From NCBI GenBank assembly GCA_017531385.1, contig JAFXLD010000096.1, positions 1 to 47,382 of the forward strand: a stretch of DNA of 47,382 nucleotides. Direction: 5' to 3'. Below are positions 1 to 47,382 of the stretch, in pieces; the stretch's first letter is position 1, and each line of letters opens with the position of its first letter. This DNA comes from Clostridia bacterium. GTDB lineage: Bacteria; Bacillota; Clostridia; Oscillospirales; Acutalibacteraceae. The position numbers and the translations under genes are program-made. Below the pieces are notes generated by a model. That model saw nothing but the letters and a program-made list of their open reading frames with translations. It was not told the origin of the DNA and ran no database searches.

Positions 1-50
1 CAGTTTGTTTGCAAATGGCGGTATATCGCAAAAATTTCTTTTTCACTAAT

Positions 51-146
51 AGAGCGATAGCGGAACAAGTGCGCAGCACTTCCGACACTCCTAACTCCCA
101 ACTTCTAACTCCTCACTCTCAGATAAATTATTGTTTATCTTTCAAT
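51..146. repeat. Dispersed inverted-repeat element, copy 1 (right half)
   Basis: Nearly identical to 25490-25584. It contains the hairpin AAGTGC-GCA-GCACTT at 67-81, then a run of CTAACTC-like heptamers (about 88-118), then a TAAATTATTGTTTA segment that ends in the stop codon of the GH13 gene. The left half seen in the copy near 25.4 kb is missing or diverged here, so this looks like a truncated copy. Confidence 0.75.
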
Positions 147-1988
147 TATAACCGCCGAATTAGCATCGATATCCACAGAACAATATGTCATATTCTGCCC
201 TGTGATACATCTTGCACCGTGCCAGTCATCGGGCAGATAATATGTTATCGCATGGGGATTGTTATTAGCTATCACGAGCAGGCTGTCCTTTTCGCTGACT
301 CTCGCATAGGCAACACAGCCCATTGCAGATGAAACCGCATAGAACTTCCCTTTTTTAAGACAGTCATATTTTTTTCTGACATTGCCCAGGAATTGCAGGT
401 CATACCACAACTGACTTTTTTTCTTATCCCAGGGAAAAAATGTTCTGTTAAAGGGGTCTTTAAGTCCCTCTGTAAGCATTTCATCACCGTAATAAAGTGA
501 CGGCACACCGGGAAGTGTATACTGAAGCACAACGGCTTGTCTGAGCAGTTTTTCTGCCTTCTCTCTCTGTTTTTCAGTAAGAGAAAGATTGTGCTGTTTT
601 TCTCTGCCGATGTTTTCACCGTCAAGACCGCCGAGAACACTGAAAATCCTTTCAGTATCGTGAGTTCCCAGGTGATTCATAAGACAGCAAAGCACCTGAG
701 GCGGGTAATTTTCGCAAATAGTGAGAACTCTGTCCATAAACTGCTCTGCATCTGCTATTTTCATAAAATCAATTATCGCAGTGCGGAAAGGGTAATTCAT
801 AACGGAGTCAAGCTCCTGCCCCTCAAAATATTTTCTTCTGCCGCCATGACTTATCTTATTGCTTGCATCTTCCCACACTTCGCCCAGAAGAAGACCACCG
901 GGTTTTGTGCGTTTGACAGCATCACGGAGTTTCACAATAAAGCTGTCGGGCAGTTCGTCTGCCACATCAAGACGGAAGCCGTAAGCCCCGGCTTTCAGCC
1001 ATTTTTCAACTACACCGTCTTTGCCTGCGATAAATTCACAGAAACTTTCATCTTCTTCATTTGTTTCTGGGAGTGTTTTTATTCCCCACCATGAATCGTA
1101 ATCGTTATTCCATTGTTTGAAATTATACCAGCTGTAATAAGGTGAACTCTGAGAGTTATATGCGCCCTCATTTTTATACCGATTGTATATATTGAAGTAA
1201 ATACTGTCTGCACCCGTATGGCTGAAAACACCGTCAAGAAGAATTTTCATATCGTACTTTTCAGCCTCTTTGCAGAGTGAAACAAAATCATAATAATCAC
1301 CCAGCAACGGGTCAATTTTAAGATAATCGGCTGTATCATAACGGTGATTTGAATGTGCTTCAAAAATCGGATTGAGATAAATACAGGTAACGCCCAAATC
1401 CTTGAGATACGGCAGTTTCATTTCTATACCTTTAAGGTCACCGCCGTAAAAATCCACATTCCAGCGTCTGAATTTTTTATTTTCCTGCCATTCGGGTTCT
1501 TCAGAAAAACTTTTGTGCATCACTCTGTCATGGGGCACATTCTTTTTAGGAGTGCCCGACGCAAAAAATCTGTCAGGAAAAATCTGATACATCACACCGC
1601 CGGGAAAATCATCAGGTGTTCTGAAATCGGGAGAATACACCGTCTGCTGCCATTCATTTCCGTTATCGCAGAACTGCCCTTGTCCGTTTGAGTGAAGAAA
1701 AATTCTGCCTCTGCCGAATGCTGTATCATATTCAAAATGATAAAAATAAAGTCCCGGTTCATTGAATGTGTATTCCTTGCTCCACCACTCAGTCACATTG
1801 TCAGTAGATTTCCAGTCAAGCTTTATGTATTGTTTTTCTGCTCCGTCAGGTCCGACAACGAGATACACGGCACTGCACATCATTTCTCTCGGCATACAGA
1901 CGGAAAGCCACAGGGATTCCCCTGCGGCTGTACTTCCGAATATTGATTTATGCCTTATATCTCTTGAATTGAACGGAACGAAAAACAT
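135..1988 (-). CDS. GH13 alpha-glycosidase (neopullulanase/cyclomaltodextrinase-like)
   Basis: A 617-residue alpha-amylase family enzyme that hydrolyses alpha-glucans or maltodextrins, probably in the cytoplasm because no signal peptide is present. Residues 1-125 form a beta-rich N-terminal domain like the starch-binding-type module of neopullulanases, and the TIM barrel starts near 130 (GGVMYQIFPDRF). All four GH13 regions are visible: DGVFSH at 252-257, GFRLDVADE with nucleophile D341, GEVWED with acid/base E370, and GTHDTER with D444. The length suits the neopullulanase/maltogenic amylase group. It starts 3 nt after glgP, and its ribosome site AAAGGT lies in the last glgP codons, so the two are co-transcribed and probably translationally coupled. 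The stop codon lies inside a dispersed repeat. Exact substrate (pullulan, cyclodextrin, maltodextrin) cannot be told from sequence. Confidence 0.9.
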   Translation of the reverse strand: MFFVPFNSRDIRHKSIFGSTAAGESLWLSVCMPREMMCSAVYLVVGPDGAEKQYIKLDWKSTDNVTEWWSKEYTFNEPGLYFYHFEYDTAFGRGRIFLHSNGQGQFCDNGNEWQQTVYSPDFRTPDDFPGGVMYQIFPDRFFASGTPKKNVPHDRVMHKSFSEEPEWQENKKFRRWNVDFYGGDLKGIEMKLPYLKDLGVTCIYLNPIFEAHSNHRYDTADYLKIDPLLGDYYDFVSLCKEAEKYDMKILLDGVFSHTGADSIYFNIYNRYKNEGAYNSQSSPYYSWYNFKQWNNDYDSWWGIKTLPETNEEDESFCEFIAGKDGVVEKWLKAGAYGFRLDVADELPDSFIVKLRDAVKRTKPGGLLLGEVWEDASNKISHGGRRKYFEGQELDSVMNYPFRTAIIDFMKIADAEQFMDRVLTICENYPPQVLCCLMNHLGTHDTERIFSVLGGLDGENIGREKQHNLSLTEKQREKAEKLLRQAVVLQYTLPGVPSLYYGDEMLTEGLKDPFNRTFFPWDKKKSQLWYDLQFLGNVRKKYDCLKKGKFYAVSSAMGCVAYARVSEKDSLLVIANNNPHAITYYLPDDWHGARCITGQNMTYCSVDIDANSAVIIER

Positions 1989-1991
1989 AAA

Positions 1992-4409
1992 TTACTTTTT
2001 ACCTTTAGCTGATGATGTGTGCCAGATATTTCTTGCATAGTCGTTGATTGAACGGTCAGCTGCAAAAATACCTGCACCTGCGATGTTCATAAGTGACATC
2101 TGATTCCATTTTTTTCTGTCAAGGAAGAGAGCTTCTGCCTTCTTCTGAGCATTTCTGTAATCAGCAAAATCAGCAAGAACCATATAAGGATCATGGTGAA
2201 TGATTGTTGCCGCAACTTCGGGAAAATACTTTCCGTTAATGCCCTGATTGTTGACAAAATCAATCGCTCTGTGAATTTCCTGATTGTTATGATAATAATT
2301 TGTGGGGTTGTAACCTGCCTTTTTAAGCTGTTCAACTTCGGGTGTACTCATACCGAAGATGATGATATTGTCATCACCGACAGATTCGTAAATTTCTACG
2401 TTTGCACCGTCCATTGTACCGAGTGTTACGGCACCGTTTATCATAAGCTTCATGTTACCTGTACCTGAAGCTTCTGTTCCTGCAAGAGAAATCTGCTCTG
2501 AAATATCTGCTGCGGGCATGAGCATTTCAGCCATGGTAACATTGTAGTCCTCAACATAAACAACTTTCATGAACTTGTTTACATCGGGGTCATTGTTTAT
2601 CATATCTGCAAGAGCTATGATAAAGCTGATGATTTTCTTTGCAACAAAGTAGCCGGGAGCTGCTTTTGCACCGAAAATATATGTGTGAGGAACATAATTA
2701 CCCTTGGGATTTTCCTTGATTTCAAGGTATTTTGCAAGAATATTGAACGCATTGAGATGCTGTCTCTTATACTCGTGAAGACGCTTGACCTGAACGTCAA
2801 AGATTGAATCAGGGTCAATTTCAATACCCTGCACCTTCTTGATATGGTCGGCAAATCTCTTTTTGTTTGCTCTCTTGATTTTTTCAAGGTCTGCGAGAAC
2901 AGTTTCATCCTCTGCATAAGCTCTGAGCTTTTCAAGTGCAGAGCCATCAAGAATAAAGTCGTCACCAATAAGCTTTGTGAGGTATTCTGTAAGACCGGGG
3001 TTTGCCTGACAGAGCCAACGTCTGTGAGCAATACCGTTTGTGACATTCTTGAATTTATCGGGAGTGAGTCTGTAGAAATCGTTGAAAACAGTGTCCTTGA
3101 GAATCTGTGAATGAAGCGCAGAAACACCGTTTACACTGTGACAACCTGCAACGCAAAGGTTTGCCATTCTGACTACACCGTTTGAAATGATTGCAGTTCT
3201 TTCAACATAATCTGCATCATATGTTGCGTTCCAGACATAGCTTCTGAAACGATTGTCGATTTCTCTCATGATCTCAAAAACTCTGGGGATAAGACGCTTC
3301 ATAAGGTCTACACTCCAGCATTCGAGAGCTTCTTTCATAACAGTATGGTTTGTGTAAGCAACTGTCTTTGTGACAATGTTCCATGCATCGTCCCAACCGT
3401 AACCGCATTCGTCGAGCATGATTCTCATAAGCTCAGGGATAGCAAGTGTGGGATGTGTGTCATTGACATGGATAGCAACCTTTTCTGCAAGGTTATCAAG
3501 TGTGCCGTACTGACGGAGATGATGGTGGATAATATCCTGAATTGATGCAGAAACAAGGAAATACTGCTGACGGAGACGAAGGCTCTTGCCTTCGGGATGA
3601 TTGTCTGCAGGATAAAGAATCTTGCTGATAACCTCTGCCATGGCATTTCTTTCCATAGCCTTCATATAATCGCCCTGATTGAACAGAGTCATATCAAGAC
3701 CGGGAGCTTTTGCAGTCCACAGACGAAGTACGCTGATACCCTTGCCGTCTTTACCTGCAACAAACATATCGAAAGGAACAGCCTGAATTGATGTATAATC
3801 CTTGAGTTCAACATGATGATAGTGGTCTTCCCAGATTTCTTCAACTCTGCCTTCAAAGCAGATTTCAACTGCACTTTCTTCTCTGGGCATGAGCCATACG
3901 TCACCGCCGGGAAGCCAGTTGTCGGGAAGCTCTGTCTGCCAGCCGTCAATAAGCTTCTGCTTGAAAATGCCGTATTCATAAAGAATTGAGTAACCTCTTG
4001 CGGGATATTCCTGAGTTGCAAGACCGTCAAGATAGCAGGCAGCAAGTCTTCCGAGACCGCCGTTGCCCAAGCCTGCATCAGGCTCGCAATCATAAAGCTT
4101 TTCTATGTTTACGCCGAAATCCTTGAGTGCAGAAGTGAATGTCTTCTGAAGATTAAGGTTATAAAGATTGTTACGGAGTGATTTACCCATAAGGAATTCC
4201 ATTGAGAGATAATAAACTCTCTTTGTGCCTGCCTTATCAGCTCTCTTTGTGAAGTCGGCTCTGCCCTCACCCATCATTTCGCTGAGAATCATCGCAACAG
4301 CACGGTAATACTGCTCGTATGATGCATTTTCGGTAGTAACACCGAAGAAGTGAGAAAGCTTATTCTCAATAAGCTCTTTGGCTTTTGCCTTTGTAAGTGT
4401 ATAATTCAT
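1992..4409 (-). CDS. glgP: Glycogen/maltodextrin phosphorylase
   Basis: An 805-residue GT35 phosphorylase that releases glucose-1-phosphate from alpha-1,4-glucans. The pyridoxal-phosphate site is clear: EASGTGNMK with the Schiff-base lysine at K654, followed by NGAVTLGTMDGANVEI. The N-terminal part carries the family motif GLGNGGLGRLAACYLDG. Length is normal for bacterial GlgP. The start is the ATG at 4409, 5 nt behind GGAGGA; an upstream TTG in the same frame (4421) overlaps the ribosome site and is rejected. It heads a two-gene operon with the GH13 hydrolase, which would debranch or trim the same polymer. A candidate promoter lies at 4455-4483. Confidence 0.96.
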   Translation of the reverse strand: MNYTLTKAKAKELIENKLSHFFGVTTENASYEQYYRAVAMILSEMMGEGRADFTKRADKAGTKRVYYLSMEFLMGKSLRNNLYNLNLQKTFTSALKDFGVNIEKLYDCEPDAGLGNGGLGRLAACYLDGLATQEYPARGYSILYEYGIFKQKLIDGWQTELPDNWLPGGDVWLMPREESAVEICFEGRVEEIWEDHYHHVELKDYTSIQAVPFDMFVAGKDGKGISVLRLWTAKAPGLDMTLFNQGDYMKAMERNAMAEVISKILYPADNHPEGKSLRLRQQYFLVSASIQDIIHHHLRQYGTLDNLAEKVAIHVNDTHPTLAIPELMRIMLDECGYGWDDAWNIVTKTVAYTNHTVMKEALECWSVDLMKRLIPRVFEIMREIDNRFRSYVWNATYDADYVERTAIISNGVVRMANLCVAGCHSVNGVSALHSQILKDTVFNDFYRLTPDKFKNVTNGIAHRRWLCQANPGLTEYLTKLIGDDFILDGSALEKLRAYAEDETVLADLEKIKRANKKRFADHIKKVQGIEIDPDSIFDVQVKRLHEYKRQHLNAFNILAKYLEIKENPKGNYVPHTYIFGAKAAPGYFVAKKIISFIIALADMINNDPDVNKFMKVVYVEDYNVTMAEMLMPAADISEQISLAGTEASGTGNMKLMINGAVTLGTMDGANVEIYESVGDDNIIIFGMSTPEVEQLKKAGYNPTNYYHNNQEIHRAIDFVNNQGINGKYFPEVAATIIHHDPYMVLADFADYRNAQKKAEALFLDRKKWNQMSLMNIAGAGIFAADRSINDYARNIWHTSSAKGKK

Positions 4410-4454
4410 ATTTTCCTCCAAACGGGATATTGTTATCCAAATATATAATGTTAT

Positions 4455-4483
4455 ATTCTATACTATTTTAATTCATTTTGCAA
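4455..4483 (-). promoter_or_regulatory. Candidate sigma-A promoter of glgP-GH13
   Basis: On the minus strand: -35 TTGCAA (4478-4483), 17-nt spacer, -10 TAGAAT (4455-4460), about 45 nt upstream of the glgP start. The -35 matches only in part, so this is a prediction. Confidence 0.5.
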
Positions 4484-4544
4484 GTTAAATATACGAACCA
4501 ATATTGCAATTTTATTCCATATATTTTATTGATATTGCATAAAA

Positions 4545-4582
4545 ATATAAAAAAGAAAAAATGCAGCCACAAAAGTGACTGC
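4545..4582 (-). terminator. Rho-independent terminator of the Gfo/Idh operon
   Basis: The stem TGCAGCCAC/GTGACTGCA with loop AAAA (4561-4582, one G-U pair) is followed on the minus strand by a T-rich tract. It lies 17 nt after the stop of the oxidoreductase gene. Confidence 0.8.
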
Positions 4583-4599
4583 ATAAAGTTAATTCCGGA

Positions 4600-5769
4600 T
4601 TATGAACCGAATGTGGATGACATATCAGCTGCAACTGATTCCTTGACATCCTTTTTAGCCTTTGAAGTTGATCTTCTCTTGTTAAGTTCTGCAAGATAGA
4701 GGTCTTCGTCAAGAGGAAGTGTCACGGGAACATTGCCCAGCCATGATGAAAGGTAAGCTGCATTACAGATTGTAAGACCGTTGATGCCTTCGATACCCTC
4801 TGCGACAAGGGGTGTGCCGTGAAGAATGTGAGCAGCAAAGGCATTTGTTACACCCGAGTGCTGTTCGTTCATGCCGTCTGTTTCGACTTCAATTTTCTTA
4901 CTTTCAAGCTTTCTGAAGCCGTCTTCTGCTGCGTATGTATATTCTGAAATCTTTTCTGTAAGTTCAACTACTTCGATTTCATTTCCCGTACAGATAATTC
5001 TTGCCTTATCGAGAGTGATTTCAAGTCTGTTATCACCGGGGCAGTCGCCTGTTGTTGTGATAAACACACCTGTTGCACCGTTGGGATATTCGGCATAGAT
5101 TGTTACATCGTCTTCAACTTCGATGTCGTGCCACTTGCCGTTGTGACAGAATGCTGTGATTTTTGAAGGCATACCACAGATCCACTGCCAGAGGTCAAGG
5201 TTGTGAGGTGCCTGATTCATAAGAACACCGCCGCCTTCGCCGTCCCATGTTGCTCTCCATCCACCTGAGTTATAATAACCCTGAGTTCTGTACCAGTCGG
5301 TGATGATCCAGTTTGTTCTTCTGATTTCGCCGTAAACACCGCTTTCAACAAGCTCTTTAGCCTTGCGGTAAATATGGTTTGTTCTCTGATTGTACATGAG
5401 AGCAAAAGTCTTATCCTGAGTTTTTACATATTCGTTAAGTTCACGCACATCCTTTGTAAAAACACCTGCAGGCTTTTCGCAAAGAACATTGATACCCTTT
5501 TCAAGAGCCTGTTTTGAGAGAACAGGATGAAGATAATGGGGAGTTGCGATGATAATTGCATCAACAAGACCACTGTCAAGAAGTTCGTCTGTGCTTGTGA
5601 ATGTCTTTACCTCGGGAACCTGTTCAAGTGCAAAGTCGAGTCTGTCCTGCTTGATGTCGCAAACTGCAACAAGCTCCATTTCCTTGATTTTCCCATCTGT
5701 GTACATTTTTATGTGGGATGAACCCATGTTACCTATACCGATGATAGCATATTTAAGTTTTTCTGACAT
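4600..5769 (-). CDS. Gfo/Idh/MocA family oxidoreductase
   Basis: A 389-residue NAD(P)-dependent sugar or inositol dehydrogenase-type protein. The N-terminal Rossmann fold shows GIGNMGSSH, and the family EKP signature is present as CEKPAG, whose Lys usually takes part in catalysis. The C-terminal alpha/beta domain follows from about residue 125. Start chosen at 5769 (MSEKLKYAIIG), which has GGAG 8-9 nt upstream; a further 19 residues in frame upstream look non-coding. It is the last gene of a three-gene operon, 16 nt after the GH38-like protein. The context suggests oxidation or epimerisation of a sugar released from a glycoside, but the substrate is unknown. The C-terminal 25 residues are polar and look like an unstructured tail. 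Confidence 0.88.
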   Translation of the reverse strand: MSEKLKYAIIGIGNMGSSHIKMYTDGKIKEMELVAVCDIKQDRLDFALEQVPEVKTFTSTDELLDSGLVDAIIIATPHYLHPVLSKQALEKGINVLCEKPAGVFTKDVRELNEYVKTQDKTFALMYNQRTNHIYRKAKELVESGVYGEIRRTNWIITDWYRTQGYYNSGGWRATWDGEGGGVLMNQAPHNLDLWQWICGMPSKITAFCHNGKWHDIEVEDDVTIYAEYPNGATGVFITTTGDCPGDNRLEITLDKARIICTGNEIEVVELTEKISEYTYAAEDGFRKLESKKIEVETDGMNEQHSGVTNAFAAHILHGTPLVAEGIEGINGLTICNAAYLSSWLGNVPVTLPLDEDLYLAELNKRRSTSKAKKDVKESVAADMSSTFGS

Positions 5770-5785
5770 AATGCTCAGCTCCTTT

Positions 5786-6628
5786 TTACCACTCAAAATG
5801 ATTAAACGGAATAATTCCCTCTGCAAAGTTGGTTTCTCTGACCATTCCTTCGGGATTTACTCTGAATGTCTTTATTTCGTATGCGTCGATGTCAAAACGG
5901 AAGCCCATTTCGAAAATATCACTCATAACGAATGAATGCACTTCGTTAAGTCCCTTTGTTTCGTTGATTCTGAGAACAACATCACCTGAGCCGTCATCGC
6001 ACATCTTGAATGCAGTCAGTTTAATGTTGTCACTGCCGAAACGGAAAAGGTCGTTCACATCCTTGCCGAGTGCTGCTTTTGCATCGTCAAGAATTTTCTT
6101 CACATCGTCACTTACAACACCGTCAGAGATAAGTTTCAGCCATTCGTCCTTGAAAACTTCGGTATTTGCAGTTCTGCCGCAGAGAATTGCAGCTGCCGTG
6201 TCATATTTTTCAGCATCAAGAAGAACATTTTCTTCTTCTCTGATGAGGGAAACTTTTTCGTTTTCGGGCTTTATAACGGGGAAATCGGTAAGTGATTCGC
6301 TGAGTTTGCCCATCATATCTTCAAGGTCACCGAGCTCTTCGCCCATTGCAGGCTTGTAACCGAGAATTCTGTCAACGAGCTTGTCGCTCTGCATATAGAA
6401 TGCACCCTCGGGAATACCCTGTGTTTCGGGAGAAAATACACATATCTTCACTCTGCCGGCTCTGAGAAGTCGGGGAAGCTCTGCATTGTATGATGATGCG
6501 AATGCTGCGAGGTAAGCATCCTTGCCTGCCTTTACCGCATCAGCCTGTGAGTAAAGCATATATCTTGCGAAACACTCATCTGAAAGTTCATTAAGACTTT
6601 CGGGGATTATAATAAGATTCTGAAGCAT
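5786..6628 (-). CDS. Orphan GH38 alpha-mannosidase C-terminal-like domain protein
   Basis: A 280-residue protein with no signal peptide. From about residue 190 to the end it resembles the C-terminal beta-domain of GH38 alpha-mannosidases: DVVLRINETKG, then FEMGFRFDIDAYEIKTFRV and ETNFAEG, which echo the mannosidase pattern of R-x-x-E-x-x-G and PxEIKTxRx. The GH38 catalytic (alpha/beta)7 domain and its zinc site are absent. The first 185 residues are acidic, helical and unrecognised, so it is not an ordinary degraded mannosidase. Its ATG overlaps the previous stop (TAATG) with GGAGG just upstream, implying translational coupling to the alpha-toroid protein. It may be an accessory subunit of that protein. 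The GH38 relation is pattern recognition only. Confidence 0.6.
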   Translation of the reverse strand: MLQNLIIIPESLNELSDECFARYMLYSQADAVKAGKDAYLAAFASSYNAELPRLLRAGRVKICVFSPETQGIPEGAFYMQSDKLVDRILGYKPAMGEELGDLEDMMGKLSESLTDFPVIKPENEKVSLIREEENVLLDAEKYDTAAAILCGRTANTEVFKDEWLKLISDGVVSDDVKKILDDAKAALGKDVNDLFRFGSDNIKLTAFKMCDDGSGDVVLRINETKGLNEVHSFVMSDIFEMGFRFDIDAYEIKTFRVNPEGMVRETNFAEGIIPFNHFEW

Positions 6629-8436
6629 TATTTGTTACCTCCCTCTTCGATTATGCCGAAATATCTGCCCATCCAGTAAGGTGTTGTGAATGCCTTGCAG
6701 GTTTCAACAACAAATTTACCGCCTGATTCTTCATCTATATAGTGAAGTGAGTCACGGTCATATTTTGAAATTGCTCTTTCATCCTGAGGAAGAAGATATG
6801 ATGTCTGCTTGTAGCCTGCGAAGAATTCCTTTGCGGCAACATCACGGCGTTCATAGAGATTAACTGATGAAGCGAGCATACTGCTGTTGTTTCTGTAGAA
6901 CCACATCTTGATTTTCTCTTCATTGACGGGACATTCGGGATGTGCAATCATATATGGAACATCATAAATGGGATGATGTTCACGGGCAACGGAAGTGTCT
7001 CTCCAGTTGAGCCAGCTCTTATGATAGAGCTCACGGAGTTCAGGATCATTCTCAAAGAGAGAAAGACCGAAAAATGAAATATTTGAAAGCATATGGTCGC
7101 CGTACATGATGTCTTCGTCAACATCGCAGCCTGAGGGGATACTTGATGCAAATGCTCTGTCGTAGTGAAGAGGTCCGAGGTCTGCATAACCCTCTGCAAT
7201 GAGTCTCTTGTATTCGCTTTCCCAGAGTTCGTTCTCACCGCAGACTTTCTGTGCGAGCTTGAGATACATAAGCATTTCGTTTGCGTTAAGGGGTGCATCG
7301 CACCAGCCGATACCGCCTGTGAAATAGCTCTTGCTCCACTTTGCCCAGCTTGTAGGACCGCCGTGGAAATCGTGAAGCTCATAGCCATTTTCAATAACAT
7401 GAGCCATGAAGTTCTTTATAGCTGTCTTGATGAGATTGTCAAGTTCCTCATCTTCTGCACCGAGAATTTCGTGTGCAAAGTAATAGCAGATAAGGTGAAG
7501 TGTTGTTTCGTCACTGCTTGTGTCACCCTTGTAGATGATATCATCATCTGTAAAGCCCGCATTTCTGTAAAGTTTTGCAAGTCTTTCGGAAATGGGTGCA
7601 GATGCATCACAGGTCATTCCCACATAGCCTCTTTCCTTTGCACATGTTGTTTCAACAACTGTTGCAACGCCGTTCTGCTTTCTGAAGAAAAGACCGTCAT
7701 CGGGAGTGGGGTCTGCTGTTGTGACATATGTTCTTGCAACGAAGCCGTTGCCTCTGCCTGAAATAAACATAAGAAGAAGACAGGCCTCAAGTGAACGGAC
7801 AGCGTGTTCTCTGATTTTCTTTGTTTCTTCGTGGTCTGCTCCCTTTTCTCTTTTGAGAACAGCATACTTGAAGATAAGACCGAGGCAGTACATCGCTGTG
7901 AAACCACCGTCATTATCTGAGCAGGCAGAAGGCTGTGCAGAAGCCTTGTTCCAGCCTTCGTCAAGTCTCCTCTGGCTGACCATACCGAGTCTTTCAACGA
8001 TTGAAAGAGTTTCGTCAAGAAGCATATCTGCTTTTTCTTCCATAGACATCATTCTGAGCTCGATATGTGAAACGCAGTTTTCTGTCTTTACCCAGATTTC
8101 ATCTTCACTGCCGCAGAGAGCAAGAATCTTATTATCTTTCATGTCTCTGTCTGCTGAGAAATACATAACCTTGTCATAATATTCTGCTTCGCTTTCGCAG
8201 TAACGTGCAAGGCCCTTGTCACTTGCGAGCCAGTAAACATCGCCGTAATTTTTTACTGCTGTGATGTCTTTTTTTGCAAAAGGCAACGGGAATTTCGGTG
8301 TAAAATCAATAATGTTCCCTGCCTTTTCATCAAGACATGACGGAACACATTTGTCATCATGTGAATAGAATGTTATAACTCTTGTTTTATGGGGATAAAG
8401 AGTAATTGCCAATTTTATCATCCTCACTTTTTTCAT
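6628..8436 (-). CDS. Uncharacterised protein: propeller-like N-terminus plus alpha-toroid domain
   Basis: About 602 residues, no signal peptide, function unknown. Residues 50-125 contain two repeats of the regulator-propeller type (GDVYWLASDKGLARY, then EDEIWV). Residues 135-590 look like an (alpha/alpha) toroid with two acidic clusters, SDNDG (173-177) and KGDTSSDE (303-310). I recall the same pair of clusters in widespread hypothetical proteins fused to such propellers. The toroid fold and clustered acids suggest a glycoside hydrolase or lyase, but this is inference. It heads the operon with the GH38-like protein and the Gfo/Idh dehydrogenase. The start is uncertain: the first ATG (8436) has no ribosome site and sits about where transcription should begin, while a TTG at 8412 has GAGG 9 nt upstream. 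Confidence 0.7.
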   Translation of the reverse strand: MKKVRMIKLAITLYPHKTRVITFYSHDDKCVPSCLDEKAGNIIDFTPKFPLPFAKKDITAVKNYGDVYWLASDKGLARYCESEAEYYDKVMYFSADRDMKDNKILALCGSEDEIWVKTENCVSHIELRMMSMEEKADMLLDETLSIVERLGMVSQRRLDEGWNKASAQPSACSDNDGGFTAMYCLGLIFKYAVLKREKGADHEETKKIREHAVRSLEACLLLMFISGRGNGFVARTYVTTADPTPDDGLFFRKQNGVATVVETTCAKERGYVGMTCDASAPISERLAKLYRNAGFTDDDIIYKGDTSSDETTLHLICYYFAHEILGAEDEELDNLIKTAIKNFMAHVIENGYELHDFHGGPTSWAKWSKSYFTGGIGWCDAPLNANEMLMYLKLAQKVCGENELWESEYKRLIAEGYADLGPLHYDRAFASSIPSGCDVDEDIMYGDHMLSNISFFGLSLFENDPELRELYHKSWLNWRDTSVAREHHPIYDVPYMIAHPECPVNEEKIKMWFYRNNSSMLASSVNLYERRDVAAKEFFAGYKQTSYLLPQDERAISKYDRDSLHYIDEESGGKFVVETCKAFTTPYWMGRYFGIIEEGGNK

Positions 8437-8444
8437 TTGATGTT

Positions 8445-8473
8445 ATTGTACCTTTTTATCTCAAAAAAAGCAA
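8445..8473 (-). promoter_or_regulatory. Candidate sigma-A promoter of the alpha-toroid/GH38-like/Gfo operon
   Basis: Minus strand: -35 TTGCTT (8468-8473), 17-nt spacer, -10 TACAAT (8445-8450). The expected transcription start falls on or next to the first ATG of the gene. Confidence 0.5.
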
Positions 8474-8498
8474 GTACTATTACAGTGGTGATTGGTAA

Positions 8499-9416
8499 AT
8501 GATTGAAATAATTTCAAAAATTTTCATAAAGGACCGTGAAAATTACAATTTTCCGCCTGTCAGAAAAGCTTACGGAATTATCTGTGCTGTCTGCGGAATT
8601 GTACTCAACCTGTTGATGTTCTTTTTAAAGCTCATGGCAAGTGCATTTACGGGGTCTGTTGCGGCGGCAGTTGATGCAGTACATAATCTCACGGATTCTG
8701 CATCCTCTGCGGTAACACTGCTGAGTTTTTTGTTGTCAGGACAGAAAAAGACAAAAAAATTCCCTTTGGGAAAGGGAAGAATTGAATATATCGCAGGATT
8801 TATAATTGCAATTGTGCTGATAACGGCAGGTTTTCAGTTGGCTAAGGCATCAGTAATGAAAATTATTACACCTGAACCTGTCACTTTTTCGCTTATTTCA
8901 GTATCACTTCTTATAATTTCCGTGCTTACAAAATTCTATATGGCGCACTTCAACTCAAAATACGGAAAGTTAATCTCTTCTGCCGCACTTAAAGCCTCTG
9001 CCACAGACTGCCTTTGCGACAGCATTGCAACACTCATTGCCGCATTTGCCGTGATTGCAATAAAATTCACGGCCCTCAACATTGATGCATGGGGCGGTCT
9101 TGCAGTTTCGCTGTTTATTCTTTACGCAGGGTGCAAATCGGCAAAGGACACGATAAAAATGCTGCTCGGCTCAACTCCCGATGATGAAATGATTGAAAAA
9201 ATCAACATCACGGCAAGTCGTTTTCCCGAAATTGATTCTGTCAATAATATAATAATGCATGATTACGGTCCCGAAAACAGAATACTGAGCTTCAACGCAT
9301 ATTTCAGCAATGATTATTCATTATATGATGCCGTCGGAATAAAAAACCGGGCAGAAGAGGAGCTCAGAAACATAACAGGTTGCGAAATCCAGATGATACT
9401 CTGCAATACTGAATAA
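8499..9416 (+). CDS. Cation diffusion facilitator (CDF) family transporter
   Basis: A 305-residue inner-membrane divalent-metal/proton antiporter. Membrane segments are visible near residues 27-50, 55-80, 97-115, 130-148, 170-190 and 195-213, followed by a cytoplasmic C-terminal metal-sensing domain (about 218-305). The first metal site reads D59-x-x-H62-x-x-x-D66 in DAVHNLTDSASS, and the second DxxxD is D170/D174. The loop usually written HPxGHGRxE is here FPLGKGRIE, so both conserved histidines are lost. The metal (Mn, Zn, Fe or Cd) cannot be assigned. It is a single gene divergent from the alpha-toroid operon, with a weak ribosome site (GGTGAT), and ends at a strong bidirectional terminator. 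Confidence 0.9.
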   Translation: MIEIISKIFIKDRENYNFPPVRKAYGIICAVCGIVLNLLMFFLKLMASAFTGSVAAAVDAVHNLTDSASSAVTLLSFLLSGQKKTKKFPLGKGRIEYIAGFIIAIVLITAGFQLAKASVMKIITPEPVTFSLISVSLLIISVLTKFYMAHFNSKYGKLISSAALKASATDCLCDSIATLIAAFAVIAIKFTALNIDAWGGLAVSLFILYAGCKSAKDTIKMLLGSTPDDEMIEKINITASRFPEIDSVNNIIMHDYGPENRILSFNAYFSNDYSLYDAVGIKNRAEEELRNITGCEIQMILCNTE

Positions 9417-9426
9417 GATAATATTA

Positions 9427-9470
9427 AAAAAGTGGATTGCAAGCCCTAAAACCTATGCAATCCACTTTTT
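9427..9470. terminator. Bidirectional terminator between convergent genes
   Basis: A perfect 15-bp stem, AAAAAGTGGATTGCA (9427-9441) pairing with 9456-9470, with a 14-nt loop. A- and T-tracts on either side let it serve both the CDF gene and the SGNH hydrolase gene. Confidence 0.92.
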
Positions 9471-9515
9471 GTTTATTCTGTTTCTTTTGGTATTAGCTTT
9501 GTGAGACAGTCCCGT

Positions 9516-11315
9516 TTATACTCTTCTTTTCTGTTTTGCTCTGCCGTTACCGCCCTTGATAAGAGAGCCGGGGCCTGCTGATTTCAGTCCGGACAGCATG
9601 AAAGCTGAAACAGCAATCATCGCCATACCGAATGTTGCAATAACTGCAAAAATTGCCATCATCATTGTTGCACCTGAGCCAAGATCAGACACATTACCTG
9701 CAACACTACCGTCTCCGCCATTGGGATCGTCAAGGAAAATCTGATTTGCGTTTGACAATGTTGTTGTTTCGGGTGTTGCAACAATACCGGGTGCCAGATT
9801 TGTTGTGGTTTCAGGTGGTGTGATAACATTAGTTGAACCGCCGGGATTTTTTGTAGTTGTTTCGCTGTTATTGTTATTATTATTGTTATTGTTGTTGCTA
9901 TTATTGTTATTGTTGTTATTTGCCGGTGCTTTTGTTGTTGTTTCAGGAACAGCGGGCGCTGCATAAGGATTGATATTTACTATATCTGCATAATTTTTAA
10001 GCTCTCTGTTAACACCGTAAGCAGCTTCGGGAATAAGGTCTGTTAATGCAATCTGACCGTGTTTTGTGAGATGAGCGCCGTCGGGAGTCATATGACCGCG
10101 GAGTTTTGCCTTATCACTCGGGTCACGAAGAGCATCAAGGTCAATATACCCTGCATAATTGAATGAGGTAGCACTGTTTCTTACCCAGCTGTTTATTTCA
10201 AGAAGTGTGTTTTCACCCTGCTGTGTCCATGTAAGATCCTTTGATCCCAGGAATGCACGTTCATAGCCCTTATACGGAGTTCTTGTACACAGATACAATT
10301 TTATACCTTTTCCGTATGCCTGTTGAGCAAGCTCACGGTATCCTTTGATAACCTGTGAAGGCTGCATAAGAGGCATTTTGCCTTCGTTACTGTCAAGCAT
10401 AGGATGCAGAACATCGTTAAGACCTATCTTGACAATAACATATTTTACACCTGCGACATCAAAAGCATCTCGTTTTGCACGGTCAAGCAAAGCTTCACCG
10501 TAGATTTTACCGAGAAGACCTGTACCGTCGTTGAGCAATTCATTGCCGATGATACCTGACATAACGATACCGACATTGGTAACACCGTTTTTATGAAGTT
10601 TTTCTGCAAGCATCAGTGAAATTTCATTTGTAACGGTAGAGTCACCAAGGATAACAACACTGTATGCGTCCTGTGCATAAACATCAAGACGTGTAAGGAA
10701 AGGCACGGGTGTATATGTAATTGCACCTGATGTAAATGTAAATCTTGTTGCAACAGCAGTCATACTATCCCTGTGTGTTCTGTTGCCGAGGGAGCTTGCA
10801 AGATATGTTTTTGCATTATAAAGACCGGTTGTGTACATGGTTGTGGTCTTTTTGTAATATGAACTGACGCTGATTTTTTTAAGTGCTGTCACCTGGAATG
10901 TGATTTCATCTGAGAAAATCTCACTGCCGGGAGCAATGGTAACAGATTCCTGACCGCCGTTGAATGTGACCTGTGTGATGGTATTTGCATCAACCATATC
11001 ATCTGTTGAGCCTGTCTGGGCAACGGTTACTTCATTTATTGTCAACGGCTCCGGACCGTAAAGGTTTGAAAACTTGAGTCTTATCTTTGAACCGCTGATG
11101 GTGGGAGTGAGAACAGTTCTTATCGTTGAGCCTGCAGGAATATAATCCTGCATATGAAGATTGTCTCCGAGAACAACACCGCTTTCAACTGCAGGTGTTC
11201 CCCATGCTCCGACCCAATTGTACTGTGCTGCCGAAGCAATAATTTCCGACGGGAAACAACACATCAGCATGACAAGAGCAAATATTAAAGATAATGCCTT
11301 TGTAATCCTTTTCAT
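9516..11315 (-). CDS. Secreted, membrane-anchored SGNH/GDSL hydrolase
   Basis: A 599-residue surface esterase-like protein. A signal peptide (about 1-30) is followed by a beta-sandwich (35-205) and an SGNH domain (215-435). The catalytic blocks are GDST with nucleophile S226, GLND with N300, and DGAH with D412/H415; block II is probably the Gly of SGIIGN near 257. Residues 450-535 are a low-complexity linker with about 17 asparagines (AAT/ATT-rich DNA at 9860-9920) and PETTT repeats. A C-terminal hydrophobic helix (about 548-572) and a basic tail follow, with no LPxTG sortase signal, so it is tethered by the helix. Deacetylation of polysaccharide is the likely role, but the substrate is unknown. 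A candidate promoter lies at 11367-11395. Confidence 0.85.
   Translation of the reverse strand: MKRITKALSLIFALVMLMCCFPSEIIASAAQYNWVGAWGTPAVESGVVLGDNLHMQDYIPAGSTIRTVLTPTISGSKIRLKFSNLYGPEPLTINEVTVAQTGSTDDMVDANTITQVTFNGGQESVTIAPGSEIFSDEITFQVTALKKISVSSYYKKTTTMYTTGLYNAKTYLASSLGNRTHRDSMTAVATRFTFTSGAITYTPVPFLTRLDVYAQDAYSVVILGDSTVTNEISLMLAEKLHKNGVTNVGIVMSGIIGNELLNDGTGLLGKIYGEALLDRAKRDAFDVAGVKYVIVKIGLNDVLHPMLDSNEGKMPLMQPSQVIKGYRELAQQAYGKGIKLYLCTRTPYKGYERAFLGSKDLTWTQQGENTLLEINSWVRNSATSFNYAGYIDLDALRDPSDKAKLRGHMTPDGAHLTKHGQIALTDLIPEAAYGVNRELKNYADIVNINPYAAPAVPETTTKAPANNNNNNNSNNNNNNNNNNSETTTKNPGGSTNVITPPETTTNLAPGIVATPETTTLSNANQIFLDDPNGGDGSVAGNVSDLGSGATMMMAIFAVIATFGMAMIAVSAFMLSGLKSAGPGSLIKGGNGRAKQKRRV
9855..9925. 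repeat. Trinucleotide low-complexity tract coding poly-Asn
   Basis: Imperfect repeats of gtt/att (AAT/AAC codons on the minus strand) encode an asparagine-rich linker in the SGNH hydrolase. Such tracts can change length by replication slippage. Confidence 0.85.
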
Positions 11316-11366
11316 ATACTGAACCTCTTTCTCTGTTTAAGAGTGGAATTTTGCACATATATAGTT

Positions 11367-11395
11367 ATGATAACATTGTTTAAGCAAATAGTCAA
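11367..11395 (-). promoter_or_regulatory. Candidate sigma-A promoter of the SGNH hydrolase gene
   Basis: Minus strand: -35 TTGACT (11390-11395), 17-nt spacer, -10 TATCAT (11367-11372), about 50 nt upstream of the start codon. Confidence 0.55.
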
Positions 11396-11415
11396 GCAGA
11401 AACAATGAAATATGC

Positions 11416-13251
11416 TCATCTCACAGAAAGAATATATCTGCTGCTGTTGAAGTAAAGTCCTGTTTCAATAACAACATAGTAAGAACCTGCTGCAAGAGTT
11501 CTGGAGAAGGATTTTTCTGCTTCATCCCAATCAGATGACATTTCTCCTATAATATTACCGTCGCTGTCCACAAGAGAAATTATCCATCCCTCTTTACCTG
11601 CTTCTTCTGTTGCCACATGACCGAATGAGAAACTGAGCTTCTGCTCTTCTTCCAGATCTATTCTGTACCAATCCTTGTCATAATCAACGCCTGTTTCAAC
11701 CAATGTTCCGTTTACGGATTTTCCGATTTCAAGAATATCCGCATCTGCAGACAGATTATTGGGCTCTGTTTCCCAATCGGCATTCTGCTCCGAGAAAAGA
11801 ATAAGTCTGTAAACCATACTGTTATGATAAAGATTATCGGAATCGATTTTTATATAATAATCTCCTGCGGTAAGACCGATGTGAGGTGACCTGAGAACAT
11901 TCTGATTCCAATCCGAAACAGCAGAGAAGATAAGTCTTCCGTCTGCAGAAAGAACAGAAACATTCCAGCCGTCATTTTCTTCTGTCATTGCTTCGTGAAT
12001 AAAGTCAATGTTAATAAAACCGTCACTTTTCATTGAGAATGAATAATAATCACGGTCAGCGGTTCCGTAACGTGCAGTAAGTGAGCCTACTTTTTCTGTA
12101 TTTATTTCAATGGAATCTGCTGTTTCGGGAGTTTCGTTAAGCTCTGTTTCAACAGCCGAATCCTGCGTGAATGACACATTAAGAGAATACTCCACACTGC
12201 TGTAAAAATGGGAGCTTACCGTTACAAAATAATTTCCGGGAGGCAGTCCCATAACACCGCTGTTTATCATGGCTTTTTCCATTGTTGAAGTTGTGTAGAA
12301 ATACTCAGTTCCCGCCATATCTGTCAATCTGATACGCCATGCAACGCTTTCTTTCGTACCTGCTTCATCCAATTCATGTTCAAAATAGAGAACAGTATAT
12401 CCCGAATCGGTAACACGGAAGAGATAACAGTCTTCGTCTGCTTCATTATTCAGTAAAACACTTGCAGAGCCGTTGACAGTTCTGTTTAACGGCAGTTCCG
12501 TATATCTTGAAGCAGTATTATTCGGCTCAGCCTCATAATACGAAGTTTCTGCAAAACCGATTGCAAGCTGATATTTTTCCTGTGTATAGCCTGAAACACA
12601 CTCAACCTCTACTCTGTAATTACCGGGCAGAACACCGATTACGGCAGACTGCACACCGGTACCCACCGATTCATAGGACAGACGGTTGAGAACACGGTAA
12701 TCCACGGTTTTTCCGCTTCCGTCGGGTGAATACTCTTCATAAAGAGTTATGTACCACAGGCACATTTTTTCTTCATAAACCGCATGATTGAAGGCGTATT
12801 TTATTGCACCTCGGGAATCGACCGAAAAGGTATATATCTTTTTTGATACAATTGATGGCAGATTATCGAGCATGATATTATTAAGCGTTGCCGGAACTAC
12901 GGTAACACCCTCCTGCTCGGTATATTCATTTCCGATATCGTTGAATCCGTCATCAGCATCAGGAAGAATTTCGTCCGGTGAAAGCGATGTATCACCGCCG
13001 GGAACAGACTCTTCCTCTTCATATTTATCATCATTTTCGTCAGGCAGTCCAGTTTCTGTCAGAATTGACGGTGATGCTGATGTACTGCTATCTGTATTTA
13101 CATTTACGATGTCTGTATCTTTCTGTGCCATGGGTGCATTTTCAACAGAATCAGTTTTCATTGCGGCAAAATTCATCGGAACGGAGAGCACAAGAACAAG
13201 AACCAACAGTATTGCTACTGCGGCACGTTTTGCAGAATACGCATTGTTCAT
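11416..13251 (-). CDS. Secreted protein with four PPC-like beta-sandwich repeats
   Basis: A 611-residue exported protein without a recognisable catalytic domain. An N-terminal hydrophobic segment (AAVAILLVLVLVLSV) acts as signal peptide or anchor, then comes an acidic linker of about 80 residues. Four tandem repeats of about 115 residues follow. Each resembles a bacterial pre-peptidase C-terminal (PPC) domain: repeats 2-4 open with EPNN/ELNE and carry a D-x-D-x-Y/W core, and all end in a GxYxVxI-type strand (PGNYRVEV, PGNYFVTV, AGDYYIKI, AGSYYVVI). PPC domains usually accompany secreted peptidases; here they stand alone, so a binding or scaffolding role is likely. Start chosen at 13251, behind GGAG; the upstream in-frame extension runs through the terminator of the preceding gene. 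Confidence 0.75.
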   Translation of the reverse strand: MNNAYSAKRAAVAILLVLVLVLSVPMNFAAMKTDSVENAPMAQKDTDIVNVNTDSSTSASPSILTETGLPDENDDKYEEEESVPGGDTSLSPDEILPDADDGFNDIGNEYTEQEGVTVVPATLNNIMLDNLPSIVSKKIYTFSVDSRGAIKYAFNHAVYEEKMCLWYITLYEEYSPDGSGKTVDYRVLNRLSYESVGTGVQSAVIGVLPGNYRVEVECVSGYTQEKYQLAIGFAETSYYEAEPNNTASRYTELPLNRTVNGSASVLLNNEADEDCYLFRVTDSGYTVLYFEHELDEAGTKESVAWRIRLTDMAGTEYFYTTSTMEKAMINSGVMGLPPGNYFVTVSSHFYSSVEYSLNVSFTQDSAVETELNETPETADSIEINTEKVGSLTARYGTADRDYYSFSMKSDGFINIDFIHEAMTEENDGWNVSVLSADGRLIFSAVSDWNQNVLRSPHIGLTAGDYYIKIDSDNLYHNSMVYRLILFSEQNADWETEPNNLSADADILEIGKSVNGTLVETGVDYDKDWYRIDLEEEQKLSFSFGHVATEEAGKEGWIISLVDSDGNIIGEMSSDWDEAEKSFSRTLAAGSYYVVIETGLYFNSSRYILSVR

Positions 13252-13286
13252 TTCATCATCTCCGTACAATAAATTAAAAGAAAAAA

Positions 13287-13314
13287 ATAACCATGCTAAG
13301 TATAGCATGGTTAT
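13287..13314 (-). terminator. Rho-independent terminator after the secreted phosphoesterase
   Basis: A 12-bp perfect stem, ATAACCATGCTA pairing with 13303-13314, loop AGTA, followed on the minus strand by a long T-tract. Confidence 0.9.
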
Positions 13315-13333
13315 CCGAATTATTCAAGTATTA

Positions 13334-14509
13334 TTACTTACCAAATGTAGGAAGTGAGAAACCTGATACGAGTTCGTGAAGTTTTGTAAGGAAACCGTCA
13401 ATAAACTTGTTGAACTGATAGCTGATTTTGCTCAAAGCACCTTCGCATTCAAGGATCTTTGAACCTTCTGCAAGAGCAAAATCATACATACGGAGTGCTT
13501 CGTATTCGTATGTTGTAAGGTCGCTTTCATCAAGAGTGATAAGACCTACGCCTCTGTTGATGTCATTGCTGTATGAGTTGCAGCCTACTGTGGGAACAGT
13601 TGTGATATCAATACCCTTGTAGCTTGTTGTGAAGTCATTGACATGGTCATGACCGTAGAATGTAGCCATAACGTCGCCTGTTTCAAGCCAAGCATCCATC
13701 TGACCGCCGTTAATGTGTGAGGGACAGGGAGGCTCAAAGACGTAGCCTGTGTATGAACCGAAGTTGGGGATGGGAAGATATGCCTGACCGTCAAAAGTCC
13801 ATTCGCCGATACCAACGGGAATCTTCATCATGCCGAGAGCATCGTAAACTTCAGGAACAATAATGTGCTGGAAGCTCATTGCGGGAACAACTTCACCGCC
13901 GTTAGCAGCAGCAAGTTCAGCAGCTGTGTCCTTATACCACTGAATCTGGTCTTCTCTTACGTAATCATAACCGCCTGCTTCTTCTGTTGATGTACCTGAA
14001 TCAACCAACCAGAGGTTGAATGCAACCTTTGCACCGTCTGAAGAGAGGATTGTAAGGTTGTGGTTACCGCAGCCGTAAAGTTCGGGGATTGCATCAACTG
14101 CAAGACAACCGGGGTATTTCTGATATTCCTTGAGAAGATCATCGTTTGATACACCCTGTTCCTGGTCATGGTTACCGAAAACAAGAGTAAAGGGAACTTC
14201 TGCTTCAACGCAAGGCGCAACGATAGCAGCAATAGCATCTGCCTGTTTTTCACCGGGAGCAACAGAGTTGTCACCCATGTAGATAACAAGGTCAGGCTTG
14301 TATGTTGCAAGTGCTTTTCTCATAAGCTGAGTTGTTGTTTCTTCAAGTTCTTCGTCATCCTGACTGTCAGCAAACATCATAATCTGGAACTTGCCGTCTT
14401 CGCCGAACTGAAGAGTTGTGTCTGCTTCAGCTGATGCAAAAACAGGAAGAATGAAAGAAACCATGAGAACAGCCATTACAATAGCTAAAACTTTTTTTGT
14501 AAACTTCAT
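13334..14509 (-). CDS. Secreted calcineurin-like metallophosphoesterase
   Basis: A 391-residue exported phosphoesterase with a clear signal peptide (1-28, cleavage near ASA). Metal-binding blocks are visible: GDN at 79-81, GNHD at 112-115, a later QHI histidine, and GHDHVND near the C-terminal third. The first block, normally DxH, reads D48-S-Q50, so Gln replaces the usual metal-ligand His. The last 40 residues are amphipathic and non-catalytic. Start chosen at 14509 with AAAGGTGA upstream, in preference to an ATG 18 nt earlier. It is monocistronic, between its own promoter and terminator. Possible substrates are extracellular phosphomonoesters or nucleotides. Confidence 0.85.
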   Translation of the reverse strand: MKFTKKVLAIVMAVLMVSFILPVFASAEADTTLQFGEDGKFQIMMFADSQDDEELEETTTQLMRKALATYKPDLVIYMGDNSVAPGEKQADAIAAIVAPCVEAEVPFTLVFGNHDQEQGVSNDDLLKEYQKYPGCLAVDAIPELYGCGNHNLTILSSDGAKVAFNLWLVDSGTSTEEAGGYDYVREDQIQWYKDTAAELAAANGGEVVPAMSFQHIIVPEVYDALGMMKIPVGIGEWTFDGQAYLPIPNFGSYTGYVFEPPCPSHINGGQMDAWLETGDVMATFYGHDHVNDFTTSYKGIDITTVPTVGCNSYSNDINRGVGLITLDESDLTTYEYEALRMYDFALAEGSKILECEGALSKISYQFNKFIDGFLTKLHELVSGFSLPTFGK

Positions 14510-14542
14510 AATTTCGTCACCTTTCATATAAAATGCGTATAT

Positions 14543-14571
14543 ATTTTATCAAATCCATCCGAAAAATGCAA
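14543..14571 (-). promoter_or_regulatory. Candidate sigma-A promoter of the secreted phosphoesterase
   Basis: Minus strand: -35 TTGCAT (14566-14571), 17-nt spacer, -10 TAAAAT (14543-14548), about 35 nt before the start codon. Confidence 0.55.
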
Positions 14572-14605
14572 CATCAAAATAGAAAAATATACAAATTTGC
14601 ATTTA

Positions 14606-15721
14606 TCAGATGTCAATTTCCTCCGTTTTGCCGAATTCAAGGATATCAGCAATTCTTGAACTTGCTTTTCCGTCACCGTAAGGGTTGGAAGCCTTGCTCA
14701 TTTTTTCGTACTCTGCCTTATCTTCAAGAAGAGTTTTGAATGTGTTGTAGATAAACTCTTCATCTGTACCAACAAGCTTGAGTGTTCCTGCTTTTATACC
14801 CTCGGGACGCTCTGTTGTGTCACGCATGACAAGAACGGGTTTGCCCAGAGAGGGAGCCTCCTCCTGTACTCCGCCGCTGTCAGTAAGAATGAGATATGAA
14901 CGTGCAAGGAAGTTATGAAAATCAAGCACGTCAAGAGGCTCAATAATATGAACTCTGTCGTCGTCGCCGAAAACTTCTTTTGCCGCTTCCCTTACAACGG
15001 GGTTCATATGAATGGGGTAAATTACCTTGATATCGGGTGTTTCGTCAATAATTCTCTTTATTGCTCTGAACATATGACGCATTGGCTCGCCTAAGTTTTC
15101 TCTTCTGTGAGCCGTAAGCATAATAAGTCTTGAATCACTTGCCCAGTCGAGCTCGGGATGATTATAATCGTCACGGACAGTTGTTTTAAGAGCATCAATT
15201 GCAGTGTTACCTGTGATATAGATTGTTTCTGCATCCTTGCCCTCTTTCAAAAGATTGTCCTTTGACATCTGAGTGGGAGCAAAATTATATTTTGAAATGA
15301 TGCTTACAGCCTGACGGTTGAACTCTTCAGGATAAGGTGAATAAATGTTATATGTGCGAAGACCTGCTTCAACATGGCCGATGGGAATCTGCATATAGAA
15401 ACACGCAAGAGCCGTTACGAATGTTGTTGAAGTGTCACCGTGGACAAGCACAACATCGGGCTTTACCTCTTCAAGCACACCCTTTATTCCCATAAGAATA
15501 TTTGTTGTGATGTCAAAAAGAGTCTGTCTGTCTTTCATGATTGAAAGGTCATAGTCGGGCACAACTCCGAAAGTGTCAAGCACAGCATCGAGCATCTGTC
15601 TGTGCTGACCTGTTACGCATACAACAGTTTTAAGATTTTCTCTTTTTTTAAGCTCCAGCACAAGAGGACACATTTTGATAGCCTCGGGTCTTGTGCCGAA
15701 AACGAGCATTACAGTTTTCAT
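14606..15721 (-). CDS. wecB: UDP-N-acetylglucosamine 2-epimerase (non-hydrolysing)
   Basis: A 371-residue cytosolic enzyme converting UDP-GlcNAc to UDP-ManNAc. The family opening GTRPEAIKM, the substrate loop GHVEAGLRT, the PEEFNRQ segment, and the C-terminal TDSGGVQEEAPSLGKPVLV are all intact and full length. It is the last gene of the polysaccharide operon, 9 nt after wecC, with AAGGTGAT as ribosome site. Paired with the next enzyme it supplies UDP-ManNAcA, a precursor used in teichuronic acid- or ECA-like surface glycans. Confidence 0.95.
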   Translation of the reverse strand: MKTVMLVFGTRPEAIKMCPLVLELKKRENLKTVVCVTGQHRQMLDAVLDTFGVVPDYDLSIMKDRQTLFDITTNILMGIKGVLEEVKPDVVLVHGDTSTTFVTALACFYMQIPIGHVEAGLRTYNIYSPYPEEFNRQAVSIISKYNFAPTQMSKDNLLKEGKDAETIYITGNTAIDALKTTVRDDYNHPELDWASDSRLIMLTAHRRENLGEPMRHMFRAIKRIIDETPDIKVIYPIHMNPVVREAAKEVFGDDDRVHIIEPLDVLDFHNFLARSYLILTDSGGVQEEAPSLGKPVLVMRDTTERPEGIKAGTLKLVGTDEEFIYNTFKTLLEDKAEYEKMSKASNPYGDGKASSRIADILEFGKTEEIDI

Positions 15722-15730
15722 TTTATCACC

Positions 15731-16951
15731 TTATAATCTGTAAGTACCGGGAAGATTACAGATATTTCTTGTATCAAGAATAACTTTTCCGCTGAGCTTG
15801 TCCATGTTTTCCTTAATTTCATCGTGACCGACAAGAAGAACAACAAGCTCAACATCACCGAGGAATTTATCAAGGTCATGATACTGATTCTCTACCATAT
15901 CTGCCTTGATGAACGGATCATAAACTTTTACACCGTGTGCAAGGTGCTTTTCCATACTCTCAAGCATCTGTAGTGTGGGGCTTTCACGGACATCGTCAAC
16001 ATTTTCTTTGTATGTCAGACCGTAGAAACCGACCTTTGAAACTTCCTTTATGCCTTTTTCTTTCATGATGTTATAAATTCTTTCAAGCACAAAATCGGGC
16101 ATAGAGTCGTTTATAAGTCTTGCCTGCTTGATAAGGTTTGAGTATGTGGGATAGTCACCGACAAGGAACCAGGGGTCAACGGAAATACAATGACCGCCGA
16201 CACCGGGACCGGGAGAAAGAATGTTTACTCTGGGATGCTTGTTTGCAATTCTGATGATTTCATAAACATCCATATTGTCACTTCTGCAGATTTTTGCAAG
16301 TTCGTTTGCAAAAGCGATGTTGATATCTCTGAATGTGTTTTCAACAACCTTTGTCATTTCTGCAGTTCTGATATCTGTTACAACAATTTCACCCTGACAG
16401 AATGACGCATAAAGGTCTTTCACCTTTTCGCCGATCGCCTTGTCGTCTGCACCGATTGTTCTTGAGTTGTGAAGAAGCTCATAAACCATATTGCCGGGGA
16501 TGATTCTTTCCGGAGCATGAACAAGATTGATGTCTTCACCGATAACAAAACCGTTTTCTTCAATAACGGGACGGACAAACTTGTCTATTGTGCCCGGGGA
16601 AACGGTTGATTCGATAACAACAGTTGCACCTTTGGGGCATACAGCCATAACCTGCTTTACTGCGGCAACAACATATGCGGCATCGATTCTTTTTGACTCC
16701 TTGTCATAAGGAGTGGGAACAGCCACGATGTACATATCTGTTTTCTGATACTCTGTTGAAAATTTAATTCCGCAATTTACCGCATCATTGAAAAGTTCGT
16801 CAAGACCTGCCTCTTCAAAGGTTGTTCTGCCTGCGTTGAGTGTTGCAACAAGCTCCTTGTTGTAGTCTGTGCCCACAACCTCAACACCGTGAGAAGCAAA
16901 CATAAGTGCTGTGGGCAGACCGATATAACCAAGACCTATAATATTAATCAT
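15731..16951 (-). CDS. wecC: UDP-N-acetyl-D-mannosamine dehydrogenase
   Basis: A 406-residue UDP-sugar 6-dehydrogenase that oxidises UDP-ManNAc to UDP-ManNAcA with two NAD+. The N-terminal Rossmann motif is GLGYIGLPTA, the central helix carries FRDINIAFANELA, and the catalytic cysteine is C255 in GGHCISVDPWF. The C-terminal UDP-binding domain includes FYGLTYKENVDDVRESP. GGHCISVDPWF is typical of WecC-type rather than UDP-glucose dehydrogenases. The start ATG overlaps the stop of the large glycosyltransferase by 4 nt (ATGA), so translation is coupled. Confidence 0.94.
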   Translation of the reverse strand: MINIIGLGYIGLPTALMFASHGVEVVGTDYNKELVATLNAGRTTFEEAGLDELFNDAVNCGIKFSTEYQKTDMYIVAVPTPYDKESKRIDAAYVVAAVKQVMAVCPKGATVVIESTVSPGTIDKFVRPVIEENGFVIGEDINLVHAPERIIPGNMVYELLHNSRTIGADDKAIGEKVKDLYASFCQGEIVVTDIRTAEMTKVVENTFRDINIAFANELAKICRSDNMDVYEIIRIANKHPRVNILSPGPGVGGHCISVDPWFLVGDYPTYSNLIKQARLINDSMPDFVLERIYNIMKEKGIKEVSKVGFYGLTYKENVDDVRESPTLQMLESMEKHLAHGVKVYDPFIKADMVENQYHDLDKFLGDVELVVLLVGHDEIKENMDKLSGKVILDTRNICNLPGTYRL

Positions 16952-19900
16952 TTTTCATCTCTCCTTGATATTATCAAGTCAACTTCTTTGTTGATTGTAT
17001 ATTTCTGTGATGTTTTGTTTCTGATATGTTCTGCCGCATTCTGACTCATCTGCATGAACAATTCGGGATTTCTCACAAGCTTCAGAATACCCTCGGCAAC
17101 AGCCTGTGCATCTTCTGCAGGAGCCAGTATTCCGCAATCTTCATTTACAAATTCAGGGATTGCCGCAACTGCATTTGCAACAGGCACAAGACCCGATGAC
17201 ATTGCCTCATCCCTTGAAACACCCTGTGTATCCATTCTTGTGGTTGCGATGTAAATACCGTGAGATTTGTGTATTTCTGCAATTTGCGACTGTGTCAGGA
17301 ATCCTCTGTGCAGATGAACATTACTGAATTTTTTAAGGTTTGCGGTGTCCGTGTCAAATCTTTCACCGTCACCGTACAGATCAAATGTCATCTGAGAAAA
17401 TTCCTTTTCACGACTGAGAATTTCAATCGCTTTCTGAGTTATGTCATTTGCATAAGTCAGCGTGCTGAAAGATTTAACTGACATTATATTGAAACGCTGT
17501 TCAGGCTCTTTTTTTACATAAGAGAACAGGTCAATATCAATGCAGTTATGGATTATCGAGCATCTGCCGTCAAGATTTACTCCGTAATCCTCTTCAATCT
17601 GTTTTTTGAAAAATTTCGAAACATAAACAAAGTGGATATTGTGTTTTTCGGAATACTCAAACACTTCTTTCCAGAGATTTTCTCTTGTTACCGATGCCTT
17701 TTTTGCGTTTTCTATATCTGCATCGGTTTTATAATTGAACATTCTTCTGTGCCAGGGCTGGATATCGCTTCCGTGACTCCAGACGATAAGCTTTATTTCA
17801 TCAAGATAGTTTTTCAGCACACTCCAGAGATATGGATTCAGGAAATGAACGCATACTGTTTTTATCCTGCCGTTTTCGAGTACCGCTGTCAGTTTTTCAG
17901 CACCGCCGTCGGTCACATTCATATTTTCAAACTCACGGTAACCGTTATCTCCCCACATATTGATGCAAAGCATATCGGTAACAAGTGACTGCTCTTTGTA
18001 AAGCAGATTGCGCTTGTGTACAAACATATATCTGTACAGGTCATCGTATGAGGGATAATGATCTGCAACAACAACTGTATCATTTCTTGAAAGGAACGGA
18101 GTGGCACTGCCCGATGAAAGACCGCCGCTGATTGTTATGCCCGAAAATTCTTTTGTACCCGTACCTCTGACTCTCAGAGAAAGGGCAAAATATTCGGCTT
18201 TTTCAGGAATCTTTGCATTAAGAATTCTGTTTCCGCCCACAGAGAATGAATCAAGCCTGTTCATTGAAGCATCAAAGAATGTACAGAAACTCTCTGTTGA
18301 TAACTCTCCTGCTCCTGACAACATTACCGATACACAGCCTGTGTCGCTGAAATCCGAAACGGAGAATTTCTTTTTCAGTTCGATATATTCGGAATCATCG
18401 TCACCAAGCTTTGATGTGACTGAAAATCTTGAACCCACAAGAGAAACTGCAATATTTTTTGACTTGCAATAACTCATGTCAAGCATTTCTTTTGCCGTGA
18501 TTGTTATGAGGTCATTTTCCAATTCCTGATACTGAATACTGTCAGCAGCTGCATTTATCACATCAAGGGAAATACCCGTGTCTGCAACGAAAATATCGTC
18601 AGCAGTGTCGCATTTTTCATCTTTGCAGTTTTTACAGTAACCGAATTCATCGGTACAGAAAAACTCACCGCTTATTTCCATACCCTGTGCAAATGTCGTA
18701 AAATCATTGATCATGTCAGCTTTCACAATACATCTTGTGCTGAAAAGCTTGTTGCAGGGTTTGTATGTGTCGTCTGTGTTGCCAATTGTAAATTTGTTAC
18801 CGTCATGTGAATAATAATTCACCTTGCCGAAACCATCTGCTTTACTGTATCTTACTGACAACACAAGGTCCAGAAGATAATTTTCACCGTAATAGTCATC
18901 AGGTGAGAATGCGGCAACAAAACCGTTCTGAATATTTACCTCATCATTTATAAAAATGAGTTTTTTATTGTCATAAGTCTGTCTGTCAAAGGCTTTCTGC
19001 ACTCTGAGTTTTTCTTCATCAGAGGAAGCTGACGAAACAACTGTCACGGTGGGAAGTTTCTCCCTCATATCCTTGCCGAAAACACACTGTGCAATAAAGC
19101 CCAGTCTGTCCTCGCAAAGATGATCCTTCATAACTTTTCTTAAACCTAAAAGTCTGAATTTACGGTAATTTTCCATGGTACCGCAGTAACGGTCAAGCTG
19201 TTTCTGCATTGTGTCAGCACTGTCCGTTGCAACCGTGAGGTCGCCGAAAATATTTCTGACACCTCTTGCATAGTTACCCACGGAAACTGTGTTTGATGCA
19301 AGGAGCTCATAGACTCTTCTTGCAAACATGGTCTGCGACTGACCGACGGAGTTCATGTTTATTCCGTAGTTATAGCCTTTGTATGCAATATGGATATCGT
19401 CGGGTTTAAGTGTACCGACAATCATTTTGTTGTATCGCTGAGGAAAAGCGTGTTCAGGTCTTGCCGAGCCTAAGTTTCTGTCATAAATTTCAAGACCTTT
19501 TCCCTTTTCAAAAGCATCTGCAAATGCATCAAAAACTCTTGAACGATCTTTGTATCTGTGATAATAAGCTCCTGCAAAGCAGAATTTGTCTTTTCTGTCG
19601 TGCATCTCTACGGGATTGTGTACAAGGGGCTGTGCTGAGAAATGGAGAAGATAGACATTGTTGTGCTGAAGTGTTCTTTTGTATCTTTCAATGCAGTCAA
19701 AATCCGTGGTAAAAACATAATCCGCACATGATGCGGCAGACATGAAGACATCCGTATAAACAGGGTCTTCCTTATTCCAGAAGATAACGGGGATATTTTT
19801 AGCATGGCAATATGCAGTCAGGTCATAAAGCTCCTTACTGCCGTTTGCAATTTTCTTGTACCATGACTTATCTTTGCCTTCCCATGCAGATTCAAGGAAG

Positions 19901-20166
19901 AATAAATCAGGCTTGAATTCATCGAGCTGTGTCTGCCAGTTATCAGCCGTCACTTCAAGAAGGTCACATTCACTTCTGAAATTACCAAGTGTGAACGCAT
20001 CCATAATTGCGGCAACTTTAAGTTTTTTCAGTTCATTGCATTCAGTACGGAAAAGCGCACTTTTCTCATCACCGTAATCAACACCGTAACGGTCAAGAAT
20101 TTCTTCAAGAACAGCTTTTCTGGTTTTCAGTTCGTTAAGGTATTCGTCAATTGTCTTAATGTTCAT
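16948..20166 (-). CDS. Very large multi-domain glycosyltransferase (CgeB-like plus GT4)
   Basis: A 1072-residue cytosolic protein with at least two transferase modules. Residues 1-365 resemble the CgeB/DUF3880 type glycosyltransferase (DLFFLESAW, VIFWNKEDP, YGINMNSVG, ARRVYELLASNT). Residues about 370-520 look like a reduced GT2-like segment (TVTVVSSASSDEEK, FSPDDYYGENYL). Residues 520-700 are beta-rich with no assignable function. Residues 740-1072 are a GT4 domain: WSHGSDIQPWH, the FNIMSVKSFS strand, and the sugar-nucleotide motif MDTQGVSRDEAMSSGLVPV. Two active transferases in one chain could add alternating sugars. The stop overlaps wecC, and a coiled-coil gene lies 3 nt upstream, all in the ABC-exporter operon. 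Confidence 0.85.
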   Translation of the reverse strand: MNIKTIDEYLNELKTRKAVLEEILDRYGVDYGDEKSALFRTECNELKKLKVAAIMDAFTLGNFRSECDLLEVTADNWQTQLDEFKPDLFFLESAWEGKDKSWYKKIANGSKELYDLTAYCHAKNIPVIFWNKEDPVYTDVFMSAASCADYVFTTDFDCIERYKRTLQHNNVYLLHFSAQPLVHNPVEMHDRKDKFCFAGAYYHRYKDRSRVFDAFADAFEKGKGLEIYDRNLGSARPEHAFPQRYNKMIVGTLKPDDIHIAYKGYNYGINMNSVGQSQTMFARRVYELLASNTVSVGNYARGVRNIFGDLTVATDSADTMQKQLDRYCGTMENYRKFRLLGLRKVMKDHLCEDRLGFIAQCVFGKDMREKLPTVTVVSSASSDEEKLRVQKAFDRQTYDNKKLIFINDEVNIQNGFVAAFSPDDYYGENYLLDLVLSVRYSKADGFGKVNYYSHDGNKFTIGNTDDTYKPCNKLFSTRCIVKADMINDFTTFAQGMEISGEFFCTDEFGYCKNCKDEKCDTADDIFVADTGISLDVINAAADSIQYQELENDLITITAKEMLDMSYCKSKNIAVSLVGSRFSVTSKLGDDDSEYIELKKKFSVSDFSDTGCVSVMLSGAGELSTESFCTFFDASMNRLDSFSVGGNRILNAKIPEKAEYFALSLRVRGTGTKEFSGITISGGLSSGSATPFLSRNDTVVVADHYPSYDDLYRYMFVHKRNLLYKEQSLVTDMLCINMWGDNGYREFENMNVTDGGAEKLTAVLENGRIKTVCVHFLNPYLWSVLKNYLDEIKLIVWSHGSDIQPWHRRMFNYKTDADIENAKKASVTRENLWKEVFEYSEKHNIHFVYVSKFFKKQIEEDYGVNLDGRCSIIHNCIDIDLFSYVKKEPEQRFNIMSVKSFSTLTYANDITQKAIEILSREKEFSQMTFDLYGDGERFDTDTANLKKFSNVHLHRGFLTQSQIAEIHKSHGIYIATTRMDTQGVSRDEAMSSGLVPVANAVAAIPEFVNEDCGILAPAEDAQAVAEGILKLVRNPELFMQMSQNAAEHIRNKTSQKYTINKEVDLIISRRDEK

Positions 20167-20169
20167 CTT

Positions 20170-20451
20170 TTATCCCCTGCGACGCATCATTTCTTTAAGC
20201 CATCTGTAAATTCTCAGAGCAAATCTGCCGATGGGATTGTTTTCAATCATTGCAAATTTGTTCTTGAATTCAGCATTTTCCGTTTTGAGTGAATTGAGCT
20301 GAACTTCATAACGGCGTATGTCTTTTTTGATTGAAGTCATGACTGCAATCTGACGGTTCAGGTCATCTCTGCATGATTTTATTTCAAGAAGCAGAGCCTC
20401 ATTTTCACTTTTCAGCCGTTCATTTTCCTTTAACAGTTCTTCGTATTCCAT
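20170..20451 (-). CDS. Small coiled-coil protein of the polysaccharide operon
   Basis: 93 residues. Positions 3-70 are a continuous heptad-rich coiled coil (LLKENERLKSENEALLLEI). The C-terminal 23 residues form a basic amphipathic helix (NPIGRFALRIYRWLKEMMRR). Similar coiled-coil/arginine tails occur attached to glycosyltransferases of polysaccharide clusters; here the module is a separate gene between the ABC ATPase and the giant glycosyltransferase, with 3-nt gaps on both sides. A likely role is to dock the transferase to the exporter or membrane, or to act as a chain-length ruler. That is inference; no function is established. Confidence 0.65.
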   Translation of the reverse strand: MEYEELLKENERLKSENEALLLEIKSCRDDLNRQIAVMTSIKKDIRRYEVQLNSLKTENAEFKNKFAMIENNPIGRFALRIYRWLKEMMRRRG

Positions 20452-20454
20452 ATA

Positions 20455-21258
20455 TTACTCCGTACAGTATTTTTTCTGATATTCCTTAAGGTCGGGAACG
20501 ATATTCTTTCTCTGTTCGTTTGTCATTCCGTTGAATTCTCTTGCAAATCCGCAATATGGTTTTATTATTTCATCGGGAGTGCCCGTACCGATAAGTTTTC
20601 CCTGATTTATCCATATAATTCTGTCGCAGAAAGATGTCATCTGCGTTACGGCATGGCTGACAAAAACGATTGTCTTGCCTTTTTCCCTGAACTCATCAAC
20701 TTTTTTCAGACACTTGTCCGTAAAGCTTGAGTCGCCGACGGAAAGTGCTTCGTCAATTATCAGAATTTCGGGGTCTATATTAACTGCAATGGCAAAACCG
20801 AGTCTTGAGCGCATACCGCTTGAATATGTCTTGACGGGCTGATTGATATGAATGCCGATATCAGCAAAGTCGATGATTTCTTTTTCGATTTCTTTTATCT
20901 GCTTGTCGGTATATCCCATCAGCAGACACTTGAAACGGATGTTATCAATACCCGAAAGCTGTGAACGCATACCCGATGAAGCACACAGCATACTTACTTC
21001 ACCCTTGACATCAACAGTGCCTTTTGTTGCCGTTGTGATACCCGTGATGATACTTGCAAGGGTTGATTTTCCGCTGCCGTTGAGACCGATAAGACCGACG
21101 CATTCACCTTTTTTCATTGTAACAGAAACGTCATCAAGAGCTCTGAATGTGCCGACTTTGTTGTTTTTCATAACAAGACCTTTTATCTTGTCGCCAAAAG
21201 AAGAATAAAGGGGATAATCCTTTGTGACGTGCTCACATACAATAACATTTTCACTCAT
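20455..21258 (-). CDS. Polysaccharide ABC exporter, ATP-binding protein (TagH/Wzt type)
   Basis: A 267-residue ATPase. Walker A is GLNGSGKST, the ABC signature is YSSGMRSRL, Walker B is ILIIDEALS, and the switch histidine lies in FVSHA. SVGDSSF after Walker B and the N-terminal HVTKDYPLY segment are typical of the teichoic-acid/O-antigen exporter group. The C-terminal carbohydrate-binding domain of long Wzt proteins is missing, so export is probably not coupled to recognition of a chain-end cap. It pairs with the permease gene 12 nt upstream. Confidence 0.93.
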   Translation of the reverse strand: MSENVIVCEHVTKDYPLYSSFGDKIKGLVMKNNKVGTFRALDDVSVTMKKGECVGLIGLNGSGKSTLASIITGITTATKGTVDVKGEVSMLCASSGMRSQLSGIDNIRFKCLLMGYTDKQIKEIEKEIIDFADIGIHINQPVKTYSSGMRSRLGFAIAVNIDPEILIIDEALSVGDSSFTDKCLKKVDEFREKGKTIVFVSHAVTQMTSFCDRIIWINQGKLIGTGTPDEIIKPYCGFAREFNGMTNEQRKNIVPDLKEYQKKYCTE

Positions 21259-21270
21259 TGCGACACCCCC

Positions 21271-22083
21271 TTAAAGCAGATCGATGAACTTGTGACGGAA
21301 ACGCATATGGACAAAACATCCGACAAGGAACATCACAAGTGTAATTGCCCAGAATATCACGGCTGCATCAAGATTTGCAAGAAAATCCCTGCCGTAAAGA
21401 ATTGCATCACGGTAACCGCCGAGTATGTATGCAAAAGGATTGATTTTCATGATAACGGTAAGAAATACATTGTCACCTTCGGGCTCCCACATGACAGGAG
21501 AAATAAAGAAAAGAAAACGCATTATCGTGTTTGAGAAATTATGAAAATCACGGAAAAGCACGTTGATCGTCGATGCAAAAAGTCCGTATGCGGTTATAAA
21601 AACCGTAGAAGCAAAAATGAAGTACGGCAGAAGCCACACGGAAGTGCTGATTTTTGCACCTGACACAAGAACAACAATGAATACAATCACCATTGAACAC
21701 ATATGTGTAATGAAGTTTGACGCCACAGTTTTTGTGGGCACAATTGCAATGGGGAATTTCATTCTTTTCAGGACATCGGTAAAATTGATTATCGACATAT
21801 CGGCGCCGAGCATTGCCTGATTCATGTAATACCAGCATATAATACCGATGACAAGCCATACAATGTAAGGAACTCCGTTCATATCATTGCCTCTTCTGAG
21901 TCCGATTGCAAAAACAAACCAGTAAACAAGAATCTGGAATGCGGGGTTCATAAAGTTCCACAAAAAACCGAAAAATGTGCCGCCGTGCTGACTTTTCAGC
22001 TCGTATTTCGCAAGACGGAAAAGACGGACTTTATTGTTCCATATTTCGGAAATAACTGTTCCGACAGATTTGAAAATTCCCAT
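21271..22083 (-). CDS. Polysaccharide ABC exporter, permease (TagG/Wzm type)
   Basis: A 270-residue ABC-2 family membrane protein. A cytoplasmic amphipathic N-terminus (LFRLAKYELKSQHGGTFFGFLWN) is followed by six predicted helices near residues 35-58, 66-88, 110-133, 145-168, 178-195 and 235-255. FGFLWNFMNPAFQILVYWFVF and SPVMWEP are characteristic of this exporter class. The start is the ATG at 22083, with AGGGTG 6 nt upstream; a GTG nine bases earlier overlaps that site. It is the first gene of the operon behind a consensus promoter. Confidence 0.92.
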   Translation of the reverse strand: MGIFKSVGTVISEIWNNKVRLFRLAKYELKSQHGGTFFGFLWNFMNPAFQILVYWFVFAIGLRRGNDMNGVPYIVWLVIGIICWYYMNQAMLGADMSIINFTDVLKRMKFPIAIVPTKTVASNFITHMCSMVIVFIVVLVSGAKISTSVWLLPYFIFASTVFITAYGLFASTINVLFRDFHNFSNTIMRFLFFISPVMWEPEGDNVFLTVIMKINPFAYILGGYRDAILYGRDFLANLDAAVIFWAITLVMFLVGCFVHMRFRHKFIDLL

Positions 22084-22143
22084 AAAAAACACCCTATTTA
22101 TAAAGACAGATATTTACAAATGTACATACTATTTCAATTTCTT

Positions 22144-22172
22144 ATTATAACATTGCATATTTTTTTTGTCAA
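22144..22172 (-). promoter_or_regulatory. Consensus sigma-A promoter of the polysaccharide operon
   Basis: Minus strand: perfect -35 TTGACA (22167-22172), 17-nt spacer, perfect -10 TATAAT (22144-22149), about 55 nt before the permease start codon. Confidence 0.85.
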
Positions 22173-22218
22173 CATAACTGATGCACTGTTTTTCATAGTC
22201 CTGCTGATAAAATAACTG

Positions 22219-22247
22219 TTGAATTAATCTTTTACATATGATAAAAT
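22219..22247 (+). promoter_or_regulatory. Candidate sigma-A promoter of the three-gene membrane operon
   Basis: -35 TTGAAT (22219-22224), 17-nt spacer, -10 TAAAAT (22242-22247), 34 nt upstream of the first start codon. It is back to back with the exporter promoter. Confidence 0.65.
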
Positions 22248-22280
22248 ATTATGTGATATTATATAATCAGGGATGAGAAA

Positions 22281-23312
22281 ATGCAGAGCCAAACAGACGG
22301 CACCGGGAACATACCCGTTGTAAGTGCCTCTAACGAAAACGAAAGAAAGAAGAAAAAACTTATGGAATATTTACCTTTTGTGATTGCGGCTGTGCTGATT
22401 ATTGCGATAATCATAACGGTTGCGGTTGTAAAATCGAAAAAAAACAAGAACGATGCAAACGAAGTCATAACGGAAAGTTCCGGTGACCTTCTTGTTTCGC
22501 CGGATAACGAAGCAGACACTTCTCCCGTTACATTCAGCGAAGATGTTGAGGTGACTTTTGAAGGAATCTCACTTGATCTTGCCGATGAACTGACAGAGCA
22601 CGCATTCAATTCAGCTTCAACCATGGCAATAAAGCCCGAGGTAAAAACAACAATCGGAACTTCCGAGCAAAGCACCGCAAAAAAACCGTCATTTCCTCAG
22701 ATTACCACAAAAGAACATCTTGAAGCCACAACGGTTGTTACAACAGAAAAAACAGACAGTTCGGACAGTGCTCTGAACATCATTGCTTCATTTTTTGACG
22801 GAAAATATTATTTCGACGGAGAAATGATTTCAAACGGCGAAAAAATGCCCCTTGAAATTGCAATGAACGGTGCCGATTTTCAGGTTTTTTCCGAAATGGA
22901 CGGCAAAGATATATCCTTCATGAATCTTGGCTCCAAGATTTACATACTCAATCCCGACACAAAAAAATATACCGAGATTACTCCCGCATTTCAGAAAGTG
23001 ATCGGCATTGATGCTTCACAGTTTTCGTTTGAGTTCAATAATGTGAATTTTGATGCAAAAAATCCTGAATCTGTAACAAAAGCAGAATACAACGGTCAGG
23101 ATGCCGTTTGTTATTCATACAGGAATCCGAAATGCCGGATGGAATTCATAGCTGTTGACGGCGAAATCGTGCAGATGACTCTTTTTGAAAACGAAGATGC
23201 AAAAAATGTTCTCATCGCAGATGAATTTATATCTGAAATTCCCGATGATATGCTGAATTTTAAAGGTTATTCAAAGACAAACATGATATCATTCATGAAA
23301 TCATTAATGTAA
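22281..23312 (+). CDS. Single-pass membrane protein with extracellular domain (paralogue A)
   Basis: 343 residues, unrecognised family. A short cytoplasmic N-terminus ends in a basic patch (RKKKK), then one membrane helix (about 30-52), a Thr/Ser-rich linker (55-165), and a C-terminal extracellular domain (about 168-343). That domain is clearly paralogous to the next gene: both contain F-x-G/N-x-x-(Y/F)-Y, a D/G-G-x-(D/E)-F-x-V strand, S-F-M/L-x-L-G, a Y-x-E-(I/L)-T-x-x-F helix, and end in KGY-x-K-T-x-M plus SLM/DLM. No catalytic residues are evident; sensing or binding at the cell surface is likely. The ribosome site is AGGGATGA. It is the first of three co-directional genes. Confidence 0.8.
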   Translation: MQSQTDGTGNIPVVSASNENERKKKKLMEYLPFVIAAVLIIAIIITVAVVKSKKNKNDANEVITESSGDLLVSPDNEADTSPVTFSEDVEVTFEGISLDLADELTEHAFNSASTMAIKPEVKTTIGTSEQSTAKKPSFPQITTKEHLEATTVVTTEKTDSSDSALNIIASFFDGKYYFDGEMISNGEKMPLEIAMNGADFQVFSEMDGKDISFMNLGSKIYILNPDTKKYTEITPAFQKVIGIDASQFSFEFNNVNFDAKNPESVTKAEYNGQDAVCYSYRNPKCRMEFIAVDGEIVQMTLFENEDAKNVLIADEFISEIPDDMLNFKGYSKTNMISFMKSLM

Positions 23313-23324
23313 CGGAGGAAAACA

Positions 23325-24368
23325 ATGATGGAAAACAATAACAACATTCCCGAGAATCAGAATAATGTGAATTTTGAAACATTCGATAATTTTACGGTTG
23401 TTGAACAGAAAGATGAAAAAAAATCAAACAAGCTGCCAATTATTATCATAATATGCGTTCTTTCTGTCGCTTTGCTTGCAGGTATTGCACTGTACATAGC
23501 AAAAAGCATTGATAAAGATCCCGGAAATACCCCTGCTGTCGAAGATTCAACAGAAGAACACAGCAACGAACCCGACAAAATGGAAGAATTTTTAAATCAG
23601 GCAATGCAGGAAAAAATCACAAACGAACACGGCAGTGAAATTTCAAGGGAAGAATATATAACTCTTCTTCAGCAGCAGATTGCCGAAGCAACAACAATTC
23701 TGGGGCAGAATGTAGGCAGCACAAGTCCTCACAAAATTGAAGAAAAAACAACCACAACAAACACAACTACAGGGAATTCTCAGACTGAACCCACAACAAG
23801 CAAAAAGCAGAACGAAAAAGTTGATGCTCAGATAAAAGCATTTTTCAACCGTTCTTTCTATATCCAGGGTGCTTTTTATTCAGGAAATACAGGCGATCCC
23901 CTGTATATGTCAATGGACGGTGAGAACTTCGAAGTGCTTACAAATCTTGATGGCACAGAACTTTCGTTCCTCAAACTTGGCAACACAATGTATCTTAAAC
24001 GTCCCGCAGTACATCAGTATGCAGAGCTTACACAGTCATTCTTTGATGCACTCGGCATGGATCCCGGAATGATGCAATTCAACTTCGGTAGCACAAAATA
24101 TGATGACGTAAAAGATAAATTCAGCGTATCTGATATAACAATTAACGGTAAACCCGGTGTGTGCTATTATTACAAGAATGCTGAACAGTCTTTCAAGTTC
24201 TACGCAACAAATGACGAACTGAAACAGATTGAAATTTATGATGCTGACGGTACTATAGCATCTCAGTTTGCAATCGACTATTTTTCAGAATCAATCCCCG
24301 GTGATCAGCTCACTCTCAAGGGTTACGAAAAAACAGGTATGGGAACTTTATTTGCCGACCTTATGTAA
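23325..24368 (+). CDS. Single-pass membrane protein with extracellular domain (paralogue B)
   Basis: 347 residues, same architecture as the gene 12 nt upstream: Asn-rich cytoplasmic start, membrane helix near 35-58 (LPIIIIICVLSVALLAGIAL), acidic and Thr-rich linker (60-165), and a homologous extracellular domain (168-347) ending KGYEKTGMGTLFADLM. This indicates tandem duplication within the operon. AGGAGG precedes two adjacent ATG codons, either of which could be used. Function unknown; the domain has the look of a small beta-rich lipoprotein-like fold, but I cannot name a family. Confidence 0.8.
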   Translation: MMENNNNIPENQNNVNFETFDNFTVVEQKDEKKSNKLPIIIIICVLSVALLAGIALYIAKSIDKDPGNTPAVEDSTEEHSNEPDKMEEFLNQAMQEKITNEHGSEISREEYITLLQQQIAEATTILGQNVGSTSPHKIEEKTTTTNTTTGNSQTEPTTSKKQNEKVDAQIKAFFNRSFYIQGAFYSGNTGDPLYMSMDGENFEVLTNLDGTELSFLKLGNTMYLKRPAVHQYAELTQSFFDALGMDPGMMQFNFGSTKYDDVKDKFSVSDITINGKPGVCYYYKNAEQSFKFYATNDELKQIEIYDADGTIASQFAIDYFSESIPGDQLTLKGYEKTGMGTLFADLM

Positions 24369-24386
24369 AAAAGGAGATAATTTCTC

Positions 24387-25394
24387 ATGATATGTCCTAA
24401 CTGTAAAAGAAAAAACACTGGTGATGCACGCTTTTGCCAGTATTGCGGTGCGGAATTTCTTCCGGGAACACAAACCGCAGATCCATTCGACATATTACAA
24501 CCTGAAACAAATCAGCAAACACAAAAAAACAGCATTACGATCAACAAAACATTACTGAGTATAATTGTTGCTGTTGTAGCACTGCTGATTGCAGGGTTAA
24601 TCATCTTTGCTATTACATCAATGCAGAAAAATCCTCCCGATTTTTTCAATAAAGAAGCAATAACCGATGCTGAAGGCGAAAAAATCAAAGAAGGCAGAGG
24701 TACTACAGAAATGTCCGTCATGGATACAGACGGCACAGTCAGAACAATAGAAACCGATCGTTCTCTTTTAACGGCAGACAAAATCCTCAGCGAATACACA
24801 ATTGTGATGAATAAACTGAAAACCGATGCCCCTGCTTTTTCATTTATAAGATATCAGAATCTGCCGACAGATTATCAGAATGTGGGGCCTGCAGCAAACA
24901 TTGTGTTGCCGATAATCGAAAAATATGTAACATCAAAAACAGCTTCTGCTCCGATTGATTATCCCTCAGGTAATGCAAATAAACTTCCGCTTCCGAACTC
25001 CTCTTACGGTTGTCTTCTCACAGACAGCACAAAAATCAAAAACGCATATTGCGAAGTTATTTCCGATGATAACTATAAGCTTGTCATTACTCTGACAGAT
25101 GAACTCAATCCTCAGATCAATCCTGCAGGTGCAACTTCATCACAGAGCGCAATAACAGCGATGTTTGATCCCTATGATGCGGCAACACAGATAACTGCAA
25201 TTTCCGAACTGGCTTTCAATAAAATTGACTTTAATTACACAGGCTGTACCGTGACACTTATTTATAATTGCGACACAAAGCAGGTGCAATCCGTCAACAT
25301 GACAATGAATATCGACATTACTGCCAATACTCTTCTGGGACAGCTGAAGGCACGTATTGTTGATATCTGTGAATACACTCAGATAACTTATTAA
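24387..25394 (+). CDS. Zinc-ribbon membrane protein with extracellular domain
   Basis: 335 residues. The N-terminal zinc ribbon is CPNC at 3-6 and CQYCG at 18-22 (cytoplasmic), followed by one membrane helix (about 55-77), a linker, and an extracellular domain (131-335). That domain is not related to the two upstream paralogues. It matches the C-terminal domain (about 430-604) of the LRR/dockerin protein at 29.7-31.5 kb: shared positions include KLVITLTDE/KIKLVLKDE, the CTVTL/CTLEL strand and SVNMTMN/SMNVTMN. It closes the operon before a strong terminator. Zinc ribbons at this position are common in Clostridia membrane proteins of unknown role. AAGGAG lies upstream of the start. Confidence 0.78.
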   Translation: MICPNCKRKNTGDARFCQYCGAEFLPGTQTADPFDILQPETNQQTQKNSITINKTLLSIIVAVVALLIAGLIIFAITSMQKNPPDFFNKEAITDAEGEKIKEGRGTTEMSVMDTDGTVRTIETDRSLLTADKILSEYTIVMNKLKTDAPAFSFIRYQNLPTDYQNVGPAANIVLPIIEKYVTSKTASAPIDYPSGNANKLPLPNSSYGCLLTDSTKIKNAYCEVISDDNYKLVITLTDELNPQINPAGATSSQSAITAMFDPYDAATQITAISELAFNKIDFNYTGCTVTLIYNCDTKQVQSVNMTMNIDITANTLLGQLKARIVDICEYTQITY

Positions 25395-25398
25395 TAAC

Positions 25399-25432
25399 AA
25401 AAGACAGACTTCACACACGAAGTCTGTCTTTT
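25399..25432 (+). terminator. Rho-independent terminator of the three-gene operon
   Basis: A 14-bp perfect stem, AAAAGACAGACTTC (25399-25412) pairing with 25419-25432, loop ACACAC, ending in TTTT. It may also act in the opposite direction through its A-tract. Confidence 0.93.
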
Positions 25433-25438
25433 ATTGTA

Positions 25439-25584
25439 GTGAGAAGTGAGGAGTTTCGGAAGGGGCAAGCCCCTTAAACCCCATTATATAGAGCGTAGCG
25501 GAACAAGTGCGTAGCACTTCCGACACTCCTAACTCCTAACTTCTAACTCCTCACTCTCAGATAAATTATTGTTTATATTTCAAT
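25439..25584. repeat. Dispersed inverted-repeat element, copy 2 (full)
   Basis: The left end GTGAGAAGTGAGGAGT is mirrored by the right end of CTAACTC-like heptamers finishing in CTCAC. Inside are two opposed hairpins, AAGGGGC-AA-GCCCCTT (25460-25475) and AAGTGC-GTA-GCACTT (25505-25519), flanked by CGGAA and TTCCG. A CCATTATATAG core lies between them. The right edge supplies the stop codon of the phosphoesterase gene. Confidence 0.8.
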
Positions 25585-26646
25585 CTCCGGATCTGCCTTA
25601 CCGTCACTGTCAGTAAAAACAACCTTTGTTGCGTCTTTACTGAAAACATATCCCACACCTTTATAGTAGTTTTTGCCGGGTATGGAACCAACAACAACGG
25701 TGCAGGGCTGACCGTGTGCATCAATTTCACCGTCTACAGGATAAATTCCCGTTCTGTGCAGATGACCGCAGAGCATCAGGTCGGGCTTTATTTTTTCTTT
25801 AATCACCTTTGCCCAGTGAGTGAATAAATCCTCTTCAATATTGAAAGGCTCATTATATTTTATGGTGAAAGGATTGTGCACCACAACGATTTTCTTCATG
25901 ATTGAAGAATCCTTATGACAATCGCAGTCTGCAACCTTTTCAATGAATTCAGTTTCTCTTTCACGAAATGCGTGACAACAAATTGTGCCTCCGTATTCGG
26001 GATGTGTATCGGGTTTGTCTTCACCGCAGTCAAGAGCAAGTCCCCAGATATTTCCGAGTCTGAAAGTGAAGAATGTATTGTCGTTCACAGTAGGAATATA
26101 GTCACCGAAAACTTCTGCGAAGCTACCTCTTATATCATGATTTCCTCTTACGAAAACTGCAGGAATGTTACCGCCTGTTATATTGCCGACGATTTCATAA
26201 ATGCTGTTGAAATACTTTATTTTTCCGCAGTCGTTGGGCACATCGCCGTTGAGAATGAGAAAATCAATTTTTCCGAACACTTTTGCCGCCTTTACGGGCT
26301 CAGAAACTCTGTTATGAGTATCGGCTATGTGATAGCATCTGACTTCATCGCCTGATACGGGAGTGAAATTGTATTCATATTCCTCCACGGGTCTCATTTT
26401 ATTGAAATACGCTTTTCTTCTGCCTTTGATTTCCTGATTGCAGACGGTATATTTCTTCGCTTCGTCAAGAGCTTTCATGGGCACGGTTATCTTGTGTACT
26501 CTTGAAAGTGAACGCAGTACACCGTTGGACTCGTCATAATAGCACTTGTCACCGATTTTAACCCACATCACGGATTCTTTTTTTACGGGAACGAATATCT
26601 GATAAGTGTCACCTGCCGCAAAAACACAAGGATTGGTCAGCAACAT
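25573..26646 (-). CDS. Cytoplasmic calcineurin-like metallophosphoesterase
   Basis: 357 residues, no signal peptide. A beta-sandwich of about 95 residues precedes the catalytic domain, as in purple acid phosphatase-like proteins. The five metal blocks are intact: D109-x-H111, GDV at 134-136, GNHD at 168-171, the histidine in VVHNP, and GHLH near residue 300. Unlike the secreted phosphoesterase at 13.3 kb it keeps the DxH ligand pair. It is the third gene of the MFS-GH123-phosphoesterase operon, 9 nt after the GH123 gene, with AAGGTGA as ribosome site. A role in removing phosphate from imported sugars or nucleotides is possible but unproven. Confidence 0.87.
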   Translation of the reverse strand: MLLTNPCVFAAGDTYQIFVPVKKESVMWVKIGDKCYYDESNGVLRSLSRVHKITVPMKALDEAKKYTVCNQEIKGRRKAYFNKMRPVEEYEYNFTPVSGDEVRCYHIADTHNRVSEPVKAAKVFGKIDFLILNGDVPNDCGKIKYFNSIYEIVGNITGGNIPAVFVRGNHDIRGSFAEVFGDYIPTVNDNTFFTFRLGNIWGLALDCGEDKPDTHPEYGGTICCHAFRERETEFIEKVADCDCHKDSSIMKKIVVVHNPFTIKYNEPFNIEEDLFTHWAKVIKEKIKPDLMLCGHLHRTGIYPVDGEIDAHGQPCTVVVGSIPGKNYYKGVGYVFSKDATKVVFTDSDGKADPEIEI

Positions 26647-26655
26647 AAAATCACC

Positions 26656-28245
26656 TTACAGTAAGCTGTTAATTTCTCTTCTCTTTTCAATAAGCCATTT
26701 TTCACAATGCGGATAATTTTTATTATCGAGAGGCTTTTCGAGACCGCTTTCAAGAATTTTAAGAGTTTCTTCTCTGCCGATTTTCTTTTCAAGAAGTCTT
26801 AATGCTTCAAAATCCTGAATCGCATCATAGAAAACCTTGAAACGAAGAGATGCATATGCTGTGCCGTCATCAGCAGGATAAAGCACAAAGGAATCACCTG
26901 CAGGGAATTTTCCGCCTGCATCTGTCACTTCAAAGGGATTAATATGTTCTTTTGAATACTGTGTATTGTAGAAATTAAGTCCCCACTGCAGGAAGCCCTT
27001 TACATCATACTTATACATGATAAAGCCAAGAACTCTGTTTCTCAGAGAAGGCATTGCAATAAATCTGTTGGGCATATATTCTTTATAAGGTCCGCAGCAG
27101 TAATATGTCCACAGTTCGGGTACTTTACCTGCAAATCTTTCAATGTGATCAAGGCAAGGTACGGGTGTTTTTATAAGCCCTGTCTTATAGAAAACAAAGG
27201 ATGAAAGAGCATCAATAGTTTTAAACTCACCGAAAAGCTCATTCATAAGATTTGCAGATTTTCTGTATTTTAAAATGCCTTCTGTTGAAGGTTCATCCGA
27301 TGTGTGGAACATTACTTTGTCACGGATGCCTTCTTTATCAATAAATTCGATAAGAGCTTTGGCAAACTGACGCAGAAAATCTTCATATCGCTTGCCGTGA
27401 GCATTTGTTTCCCAGCCGAAAATACGCTTGTAGCCGTCTGTTGTTTCAGCCATGATTTTAGGTGCATGTGCAGCACCCCACTGAGTGTAAAGATGTGAAA
27501 ACTCTATGTATTTCATTCCGCAGGAGAATGCAAGGTCAATCCATCTCTTGAGCTTGTCAAAACCGAATGTATACTGATAATTATATCTCTTAACGTCAAC
27601 AAGCTGTACTGTTGTTCTTTCACCGCCCACTTCAGTATCAAGAGGAGGTGTGAAAAGCGGAGTGAGAATAAAATTGATGCCGTGTGCATTGGCGGATTTC
27701 ATGAAATTCTCAACATATTTCCAGTGTTCTTCGCTGAAAACTTCCACATTGTAATAATCAGCAAGACAGTCTGCATGGAACCAGTGTGTGCAGATAAGAG
27801 TCTGTTCATCGAGTGATGTTTCTGCAATTTCTGTTTGCAGAGTTACTGTTTCACTTTTGCCGTCGGCATCAATCACAACAGAAACTTCTTTTTCGTCTTC
27901 TGCTGTGTATTCGCACCAGACAGCAGTCCATTCATTCGCTTTAAGGCTGACTGCTCCGTCAAGGGGCACAAGCACATCGGGATAATAACCCTTAATTGCA
28001 TTTCTGATATAATAATCATCACGGTCATCGTCTGCAAGATGCTCTGCAGGAACAAAGACGATTTTAAATATTTTAAGATTCTTGCAGTCTGTAGAGAAAG
28101 AAGCTTCTGTATCTTTTTCAGGTTTTACTGCAATAACAAAAGATGTTCTTTCTTTTTTAAGACAGCTGAGTGTGTCAATTTCGTATTCACCGTAAATTTC
28201 ATTGCAAAAAACTTTTGCAAGTGAGGATAAAACTTTAATTTCCAT
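26656..28245 (-). CDS. GH123-like glycoside hydrolase (DUF4091)
   Basis: 529 residues, no signal peptide. An N-terminal beta-sandwich (1-145) is followed by a barrel (150-450) and a C-terminal segment typical of DUF4091 proteins: FLQWGLNFYN, a DSFVLYP strand, and SLRFKVFYDAIQDFEALRLLE. The adjacent acids D317-E318 in HTSDEPS correspond to the paired Asp/Glu used by GH123 N-acetylgalactosaminidases in substrate-assisted catalysis. It is therefore probably an intracellular hexosaminidase-type enzyme, though many DUF4091 members are uncharacterised. Its ATG follows the MFS stop by 1 nt and its ribosome site AAGGAG lies inside the last MFS codons, so synthesis is coupled to the transporter. Confidence 0.82.
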   Translation of the reverse strand: MEIKVLSSLAKVFCNEIYGEYEIDTLSCLKKERTSFVIAVKPEKDTEASFSTDCKNLKIFKIVFVPAEHLADDDRDDYYIRNAIKGYYPDVLVPLDGAVSLKANEWTAVWCEYTAEDEKEVSVVIDADGKSETVTLQTEIAETSLDEQTLICTHWFHADCLADYYNVEVFSEEHWKYVENFMKSANAHGINFILTPLFTPPLDTEVGGERTTVQLVDVKRYNYQYTFGFDKLKRWIDLAFSCGMKYIEFSHLYTQWGAAHAPKIMAETTDGYKRIFGWETNAHGKRYEDFLRQFAKALIEFIDKEGIRDKVMFHTSDEPSTEGILKYRKSANLMNELFGEFKTIDALSSFVFYKTGLIKTPVPCLDHIERFAGKVPELWTYYCCGPYKEYMPNRFIAMPSLRNRVLGFIMYKYDVKGFLQWGLNFYNTQYSKEHINPFEVTDAGGKFPAGDSFVLYPADDGTAYASLRFKVFYDAIQDFEALRLLEKKIGREETLKILESGLEKPLDNKNYPHCEKWLIEKRREINSLL

Positions 28246-28246
28246 A

Positions 28247-29602
28247 TTAATTCTCCTTCTTAAAACTCTTTTTCTTATTAAGAATTATCATGGGGATAAG
28301 TATAAATGCTGCAACAACCGCCGCATATGCGAACATACTTGTTGAGGGAACAAGCTTTTCAACACCGTATTCAATAATTGTGATATTTGATGAGCGGCAT
28401 GCAAGGTCACCGAGAGCAGGACCGATAATCATGGGAAGAAGAACGACGAAAATCATTCTGATACCCTGGAAAAGACCGACCTTGTCTTCGGGAATAAAGT
28501 CACGCATTGTTGCCGTAAGCTGAATCTGGATAACAACATAACCTACGAGTGTAGGTGCGATGCCGATAAGTACGACAATAATGTTTGTTGATGTTGAAAG
28601 AATGAAAAGACCTATAATAAACAATGCGATTGTACAAAGATATGCGACAAATCTGTTTTTATCGGATGCTTTGAGCATTCCTATGACACCTGCAGCAAGT
28701 GCTGCAACAGCGATAACTGCAACAATGATGGTTTTTGTGTCAAAAACGGCACCGGGAATGATTACATTACCAAGATAAACGAAAAGATACGGGAAGAAAA
28801 CCTGAATTGCAATGTTATAAATACCAAGTGCTGAAAGAACAAGGTAAAGCTTTGAGTTTTCTTTTATAACTGACGGTCTGAAACCGTAAAAAAGGTCTGC
28901 CCAGTAATTTGAATTTGTTTTTTCGCCTTTGATCTGAGGCTCATCAAGAGTGAAAAGACCTGCCACACCGCAGAGTGTGACGACTAAGCCAAGGCCTATG
29001 AAAAATACGGTATATGTAATTGTGCCTGACTGTGCAATACTTCCCACACCCATAACGGCAAGCATTGAGAAAAGACCGGTAAACATGAGTGCTGTTTCAA
29101 CTTTAGGTCTGACAAGGGGGGTTGTAACGTCATTGAGCCATGCGTTGTAAGCAGAGTCATTACTTGTTGAACCCATGAATGTCATTACCATATCCATGAT
29201 TATAACAATCCACACGGTAAAAGCAAGGATTTTCACTTCATCTGAAAGACCGAAAACCTTTGCGACGCTCTCTTTTGAAATAAAACCGAAAGCCGCAGTA
29301 ATAATACCCCAGATAATGTAACCGACGGAAATGAAAACCTTACGCTTTTTCATTTTTTCACTGAGTGTACCCATGATGAATGTTGTGACAACGGCTGTGA
29401 TTGCCGAAAGTGCAACCATGCGGCTGATTGCTGTTGTGGGTGCCATTACATTTGCCATTGCATTCGCCGAAGCACCACCGTAAATTGAGTCATAAAGGAA
29501 TGTATTGAAATACATATTTTCAATATTCCACGCAACACCACCCATAAAGCTGAAAAGCACTATGTTGAACCATGTGCGTTTTGAAAGTTTTGCATTACTC
29601 AT
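28247..29602 (-). CDS. MFS transporter (probable oligosaccharide/glycoside permease)
   Basis: A 451-residue, 12-helix major facilitator. The opening VLFSFMGGVAWNIENMYFNTFLYDSIYG and the loop-2 motif GTLSEKMKKRKVFISVGY (helix 2-3 basic loop) are clear. It resembles Clostridia MFS carriers of the sugar-cation symporter type, encoded next to glycoside hydrolases. The start is the ATG at 29602 with AAGGAG upstream; ten further in-frame residues are ignored. It heads the operon with the GH123-like enzyme and the phosphoesterase, which suggests it imports the GH123 substrate. Confidence 0.88.
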   Translation of the reverse strand: MSNAKLSKRTWFNIVLFSFMGGVAWNIENMYFNTFLYDSIYGGASANAMANVMAPTTAISRMVALSAITAVVTTFIMGTLSEKMKKRKVFISVGYIIWGIITAAFGFISKESVAKVFGLSDEVKILAFTVWIVIIMDMVMTFMGSTSNDSAYNAWLNDVTTPLVRPKVETALMFTGLFSMLAVMGVGSIAQSGTITYTVFFIGLGLVVTLCGVAGLFTLDEPQIKGEKTNSNYWADLFYGFRPSVIKENSKLYLVLSALGIYNIAIQVFFPYLFVYLGNVIIPGAVFDTKTIIVAVIAVAALAAGVIGMLKASDKNRFVAYLCTIALFIIGLFILSTSTNIIVVLIGIAPTLVGYVVIQIQLTATMRDFIPEDKVGLFQGIRMIFVVLLPMIIGPALGDLACRSSNITIIEYGVEKLVPSTSMFAYAAVVAAFILIPMIILNKKKSFKKEN

Positions 29603-29686
29603 AGGAATTCTCCTTTTTAAATAATTATACAATTTATAATAACATATAATGGGTTTTGTTGTAAAGCACTATTTTAAAAACAAAAA

Positions 29687-29713
29687 AACGGCAGTTCTGA
29701 ATGAACCACCGTT
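29687..29713 (-). terminator. Terminator of the LRR/dockerin gene
   Basis: The stem AACGG-ca-GTTC / GAAC-ca-CCGTT with loop TGAAT is interrupted by a 2x2 internal loop. It is followed on the minus strand by TTTTTTTG and TTTTTAAAA. Confidence 0.72.
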
Positions 29714-29725
29714 ATTGAATATTTA

Positions 29726-31540
29726 TCAGGCAAAATATCTGAAATTTGTGTATTTTATAACATCAGTTCTGGTTGCTGTTGCAGGACCTGTGCTTCCGCT
29801 GATTTTGATACCACCGAGTCTGCCTGTGATTTCAAAATCATAGTTCATTGTAACATTCATTGAAATAATCTTGCTTGTTGCAATCTCAACATTCAGCTCA
29901 AGTGTACAGTTGTTGTAAGTCATGTTGTAATCAAGACTGTCGTTATACCAGTACTTTCCTTTTACCTTGTCGGTAAAATGTGCAACGGTTTCTGCAGGGA
30001 ACATCTGACGTGTGAAAGAAGGTGCATCCACATCTTCACCGTTGAACGTTTCGTCTTTGAGTACAAGCTTGATTTTATACATGTTGTTATCGATTTCACA
30101 TGTGTAATCCTTGAGTTTGCCTGCATCGATTAGTGAAATATCAAACAGGTTATCGTGAGATTCCTGAGAATCTGCGGGATAAGTTACTGTCATTGCTTTA
30201 TCTGCAGGAGTAAGCTCATTTTTGAAAATATCGAAATACAATTTTGAGTTTGTATTCATATCCAGTTTTGAAATTTCCTGATATGCAAACTTTGAATATG
30301 AAGGATTGTATGCTTTTGCAAGTGCAAGAGCCTGACTTGCAGCAAACAACAATTCATAGTCTGTTCTGGGCATTGAAAGAAGTTCGTCAGCTGAATACTG
30401 ATCGAGTTTTGCCGCAACTCTGAGAATAAGTCTTGCATCATCCGCCGCAATCTTGCTGTCACCTGTAATATCTGCAACTTCTTTGACATCTGCATCAATA
30501 ATCGGTTTTTCAAGCTTTGCCGAAATACGAAGAACATAACGTGCATCGGCTGCTGTTGTTTTTCCGTCACGGTCAGCATCACCGGGAAGTGCCGCATATG
30601 TATATTCAAGACCTTCAGTTTCGCAATATTCTGCAGCTGCCGAATCTTTGAAAACAACCAATTCGGGATAAACCTTGCTGATTGAATCGTAAAGGTAGAA
30701 ACAGTCATCACCAAAGAGTTCCACGGTATAGGGAACCTTGATTTTGAAAGCAATACTGCCGTTATTTTCAGGAGCATAGAAAGCTTCCTCAGCAATTGCG
30801 GTAAAAACATTGGGAATTGCAACATATGTGGCAGTACCCTTATATTTTATAAGAGTTGTTCCCAGATAAACAAGATCTGAGGGATAATTTTCAAGCCAGG
30901 GTGTGCCCTTGAAAGCGTTTTTGCCGATATCAAGACTGTAAACGCCGTTACCTGCAACCACTTGTTCAAGAGAATCGCATCCTTCAAATGCGCTTTCACC
31001 GATTTTTTCAAGTTCTTTCTCAATGTAAACAACTTTGATCTTGTCATTATTCTTGAAAGCACTGTCTGCAATCACGGAACAATTATAGGGAATTGTGATA
31101 ATTTCATCATTACCCTTATAGCTTACAAGAGTTGAACCGCTGATGATATAGTCCTGTTTATGATCTTCATACCAATCGTTTGTATCAAAACTGTCATCGG
31201 GTTCTTCCGTCTTTTTAATCTTTATATCAACATCACCGCTGAAAGCGTCGCTGTCGATATAAGTTACCGTTTCGGAAATGATAATTCCCTTAAGATCAGT
31301 GGCATATTTGAAAGCATCTGCGGCAATACCGGTTACGGTATAACCGTCAATTTTTTCAGGGATTTCAACATAGCCGTTGGAGGGTACATAGCCGTCAAAG
31401 GAGCTTATATACACATATGTCTGGCTGTCATCGGTAAAAATGTAGCTGAATCCGTCATCTGCAAAAGCTGTAACGGACATAACACCGAAAATCATCAGAA
31501 CCGAAAGAAATAATGAAATTATTCTCTTTGTAATTTTCAT
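29726..31540 (-). CDS. Secreted BspA-type leucine-rich repeat protein with dockerin
   Basis: 604 residues. A signal peptide (1-27, ending AFA) precedes LRR_5/BspA-type repeats (about 30-310; motifs such as IPEKIDGYTVTGIAADAF and IGESAFEGCDSLEQV). A dockerin follows (319-380), with two Ca-binding F-hand repeats, GDADRDGKTTAADARYVLR and ADITGDSKIAADDARLILR. The C-terminal domain (about 430-604) is homologous to the extracellular domain of the zinc-ribbon membrane protein at 24.4 kb. The dockerin implies docking onto a cohesin elsewhere in the genome, the LRR part implies ligand binding, and no enzyme domain is present. It has its own consensus promoter and terminator, with ribosome site AGGAGG. 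Confidence 0.88.
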   Translation of the reverse strand: MKITKRIISLFLSVLMIFGVMSVTAFADDGFSYIFTDDSQTYVYISSFDGYVPSNGYVEIPEKIDGYTVTGIAADAFKYATDLKGIIISETVTYIDSDAFSGDVDIKIKKTEEPDDSFDTNDWYEDHKQDYIISGSTLVSYKGNDEIITIPYNCSVIADSAFKNNDKIKVVYIEKELEKIGESAFEGCDSLEQVVAGNGVYSLDIGKNAFKGTPWLENYPSDLVYLGTTLIKYKGTATYVAIPNVFTAIAEEAFYAPENNGSIAFKIKVPYTVELFGDDCFYLYDSISKVYPELVVFKDSAAAEYCETEGLEYTYAALPGDADRDGKTTAADARYVLRISAKLEKPIIDADVKEVADITGDSKIAADDARLILRVAAKLDQYSADELLSMPRTDYELLFAASQALALAKAYNPSYSKFAYQEISKLDMNTNSKLYFDIFKNELTPADKAMTVTYPADSQESHDNLFDISLIDAGKLKDYTCEIDNNMYKIKLVLKDETFNGEDVDAPSFTRQMFPAETVAHFTDKVKGKYWYNDSLDYNMTYNNCTLELNVEIATSKIISMNVTMNYDFEITGRLGGIKISGSTGPATATRTDVIKYTNFRYFA

Positions 31541-31580
31541 AAGAGTTCCTCCTATAATATTTCTCTTTCCTTACAGAAAA

Positions 31581-31609
31581 ATTATATCTTATAAATACCG
31601 TTATGTCAA
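31581..31609 (-). promoter_or_regulatory. Consensus sigma-A promoter of the LRR/dockerin gene
   Basis: Minus strand: perfect -35 TTGACA (31604-31609), 17-nt spacer, perfect -10 TATAAT (31581-31586), directly after the SDR gene stop codon. Confidence 0.85.
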
Positions 31610-31616
31610 CAAAGTA

Positions 31617-32468
31617 TTATACACCTGAATATGCAGAAAATCCGCCGTCTACGGGAAGAATCACACCTGTTATAAAGCCGGAATAATTTTCATCGGCAAG
31701 GAAAAGAAGTGATCCTGTAAGATCATCTGTTGTGCCGAATCTGCCCAGAGGTGTGTGACCGATAATTTTTTCACTTCTGGGTGAAAGTGAACCGTCTTCA
31801 TTGTAAAGAAGAGCTTTATTCTGATTTGTGGAGAAGAATCCGGGAGCGATTGCATTGACTCTGATACCCACATCAGAAAAATGAACAGCCATAAACTGAG
31901 TAAAGTTTGAAACTGCCGCCTTTGCTGCAGAATATGCAGGAATCTTTGTAAGAGGACGGATTGCATTCATTGATGAAATATTGATTATCGTTGTATTCTG
32001 CTTGCCGATCATATCAATTGCAAATGCCTGTGTTGTAAGAAGAGTACCGAGGAAATTGAGATTGAAAACAAACTCAATTCCTGAAGGATCAAGGTCAAAG
32101 AAAGTTTTTACATCTTCTGCCTTTTCTGCAATATCTGAAAGCTCAAGCTTTTCCTTTGATGTGGTGCCTTTGGGATTATTTCCGCCTGCACCGTTTATAA
32201 GAATATCACAAGTGCCGAGTTTTTCATTGACCTGTGTTCTTGCAGCCTGAAGACTTTCTTTATCAAGAACATTACATGCAACACCGATTGCAGTACCACC
32301 TGCTGCTGTGATTTCATCGGCAACAGCCTGTGCTGCGTTTTCATTAAGGTCAAGAACTGCGACTTTAACACCCTGTGAAGCAAGGTCCTTTGCAAAACCT
32401 GAACAAAGCACTCCGCCGCCACCTGTTACTACAGCAACTCTGCCGTTTAAATTTTCATGTTTAAACAT
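31617..32468 (-). CDS. uxuB: SDR-family D-mannonate oxidoreductase (fructuronate reductase)
   Basis: A 283-residue short-chain dehydrogenase. The cofactor motif is TGGGGVLCSGFA, the NAG motif appears as NGAGG, and the catalytic set is S (INISS), Y and K (YSAAKAA). The long insert after NGAGG, the LLYNEDGSLSPRS loop and the ending FITGVILPVDGGFSAYSGV match SDR-type mannonate oxidoreductases such as Bacillus YjmF. These interconvert D-fructuronate and D-mannonate in glucuronate breakdown. Start chosen at 32468, with AAAGGA upstream; an in-frame TTG nine codons earlier is rejected. It stands alone, without uxuA or uxaC in the window. A related gluconate-type SDR cannot be excluded. Confidence 0.78.
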   Translation of the reverse strand: MFKHENLNGRVAVVTGGGGVLCSGFAKDLASQGVKVAVLDLNENAAQAVADEITAAGGTAIGVACNVLDKESLQAARTQVNEKLGTCDILINGAGGNNPKGTTSKEKLELSDIAEKAEDVKTFFDLDPSGIEFVFNLNFLGTLLTTQAFAIDMIGKQNTTIINISSMNAIRPLTKIPAYSAAKAAVSNFTQFMAVHFSDVGIRVNAIAPGFFSTNQNKALLYNEDGSLSPRSEKIIGHTPLGRFGTTDDLTGSLLFLADENYSGFITGVILPVDGGFSAYSGV

Positions 32469-32508
32469 AAATATCAATCCTTTGTCAATGCACAATGCAT
32501 TATTTAAT

Positions 32509-32641
32509 AGTTAGGAGTTAGAAGTGAGGAGTGAAAAGTGTCGGAAGGGGTTTCACCCCTTTAACCCCATTATATAATGGTTTAAAAGGCAGAGCCTTTT
32601 CCGAAATTGCGAATTGCGAATTTATTTCATTATTCACTTCT
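32509..32641. repeat. Dispersed inverted-repeat element, copy 3 (full, diverged)
   Basis: The left end GTTAGGAGTTAGAAGTGAGG leads to the hairpin AAGGGGT-TTC-ACCCCTT (32545-32561), the perfect palindrome CCATTATATAATGG (32567-32580), and the opposed hairpin AAAAGGC-AGA-GCCTTTT (32584-32600). GCGAATT repeats and a CACTTCTCATTA end follow. The layout is the same as copy 2, but the stem sequences differ with both arms changed together. It lies between the LCP gene and the SDR gene. Confidence 0.78.
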
Positions 32642-32647
32642 CATTAA

Positions 32648-33784
32648 TCACTGAATAACAATATTGCTTTCGCCGTAAATCTGTTTTTGGACATACTGAG
32701 CAGAATAAGGATAATCCACAAGCCACATCCATGAGTTTCCTTCATATTCTTTTCTTGCACTCTGAGGCGGTGCTTCCATGGAATAAACCTGGAAATTATA
32801 CCATTTTCCAAGTATTGCATTTGTTCCCAGAGAAATTATTTTTGTTGCGGGACAATCGGTATAAATATATTCACCGAGAGTCTGAACAACATTATTAAGG
32901 TCACCGAGACTGAGTGTTCTGCTCTTTTTTATGATTGCGTTGATAACTTTTCTCTGATTCTGCGATCTTTGAACGTCACCGGTTACATAGATTTTTCTCA
33001 TTCTTGCAAAGAGAAGTGCATGTTCACCACTCAGAAGAACATTTTCACCGTAAGGAACACCGGTTATTTTTGCGTAATCTTCCATCGCACGTGCTTCTCT
33101 TTCAGTGACATCAAGATTTATTCCGCCGATTGCATCAATTACTTTTTCAAAAGCTTCAAAATCCACAGCCACAAAATAATCAACGTCGATTTTGTAGTTA
33201 TACTCAATTGCATTGATCAGGCAATCAGCACCGCCGTTTGCGTATGCTGCATTGAGTTTTGAATAATATCCGTTTCCGCTTGATGTTTCAAAATATGTGT
33301 AACTGTCACGCAGAAATGAACAAAGAGTGATTTTCCCTTCTTTTTTATCAACGGAAGCAAGCATCATAACATCGCTGTTACCTTGCATAGGTACTCCACC
33401 TGAAGCATCAATACCGACGATAAGGATATTGAGAACATTATTTGATGCCATATGATCACCGCCGTTTGTATACCAGTTGTAAAGCTGGGTAGAGAGATCG
33501 CTGTCATCACGGATGGCGGTCATCATATCATAATATTCATCTTTTTCATCATCTGCAAGGTCTTCAAAAAGAACTTTATCGTCTGTATTATCGTTCCCGA
33601 TATTATCCTGTGTATCTATATAGTTGATTCCGATGGAGTTCATATAAAACATGACACCGACAACCAGAGCAAAAACGAGAACAAGAAAAATAACAAGAAC
33701 TGATATAAGAACTTTTTTAAGAACAACATTTTTTTTCTTCTGAGGAATTTCTATTACCTCACTTACATCATGTCTTCTCTCCAT
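32648..33784 (-). CDS. LytR-CpsA-Psr (LCP) family glycopolymer transferase
   Basis: 378 residues. A basic cytoplasmic start (KKKNVVLKK) and one membrane helix (about 25-50) precede an extracellular LCP domain (110-340). Family residues are visible: GIDASGG, NSDVMMLASVDKK, the SFLRDSY arginine, NAAYANGG, D in DYFVAVDF, GGINLDV, and QRSQNQRKV. LCP proteins move undecaprenyl-linked glycopolymers onto peptidoglycan, so this is a candidate ligase for the glycan made by the operon at 14.6-22.1 kb. It lies 23 nt downstream of gyrA and may be read from the gyrase transcript. The ribosome site GGGGGAT is strong. Confidence 0.92.
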   Translation of the reverse strand: MERRHDVSEVIEIPQKKKNVVLKKVLISVLVIFLVLVFALVVGVMFYMNSIGINYIDTQDNIGNDNTDDKVLFEDLADDEKDEYYDMMTAIRDDSDLSTQLYNWYTNGGDHMASNNVLNILIVGIDASGGVPMQGNSDVMMLASVDKKEGKITLCSFLRDSYTYFETSSGNGYYSKLNAAYANGGADCLINAIEYNYKIDVDYFVAVDFEAFEKVIDAIGGINLDVTEREARAMEDYAKITGVPYGENVLLSGEHALLFARMRKIYVTGDVQRSQNQRKVINAIIKKSRTLSLGDLNNVVQTLGEYIYTDCPATKIISLGTNAILGKWYNFQVYSMEAPPQSARKEYEGNSWMWLVDYPYSAQYVQKQIYGESNIVIQ

Positions 33785-33807
33785 ATCTTTATCCCCCGGA
33801 CAGTGAT

Positions 33808-36342
33808 TTATTCTTCAGAATTTTCCTGATTGTTTTCTTCAGTATTTTCTTCTGATTCTTCTTCTGAATGTTCGATATTGGTCAGAGTGACAACTCTTTC
33901 GCCGTCTTTAACCTTCATAACTCTTACACCCTTCGAAGGTCTTGCGAATACGCTGATGCTGTCTGCGGGAATACGGATAATAACACCGTCCGAAGAAATA
34001 ATGATGATATCTTCATCGTCATTTACAACTCTGAGTGCAGCAACTTCGCCGTAAGTTTCAGTACGGTAGTTGATAAGACCTAAACCGCCTCTTGACTGAA
34101 CTCTGTAATCAGAACCCATACTTCTTCTGCCGTATCCTGTTTCGCTGACGGTAAGAATCATGCTGTCATCCGTAATGATGTCCATTCCGACTACTTCATC
34201 GCCTTCTTTAAGGCTGATAGCTCTTACACCTCTTGCAGTTCTGCCGATGGGTCTTGCATCGTTTTCGTTGAAACGGATAGACATACCGTTCTTTGTTGCA
34301 AGAAGAATATCGTCATTGCCGTGAGTAAGTTTTACCCATGCAAGTTCGTCATCATCATCAAGATTGATGGCAATGATACCTGTTTTACGGATTGTTCTGT
34401 ACTCTGAAAGTGCTGAACGCTTGATGATACCCTTTCTTGTGAACATGCAAAGGAAGAGTTCTTCTTCATTTCCGTCCTTTGGTATTCTTATCATTGCGGA
34501 AACCTTTTCGTCTGCTTCAAGAGGAAGAAGGTTTACGATGTTCATACCCTTACTTGTACGGCTGCCCTCGGGGATTTCATAACCCTTGAGTCTGTAAGCC
34601 TTACCCTTTGTGGTATAGAACATGATATAGTCATGGGTTGAGCAGGAGAACATTGTTTCTGCAAAGTCTTCTTCTCTTCTTGTCATGCCGATAACACCCT
34701 TACCGCCTCTTCTCTGAAGCTTATAGGTGTCAACGGGCTGACGCTTGATGTAACCCATAGTTGTAAGTGTGAAAATACAGTTTTCTTCGGGAATAAGATC
34801 TTCAATATCAACCTCTCCGCTGACATTCTGAATCTCTGTTCTTCTATCGTCACCGTATTTGTCTTTAATTTCGGTAAGTTCACCCTTGATGATTTCAAGA
34901 ACCTTTGAATGATTTGAAAGAATTTCATTATATTCGGCAATCTTAGCCATAAGGTCTGCCATTTCGTCTTCGAGCTTCTGTCTTTCAAGACCTGTAAGCT
35001 GACCCAGACGCATCTGGACAATGTGTGTTGCCTGAATTTCATCGAAACCGAAATTATCCATCAAAGCCTGTTTACCTTCCTGAACACTCTTTGACTGTTT
35101 CAGGAGTGCAATAACTTCGTCAATGATATCAAGTGCTTTGATAAGCGCTTCAACGATGTGTGCTCTTTCTTCTGCCTTACGGAGTCTGAATCTTGTTCTT
35201 CTTGTGATGACATTACACTGATGATCGATGTAATGCTGAAGAATTTCCTTGAGTGTAAGGATTTTAGGCTCACCGTTTACAAGTGCAAGGAGAATCACAC
35301 CGTAGCTTATCTGCATCTGTGTGAATGAATAGAGCTGATTGAGAATTACCTGAGGATTTGCGTCACGCTTTAAGTCAATAACCATGTTCATACCGTTACG
35401 GTTTGAATAGTCATTGATATCTGAAATGCCTTCAATTCTCTTATCTTTTACAAGTTCAGCAATAGACTCGATAAGTCTTGCTTTATTTACCTGATAAGGA
35501 AGCTCAGTAACAACGATTTTATATTTATCGTTTTTACCCTCAACAATTTCTGCTCTGGCACGAAGCTGAATCTTGCCTCTGCCCGTGGCATATGCGGCTC
35601 TGATACCTGCTTTACCCATGATTATACCTGCTGTGGGATAATCGGGTCCTTTTATATGCTCCATAAGCTCGGCAACGGTTGCATCGGGGTTGTCCATAAG
35701 ACAGAAAAGTGCGTCAACCGTTTCTCTGAGATTGTGAGGAGGAATATTTGTAGCCATACCGACGGCGATACCTGTTGAACCGTTTACGAGAAGGTTCGGG
35801 AATTTTGAAGGAAGAACTGTGGGTTCTTTCAGTCGGTCATCATAGTTGGGCATAAAATCGACTGTTTCTTCGTCGATATTTGTAAGCATTTCGAGAGAGA
35901 GCTTGCTCATTCTTGACTCTGTGTATCGGTAAGCAGCCGGTGGGTCACCGTCAACTGAACCGAAGTTACCGTGACCGTCAACGAGCATATATCTCATTGA
36001 GAAATCCTGTGCAAGACGAACCATTGCATCGTAAACAGATGCGTCACCGTGGGGATGATAACGACCGAGAACGGTACCGACTGTATCGGCACATTTACGG
36101 TAAGCAGTATTGGGCATAAGTCTGTTCTCGAACATTGTGTAAAGAATTCTTCTGTGAACAGGCTTAAGACCGTCCCTTACATCGGGAAGTGCACGGGATG
36201 TAATAACAGACATTGAATAGTCAAGGAATGACTTTCTCATTTCCTTGTTAAGGTCAACATCTATAAGTTTTCCGCCTGCAGGAGTTGTCCCGACAACTTC
36301 TCCCGCATTTTCTTCATTTATGTTAATGTTATTTTCGTCCAT
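33808..36342 (-). CDS. gyrA: DNA gyrase subunit A
   Basis: 844 residues. The catalytic tyrosine is Y140 in RYTESRM, and the GyrA box QRRGGKG marks this as gyrase, not topoisomerase IV. Six-bladed C-terminal propeller repeats follow, then an acidic Glu/Asn tail. In the quinolone-resistance region, [10 protein letters not shown] has alanine (A101) where E. coli has Ser83, and keeps Asp at the Asp87 position (D105). It lies 15 nt after gyrB; the gyrB stop codon and AAAGGAG ribosome site adjoin. Confidence 0.98.
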
Positions 36343-36357
36343 AAATCAAAATCTCCT

Positions 36358-38385
<2,028 letters not shown>

Positions 38386-38655
38386 TTACAATTCGGTGAA
38401 TTGTTTAGACTTTGCTCTTTTCAACAATGTTGAAGGAGCAATCTGTGATATATATACTTTTTTTGAATTATTACCGTCTGAACAAACAACAAATGACTTC
38501 GGCAGTTCATATGAAACATTGACAACCTGTCCGTTTTTTTCAGCTTTGCTCAGATAATCCCTTGAGGATTTCATAACAGTAGTCACATCCATATCAAAAA
38601 TGCCGATGAGATCTTTTGTTGTAATGACTGTTGACTGTCCTAAATGAAGATACAT
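38386..38655 (-). CDS. remB: Extracellular matrix regulator RemB-like protein (DUF370)
   Basis: 89 residues, matching Bacillus YaaB/RemB in its order: MYLHLGQSTVITTKDLIGIFDMD, then SRDYLSKAEKNGQV, ELPKSFVVC and VYISQIAPSTLLKR. RemB belongs to a family of small DNA-binding regulators placed between recF and gyrB in Firmicutes. Its ATG overlaps the recF stop (TGATG), so translation is coupled. Role here is inferred from family and position only. Confidence 0.9.
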   Translation of the reverse strand: MYLHLGQSTVITTKDLIGIFDMDVTTVMKSSRDYLSKAEKNGQVVNVSYELPKSFVVCSDGNNSKKVYISQIAPSTLLKRAKSKQFTEL

Positions 38656-39758
38656 CAGATAATTCTTCCGTTTCTTATTTCAAAAGTTTTTCCGTCATAA
38701 AGTCTTAAAACAGTTGACGGTTCACAGCAGGTTATGAATACCTGCCAATCTCTGATATGATTTAATATATAATCCTGACGGTGAACATCAAGCTCACTCA
38801 TAACATCGTCAAGGAGAGCAACAGGTCTTTCGCCTGTTATATCTTTAAGAATTTCAGCTTCACCGAGCTTGAGTGCCAGTGCAGCAGACCTCTGCTGACC
38901 CTGTGAGCCGAAACTTTTTGCCGAAATTTCATCAATTTTTATATTGATTTCATCCCTGTGGGCACCGACATTTGTGGTGCCGTAAAGAATATCACTGTTT
39001 TCACTCTGCTTTAAAATTTCACGCATTCTGTCAATATCAACATCTTCAGTTATATTTTCATATCTGTTTGCAGAAACTTTGAGCATATAACTCAGACTCA
39101 GATTTTCTTTATTCCGTGAAAGTCCCGAATAAATTCCGGATGAAGTTTCAGTCAGCATTTTAAGATATTTCACTCTTTCACTTATAATAAGTGATGCTTT
39201 CTGAGCCAGCTCTTCATTCCATATCTCAAGAAATTCGTAATTGTTTTTATTGTGTTTAAGGTCTTTCAGAAGTGTATTTCTCTGAATCAGAATTTTATTG
39301 TAATCAGTCAATAACTTTGCATAAAAAGGTCTGAACTGACAAAGTGCAGAATCTATGAATTTTCGCCTGTCCGATGGATTTCCTTTTACAAGTGAAAGAT
39401 AAGATGGTGCAAAAACAACGCAGTTGAAATTTCCGATAAGTTTTGATGCAGCAGTCAGAGGCACGGAATTGAGAAGAATTTTTTTCTGCTGACGGGAGAT
39501 AATAAGCTTTGCGTTCTGATCTCTGTCACCGCCGTAAAACGACATTTCAGTACGGAGAAAATTCTGTCCGAATCTTATCAGATCATTATCCTTTGAACCT
39601 CTGAAAGAACGGAAACCGCTGAAAAGCCATATACATTCGATAAGATTTGTTTTTCCCTGAGCATTCTCGCCGAAAATAATGTTTATACCTTTATCCGGTT
39701 CCAGCTCAAGATGTTCGATATTTCTGAAATTATTGATATTCAGTCGGGTAACGTTCAT
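38655..39758 (-). CDS. recF: DNA replication and repair protein RecF
   Basis: A 367-residue SMC-like ATPase that loads RecA at gaps. Walker A is GENAQGKTN, the signature region reads FGSQGQQRSAALALKLGEA, and Walker B is VALLDDVMSELD. N-terminal LNINNFRNIEHLEL is typical. Length is normal. It overlaps yaaA by 4 nt (ATGA) and remB by 1 nt. Confidence 0.97.
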   Translation of the reverse strand: MNVTRLNINNFRNIEHLELEPDKGINIIFGENAQGKTNLIECIWLFSGFRSFRGSKDNDLIRFGQNFLRTEMSFYGGDRDQNAKLIISRQQKKILLNSVPLTAASKLIGNFNCVVFAPSYLSLVKGNPSDRRKFIDSALCQFRPFYAKLLTDYNKILIQRNTLLKDLKHNKNNYEFLEIWNEELAQKASLIISERVKYLKMLTETSSGIYSGLSRNKENLSLSYMLKVSANRYENITEDVDIDRMREILKQSENSDILYGTTNVGAHRDEINIKIDEISAKSFGSQGQQRSAALALKLGEAEILKDITGERPVALLDDVMSELDVHRQDYILNHIRDWQVFITCCEPSTVLRLYDGKTFEIRNGRII

Positions 39759-40006
39759 TTTTCTTCTACCGAATAAACAGTATTTTCAAAACGGACTTTA
39801 TCCCCTGCTTTGATTTTTCTTCCACGCTGGTCACATACTTCACCGTTAACTTCAACAAGCCCGTCCTGAATAAGAATTTTCGCGTGACCGCCTGTCTGAG
39901 CAATATCACATAATTTAAGAAGAGAATCAAGCTTTATGAACGGAGGATCAATTTTAACCGTTTTTTCTTCTTTTTTTATAGCTTTTACTTTTATAACTTT
40001 TTTCAT
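39755..40006 (-). CDS. yaaA: S4-domain RNA-binding protein YaaA
   Basis: 83 residues, slightly longer than the usual 70-75 because of a Lys-rich N-terminus (KKVIKVKAIKKEEK). The S4 fold is clear: FIKLDSLLKLCDIAQTGGHAKILIQDGLVEVNGEVCDQRGRKIKAGDKV. It is the standard partner between dnaN and recF in Firmicutes. The ribosome site is weak (AAGG about 11 nt before ATG), so it may depend on coupling to dnaN. Confidence 0.93.
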   Translation of the reverse strand: MKKVIKVKAIKKEEKTVKIDPPFIKLDSLLKLCDIAQTGGHAKILIQDGLVEVNGEVCDQRGRKIKAGDKVRFENTVYSVEEK

Positions 40007-40022
40007 ATTATCACAAACCTTA

Positions 40023-40057
40023 TAAACAATAATTTAGCGGAGCTAAATTATTGTTTA
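40023..40057. repeat. Perfect palindrome at the dnaN stop codon
   Basis: 16-bp arms TAAACAATAATTTAGC (40023-40038) and 40042-40057 with loop GGA. The right arm contains the dnaN stop codon. No T-tract follows before yaaA, so it is not a classical terminator; an mRNA processing or partial attenuation element is more likely. Its end sequence is shared with the dispersed repeat copies. Confidence 0.85.
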
Positions 40058-41155
40058 ACTAAGTCTTACGGGAAGAATAAGATACAGGAAAGATTCTCCC
40101 GAAGTGGGAACGATACAGACGGGTGAAAGCGGATTTACCATATTGATAAGAATTTCATCCTCTTCACTGGCTCTGAGTGCATCAAGAATATATCTTGACT
40201 GAATACCGATTTCAATATCGTTTCCGTCAACGGATACTTCAAGTTTATCGTTAGCAGTACCCAGAGCTGTCGCAGTTGAAACACGAAGTTCGTTTTCCTT
40301 GAATTCAAGTTTCAGAGGAGCTTTGAAACGGTCTGTAATAATAAGCGAAACACGTTCAACACTGCTTACAAGATCTCTTGTCTTAGCTCTGATAACTGTA
40401 TTGAAATCGTGAGGAATGATTGATTCATATTTCATGAATTCACCCTCAAGAAGTCTTGAAATGATTGTATAACCGTTTATCTGGAAAAGAATATGGCGCC
40501 TGCCAAGACCTACTTTCACAAAATTTTCATCATCAGTAATAAGCTTCATTATTTCTCCCATTGTTTTTGCAGGAACAACGAATGAAAGCTCTTCACCGTT
40601 ATAATTTATAAATTCTTTTCTTATTGCAATTCTGTGTGAATCAATTGCAACGAGTCGGAGTTCACCGGGTTTTATTTCAAATTTTATACCCTTGTGAATA
40701 ACTCTTACATCATTAACGGCAACGGAGAAAATTGTTTTCTTTATCATATCCTTAAGAACTTTACCTGATATGTCAATATTTTTACCGTTTATAATAACAG
40801 GAAGTTCTGGATAGTCTTTTGGGCTGATGCCTGTCATGTAATATTCAATATCACCGCAGTAAATCTTACACTGCAGTTTTTCATCAGTTTCGAATATTAT
40901 TTTATCATAAGGAATATGTCTTATGATGTCGCAAAAAGTCTTTGCATTTATGATAACAGAGCCTTCCTCTATAACGTCAGCCTCAATCGAAGTTTCGATT
41001 CCTATTTCCAGATCATAACCTGTAAGCTTTACTCCGTTTTCAGCTGTAGAGAAAAGTATACCTTCGAGAATAGGCATTGCTGTTTTTGTCATAACAGCTT
41101 TCTGTACATTCATAGCCGCTTCAGCAAGAATGGAAGTATTGCATATAATTTTCAT
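40055..41155 (-). CDS. dnaN: DNA polymerase III beta subunit (sliding clamp)
   Basis: 366 residues, full length, three clamp domains. It begins MKIICNTSILAEAAMNVQKAV and ends ILPVRLS, the usual clamp C-terminus. Unusually no ribosome site is visible immediately before the ATG (ATTGCAATCAAA). A short upstream reading frame with a purine-rich site overlaps the start, see 41121-41195. It is transcribed with the following genes of the origin cluster. Confidence 0.97.
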   Translation of the reverse strand: MKIICNTSILAEAAMNVQKAVMTKTAMPILEGILFSTAENGVKLTGYDLEIGIETSIEADVIEEGSVIINAKTFCDIIRHIPYDKIIFETDEKLQCKIYCGDIEYYMTGISPKDYPELPVIINGKNIDISGKVLKDMIKKTIFSVAVNDVRVIHKGIKFEIKPGELRLVAIDSHRIAIRKEFINYNGEELSFVVPAKTMGEIMKLITDDENFVKVGLGRRHILFQINGYTIISRLLEGEFMKYESIIPHDFNTVIRAKTRDLVSSVERVSLIITDRFKAPLKLEFKENELRVSTATALGTANDKLEVSVDGNDIEIGIQSRYILDALRASEEDEILINMVNPLSPVCIVPTSGESFLYLILPVRLS

Positions 41156-41195
41156 TTTGATTGCAATGCGGTTTTAAACATAAGGTTAACCGCAT
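41121..41195 (-). CDS. Possible 24-codon leader reading frame overlapping dnaN start
   Basis: ATG at 41195, preceded by AGAAGGGAGAT, reads MRLTLCLKPHCNQNENYMQY and ends at a TGA about 30 nt inside dnaN, in another frame. It contains the hairpin TGCGGTT/AACCGCA (41167-41194). It could feed ribosomes to the dnaN start, which lacks its own ribosome site. Only sequence layout supports it. Confidence 0.3.
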   Translation of the reverse strand: MRLTLCLKPHCNQNENYMQYFHSC

Positions 41196-41504
41196 ATCTC
41201 CCTTCTAAAGACTTTTTTTGTTTCACAAAAACCATACACAACATAACTTTACATATATATAGAAGTTATATTAGTAGTGTATGTTCAAAGTGTTCAAAAC
41301 CCTGTTTTTTTCTTGAATACAGTGATTTTGTGATGATTTTTTTATGTATAAAACGATGACGGAAATATGTGTAAAATATATTTCTTTTTCAGAATTATAA
41401 AAAAATGTTTAAAATGTTCAAAACTGTCATGTTTAAAAACAATAACATGTTCAAAACCCGGTTTCAGTTATGAACAGTCTGAACGTTTAAAAAATGTTTA
41501 TAAC
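41156..41504. other. Candidate oriC region: array of DnaA-box-like 9-mers (dnaA-dnaN intergenic)
   Basis: A 349-nt AT-rich gap holding repeated 9-mers TGTTYAAAR (minus strand TTTTGAACA or TTTTAAACA). Copies sit at 41282-41290, 41291-41299, 41406-41414, 41415-41423, 41430-41438 and 41448-41456; two pairs abut with no gap. TGTTTATAA (41495-41503) and TTATGAACA (41468-41476) are two mismatches from the canonical TTATCCACA. No perfect canonical box was seen. The location is a standard origin site in Firmicutes. Confidence 0.65.
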
Positions 41505-42836
41505 TTAACTGACTTTAAACTGTTTGATTATATTATAAACAGTATTTTTGAATTTTACGTCATGTCTGATTCTTTCTTCAACAGTATCAATTGAGTGTTT
41601 TACGGTTGAATGTTTTTTTCCGCCGAATTTCTGTCCGATGTTTTCAAGCGAAAGTCCTGTAACTTCTCTTATGATATACATAGAAACATTACGAGCAAGA
41701 GAAATATTTGCATTTCTCTTTTCTGAAACGATATCAGACTTTGACACGCTGTATTTATCTGCGACGCTTTCAATAATTTCATCAACAGTTGCTGAAATGG
41801 GTTTATTATCTGTTGCAATATCCTGAATGATCTGCTGAATACTACCCATTGTGGGGTCTATACCGTAAAGTGATTTCATTGCAGCGATTTTATTGATAGT
41901 ACCTTCAATCTGACGTATATTGTTCTTGATTTTTTCTGCAATATAGTTTATCATCGGTTTTGTGAGTTCAAGACCGCTTTCTTCTGCTTTTGTAATGATA
42001 ATTGCAGTTCTTGTTTCAATATCAGGCGGCTGAATATCAGCAATAAGACCGCTTTCAAATCTGTTTTTTATACGCTCATTAAGACCTTCAATTTCTTTCG
42101 GAGGACGGTCTGATGTAATAACAATCTGTTTGTTTGAATTGATAAGATCATTGAAAGTGTGGAAAAACTCTTCCTGTGTAGATTCTTTATCTTTGAAAAA
42201 CTGGATATCGTCAATAAAAAGAGCATCAGCATTTCTGTATTTTGCACGGAAAGGCTTGTTATCCTGGTTTTTCATGCAAGTGATAAACTCATTAAGGAAA
42301 TTTTCACTTGTTGTATATACAATGTTTATATTTTTATAGCGTTTTCTGAGCTCATCCTGAATAGCCATCATAAGATGAGTTTTTCCGAGACCTGAATTTC
42401 CGTAAATAAAAAGCGGATTATAAACAGATCCCAATTCAGCTGTTGCAACTCTCCATGAAGCTGCATGAGCAAGCTTGTTTGAAGAACCTACGATGAAGTT
42501 TTCGAAGTTATAATTCGGGCGTGAATTTGTTGATTCTGTTTTCGGAGGTTCTTTTTTCTGTTCTATGATTTTTTGTTCTGATTCTTCTTCTGATTCTACT
42601 CTGAATTCAATATCGAGATCGATTCCCAGAACTGCTTCAAAAGCATTTTTTAATGTATCATGAAATTTATCTTTAAGAATACCGTTTCTGAATTCGGAAG
42701 CTGATGTAATAACAACTTTCCCATCAATGAACTGAGGATTTTCGATTTTGTATATCCATGTCTTAAAGGTTGTTTCTGACATTATGTTTTTGCAGTATTC
42801 AAGTACCTGATCCCATACTTCCTGAAATGATTCCAT
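41505..42836 (-). CDS. dnaA: Chromosomal replication initiator protein DnaA
   Basis: 443 residues, four domains. Domain I spans 1-75, a Glu/Lys-rich linker reaches about 110, and the AAA+ domain follows with Walker A GNSGLGKTH and Walker B ALFIDDIQF. Domain IV runs from about 345 to the end. In the DNA-binding signature, the usual GGRDHTTV reads GGKKHSTVKHS: K407 and K408 replace Arg/Asp, H409 is kept, and S410 replaces Thr. The minor-groove Arg in LARNVSM is conserved. The ribosome site is AAAGGAAA. A candidate promoter with a DnaA-box-like sequence lies upstream. Confidence 0.98.
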   Translation of the reverse strand: MESFQEVWDQVLEYCKNIMSETTFKTWIYKIENPQFIDGKVVITSASEFRNGILKDKFHDTLKNAFEAVLGIDLDIEFRVESEEESEQKIIEQKKEPPKTESTNSRPNYNFENFIVGSSNKLAHAASWRVATAELGSVYNPLFIYGNSGLGKTHLMMAIQDELRKRYKNINIVYTTSENFLNEFITCMKNQDNKPFRAKYRNADALFIDDIQFFKDKESTQEEFFHTFNDLINSNKQIVITSDRPPKEIEGLNERIKNRFESGLIADIQPPDIETRTAIIITKAEESGLELTKPMINYIAEKIKNNIRQIEGTINKIAAMKSLYGIDPTMGSIQQIIQDIATDNKPISATVDEIIESVADKYSVSKSDIVSEKRNANISLARNVSMYIIREVTGLSLENIGQKFGGKKHSTVKHSIDTVEERIRHDVKFKNTVYNIIKQFKVS

Positions 42837-42955
42837 TTTTATTTTCCTTTCTGGACGTCTTTATTTGGGATTTAATTCTATATAATGATTTTATATTTAA
42901 AACAGCTAAAATGGATTTTATAAGCCTTGTACGCATTATTATACCATTCTAAGTC

Positions 42956-42984
42956 ATTATAACATGTTATCCAGATTAAATCAA
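42956..42984 (-). promoter_or_regulatory. Candidate dnaA promoter with embedded DnaA-box-like site
   Basis: Minus strand: -35 TTGATT (42979-42984), 17-nt spacer, -10 TATAAT (42956-42961). The plus-strand sequence TTATCCAGA (42967-42975), one mismatch from the DnaA box, lies in the spacer. A second TATAAT on the minus strand is at 42938-42943, without a good -35. Confidence 0.6.
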
Positions 42985-43037
42985 GCTTTTAGTGAAATAT
43001 ATCTGTAATTTTATTTTTAATTTATATATAAACCCAC

Positions 43038-43065
43038 TTGACAATAATTATTATTTGATTACAAT
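43038..43065 (+). promoter_or_regulatory. Candidate sigma-A promoter of rsmG
   Basis: Perfect -35 TTGACA (43038-43043), 16-nt spacer, -10 TACAAT (43060-43065), 24 nt before the start codon. It is divergent from dnaA across a 252-nt AT-rich gap. Confidence 0.7.
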
Positions 43066-43088
43066 TTAATTAGAAAGGAAGAATATAT

Positions 43089-43802
43089 ATGTTTATTTCT
43101 AAAGATCTTATGAAGCTTTGTGCAGACGAATTCAATATAGATTTATCTGATGAAATAATTGATAAATTTGATAAGTATGCATATGAGCTTGTTAAATATA
43201 ATGAAAAAGTAAATCTTACCGCGATAACTGAACCTGATGAAATTGTAGTAAAACATTTCGCAGACAGTCTTGCTTTTTTTAAGTATTCCGGAATTGAACA
43301 AAAAAACACTTTTGCTGATGTAGGAACAGGAGCAGGATTTCCGGGTGTTCCGGTTCTGATTGCAGGAAATAATATTAAAGTCACATTATTTGATGCTGTA
43401 AATAAGAAACTTGATTTTATACGATATATTCTCAGAGAGCTTGATCTTAACGCAGATGTTGTTCATATAAGAGCTGAAGAAGCAGGAAAAATGCCTGAGT
43501 ACAGGGAAAAATTTGATTTTGTAACAGCACGTGCCGTAGCTCAGCTCAGAGTACTTTCCGAGTTTTGTTTACCTCTTGTAAAGGTCGGTGGTAAATTTGT
43601 TTCCATGAAAGGCGATATCTCTGAGGAAGAAAAATTAAACGGGATTGCCGCATTTAAAAAATTAAACGCAGAATTATATGATGATATCCATTATAATATT
43701 CACAACGGAGATGTAAGAAATATTATAATTGCAAAAAAGATATCGCAGATTTCGCCAAAATATCCACGCAATATGGGTCAGATATCCAAAAAACCTCTTT
43801 AA
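43089..43802 (+). CDS. rsmG: 16S rRNA 7-methylguanosine methyltransferase RsmG (GidB)
   Basis: A 237-residue SAM-dependent methyltransferase that modifies G527 of 16S rRNA. Key segments are NEKVNLTAITEPDEIVVKHFADS, the SAM loop DVGTGAGFPGVP, and FVTARAVAQL. Length is normal. The ribosome site is AAAGGAAG. Its place just across the origin from dnaA and before noc is the usual Firmicutes arrangement. A terminator-like hairpin separates it from noc. Confidence 0.96.
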   Translation: MFISKDLMKLCADEFNIDLSDEIIDKFDKYAYELVKYNEKVNLTAITEPDEIVVKHFADSLAFFKYSGIEQKNTFADVGTGAGFPGVPVLIAGNNIKVTLFDAVNKKLDFIRYILRELDLNADVVHIRAEEAGKMPEYREKFDFVTARAVAQLRVLSEFCLPLVKVGGKFVSMKGDISEEEKLNGIAAFKKLNAELYDDIHYNIHNGDVRNIIIAKKISQISPKYPRNMGQISKKPL

Positions 43803-43864
43803 TCAATGATTAATTCTTAAAATTAACTGTTTTCAGTCTACATAATTCGTTAAATTATTTAAAA

Positions 43865-43917
43865 CCGATGTGATATTATTCTGTTGTAAGCAGAAATGAT
43901 TCACATCGGCTTTAATT
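43865..43917 (+). terminator. Terminator or attenuator between rsmG and noc
   Basis: The stem CCGATGTGA (43865-43873) pairs with TCACATCGG (43901-43909). An inner ATTCTG/CAGAAT-like extension is also present, followed by CTTTAATTTTC. Confidence 0.72.
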
Positions 43918-43938
43918 TTCTATTTGGGGTGATGTAAT

Positions 43939-44787
43939 ATGAAATTGATCGGGAATCCTAAATTAAAAAGTGGTGGCTCCATCTTACTGATTCCTGTAGA
44001 TTCTATAATACCTAATCCCAATCAGCCCAGAAAAACCTTCAATCAATCTGAACTGGAGGGTCTTGCTTCATCAATAAAACACAACGGAATAATACAGCCG
44101 CTTGTTATAAGGCGTTCAGAAAATGATAAATTTGAGCTGATTTCCGGAGAACGCAGGCTCAGAGCTGCAAAAATTGTAGGTCTTGATACTGTTCCATGCG
44201 TTCTGATGTCTGCTTGCGATGAACAAAGCGCATTATATGCTATAATTGAAAATATTCAGCGGGATAATCTGAATTTCTTTGAAGAAGCAGAATCAATTCT
44301 TAAATTATCAACCGTATATGGTTTGTCACAACATGAAATTGCAAAAAAACTCGGAAAATCCCAGTCTTCATTATCAAATAAGATGCGATTGTTAAAGCTC
44401 AGTCCTGAACTCAGAGCTGTTATAACAGATAATTTACTTACAGAACGTCATGCAAGGGCATTATTAAGACTTGATAATGATGTAGACAGACTGAAAGTAT
44501 TACTTCATATAATTGAGAAAAAGCTTAATGTAAATGATACAGACAGATATATAGATAATTTAATGAGTCCTGTTTGTGTTAAACCCAAACCAAAATTCAA
44601 AAAGCTCAAAGATGTTAGAATTTTTATAAATACCATTAATCATGCGGTAGATACTATGCGCAAAGCCGGAATACAGGCAGTATCAACAGAACATGAAACG
44701 TGTGAATATTACGAATATGTTGTGCGGATACAAAAAATGACATCCTCTCCTGTCAATATAGCTGATTATTCCGGCAATGCCGTATAG
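43939..44787 (+). CDS. noc: ParB/Noc-family nucleoid protein (Noc-type specificity residues)
   Basis: 282 residues. The ParB CTPase/N-terminal motifs are GERRLRA (70-76) and ENIQRDNL (104-111), and the helix-turn-helix is at about 129-152. At the four positions known to switch specificity between ParB (R,T,A,G) and Noc (Q,K,R,R), this protein has Q142, K148, K153 and R170. It is therefore Noc-like, with a conservative Lys for Arg. The position after rsmG also fits Noc. No ParA/Soj gene is present in the window. The ribosome site is GGGGTGAT. If Noc, it binds NBS sites and blocks division over the nucleoid; if ParB, it would bind the parS sites found 84 nt and 1.2 kb downstream. Confidence 0.85.
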   Translation: MKLIGNPKLKSGGSILLIPVDSIIPNPNQPRKTFNQSELEGLASSIKHNGIIQPLVIRRSENDKFELISGERRLRAAKIVGLDTVPCVLMSACDEQSALYAIIENIQRDNLNFFEEAESILKLSTVYGLSQHEIAKKLGKSQSSLSNKMRLLKLSPELRAVITDNLLTERHARALLRLDNDVDRLKVLLHIIEKKLNVNDTDRYIDNLMSPVCVKPKPKFKKLKDVRIFINTINHAVDTMRKAGIQAVSTEHETCEYYEYVVRIQKMTSSPVNIADYSGNAV

Positions 44788-44835
44788 ATTCTATATATCC
44801 ATATCTTTTTCTTTCACACCCACATCCAAACAGCG

Positions 44836-44862
44836 GACAGCCGACTTTTACAGTCGGCTGTC
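44836..44862. terminator. Hairpin terminator between noc and the convergent ATPase gene
   Basis: A perfect 11-bp stem, GACAGCCGACT (44836-44846) pairing with 44852-44862, loop TTTAC. The T-tract is weak (TGTTGTAATGTTT). Confidence 0.7.
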
Positions 44863-44870
44863 TGTTGTAA

Positions 44871-44886
44871 TGTTTCACGTGAAACA
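44871..44886. promoter_or_regulatory. parS centromere site 1
   Basis: Perfect 16-bp palindrome TGTTTCACGTGAAACA, identical to the canonical Firmicutes parS bound by ParB/Spo0J. It lies 84 nt after noc, next to the stop of the P-loop ATPase gene. Confidence 0.97.
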
Positions 44887-44887
44887 T

Positions 44888-45964
44888 TTACTTATTAAAT
44901 ATAGTATTTATCAGATTTTCTGTAATCGCTGAAACTTTACTGAAATCCATAGCAGATATATAATAACTTTCCAGTATATCATGCGTAGCTTTAGCCTGCT
45001 CAAGACATCTGACAGACTCCCCTATCATCTCAAGTTTAGCTTTATTAAGGAATGAAACTTTATTTTTATAATCATTAGCAGCCGTTTCATCAATAAATCT
45101 GTTGCTGAGAATATTCCTTCCGTTTTTCTTAATCATCGGGTGATATGTATTTGATGTGAATACACCGAGTTTTAAACCCGGAAATATAAGATGTTCAATT
45201 TTTTCATCAGGATTTAGCGGACACATACAGATAATCCTGTCAATCCCATTTTTCTCTGCGTTTTCATTTATTAATTTATTTATATAACCTGAAATTAAAG
45301 ACGTGCTGTCGTTTATAGTTATTATTTTATCGCACATACTGAATAGCGAATCATATTGAATTGTAATACCTATTGGTGTAACTGCACTTAAAAATCTTTT
45401 TTTACATATACCTGTTTCATTTCCGGTTTTGATTAAATAGTTATTGCAAAATCTTTTTGCAAATCTTTCTGCTTTGTCTTTTTTAAAATATCTTTCTGTG
45501 ATAATTTTAATTTCATTATCAACAACTGCAGCAGACTTTAAAAACTTAATACACTGTTTGTGATAATCTGAATTGACTTTTGTTGTTTGTTTTATTTTTA
45601 AATTATTATTTTTTAATTTATTTTTATCCCAACATGATCCGAGATCGATTATGTGTTCACATACACCGGGATAAACAGGATTTATTACATGAGGAGAAGT
45701 ACCGTCTGCGATTGCAATTTTCAGATCCGGTATAATGACTCCGTCAAGGCTTAACGGGTCAGACGAACATGGAATACGTTCAACTGTATAATTATATTTT
45801 TCTGCTTCTTTTGCAACTTTTTTCATTATTGATGATTTACCGGTACCGGGACCACCTTTAATTATATACATGTTCCAATTATCATCAGGATTATAAAGCT
45901 CATTAAATAATGAATAAAAACCTTTCGGTGTGTTTGCTCCTAAAAAAAATGATGCAGAATACAA
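44888..45964 (-). CDS. P-loop ATPase of the PRK06851 type
   Basis: 358 residues, uncharacterised family. Walker A is KGGPGTGKSSIMKKV (about 36-50). Family segments follow: CSSDPLSLDGVIIPDLKIAIADGTSPHV and YPGVCEHIIDLG. The second half (about 195-358) may be the degenerate second copy seen in this family, with SYINKLINENAEKNG and LIFPGLKLGVFTSNTYHP. I recall the family from spore-forming Firmicutes; no role is established. The start is a TTG (45964) with AAAGGTTGA 7 nt upstream and no alternative ATG nearby. The gene is bracketed by two perfect parS sites and is transcribed toward the origin. Base composition is more AT-rich than in the carbohydrate genes. Confidence 0.82.
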   Translation of the reverse strand: MYSASFFLGANTPKGFYSLFNELYNPDDNWNMYIIKGGPGTGKSSIMKKVAKEAEKYNYTVERIPCSSDPLSLDGVIIPDLKIAIADGTSPHVINPVYPGVCEHIIDLGSCWDKNKLKNNNLKIKQTTKVNSDYHKQCIKFLKSAAVVDNEIKIITERYFKKDKAERFAKRFCNNYLIKTGNETGICKKRFLSAVTPIGITIQYDSLFSMCDKIITINDSTSLISGYINKLINENAEKNGIDRIICMCPLNPDEKIEHLIFPGLKLGVFTSNTYHPMIKKNGRNILSNRFIDETAANDYKNKVSFLNKAKLEMIGESVRCLEQAKATHDILESYYISAMDFSKVSAITENLINTIFNK

Positions 45965-46031
45965 ATAAAATCAACCTTTCACATTTAATCCAATATAAGT
46001 ATATGCGACATTGATTTGTCCTGATACAGAA

Positions 46032-46047
46032 TGTTTCACGTGAAACA
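46032..46047. promoter_or_regulatory. parS centromere site 2
   Basis: A second perfect TGTTTCACGTGAAACA, 1161 bp from the first, 68 nt upstream of the ATPase start codon in the gap between that gene and sleB. Confidence 0.97.
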
Positions 46048-46105
46048 TAAGAGAAAAATACAATAATGTAATTTATAAGGTATATATATACTTAATATTA
46101 TATGT

Positions 46106-46124
46106 AGCAGGGATGTTCCCTGCT
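46106..46124 (-). terminator. Hairpin abutting the sleB stop codon
   Basis: AGCAGGGA (46106-46113), loop TGT, TCCCTGCT (46117-46124). Only a weak T-containing tract follows on the minus strand. Confidence 0.55.
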
Positions 46125-46862
46125 TTATGTGCAGAAATAATGTCTGCCGATAACCGTAACAACAGGTCTTGATCTGATCCATTTATTGCTGGTCTTTGAC
46201 GGGTTATAATAATATATTGCGCCGCCTGTCGGATCCCAACCGTTTATTGCATCGCTTGCAGCTTTTCTTGAAGTTGAACTGGGTTCGACTCCCCAATTGC
46301 TGTCGTATACACAATCGAATGCGCCTGACTGATATACAACTCCGGATATTGAATCCGGAAAAGAAGAATGATCCACACGGTTGAGTATAACTGCGCCTAC
46401 TGCAACCTGTCCTGTATAACTCTCCCCTCTTGCCTCTGCTTCAATAACCTTTGCAAGAAGATAAACATCGTTTGATGAAAGACCGCCTGAAGAACCTGAA
46501 CCAAGTCCCAGATATAATAATGTTTTAGGACCGGCAATGCCATCCGCTTTTAATCCGCAGTTTTTTTGAAAAGAAATTACGGCTTTTTGCGTATTAGATC
46601 CATAGATGCCGTCAATACTACCGTTATAATATCCCAGCTGTTTTAGTTTTGTCTGGATTTGTCTGACCTCATTACCTCTGGATCCGTATTGAGATAATAC
46701 TGATTGAGTAGAATTATTAACCCGGTTATGGTTAATGTAGTTGTGAACTATTGAAGTATATTCGATCATTTTCGACATAAGAAGCACAAGCAGGATTATA
46801 GTAAAGGCTTGCCAGAGTTTTTTTATAACTCTTCTGTTTATTTTGATTTTGTTTCTGTCCAT
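46125..46862 (-). CDS. sleB: Spore cortex-lytic enzyme SleB-like (PG-binding plus Hydrolase_2)
   Basis: 245 residues. An N-terminal membrane helix/signal (about 15-33) is followed by a peptidoglycan-binding domain (about 50-110; GSRGNEVRQIQTKLKQLGYYNG, IDGIYGSNTQKAVISFQK) and a SleB/CwlJ-type lytic transglycosylase domain (about 120-245). Key parts of the latter are LLAKVIEAEARGE with the likely catalytic Glu, AVGAVILNRV, and GAIYYYNPSKTSNKW. SleB degrades muramic-lactam cortex during germination, so the organism probably forms spores; close relatives such as YkvT act in vegetative cells. Start chosen at 46862 with GGGAG upstream. No clear sigma-G promoter was recognised. Confidence 0.88.
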   Translation of the reverse strand: MDRNKIKINRRVIKKLWQAFTIILLVLLMSKMIEYTSIVHNYINHNRVNNSTQSVLSQYGSRGNEVRQIQTKLKQLGYYNGSIDGIYGSNTQKAVISFQKNCGLKADGIAGPKTLLYLGLGSGSSGGLSSNDVYLLAKVIEAEARGESYTGQVAVGAVILNRVDHSSFPDSISGVVYQSGAFDCVYDSNWGVEPSSTSRKAASDAINGWDPTGGAIYYYNPSKTSNKWIRSRPVVTVIGRHYFCT

Positions 46863-46880
46863 GATAAAAACATCTCCCAA

Positions 46881-47016
46881 GTGTTGATATACCTATATGT
46901 TTTGTAATTATGTTGTAAAAATGACGGTAAAATTGTGGTTTAAAAAGATTAAAATACCAATATGTAGTACACAAAAATTGACAGTGTAAAAAGGTAAATA
47001 AATTTGAAAAAAAGTG
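46881..47016. other. AT-rich intergenic gap between sleB and the rRNA promoters
   Basis: It holds the sleB 5' region and A-tracts that may act as UP elements for the rRNA promoter. A plus-strand TTGACA at 46978 lacks a matching -10. No gene or RNA was recognised here. Confidence 0.5.
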
Positions 47017-47045
47017 TTGACAAATCGCTTTAGCTGTGATATTAT
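47017..47045 (+). promoter_or_regulatory. rRNA operon promoter P1
   Basis: -35 TTGACA (47017-47022), exact 17-nt spacer, -10 TATTAT (47040-47045), with an A-rich upstream tract. It shares GCTGTGATAT before and across the -10 with P2. Confidence 0.88.
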
Positions 47046-47129
47046 ATGCAAGCTGAATGACGAAGCAGACAGCACCTTGAATGAGTAAACTTCTGCTGAA
47101 AAAAATTCAGAAAAAAATAAAAAAAAGTC

Positions 47130-47158
47130 TTGACAAACGTGTCACGCTGTGATATAAT
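47130..47158 (+). promoter_or_regulatory. rRNA operon promoter P2
   Basis: Perfect consensus TTGACA (47130-47135), 17-nt spacer, TATAAT (47153-47158), preceded by an A-tract typical of an UP element. 113 nt downstream of P1. Confidence 0.95.
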
Positions 47159-47164
47159 AGTCAA

Positions 47165-47382
47165 GCACTCTAAAGAGAGGCACACGAAAATGAGCCGATC
47201 TGAAGAGCCTTGAACCTTGAAAATTAAACAACGACGAGATAAAAAAAGGAACCCTGAAATTTTTGTAAGTTTAGAAAAACTTGCGACAGTAAATTCTGGT
47301 TAACACAGAGATAAAAAGTCAGCAAATGACGTAAGAGCGAATTAAATGCTCTAAAGATGATTTGAACAGCGGAAGCTGTTGA
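47165..47382 (+). other. rRNA operon leader (upstream of 16S rRNA)
   Basis: It contains CCTTGAAAATTAAACAA (47215-47231), like the conserved boxA-proximal sequence of Firmicutes rRNA leaders. Hairpins follow: AAGTTT/AAACTT (47267-47282), AGAGC/GCTCT (47334-47352), and AACAGC-GGAA-GCTGTT (47365-47380). No 16S sequence is seen before the edge, so the gene should start just outside. Confidence 0.8.

Follow-up and report, generated by a model that had tools for sequence, protein, structure and literature searches.

As an essential protein, DnaA has to recognise many boxes simultaneously. In E. coli DnaA, Asp433 and Leu438 are reported to contact the position-7 base pair of the box (PMC8235120, accessible part), and box position 5 has been reported as not specifically read (PMC5043019, accessible part). 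The basal unwinding system of the Bacillus type, as set out in the available portion of PMC8287927, comprises tandem DnaA boxes (6 and 7), a spacer and DnaA-trios. According to excerpts of the respective papers, Mollicute boxes conform to TTWTC(C/A)ACA, those of A. laidlawii to TTWTYMACA, and a phytoplasma candidate is TTAGGAACA (PMC3322544); the DnaA box of Thermotoga maritima is AAACCTACCACC, and TTTTCCACA boxes are found in cyanobacteria (PMC10225481).

The locus described here lies in the window, i.e., the whole 47,382-nucleotide stretch of clostridial DNA that was analysed, in which dnaA, a 349-bp gap and dnaN follow one another on the minus strand. It is considered highly probable that the gap is an origin and that altered 9-mers within it constitute the DnaA boxes of this lineage, that the presence of Lys408 in place of Asp433 goes together with a change of box positions 5–6 from C-C or C-A to a purine followed by A (TTTT-RA-ACA), and that a tandem pair of these boxes loads DnaA. 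From sequence comparison we infer that DnaA binds these words and that residue 433 sets their letters, as well as the manner in which it might do so.

Putative altered boxes between dnaA and dnaN

The dnaA gene (41505–42836, minus strand) encodes a full-length, 443-residue member of the DnaA family, which scores 476.6 bits against NCBIfam TIGR00362 (cut-off 343.9), exceeds the Pfam cut-offs for Bac_DnaA, Bac_DnaA_C and DnaA_N (thereby covering the ATPase and helix-turn-helix domains) and matches the solved DnaA 8btg over residues 1–440 (E 1e-96). At the start of the recognition helix in domain IV, codons 405–412 (41601–41624, minus strand) specify GGKKHSTV, and alignment with 1j1v, a chain of E. 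coli domain IV, places Lys408 at the Asp of GGRDHTTV, as the sequence-only reading had proposed. An Asp at E. coli position 433 is usual, although not required for membership of the family, and its replacement by Lys408 marks the protein as a variant DnaA. The gene at 40055–41155 (minus strand), which borders the origin region on the other side, is presumably dnaN, judging from sequence knowledge and gene order. The intervening 349 bp (41156–41504, strand not applicable; 26% G+C) represent the predicted oriC core. GC skew was dropped as an origin marker, the cumulative G-C minimum within the window falling at 46,678, ~5 kb outside the gap, in a draft genome of 107 contigs.

The gap contains six exact copies of TTTTRAACA, five in the orientation of dnaA and one opposite, and no TTATCCACA, in agreement with the original description of at least six altered 9-mers, two unspaced head-to-tail pairs and no perfect TTATCCACA. 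Proceeding from dnaA, the near copy TTATAAACA adjoins the dnaA stop (41495–41503, minus strand) and a further near copy, TTATGAACA, lies in reverse orientation (41468–41476, plus strand). These are followed on the minus strand by TTTTGAACA (41448–41456), at a site that most of the aligned genus rows retain, by TTTTAAACA (41430–41438), and by an abutting head-to-tail pair of TTTTGAACA (41415–41423) and TTTTAAACA (41406–41414), all four being exact and the last three also found in the genus alignment. The second unspaced pair, likewise on the minus strand and in the alignment, consists of an exact TTTTGAACA (41291–41299) and CTTTGAACA (41282–41290), which carries one mismatch. The exact TTTTAAACA near dnaN, opposite to the dnaA orientation (41172–41180, plus strand), is the least certain box because it is absent from the sites kept in the genus alignment. 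Canonical boxes, whether sought as TTATCCACA or as the loose E. coli consensus TTWTNCACA, do not form a cluster at this predicted origin, the sole loose match in the gap being TTTTACACA (41368–41376).

Clustering of the altered word in the gap is strong: dinucleotide-shuffling this sequence 10,000 times gave a mean of 0.17 copies and a maximum of three, and the genome rate predicts 0.016 copies against the six seen (Poisson P 2.7e-14). Genome-wide, TTTTRAACA is at background, with 116 sites in 2,466,958 bp against 108 for a reversed control, on which ground the idea that the word is enriched or avoided across the genome was dropped, and its enrichment over the whole window is not significant (seven matches against a shuffle mean of 3.96, seven being reached in 9 of 100 shuffles). 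Equal frequency of the 9-mers elsewhere, named beforehand as an outcome that would speak against the proposal, was therefore not what was found, the words being packed in the gap. Their background frequency, together with the ease with which TTTTAAACA arises in AT-rich DNA, would nevertheless suit a simple drift towards A+T, in which C was lost from the region and the words are due to chance or weakly constrained. Such an explanation is scarcely credible given the shuffle maximum of three, the retention of many sites across the genus alignment, and the presence of TTTTGAACA itself in 15 of 20 gaps of the Lys/Ser/Thr/Gln433 class (see below) against 0.7 expected.

All nine rows of the genus with GGKKHSTV (window included) have 2–7 TTTTRAACA per gap, with many box sites aligned, and none of the nine gaps contains TTATCCACA or TTWTCCACA; relatives combining GGKKHSTV with ordinary boxes, the other pattern that would have weakened the proposal, are thus absent from these rows. 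Boxes just 5′ of dnaA were dropped as a candidate for the genus, the 300 bp upstream of dnaA containing neither TTWTRAACA nor TTWTC(C/A)ACA in 9/9 rows. The genus label is carried by 11 genomes, one of them without a dnaA match. A further genus-labelled genome, G105 (locus L123), encodes a DnaA of ~50% identity on a long branch, with GKTHSTV and a single TTTTAAACA only, and possibly reflects dnaA replacement or a mislabelled bin.

Read in the direction of dnaA, positions 41299–41240 present the order TTTTGAACA-CTTTGAACA-TACA-CTACTAATA-AT-rich, which corresponds to box 6, box 7, spacer, DnaA-trio and unwinding stretch. The trio-like repeat CTACTAATA (CTA-CTA-ATA; 41269–41277, minus strand) lies 4 nt past box 7, and the AT-rich stretch beyond it (41240–41268, minus strand) is, from the order of the module, the probable unwinding element. 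Provided that the altered words are boxes, a basal unwinding module with tandem boxes, a spacer and at least three trio repeats is present at 41299–41269 (minus strand). The same module occurs in many Asp433 relatives, where words resembling TTTTCCACA or TTTTCAACA fill the box slots. When the slots preceding the trio were picked automatically, a procedure that found no trio at 20 loci and made several poor picks, one or both of the slots contained TTTGAACA in 9/9 GGKKHSTV rows of the genus (window included); the exceptions in the other slot were L119, with TTTTCAACA in the box 6 slot, and L117, with GTTTCTACA. On the strength of this module and published work, DnaA is predicted to load on the tandem altered boxes 6 and 7 beside the DnaA-trio, and, as described for the unwinding module of the Bacillus type, the loaded protein would then oligomerize onto the trio and open the AT-rich stretch.

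Residue 433 and the letters of the box

Across genomes, boxes were scored as GA (TTWTGAACA) or CC (TTWTCCACA). A dnaN-bounded gap was present at 320 of the 344 DnaA loci found, and removal of 18 identical-gap repeats left 302 distinct gaps, a non-random sample that is weighted towards the window's relatives and genomes chosen for lacking Asp433 and that includes a subset of the loci within families. Three gaps of the window's family are identical to those of named records (Candidatus Onthovicinus excrementipullorum, Oscillospiraceae bacterium MH27-2 and Oscillospiraceae bacterium Nc350_bin166), which suggests a place for this family inside the Oscillospiraceae of NCBI. Among the 49 gaps in which residue 433 is Lys, Ser, Thr or Gln, GA boxes occur in 41, CA boxes in four and CC boxes in none; among the 172 in which it is Asp, CC boxes occur in 117 and GA boxes in five. 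Counted as copies, the former gaps hold 91 GA and no CC boxes in 15,911 bp and the latter five GA and 217 CC boxes in 62,828 bp. His433 gaps (n = 40) have CC boxes in 21 cases and GA boxes in two, and Asn433 gaps (n = 41) are mixed (CC in four, CA in 31, GA in eight). The pairing has exceptions, in that 8/49 Lys/Ser/Thr/Gln gaps are without a GA box and 12/58 Asp rows of the window's family are without CC or CA boxes.

The sequence-only reading had held that the box centre changed from CC to GA or AA together with the recognition helix. The co-change is upheld by comparison over the 302 gaps, with a correction to the letters involved: local Asp relatives use TTTTC(C/A)ACA, for which reason TTATCCACA was dropped as comparator, and against this local form neither T at position 3 nor A at position 6 is a novelty. 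In the presumed boxes position 5 carries the new letter, a purine, and CC boxes are gone. Loss of Asp alone was also rejected as the cause, because a pyrimidine persists at position 5 in the His433 rows and in most of those with Asn433. As CC boxes are retained in His433 lineages, the change goes with the side chain gained and not merely with the loss of Asp.

Counts of 9-mers made without presupposing a box placed TTTTGAACA-type words on top in the Lys/Ser/Thr/Gln class (15–16 of 20 gaps against 0.3–0.7 expected), TTTTCCACA in Asp gaps (29/58) and TTTTCAACA in Asn gaps (12/18). A motif model returned TTWTGAACA for family f67, TTTTC(C/A)ACA for Asp and C/T followed by A/G for Asn. Its result for the class to which the window belongs was an ambiguous, near-palindromic GTTT(T/C)(A/T)(A/G)AAC mix, and it was too small to read for families f53 (two gaps) and f19 (three gaps).

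Five gaps of His433 relatives (L194, L195, L197, L070, and L090) are without any TTWTNNACA, which hints at uncaptured box forms. Family f1 includes four loci with Lys or Gln433 (L167, L171, L174, and L266) that have 0–2 TTWTRAACA plus words such as TTTTCGACA, TTTTCTACA, and TTTTAGACA, as well as the chief exception on the Asp side, L142, with Asp433 yet four TTTTAAACA and no CC box.

Among the 110 columns of domain IV, column 408 (E. coli 433) ranks first for information on box type, with 0.681 bits against 0.486 for the next column (190 informative gaps), or 0.531 against 0.290 after subtraction of a shuffled-label baseline (157 informative gaps of an earlier subset of 257). The four other contact columns tabulated rank 94 (407, E. 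coli 432), 105 (410, E. coli 435), 23 (413, E. coli 438), and 51 (414, E. coli 439), and among the 24 GA users of the earlier subset these positions vary (K/R at 432, S/T at 435, K/H/M/I/L at 438, H/N at 439). Ser410, which had been counted as part of the changed signature, was dropped from the code because of this rank of 105 and because, in the window's family, 46 of the 58 rows with Asp433 have Ser at the E. coli 435 position.

Raw gap counts are inflated by shared descent, and independent pairs were counted on a tree built from the AAA+ part of DnaA, using rows scored for both traits. The contrast of Asp with Lys/Ser/Thr/Gln yielded three independent pairs, concordant in box type in 3/3 (sign test p 0.25), which correspond, as read on a smaller DnaA tree, to the window's family, f67 and f53. 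When Asp was contrasted with all other residues together, there were nine independent pairs, in which box type followed in 1.1 (mean) and showed no difference in 7.8; this contrast is much weaker because His and most Asn lineages retain C-type boxes.

Family f67 is the cleanest case, with GA boxes in 25/26 and CC boxes in 0/26 of its Lys/Ser/Thr gaps, and CC boxes in 8/8 and GA boxes in 1/8 of its Asp gaps. One of its Asp members, G987, labelled as the same genus, branches first from nine Lys/Ser/Thr rows (support 84, not starred) and has C at several aligned sites where most Lys/Ser/Thr members of f67 have G or A. The Asp row of f53 (L288) has TTTTCAACA in the gap and two copies of TTATCCACA upstream of dnaA; in the Ser and Thr rows of this family the gap contains TTTTAAACA or TTTTGAACA, and some TTTTCAACA occurs upstream of dnaA. 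For f67 and f53 alike, the Asp sister rows use C boxes. In family f19, genus g168 combines Asn433 with TTTTRAACA, from which it follows that Asn lacks one fixed outcome, and two Asp rows have one CC box each. The claim that the code is private to the window's lineage does not hold, since two further families of the class have the altered boxes with Lys/Ser/Thr433 and one further family of the order has them with Asn433. A class-wide codon scan of 391 genomes detected 18 loci, ten of which are DnaA (window included) and eight not; a phylum-wide codon scan of 398 genomes detected 19 new loci, of which tblastn with the window DnaA identified none as DnaA, and a phage search using a relative's dnaA gave no match. 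At five f67 loci (L303, L376, L378, L379, and L394) the DnaA match has one in-frame stop in the aligned range, perhaps where the match overruns the true end.

Since there are just three clean independent transitions, the boxes could be real and their letters changed with residue 433 a passenger, one or more other residues of domain IV setting the specificity and 433 co-varying by descent. Arg422 and further columns are also informative, Asn433 pairs with differing boxes by family, and E. coli Asp433 is reported at position 7, not at positions 5–6 (PMC8235120, accessible part), all of which would agree with such an arrangement. It is nonetheless regarded as unlikely, column 433 topping all 110 and positions 432, 435, 438, and 439 each varying among the GA users and ranking as given above.

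Residue 433 is the position that we favour as the switch for the box letters, and the occurrence of the same pairing in other families of Clostridia suggests that a simple, readable code may exist between an essential protein and its sites. In the widest form of this proposal, which is put forward as somewhat probable, residue 433 would act throughout Clostridia as a one-position switch for the box centre (C followed by C/A with Asp, C/T followed by A/C with His, mostly C/T followed by A/G with Asn, and a purine followed by A with Lys/Ser/Thr/Gln), whole origins and outside boxes would have been rewritten accordingly at least three times, and the resulting pairs should not cross-read. The preferred explanation, drawn from general chemistry, is one of hydrogen bonding, in which Asp as an acceptor would favour the amino bases C and A, the donors Lys, Ser, Thr, and Gln would favour purine N7/O6, and Asn and His would be intermediate. 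What speaks against a simple direct readout by residue 433 is that Asp433 of E. coli is reported to touch position 7, which is the same in the altered boxes, and that position 5 reportedly lacks specific recognition there. The helix may be seated differently, or residue 433 may influence position 6 and, via that position, also position 5.

A second group of putative boxes 3′ of spoIIR

Five altered boxes are found within 104 bp directly 3′ of spoIIR (G000:C69:239–342; L001 239–342), the gene being identified by Pfam Spore_II_R (E 3.7e-45). In the eight of 11 genus genomes where spoIIR was located (L331–L338), 2–6 TTWTRAACA lie within 389–420 bp 3′ of the gene in 8/8, and the sister genus G117 has three 3′ of spoIIR. 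Among 29 other spoIIR loci of the family, one has a single TTWTRAACA and 28 have none (two of the 28 had <250 bp left). The next gene is convergent to spoIIR in L332 (HAD-like hydrolase), L333 (spoVT) and, as judged by eye, L334, L336, and L338; in G117 (L339) the gene after spoIIR runs in the same direction.

E. coli datA is a known DnaA-box cluster outside oriC (PMC5742627, accessible part), and provided that the altered words are boxes, the spoIIR-side locus would be of the same kind in having several boxes outside oriC that are conserved in relatives. Reuse of the altered word at this site supports the word being the DnaA box of the lineage. The cluster is, at a guess, a putative DnaA-binding reservoir, and it might function as a DnaA titration site or provide a link between replication and sporulation. 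The occurrence of the 9-mers here, distant from dnaA, might also be expected of sites bound by a different, lineage-specific protein, with the true DnaA boxes being weak or degenerate. This is very improbable: the 9-mers occupy the box 6 and 7 slots next to the DnaA-trio, their letters track a DnaA residue in other families, box clusters outside oriC have a precedent in datA, and the best 14 enriched words of the Lys/Ser/Thr/Gln class, besides the box, either overlap it or are the AGAAGGGA word.

Inverted repeats of the GTAAAG...CTTTAC type interleave, as seen by eye, with the spoIIR-side boxes (L001 190–340; ~2170–2400 in L332, L334, and L338) and are possibly a candidate site for a second regulator. 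A third small group, comprising two TTTTGAACA and one near copy in ~45 bp, is located at G000:C28:26240–26282 (L002 1241–1283).

Relation to known initiator–box systems

A residue-to-letter rule with repeated flips would make the co-evolution of initiator and site directly testable, would allow the DnaA sequence to be used for predicting origins in cases where searches for TTATCCACA are unsuccessful, and might supply non-cross-reading initiator–origin pairs for in vitro use. Purine-5 boxes tied to residue 433 are not described in the available text of the open-literature matches listed, subscription papers and preprints lying outside that scope.

Like the Bacillus-type system, as far as the accessible part of PMC8287927 describes it, the window has a tandem box, a short spacer, a CTACTA-type trio and an AT-rich stretch between dnaA and dnaN; unlike that system, its boxes are TTTTGAACA and CTTTGAACA and are not TTATCCACA-like. 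The Epsilonproteobacteria, with the box core TTCAC, provide a parallel in that a letter particular to the class at position 5 accompanies changed residues of the recognition helix (PMC5043019, accessible part). There, however, position 5 is T, residues 433–434 are described as highly conserved and 435, 438, and 439 vary, whereas in the window a purine occupies position 5 and the changed residue is 433 itself. The Mollicute boxes, in the portion of PMC3322544 available, share C/A at position 6, and the phytoplasma candidate ends in GAACA; these organisms belong to a different phylum, the phytoplasma candidate differs at positions 3–4, and that portion of the text draws no link to a residue. T. 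maritima DnaA resembles the window DnaA in having a non-Asp residue at 433 (Ser; aligned fn-rshpvv) and a divergent box, but the entire box differs and, according to the part of PMC7561715 available, all contact residues but one differ from those of C. difficile. The TTTTCCACA boxes of cyanobacteria and of Asp433 relatives in the family share the frame TTTT-NN-ACA with the window, with C5C6 at the centre in contrast to R5A6, and the family relatives that use TTTTCCACA retain Asp433.
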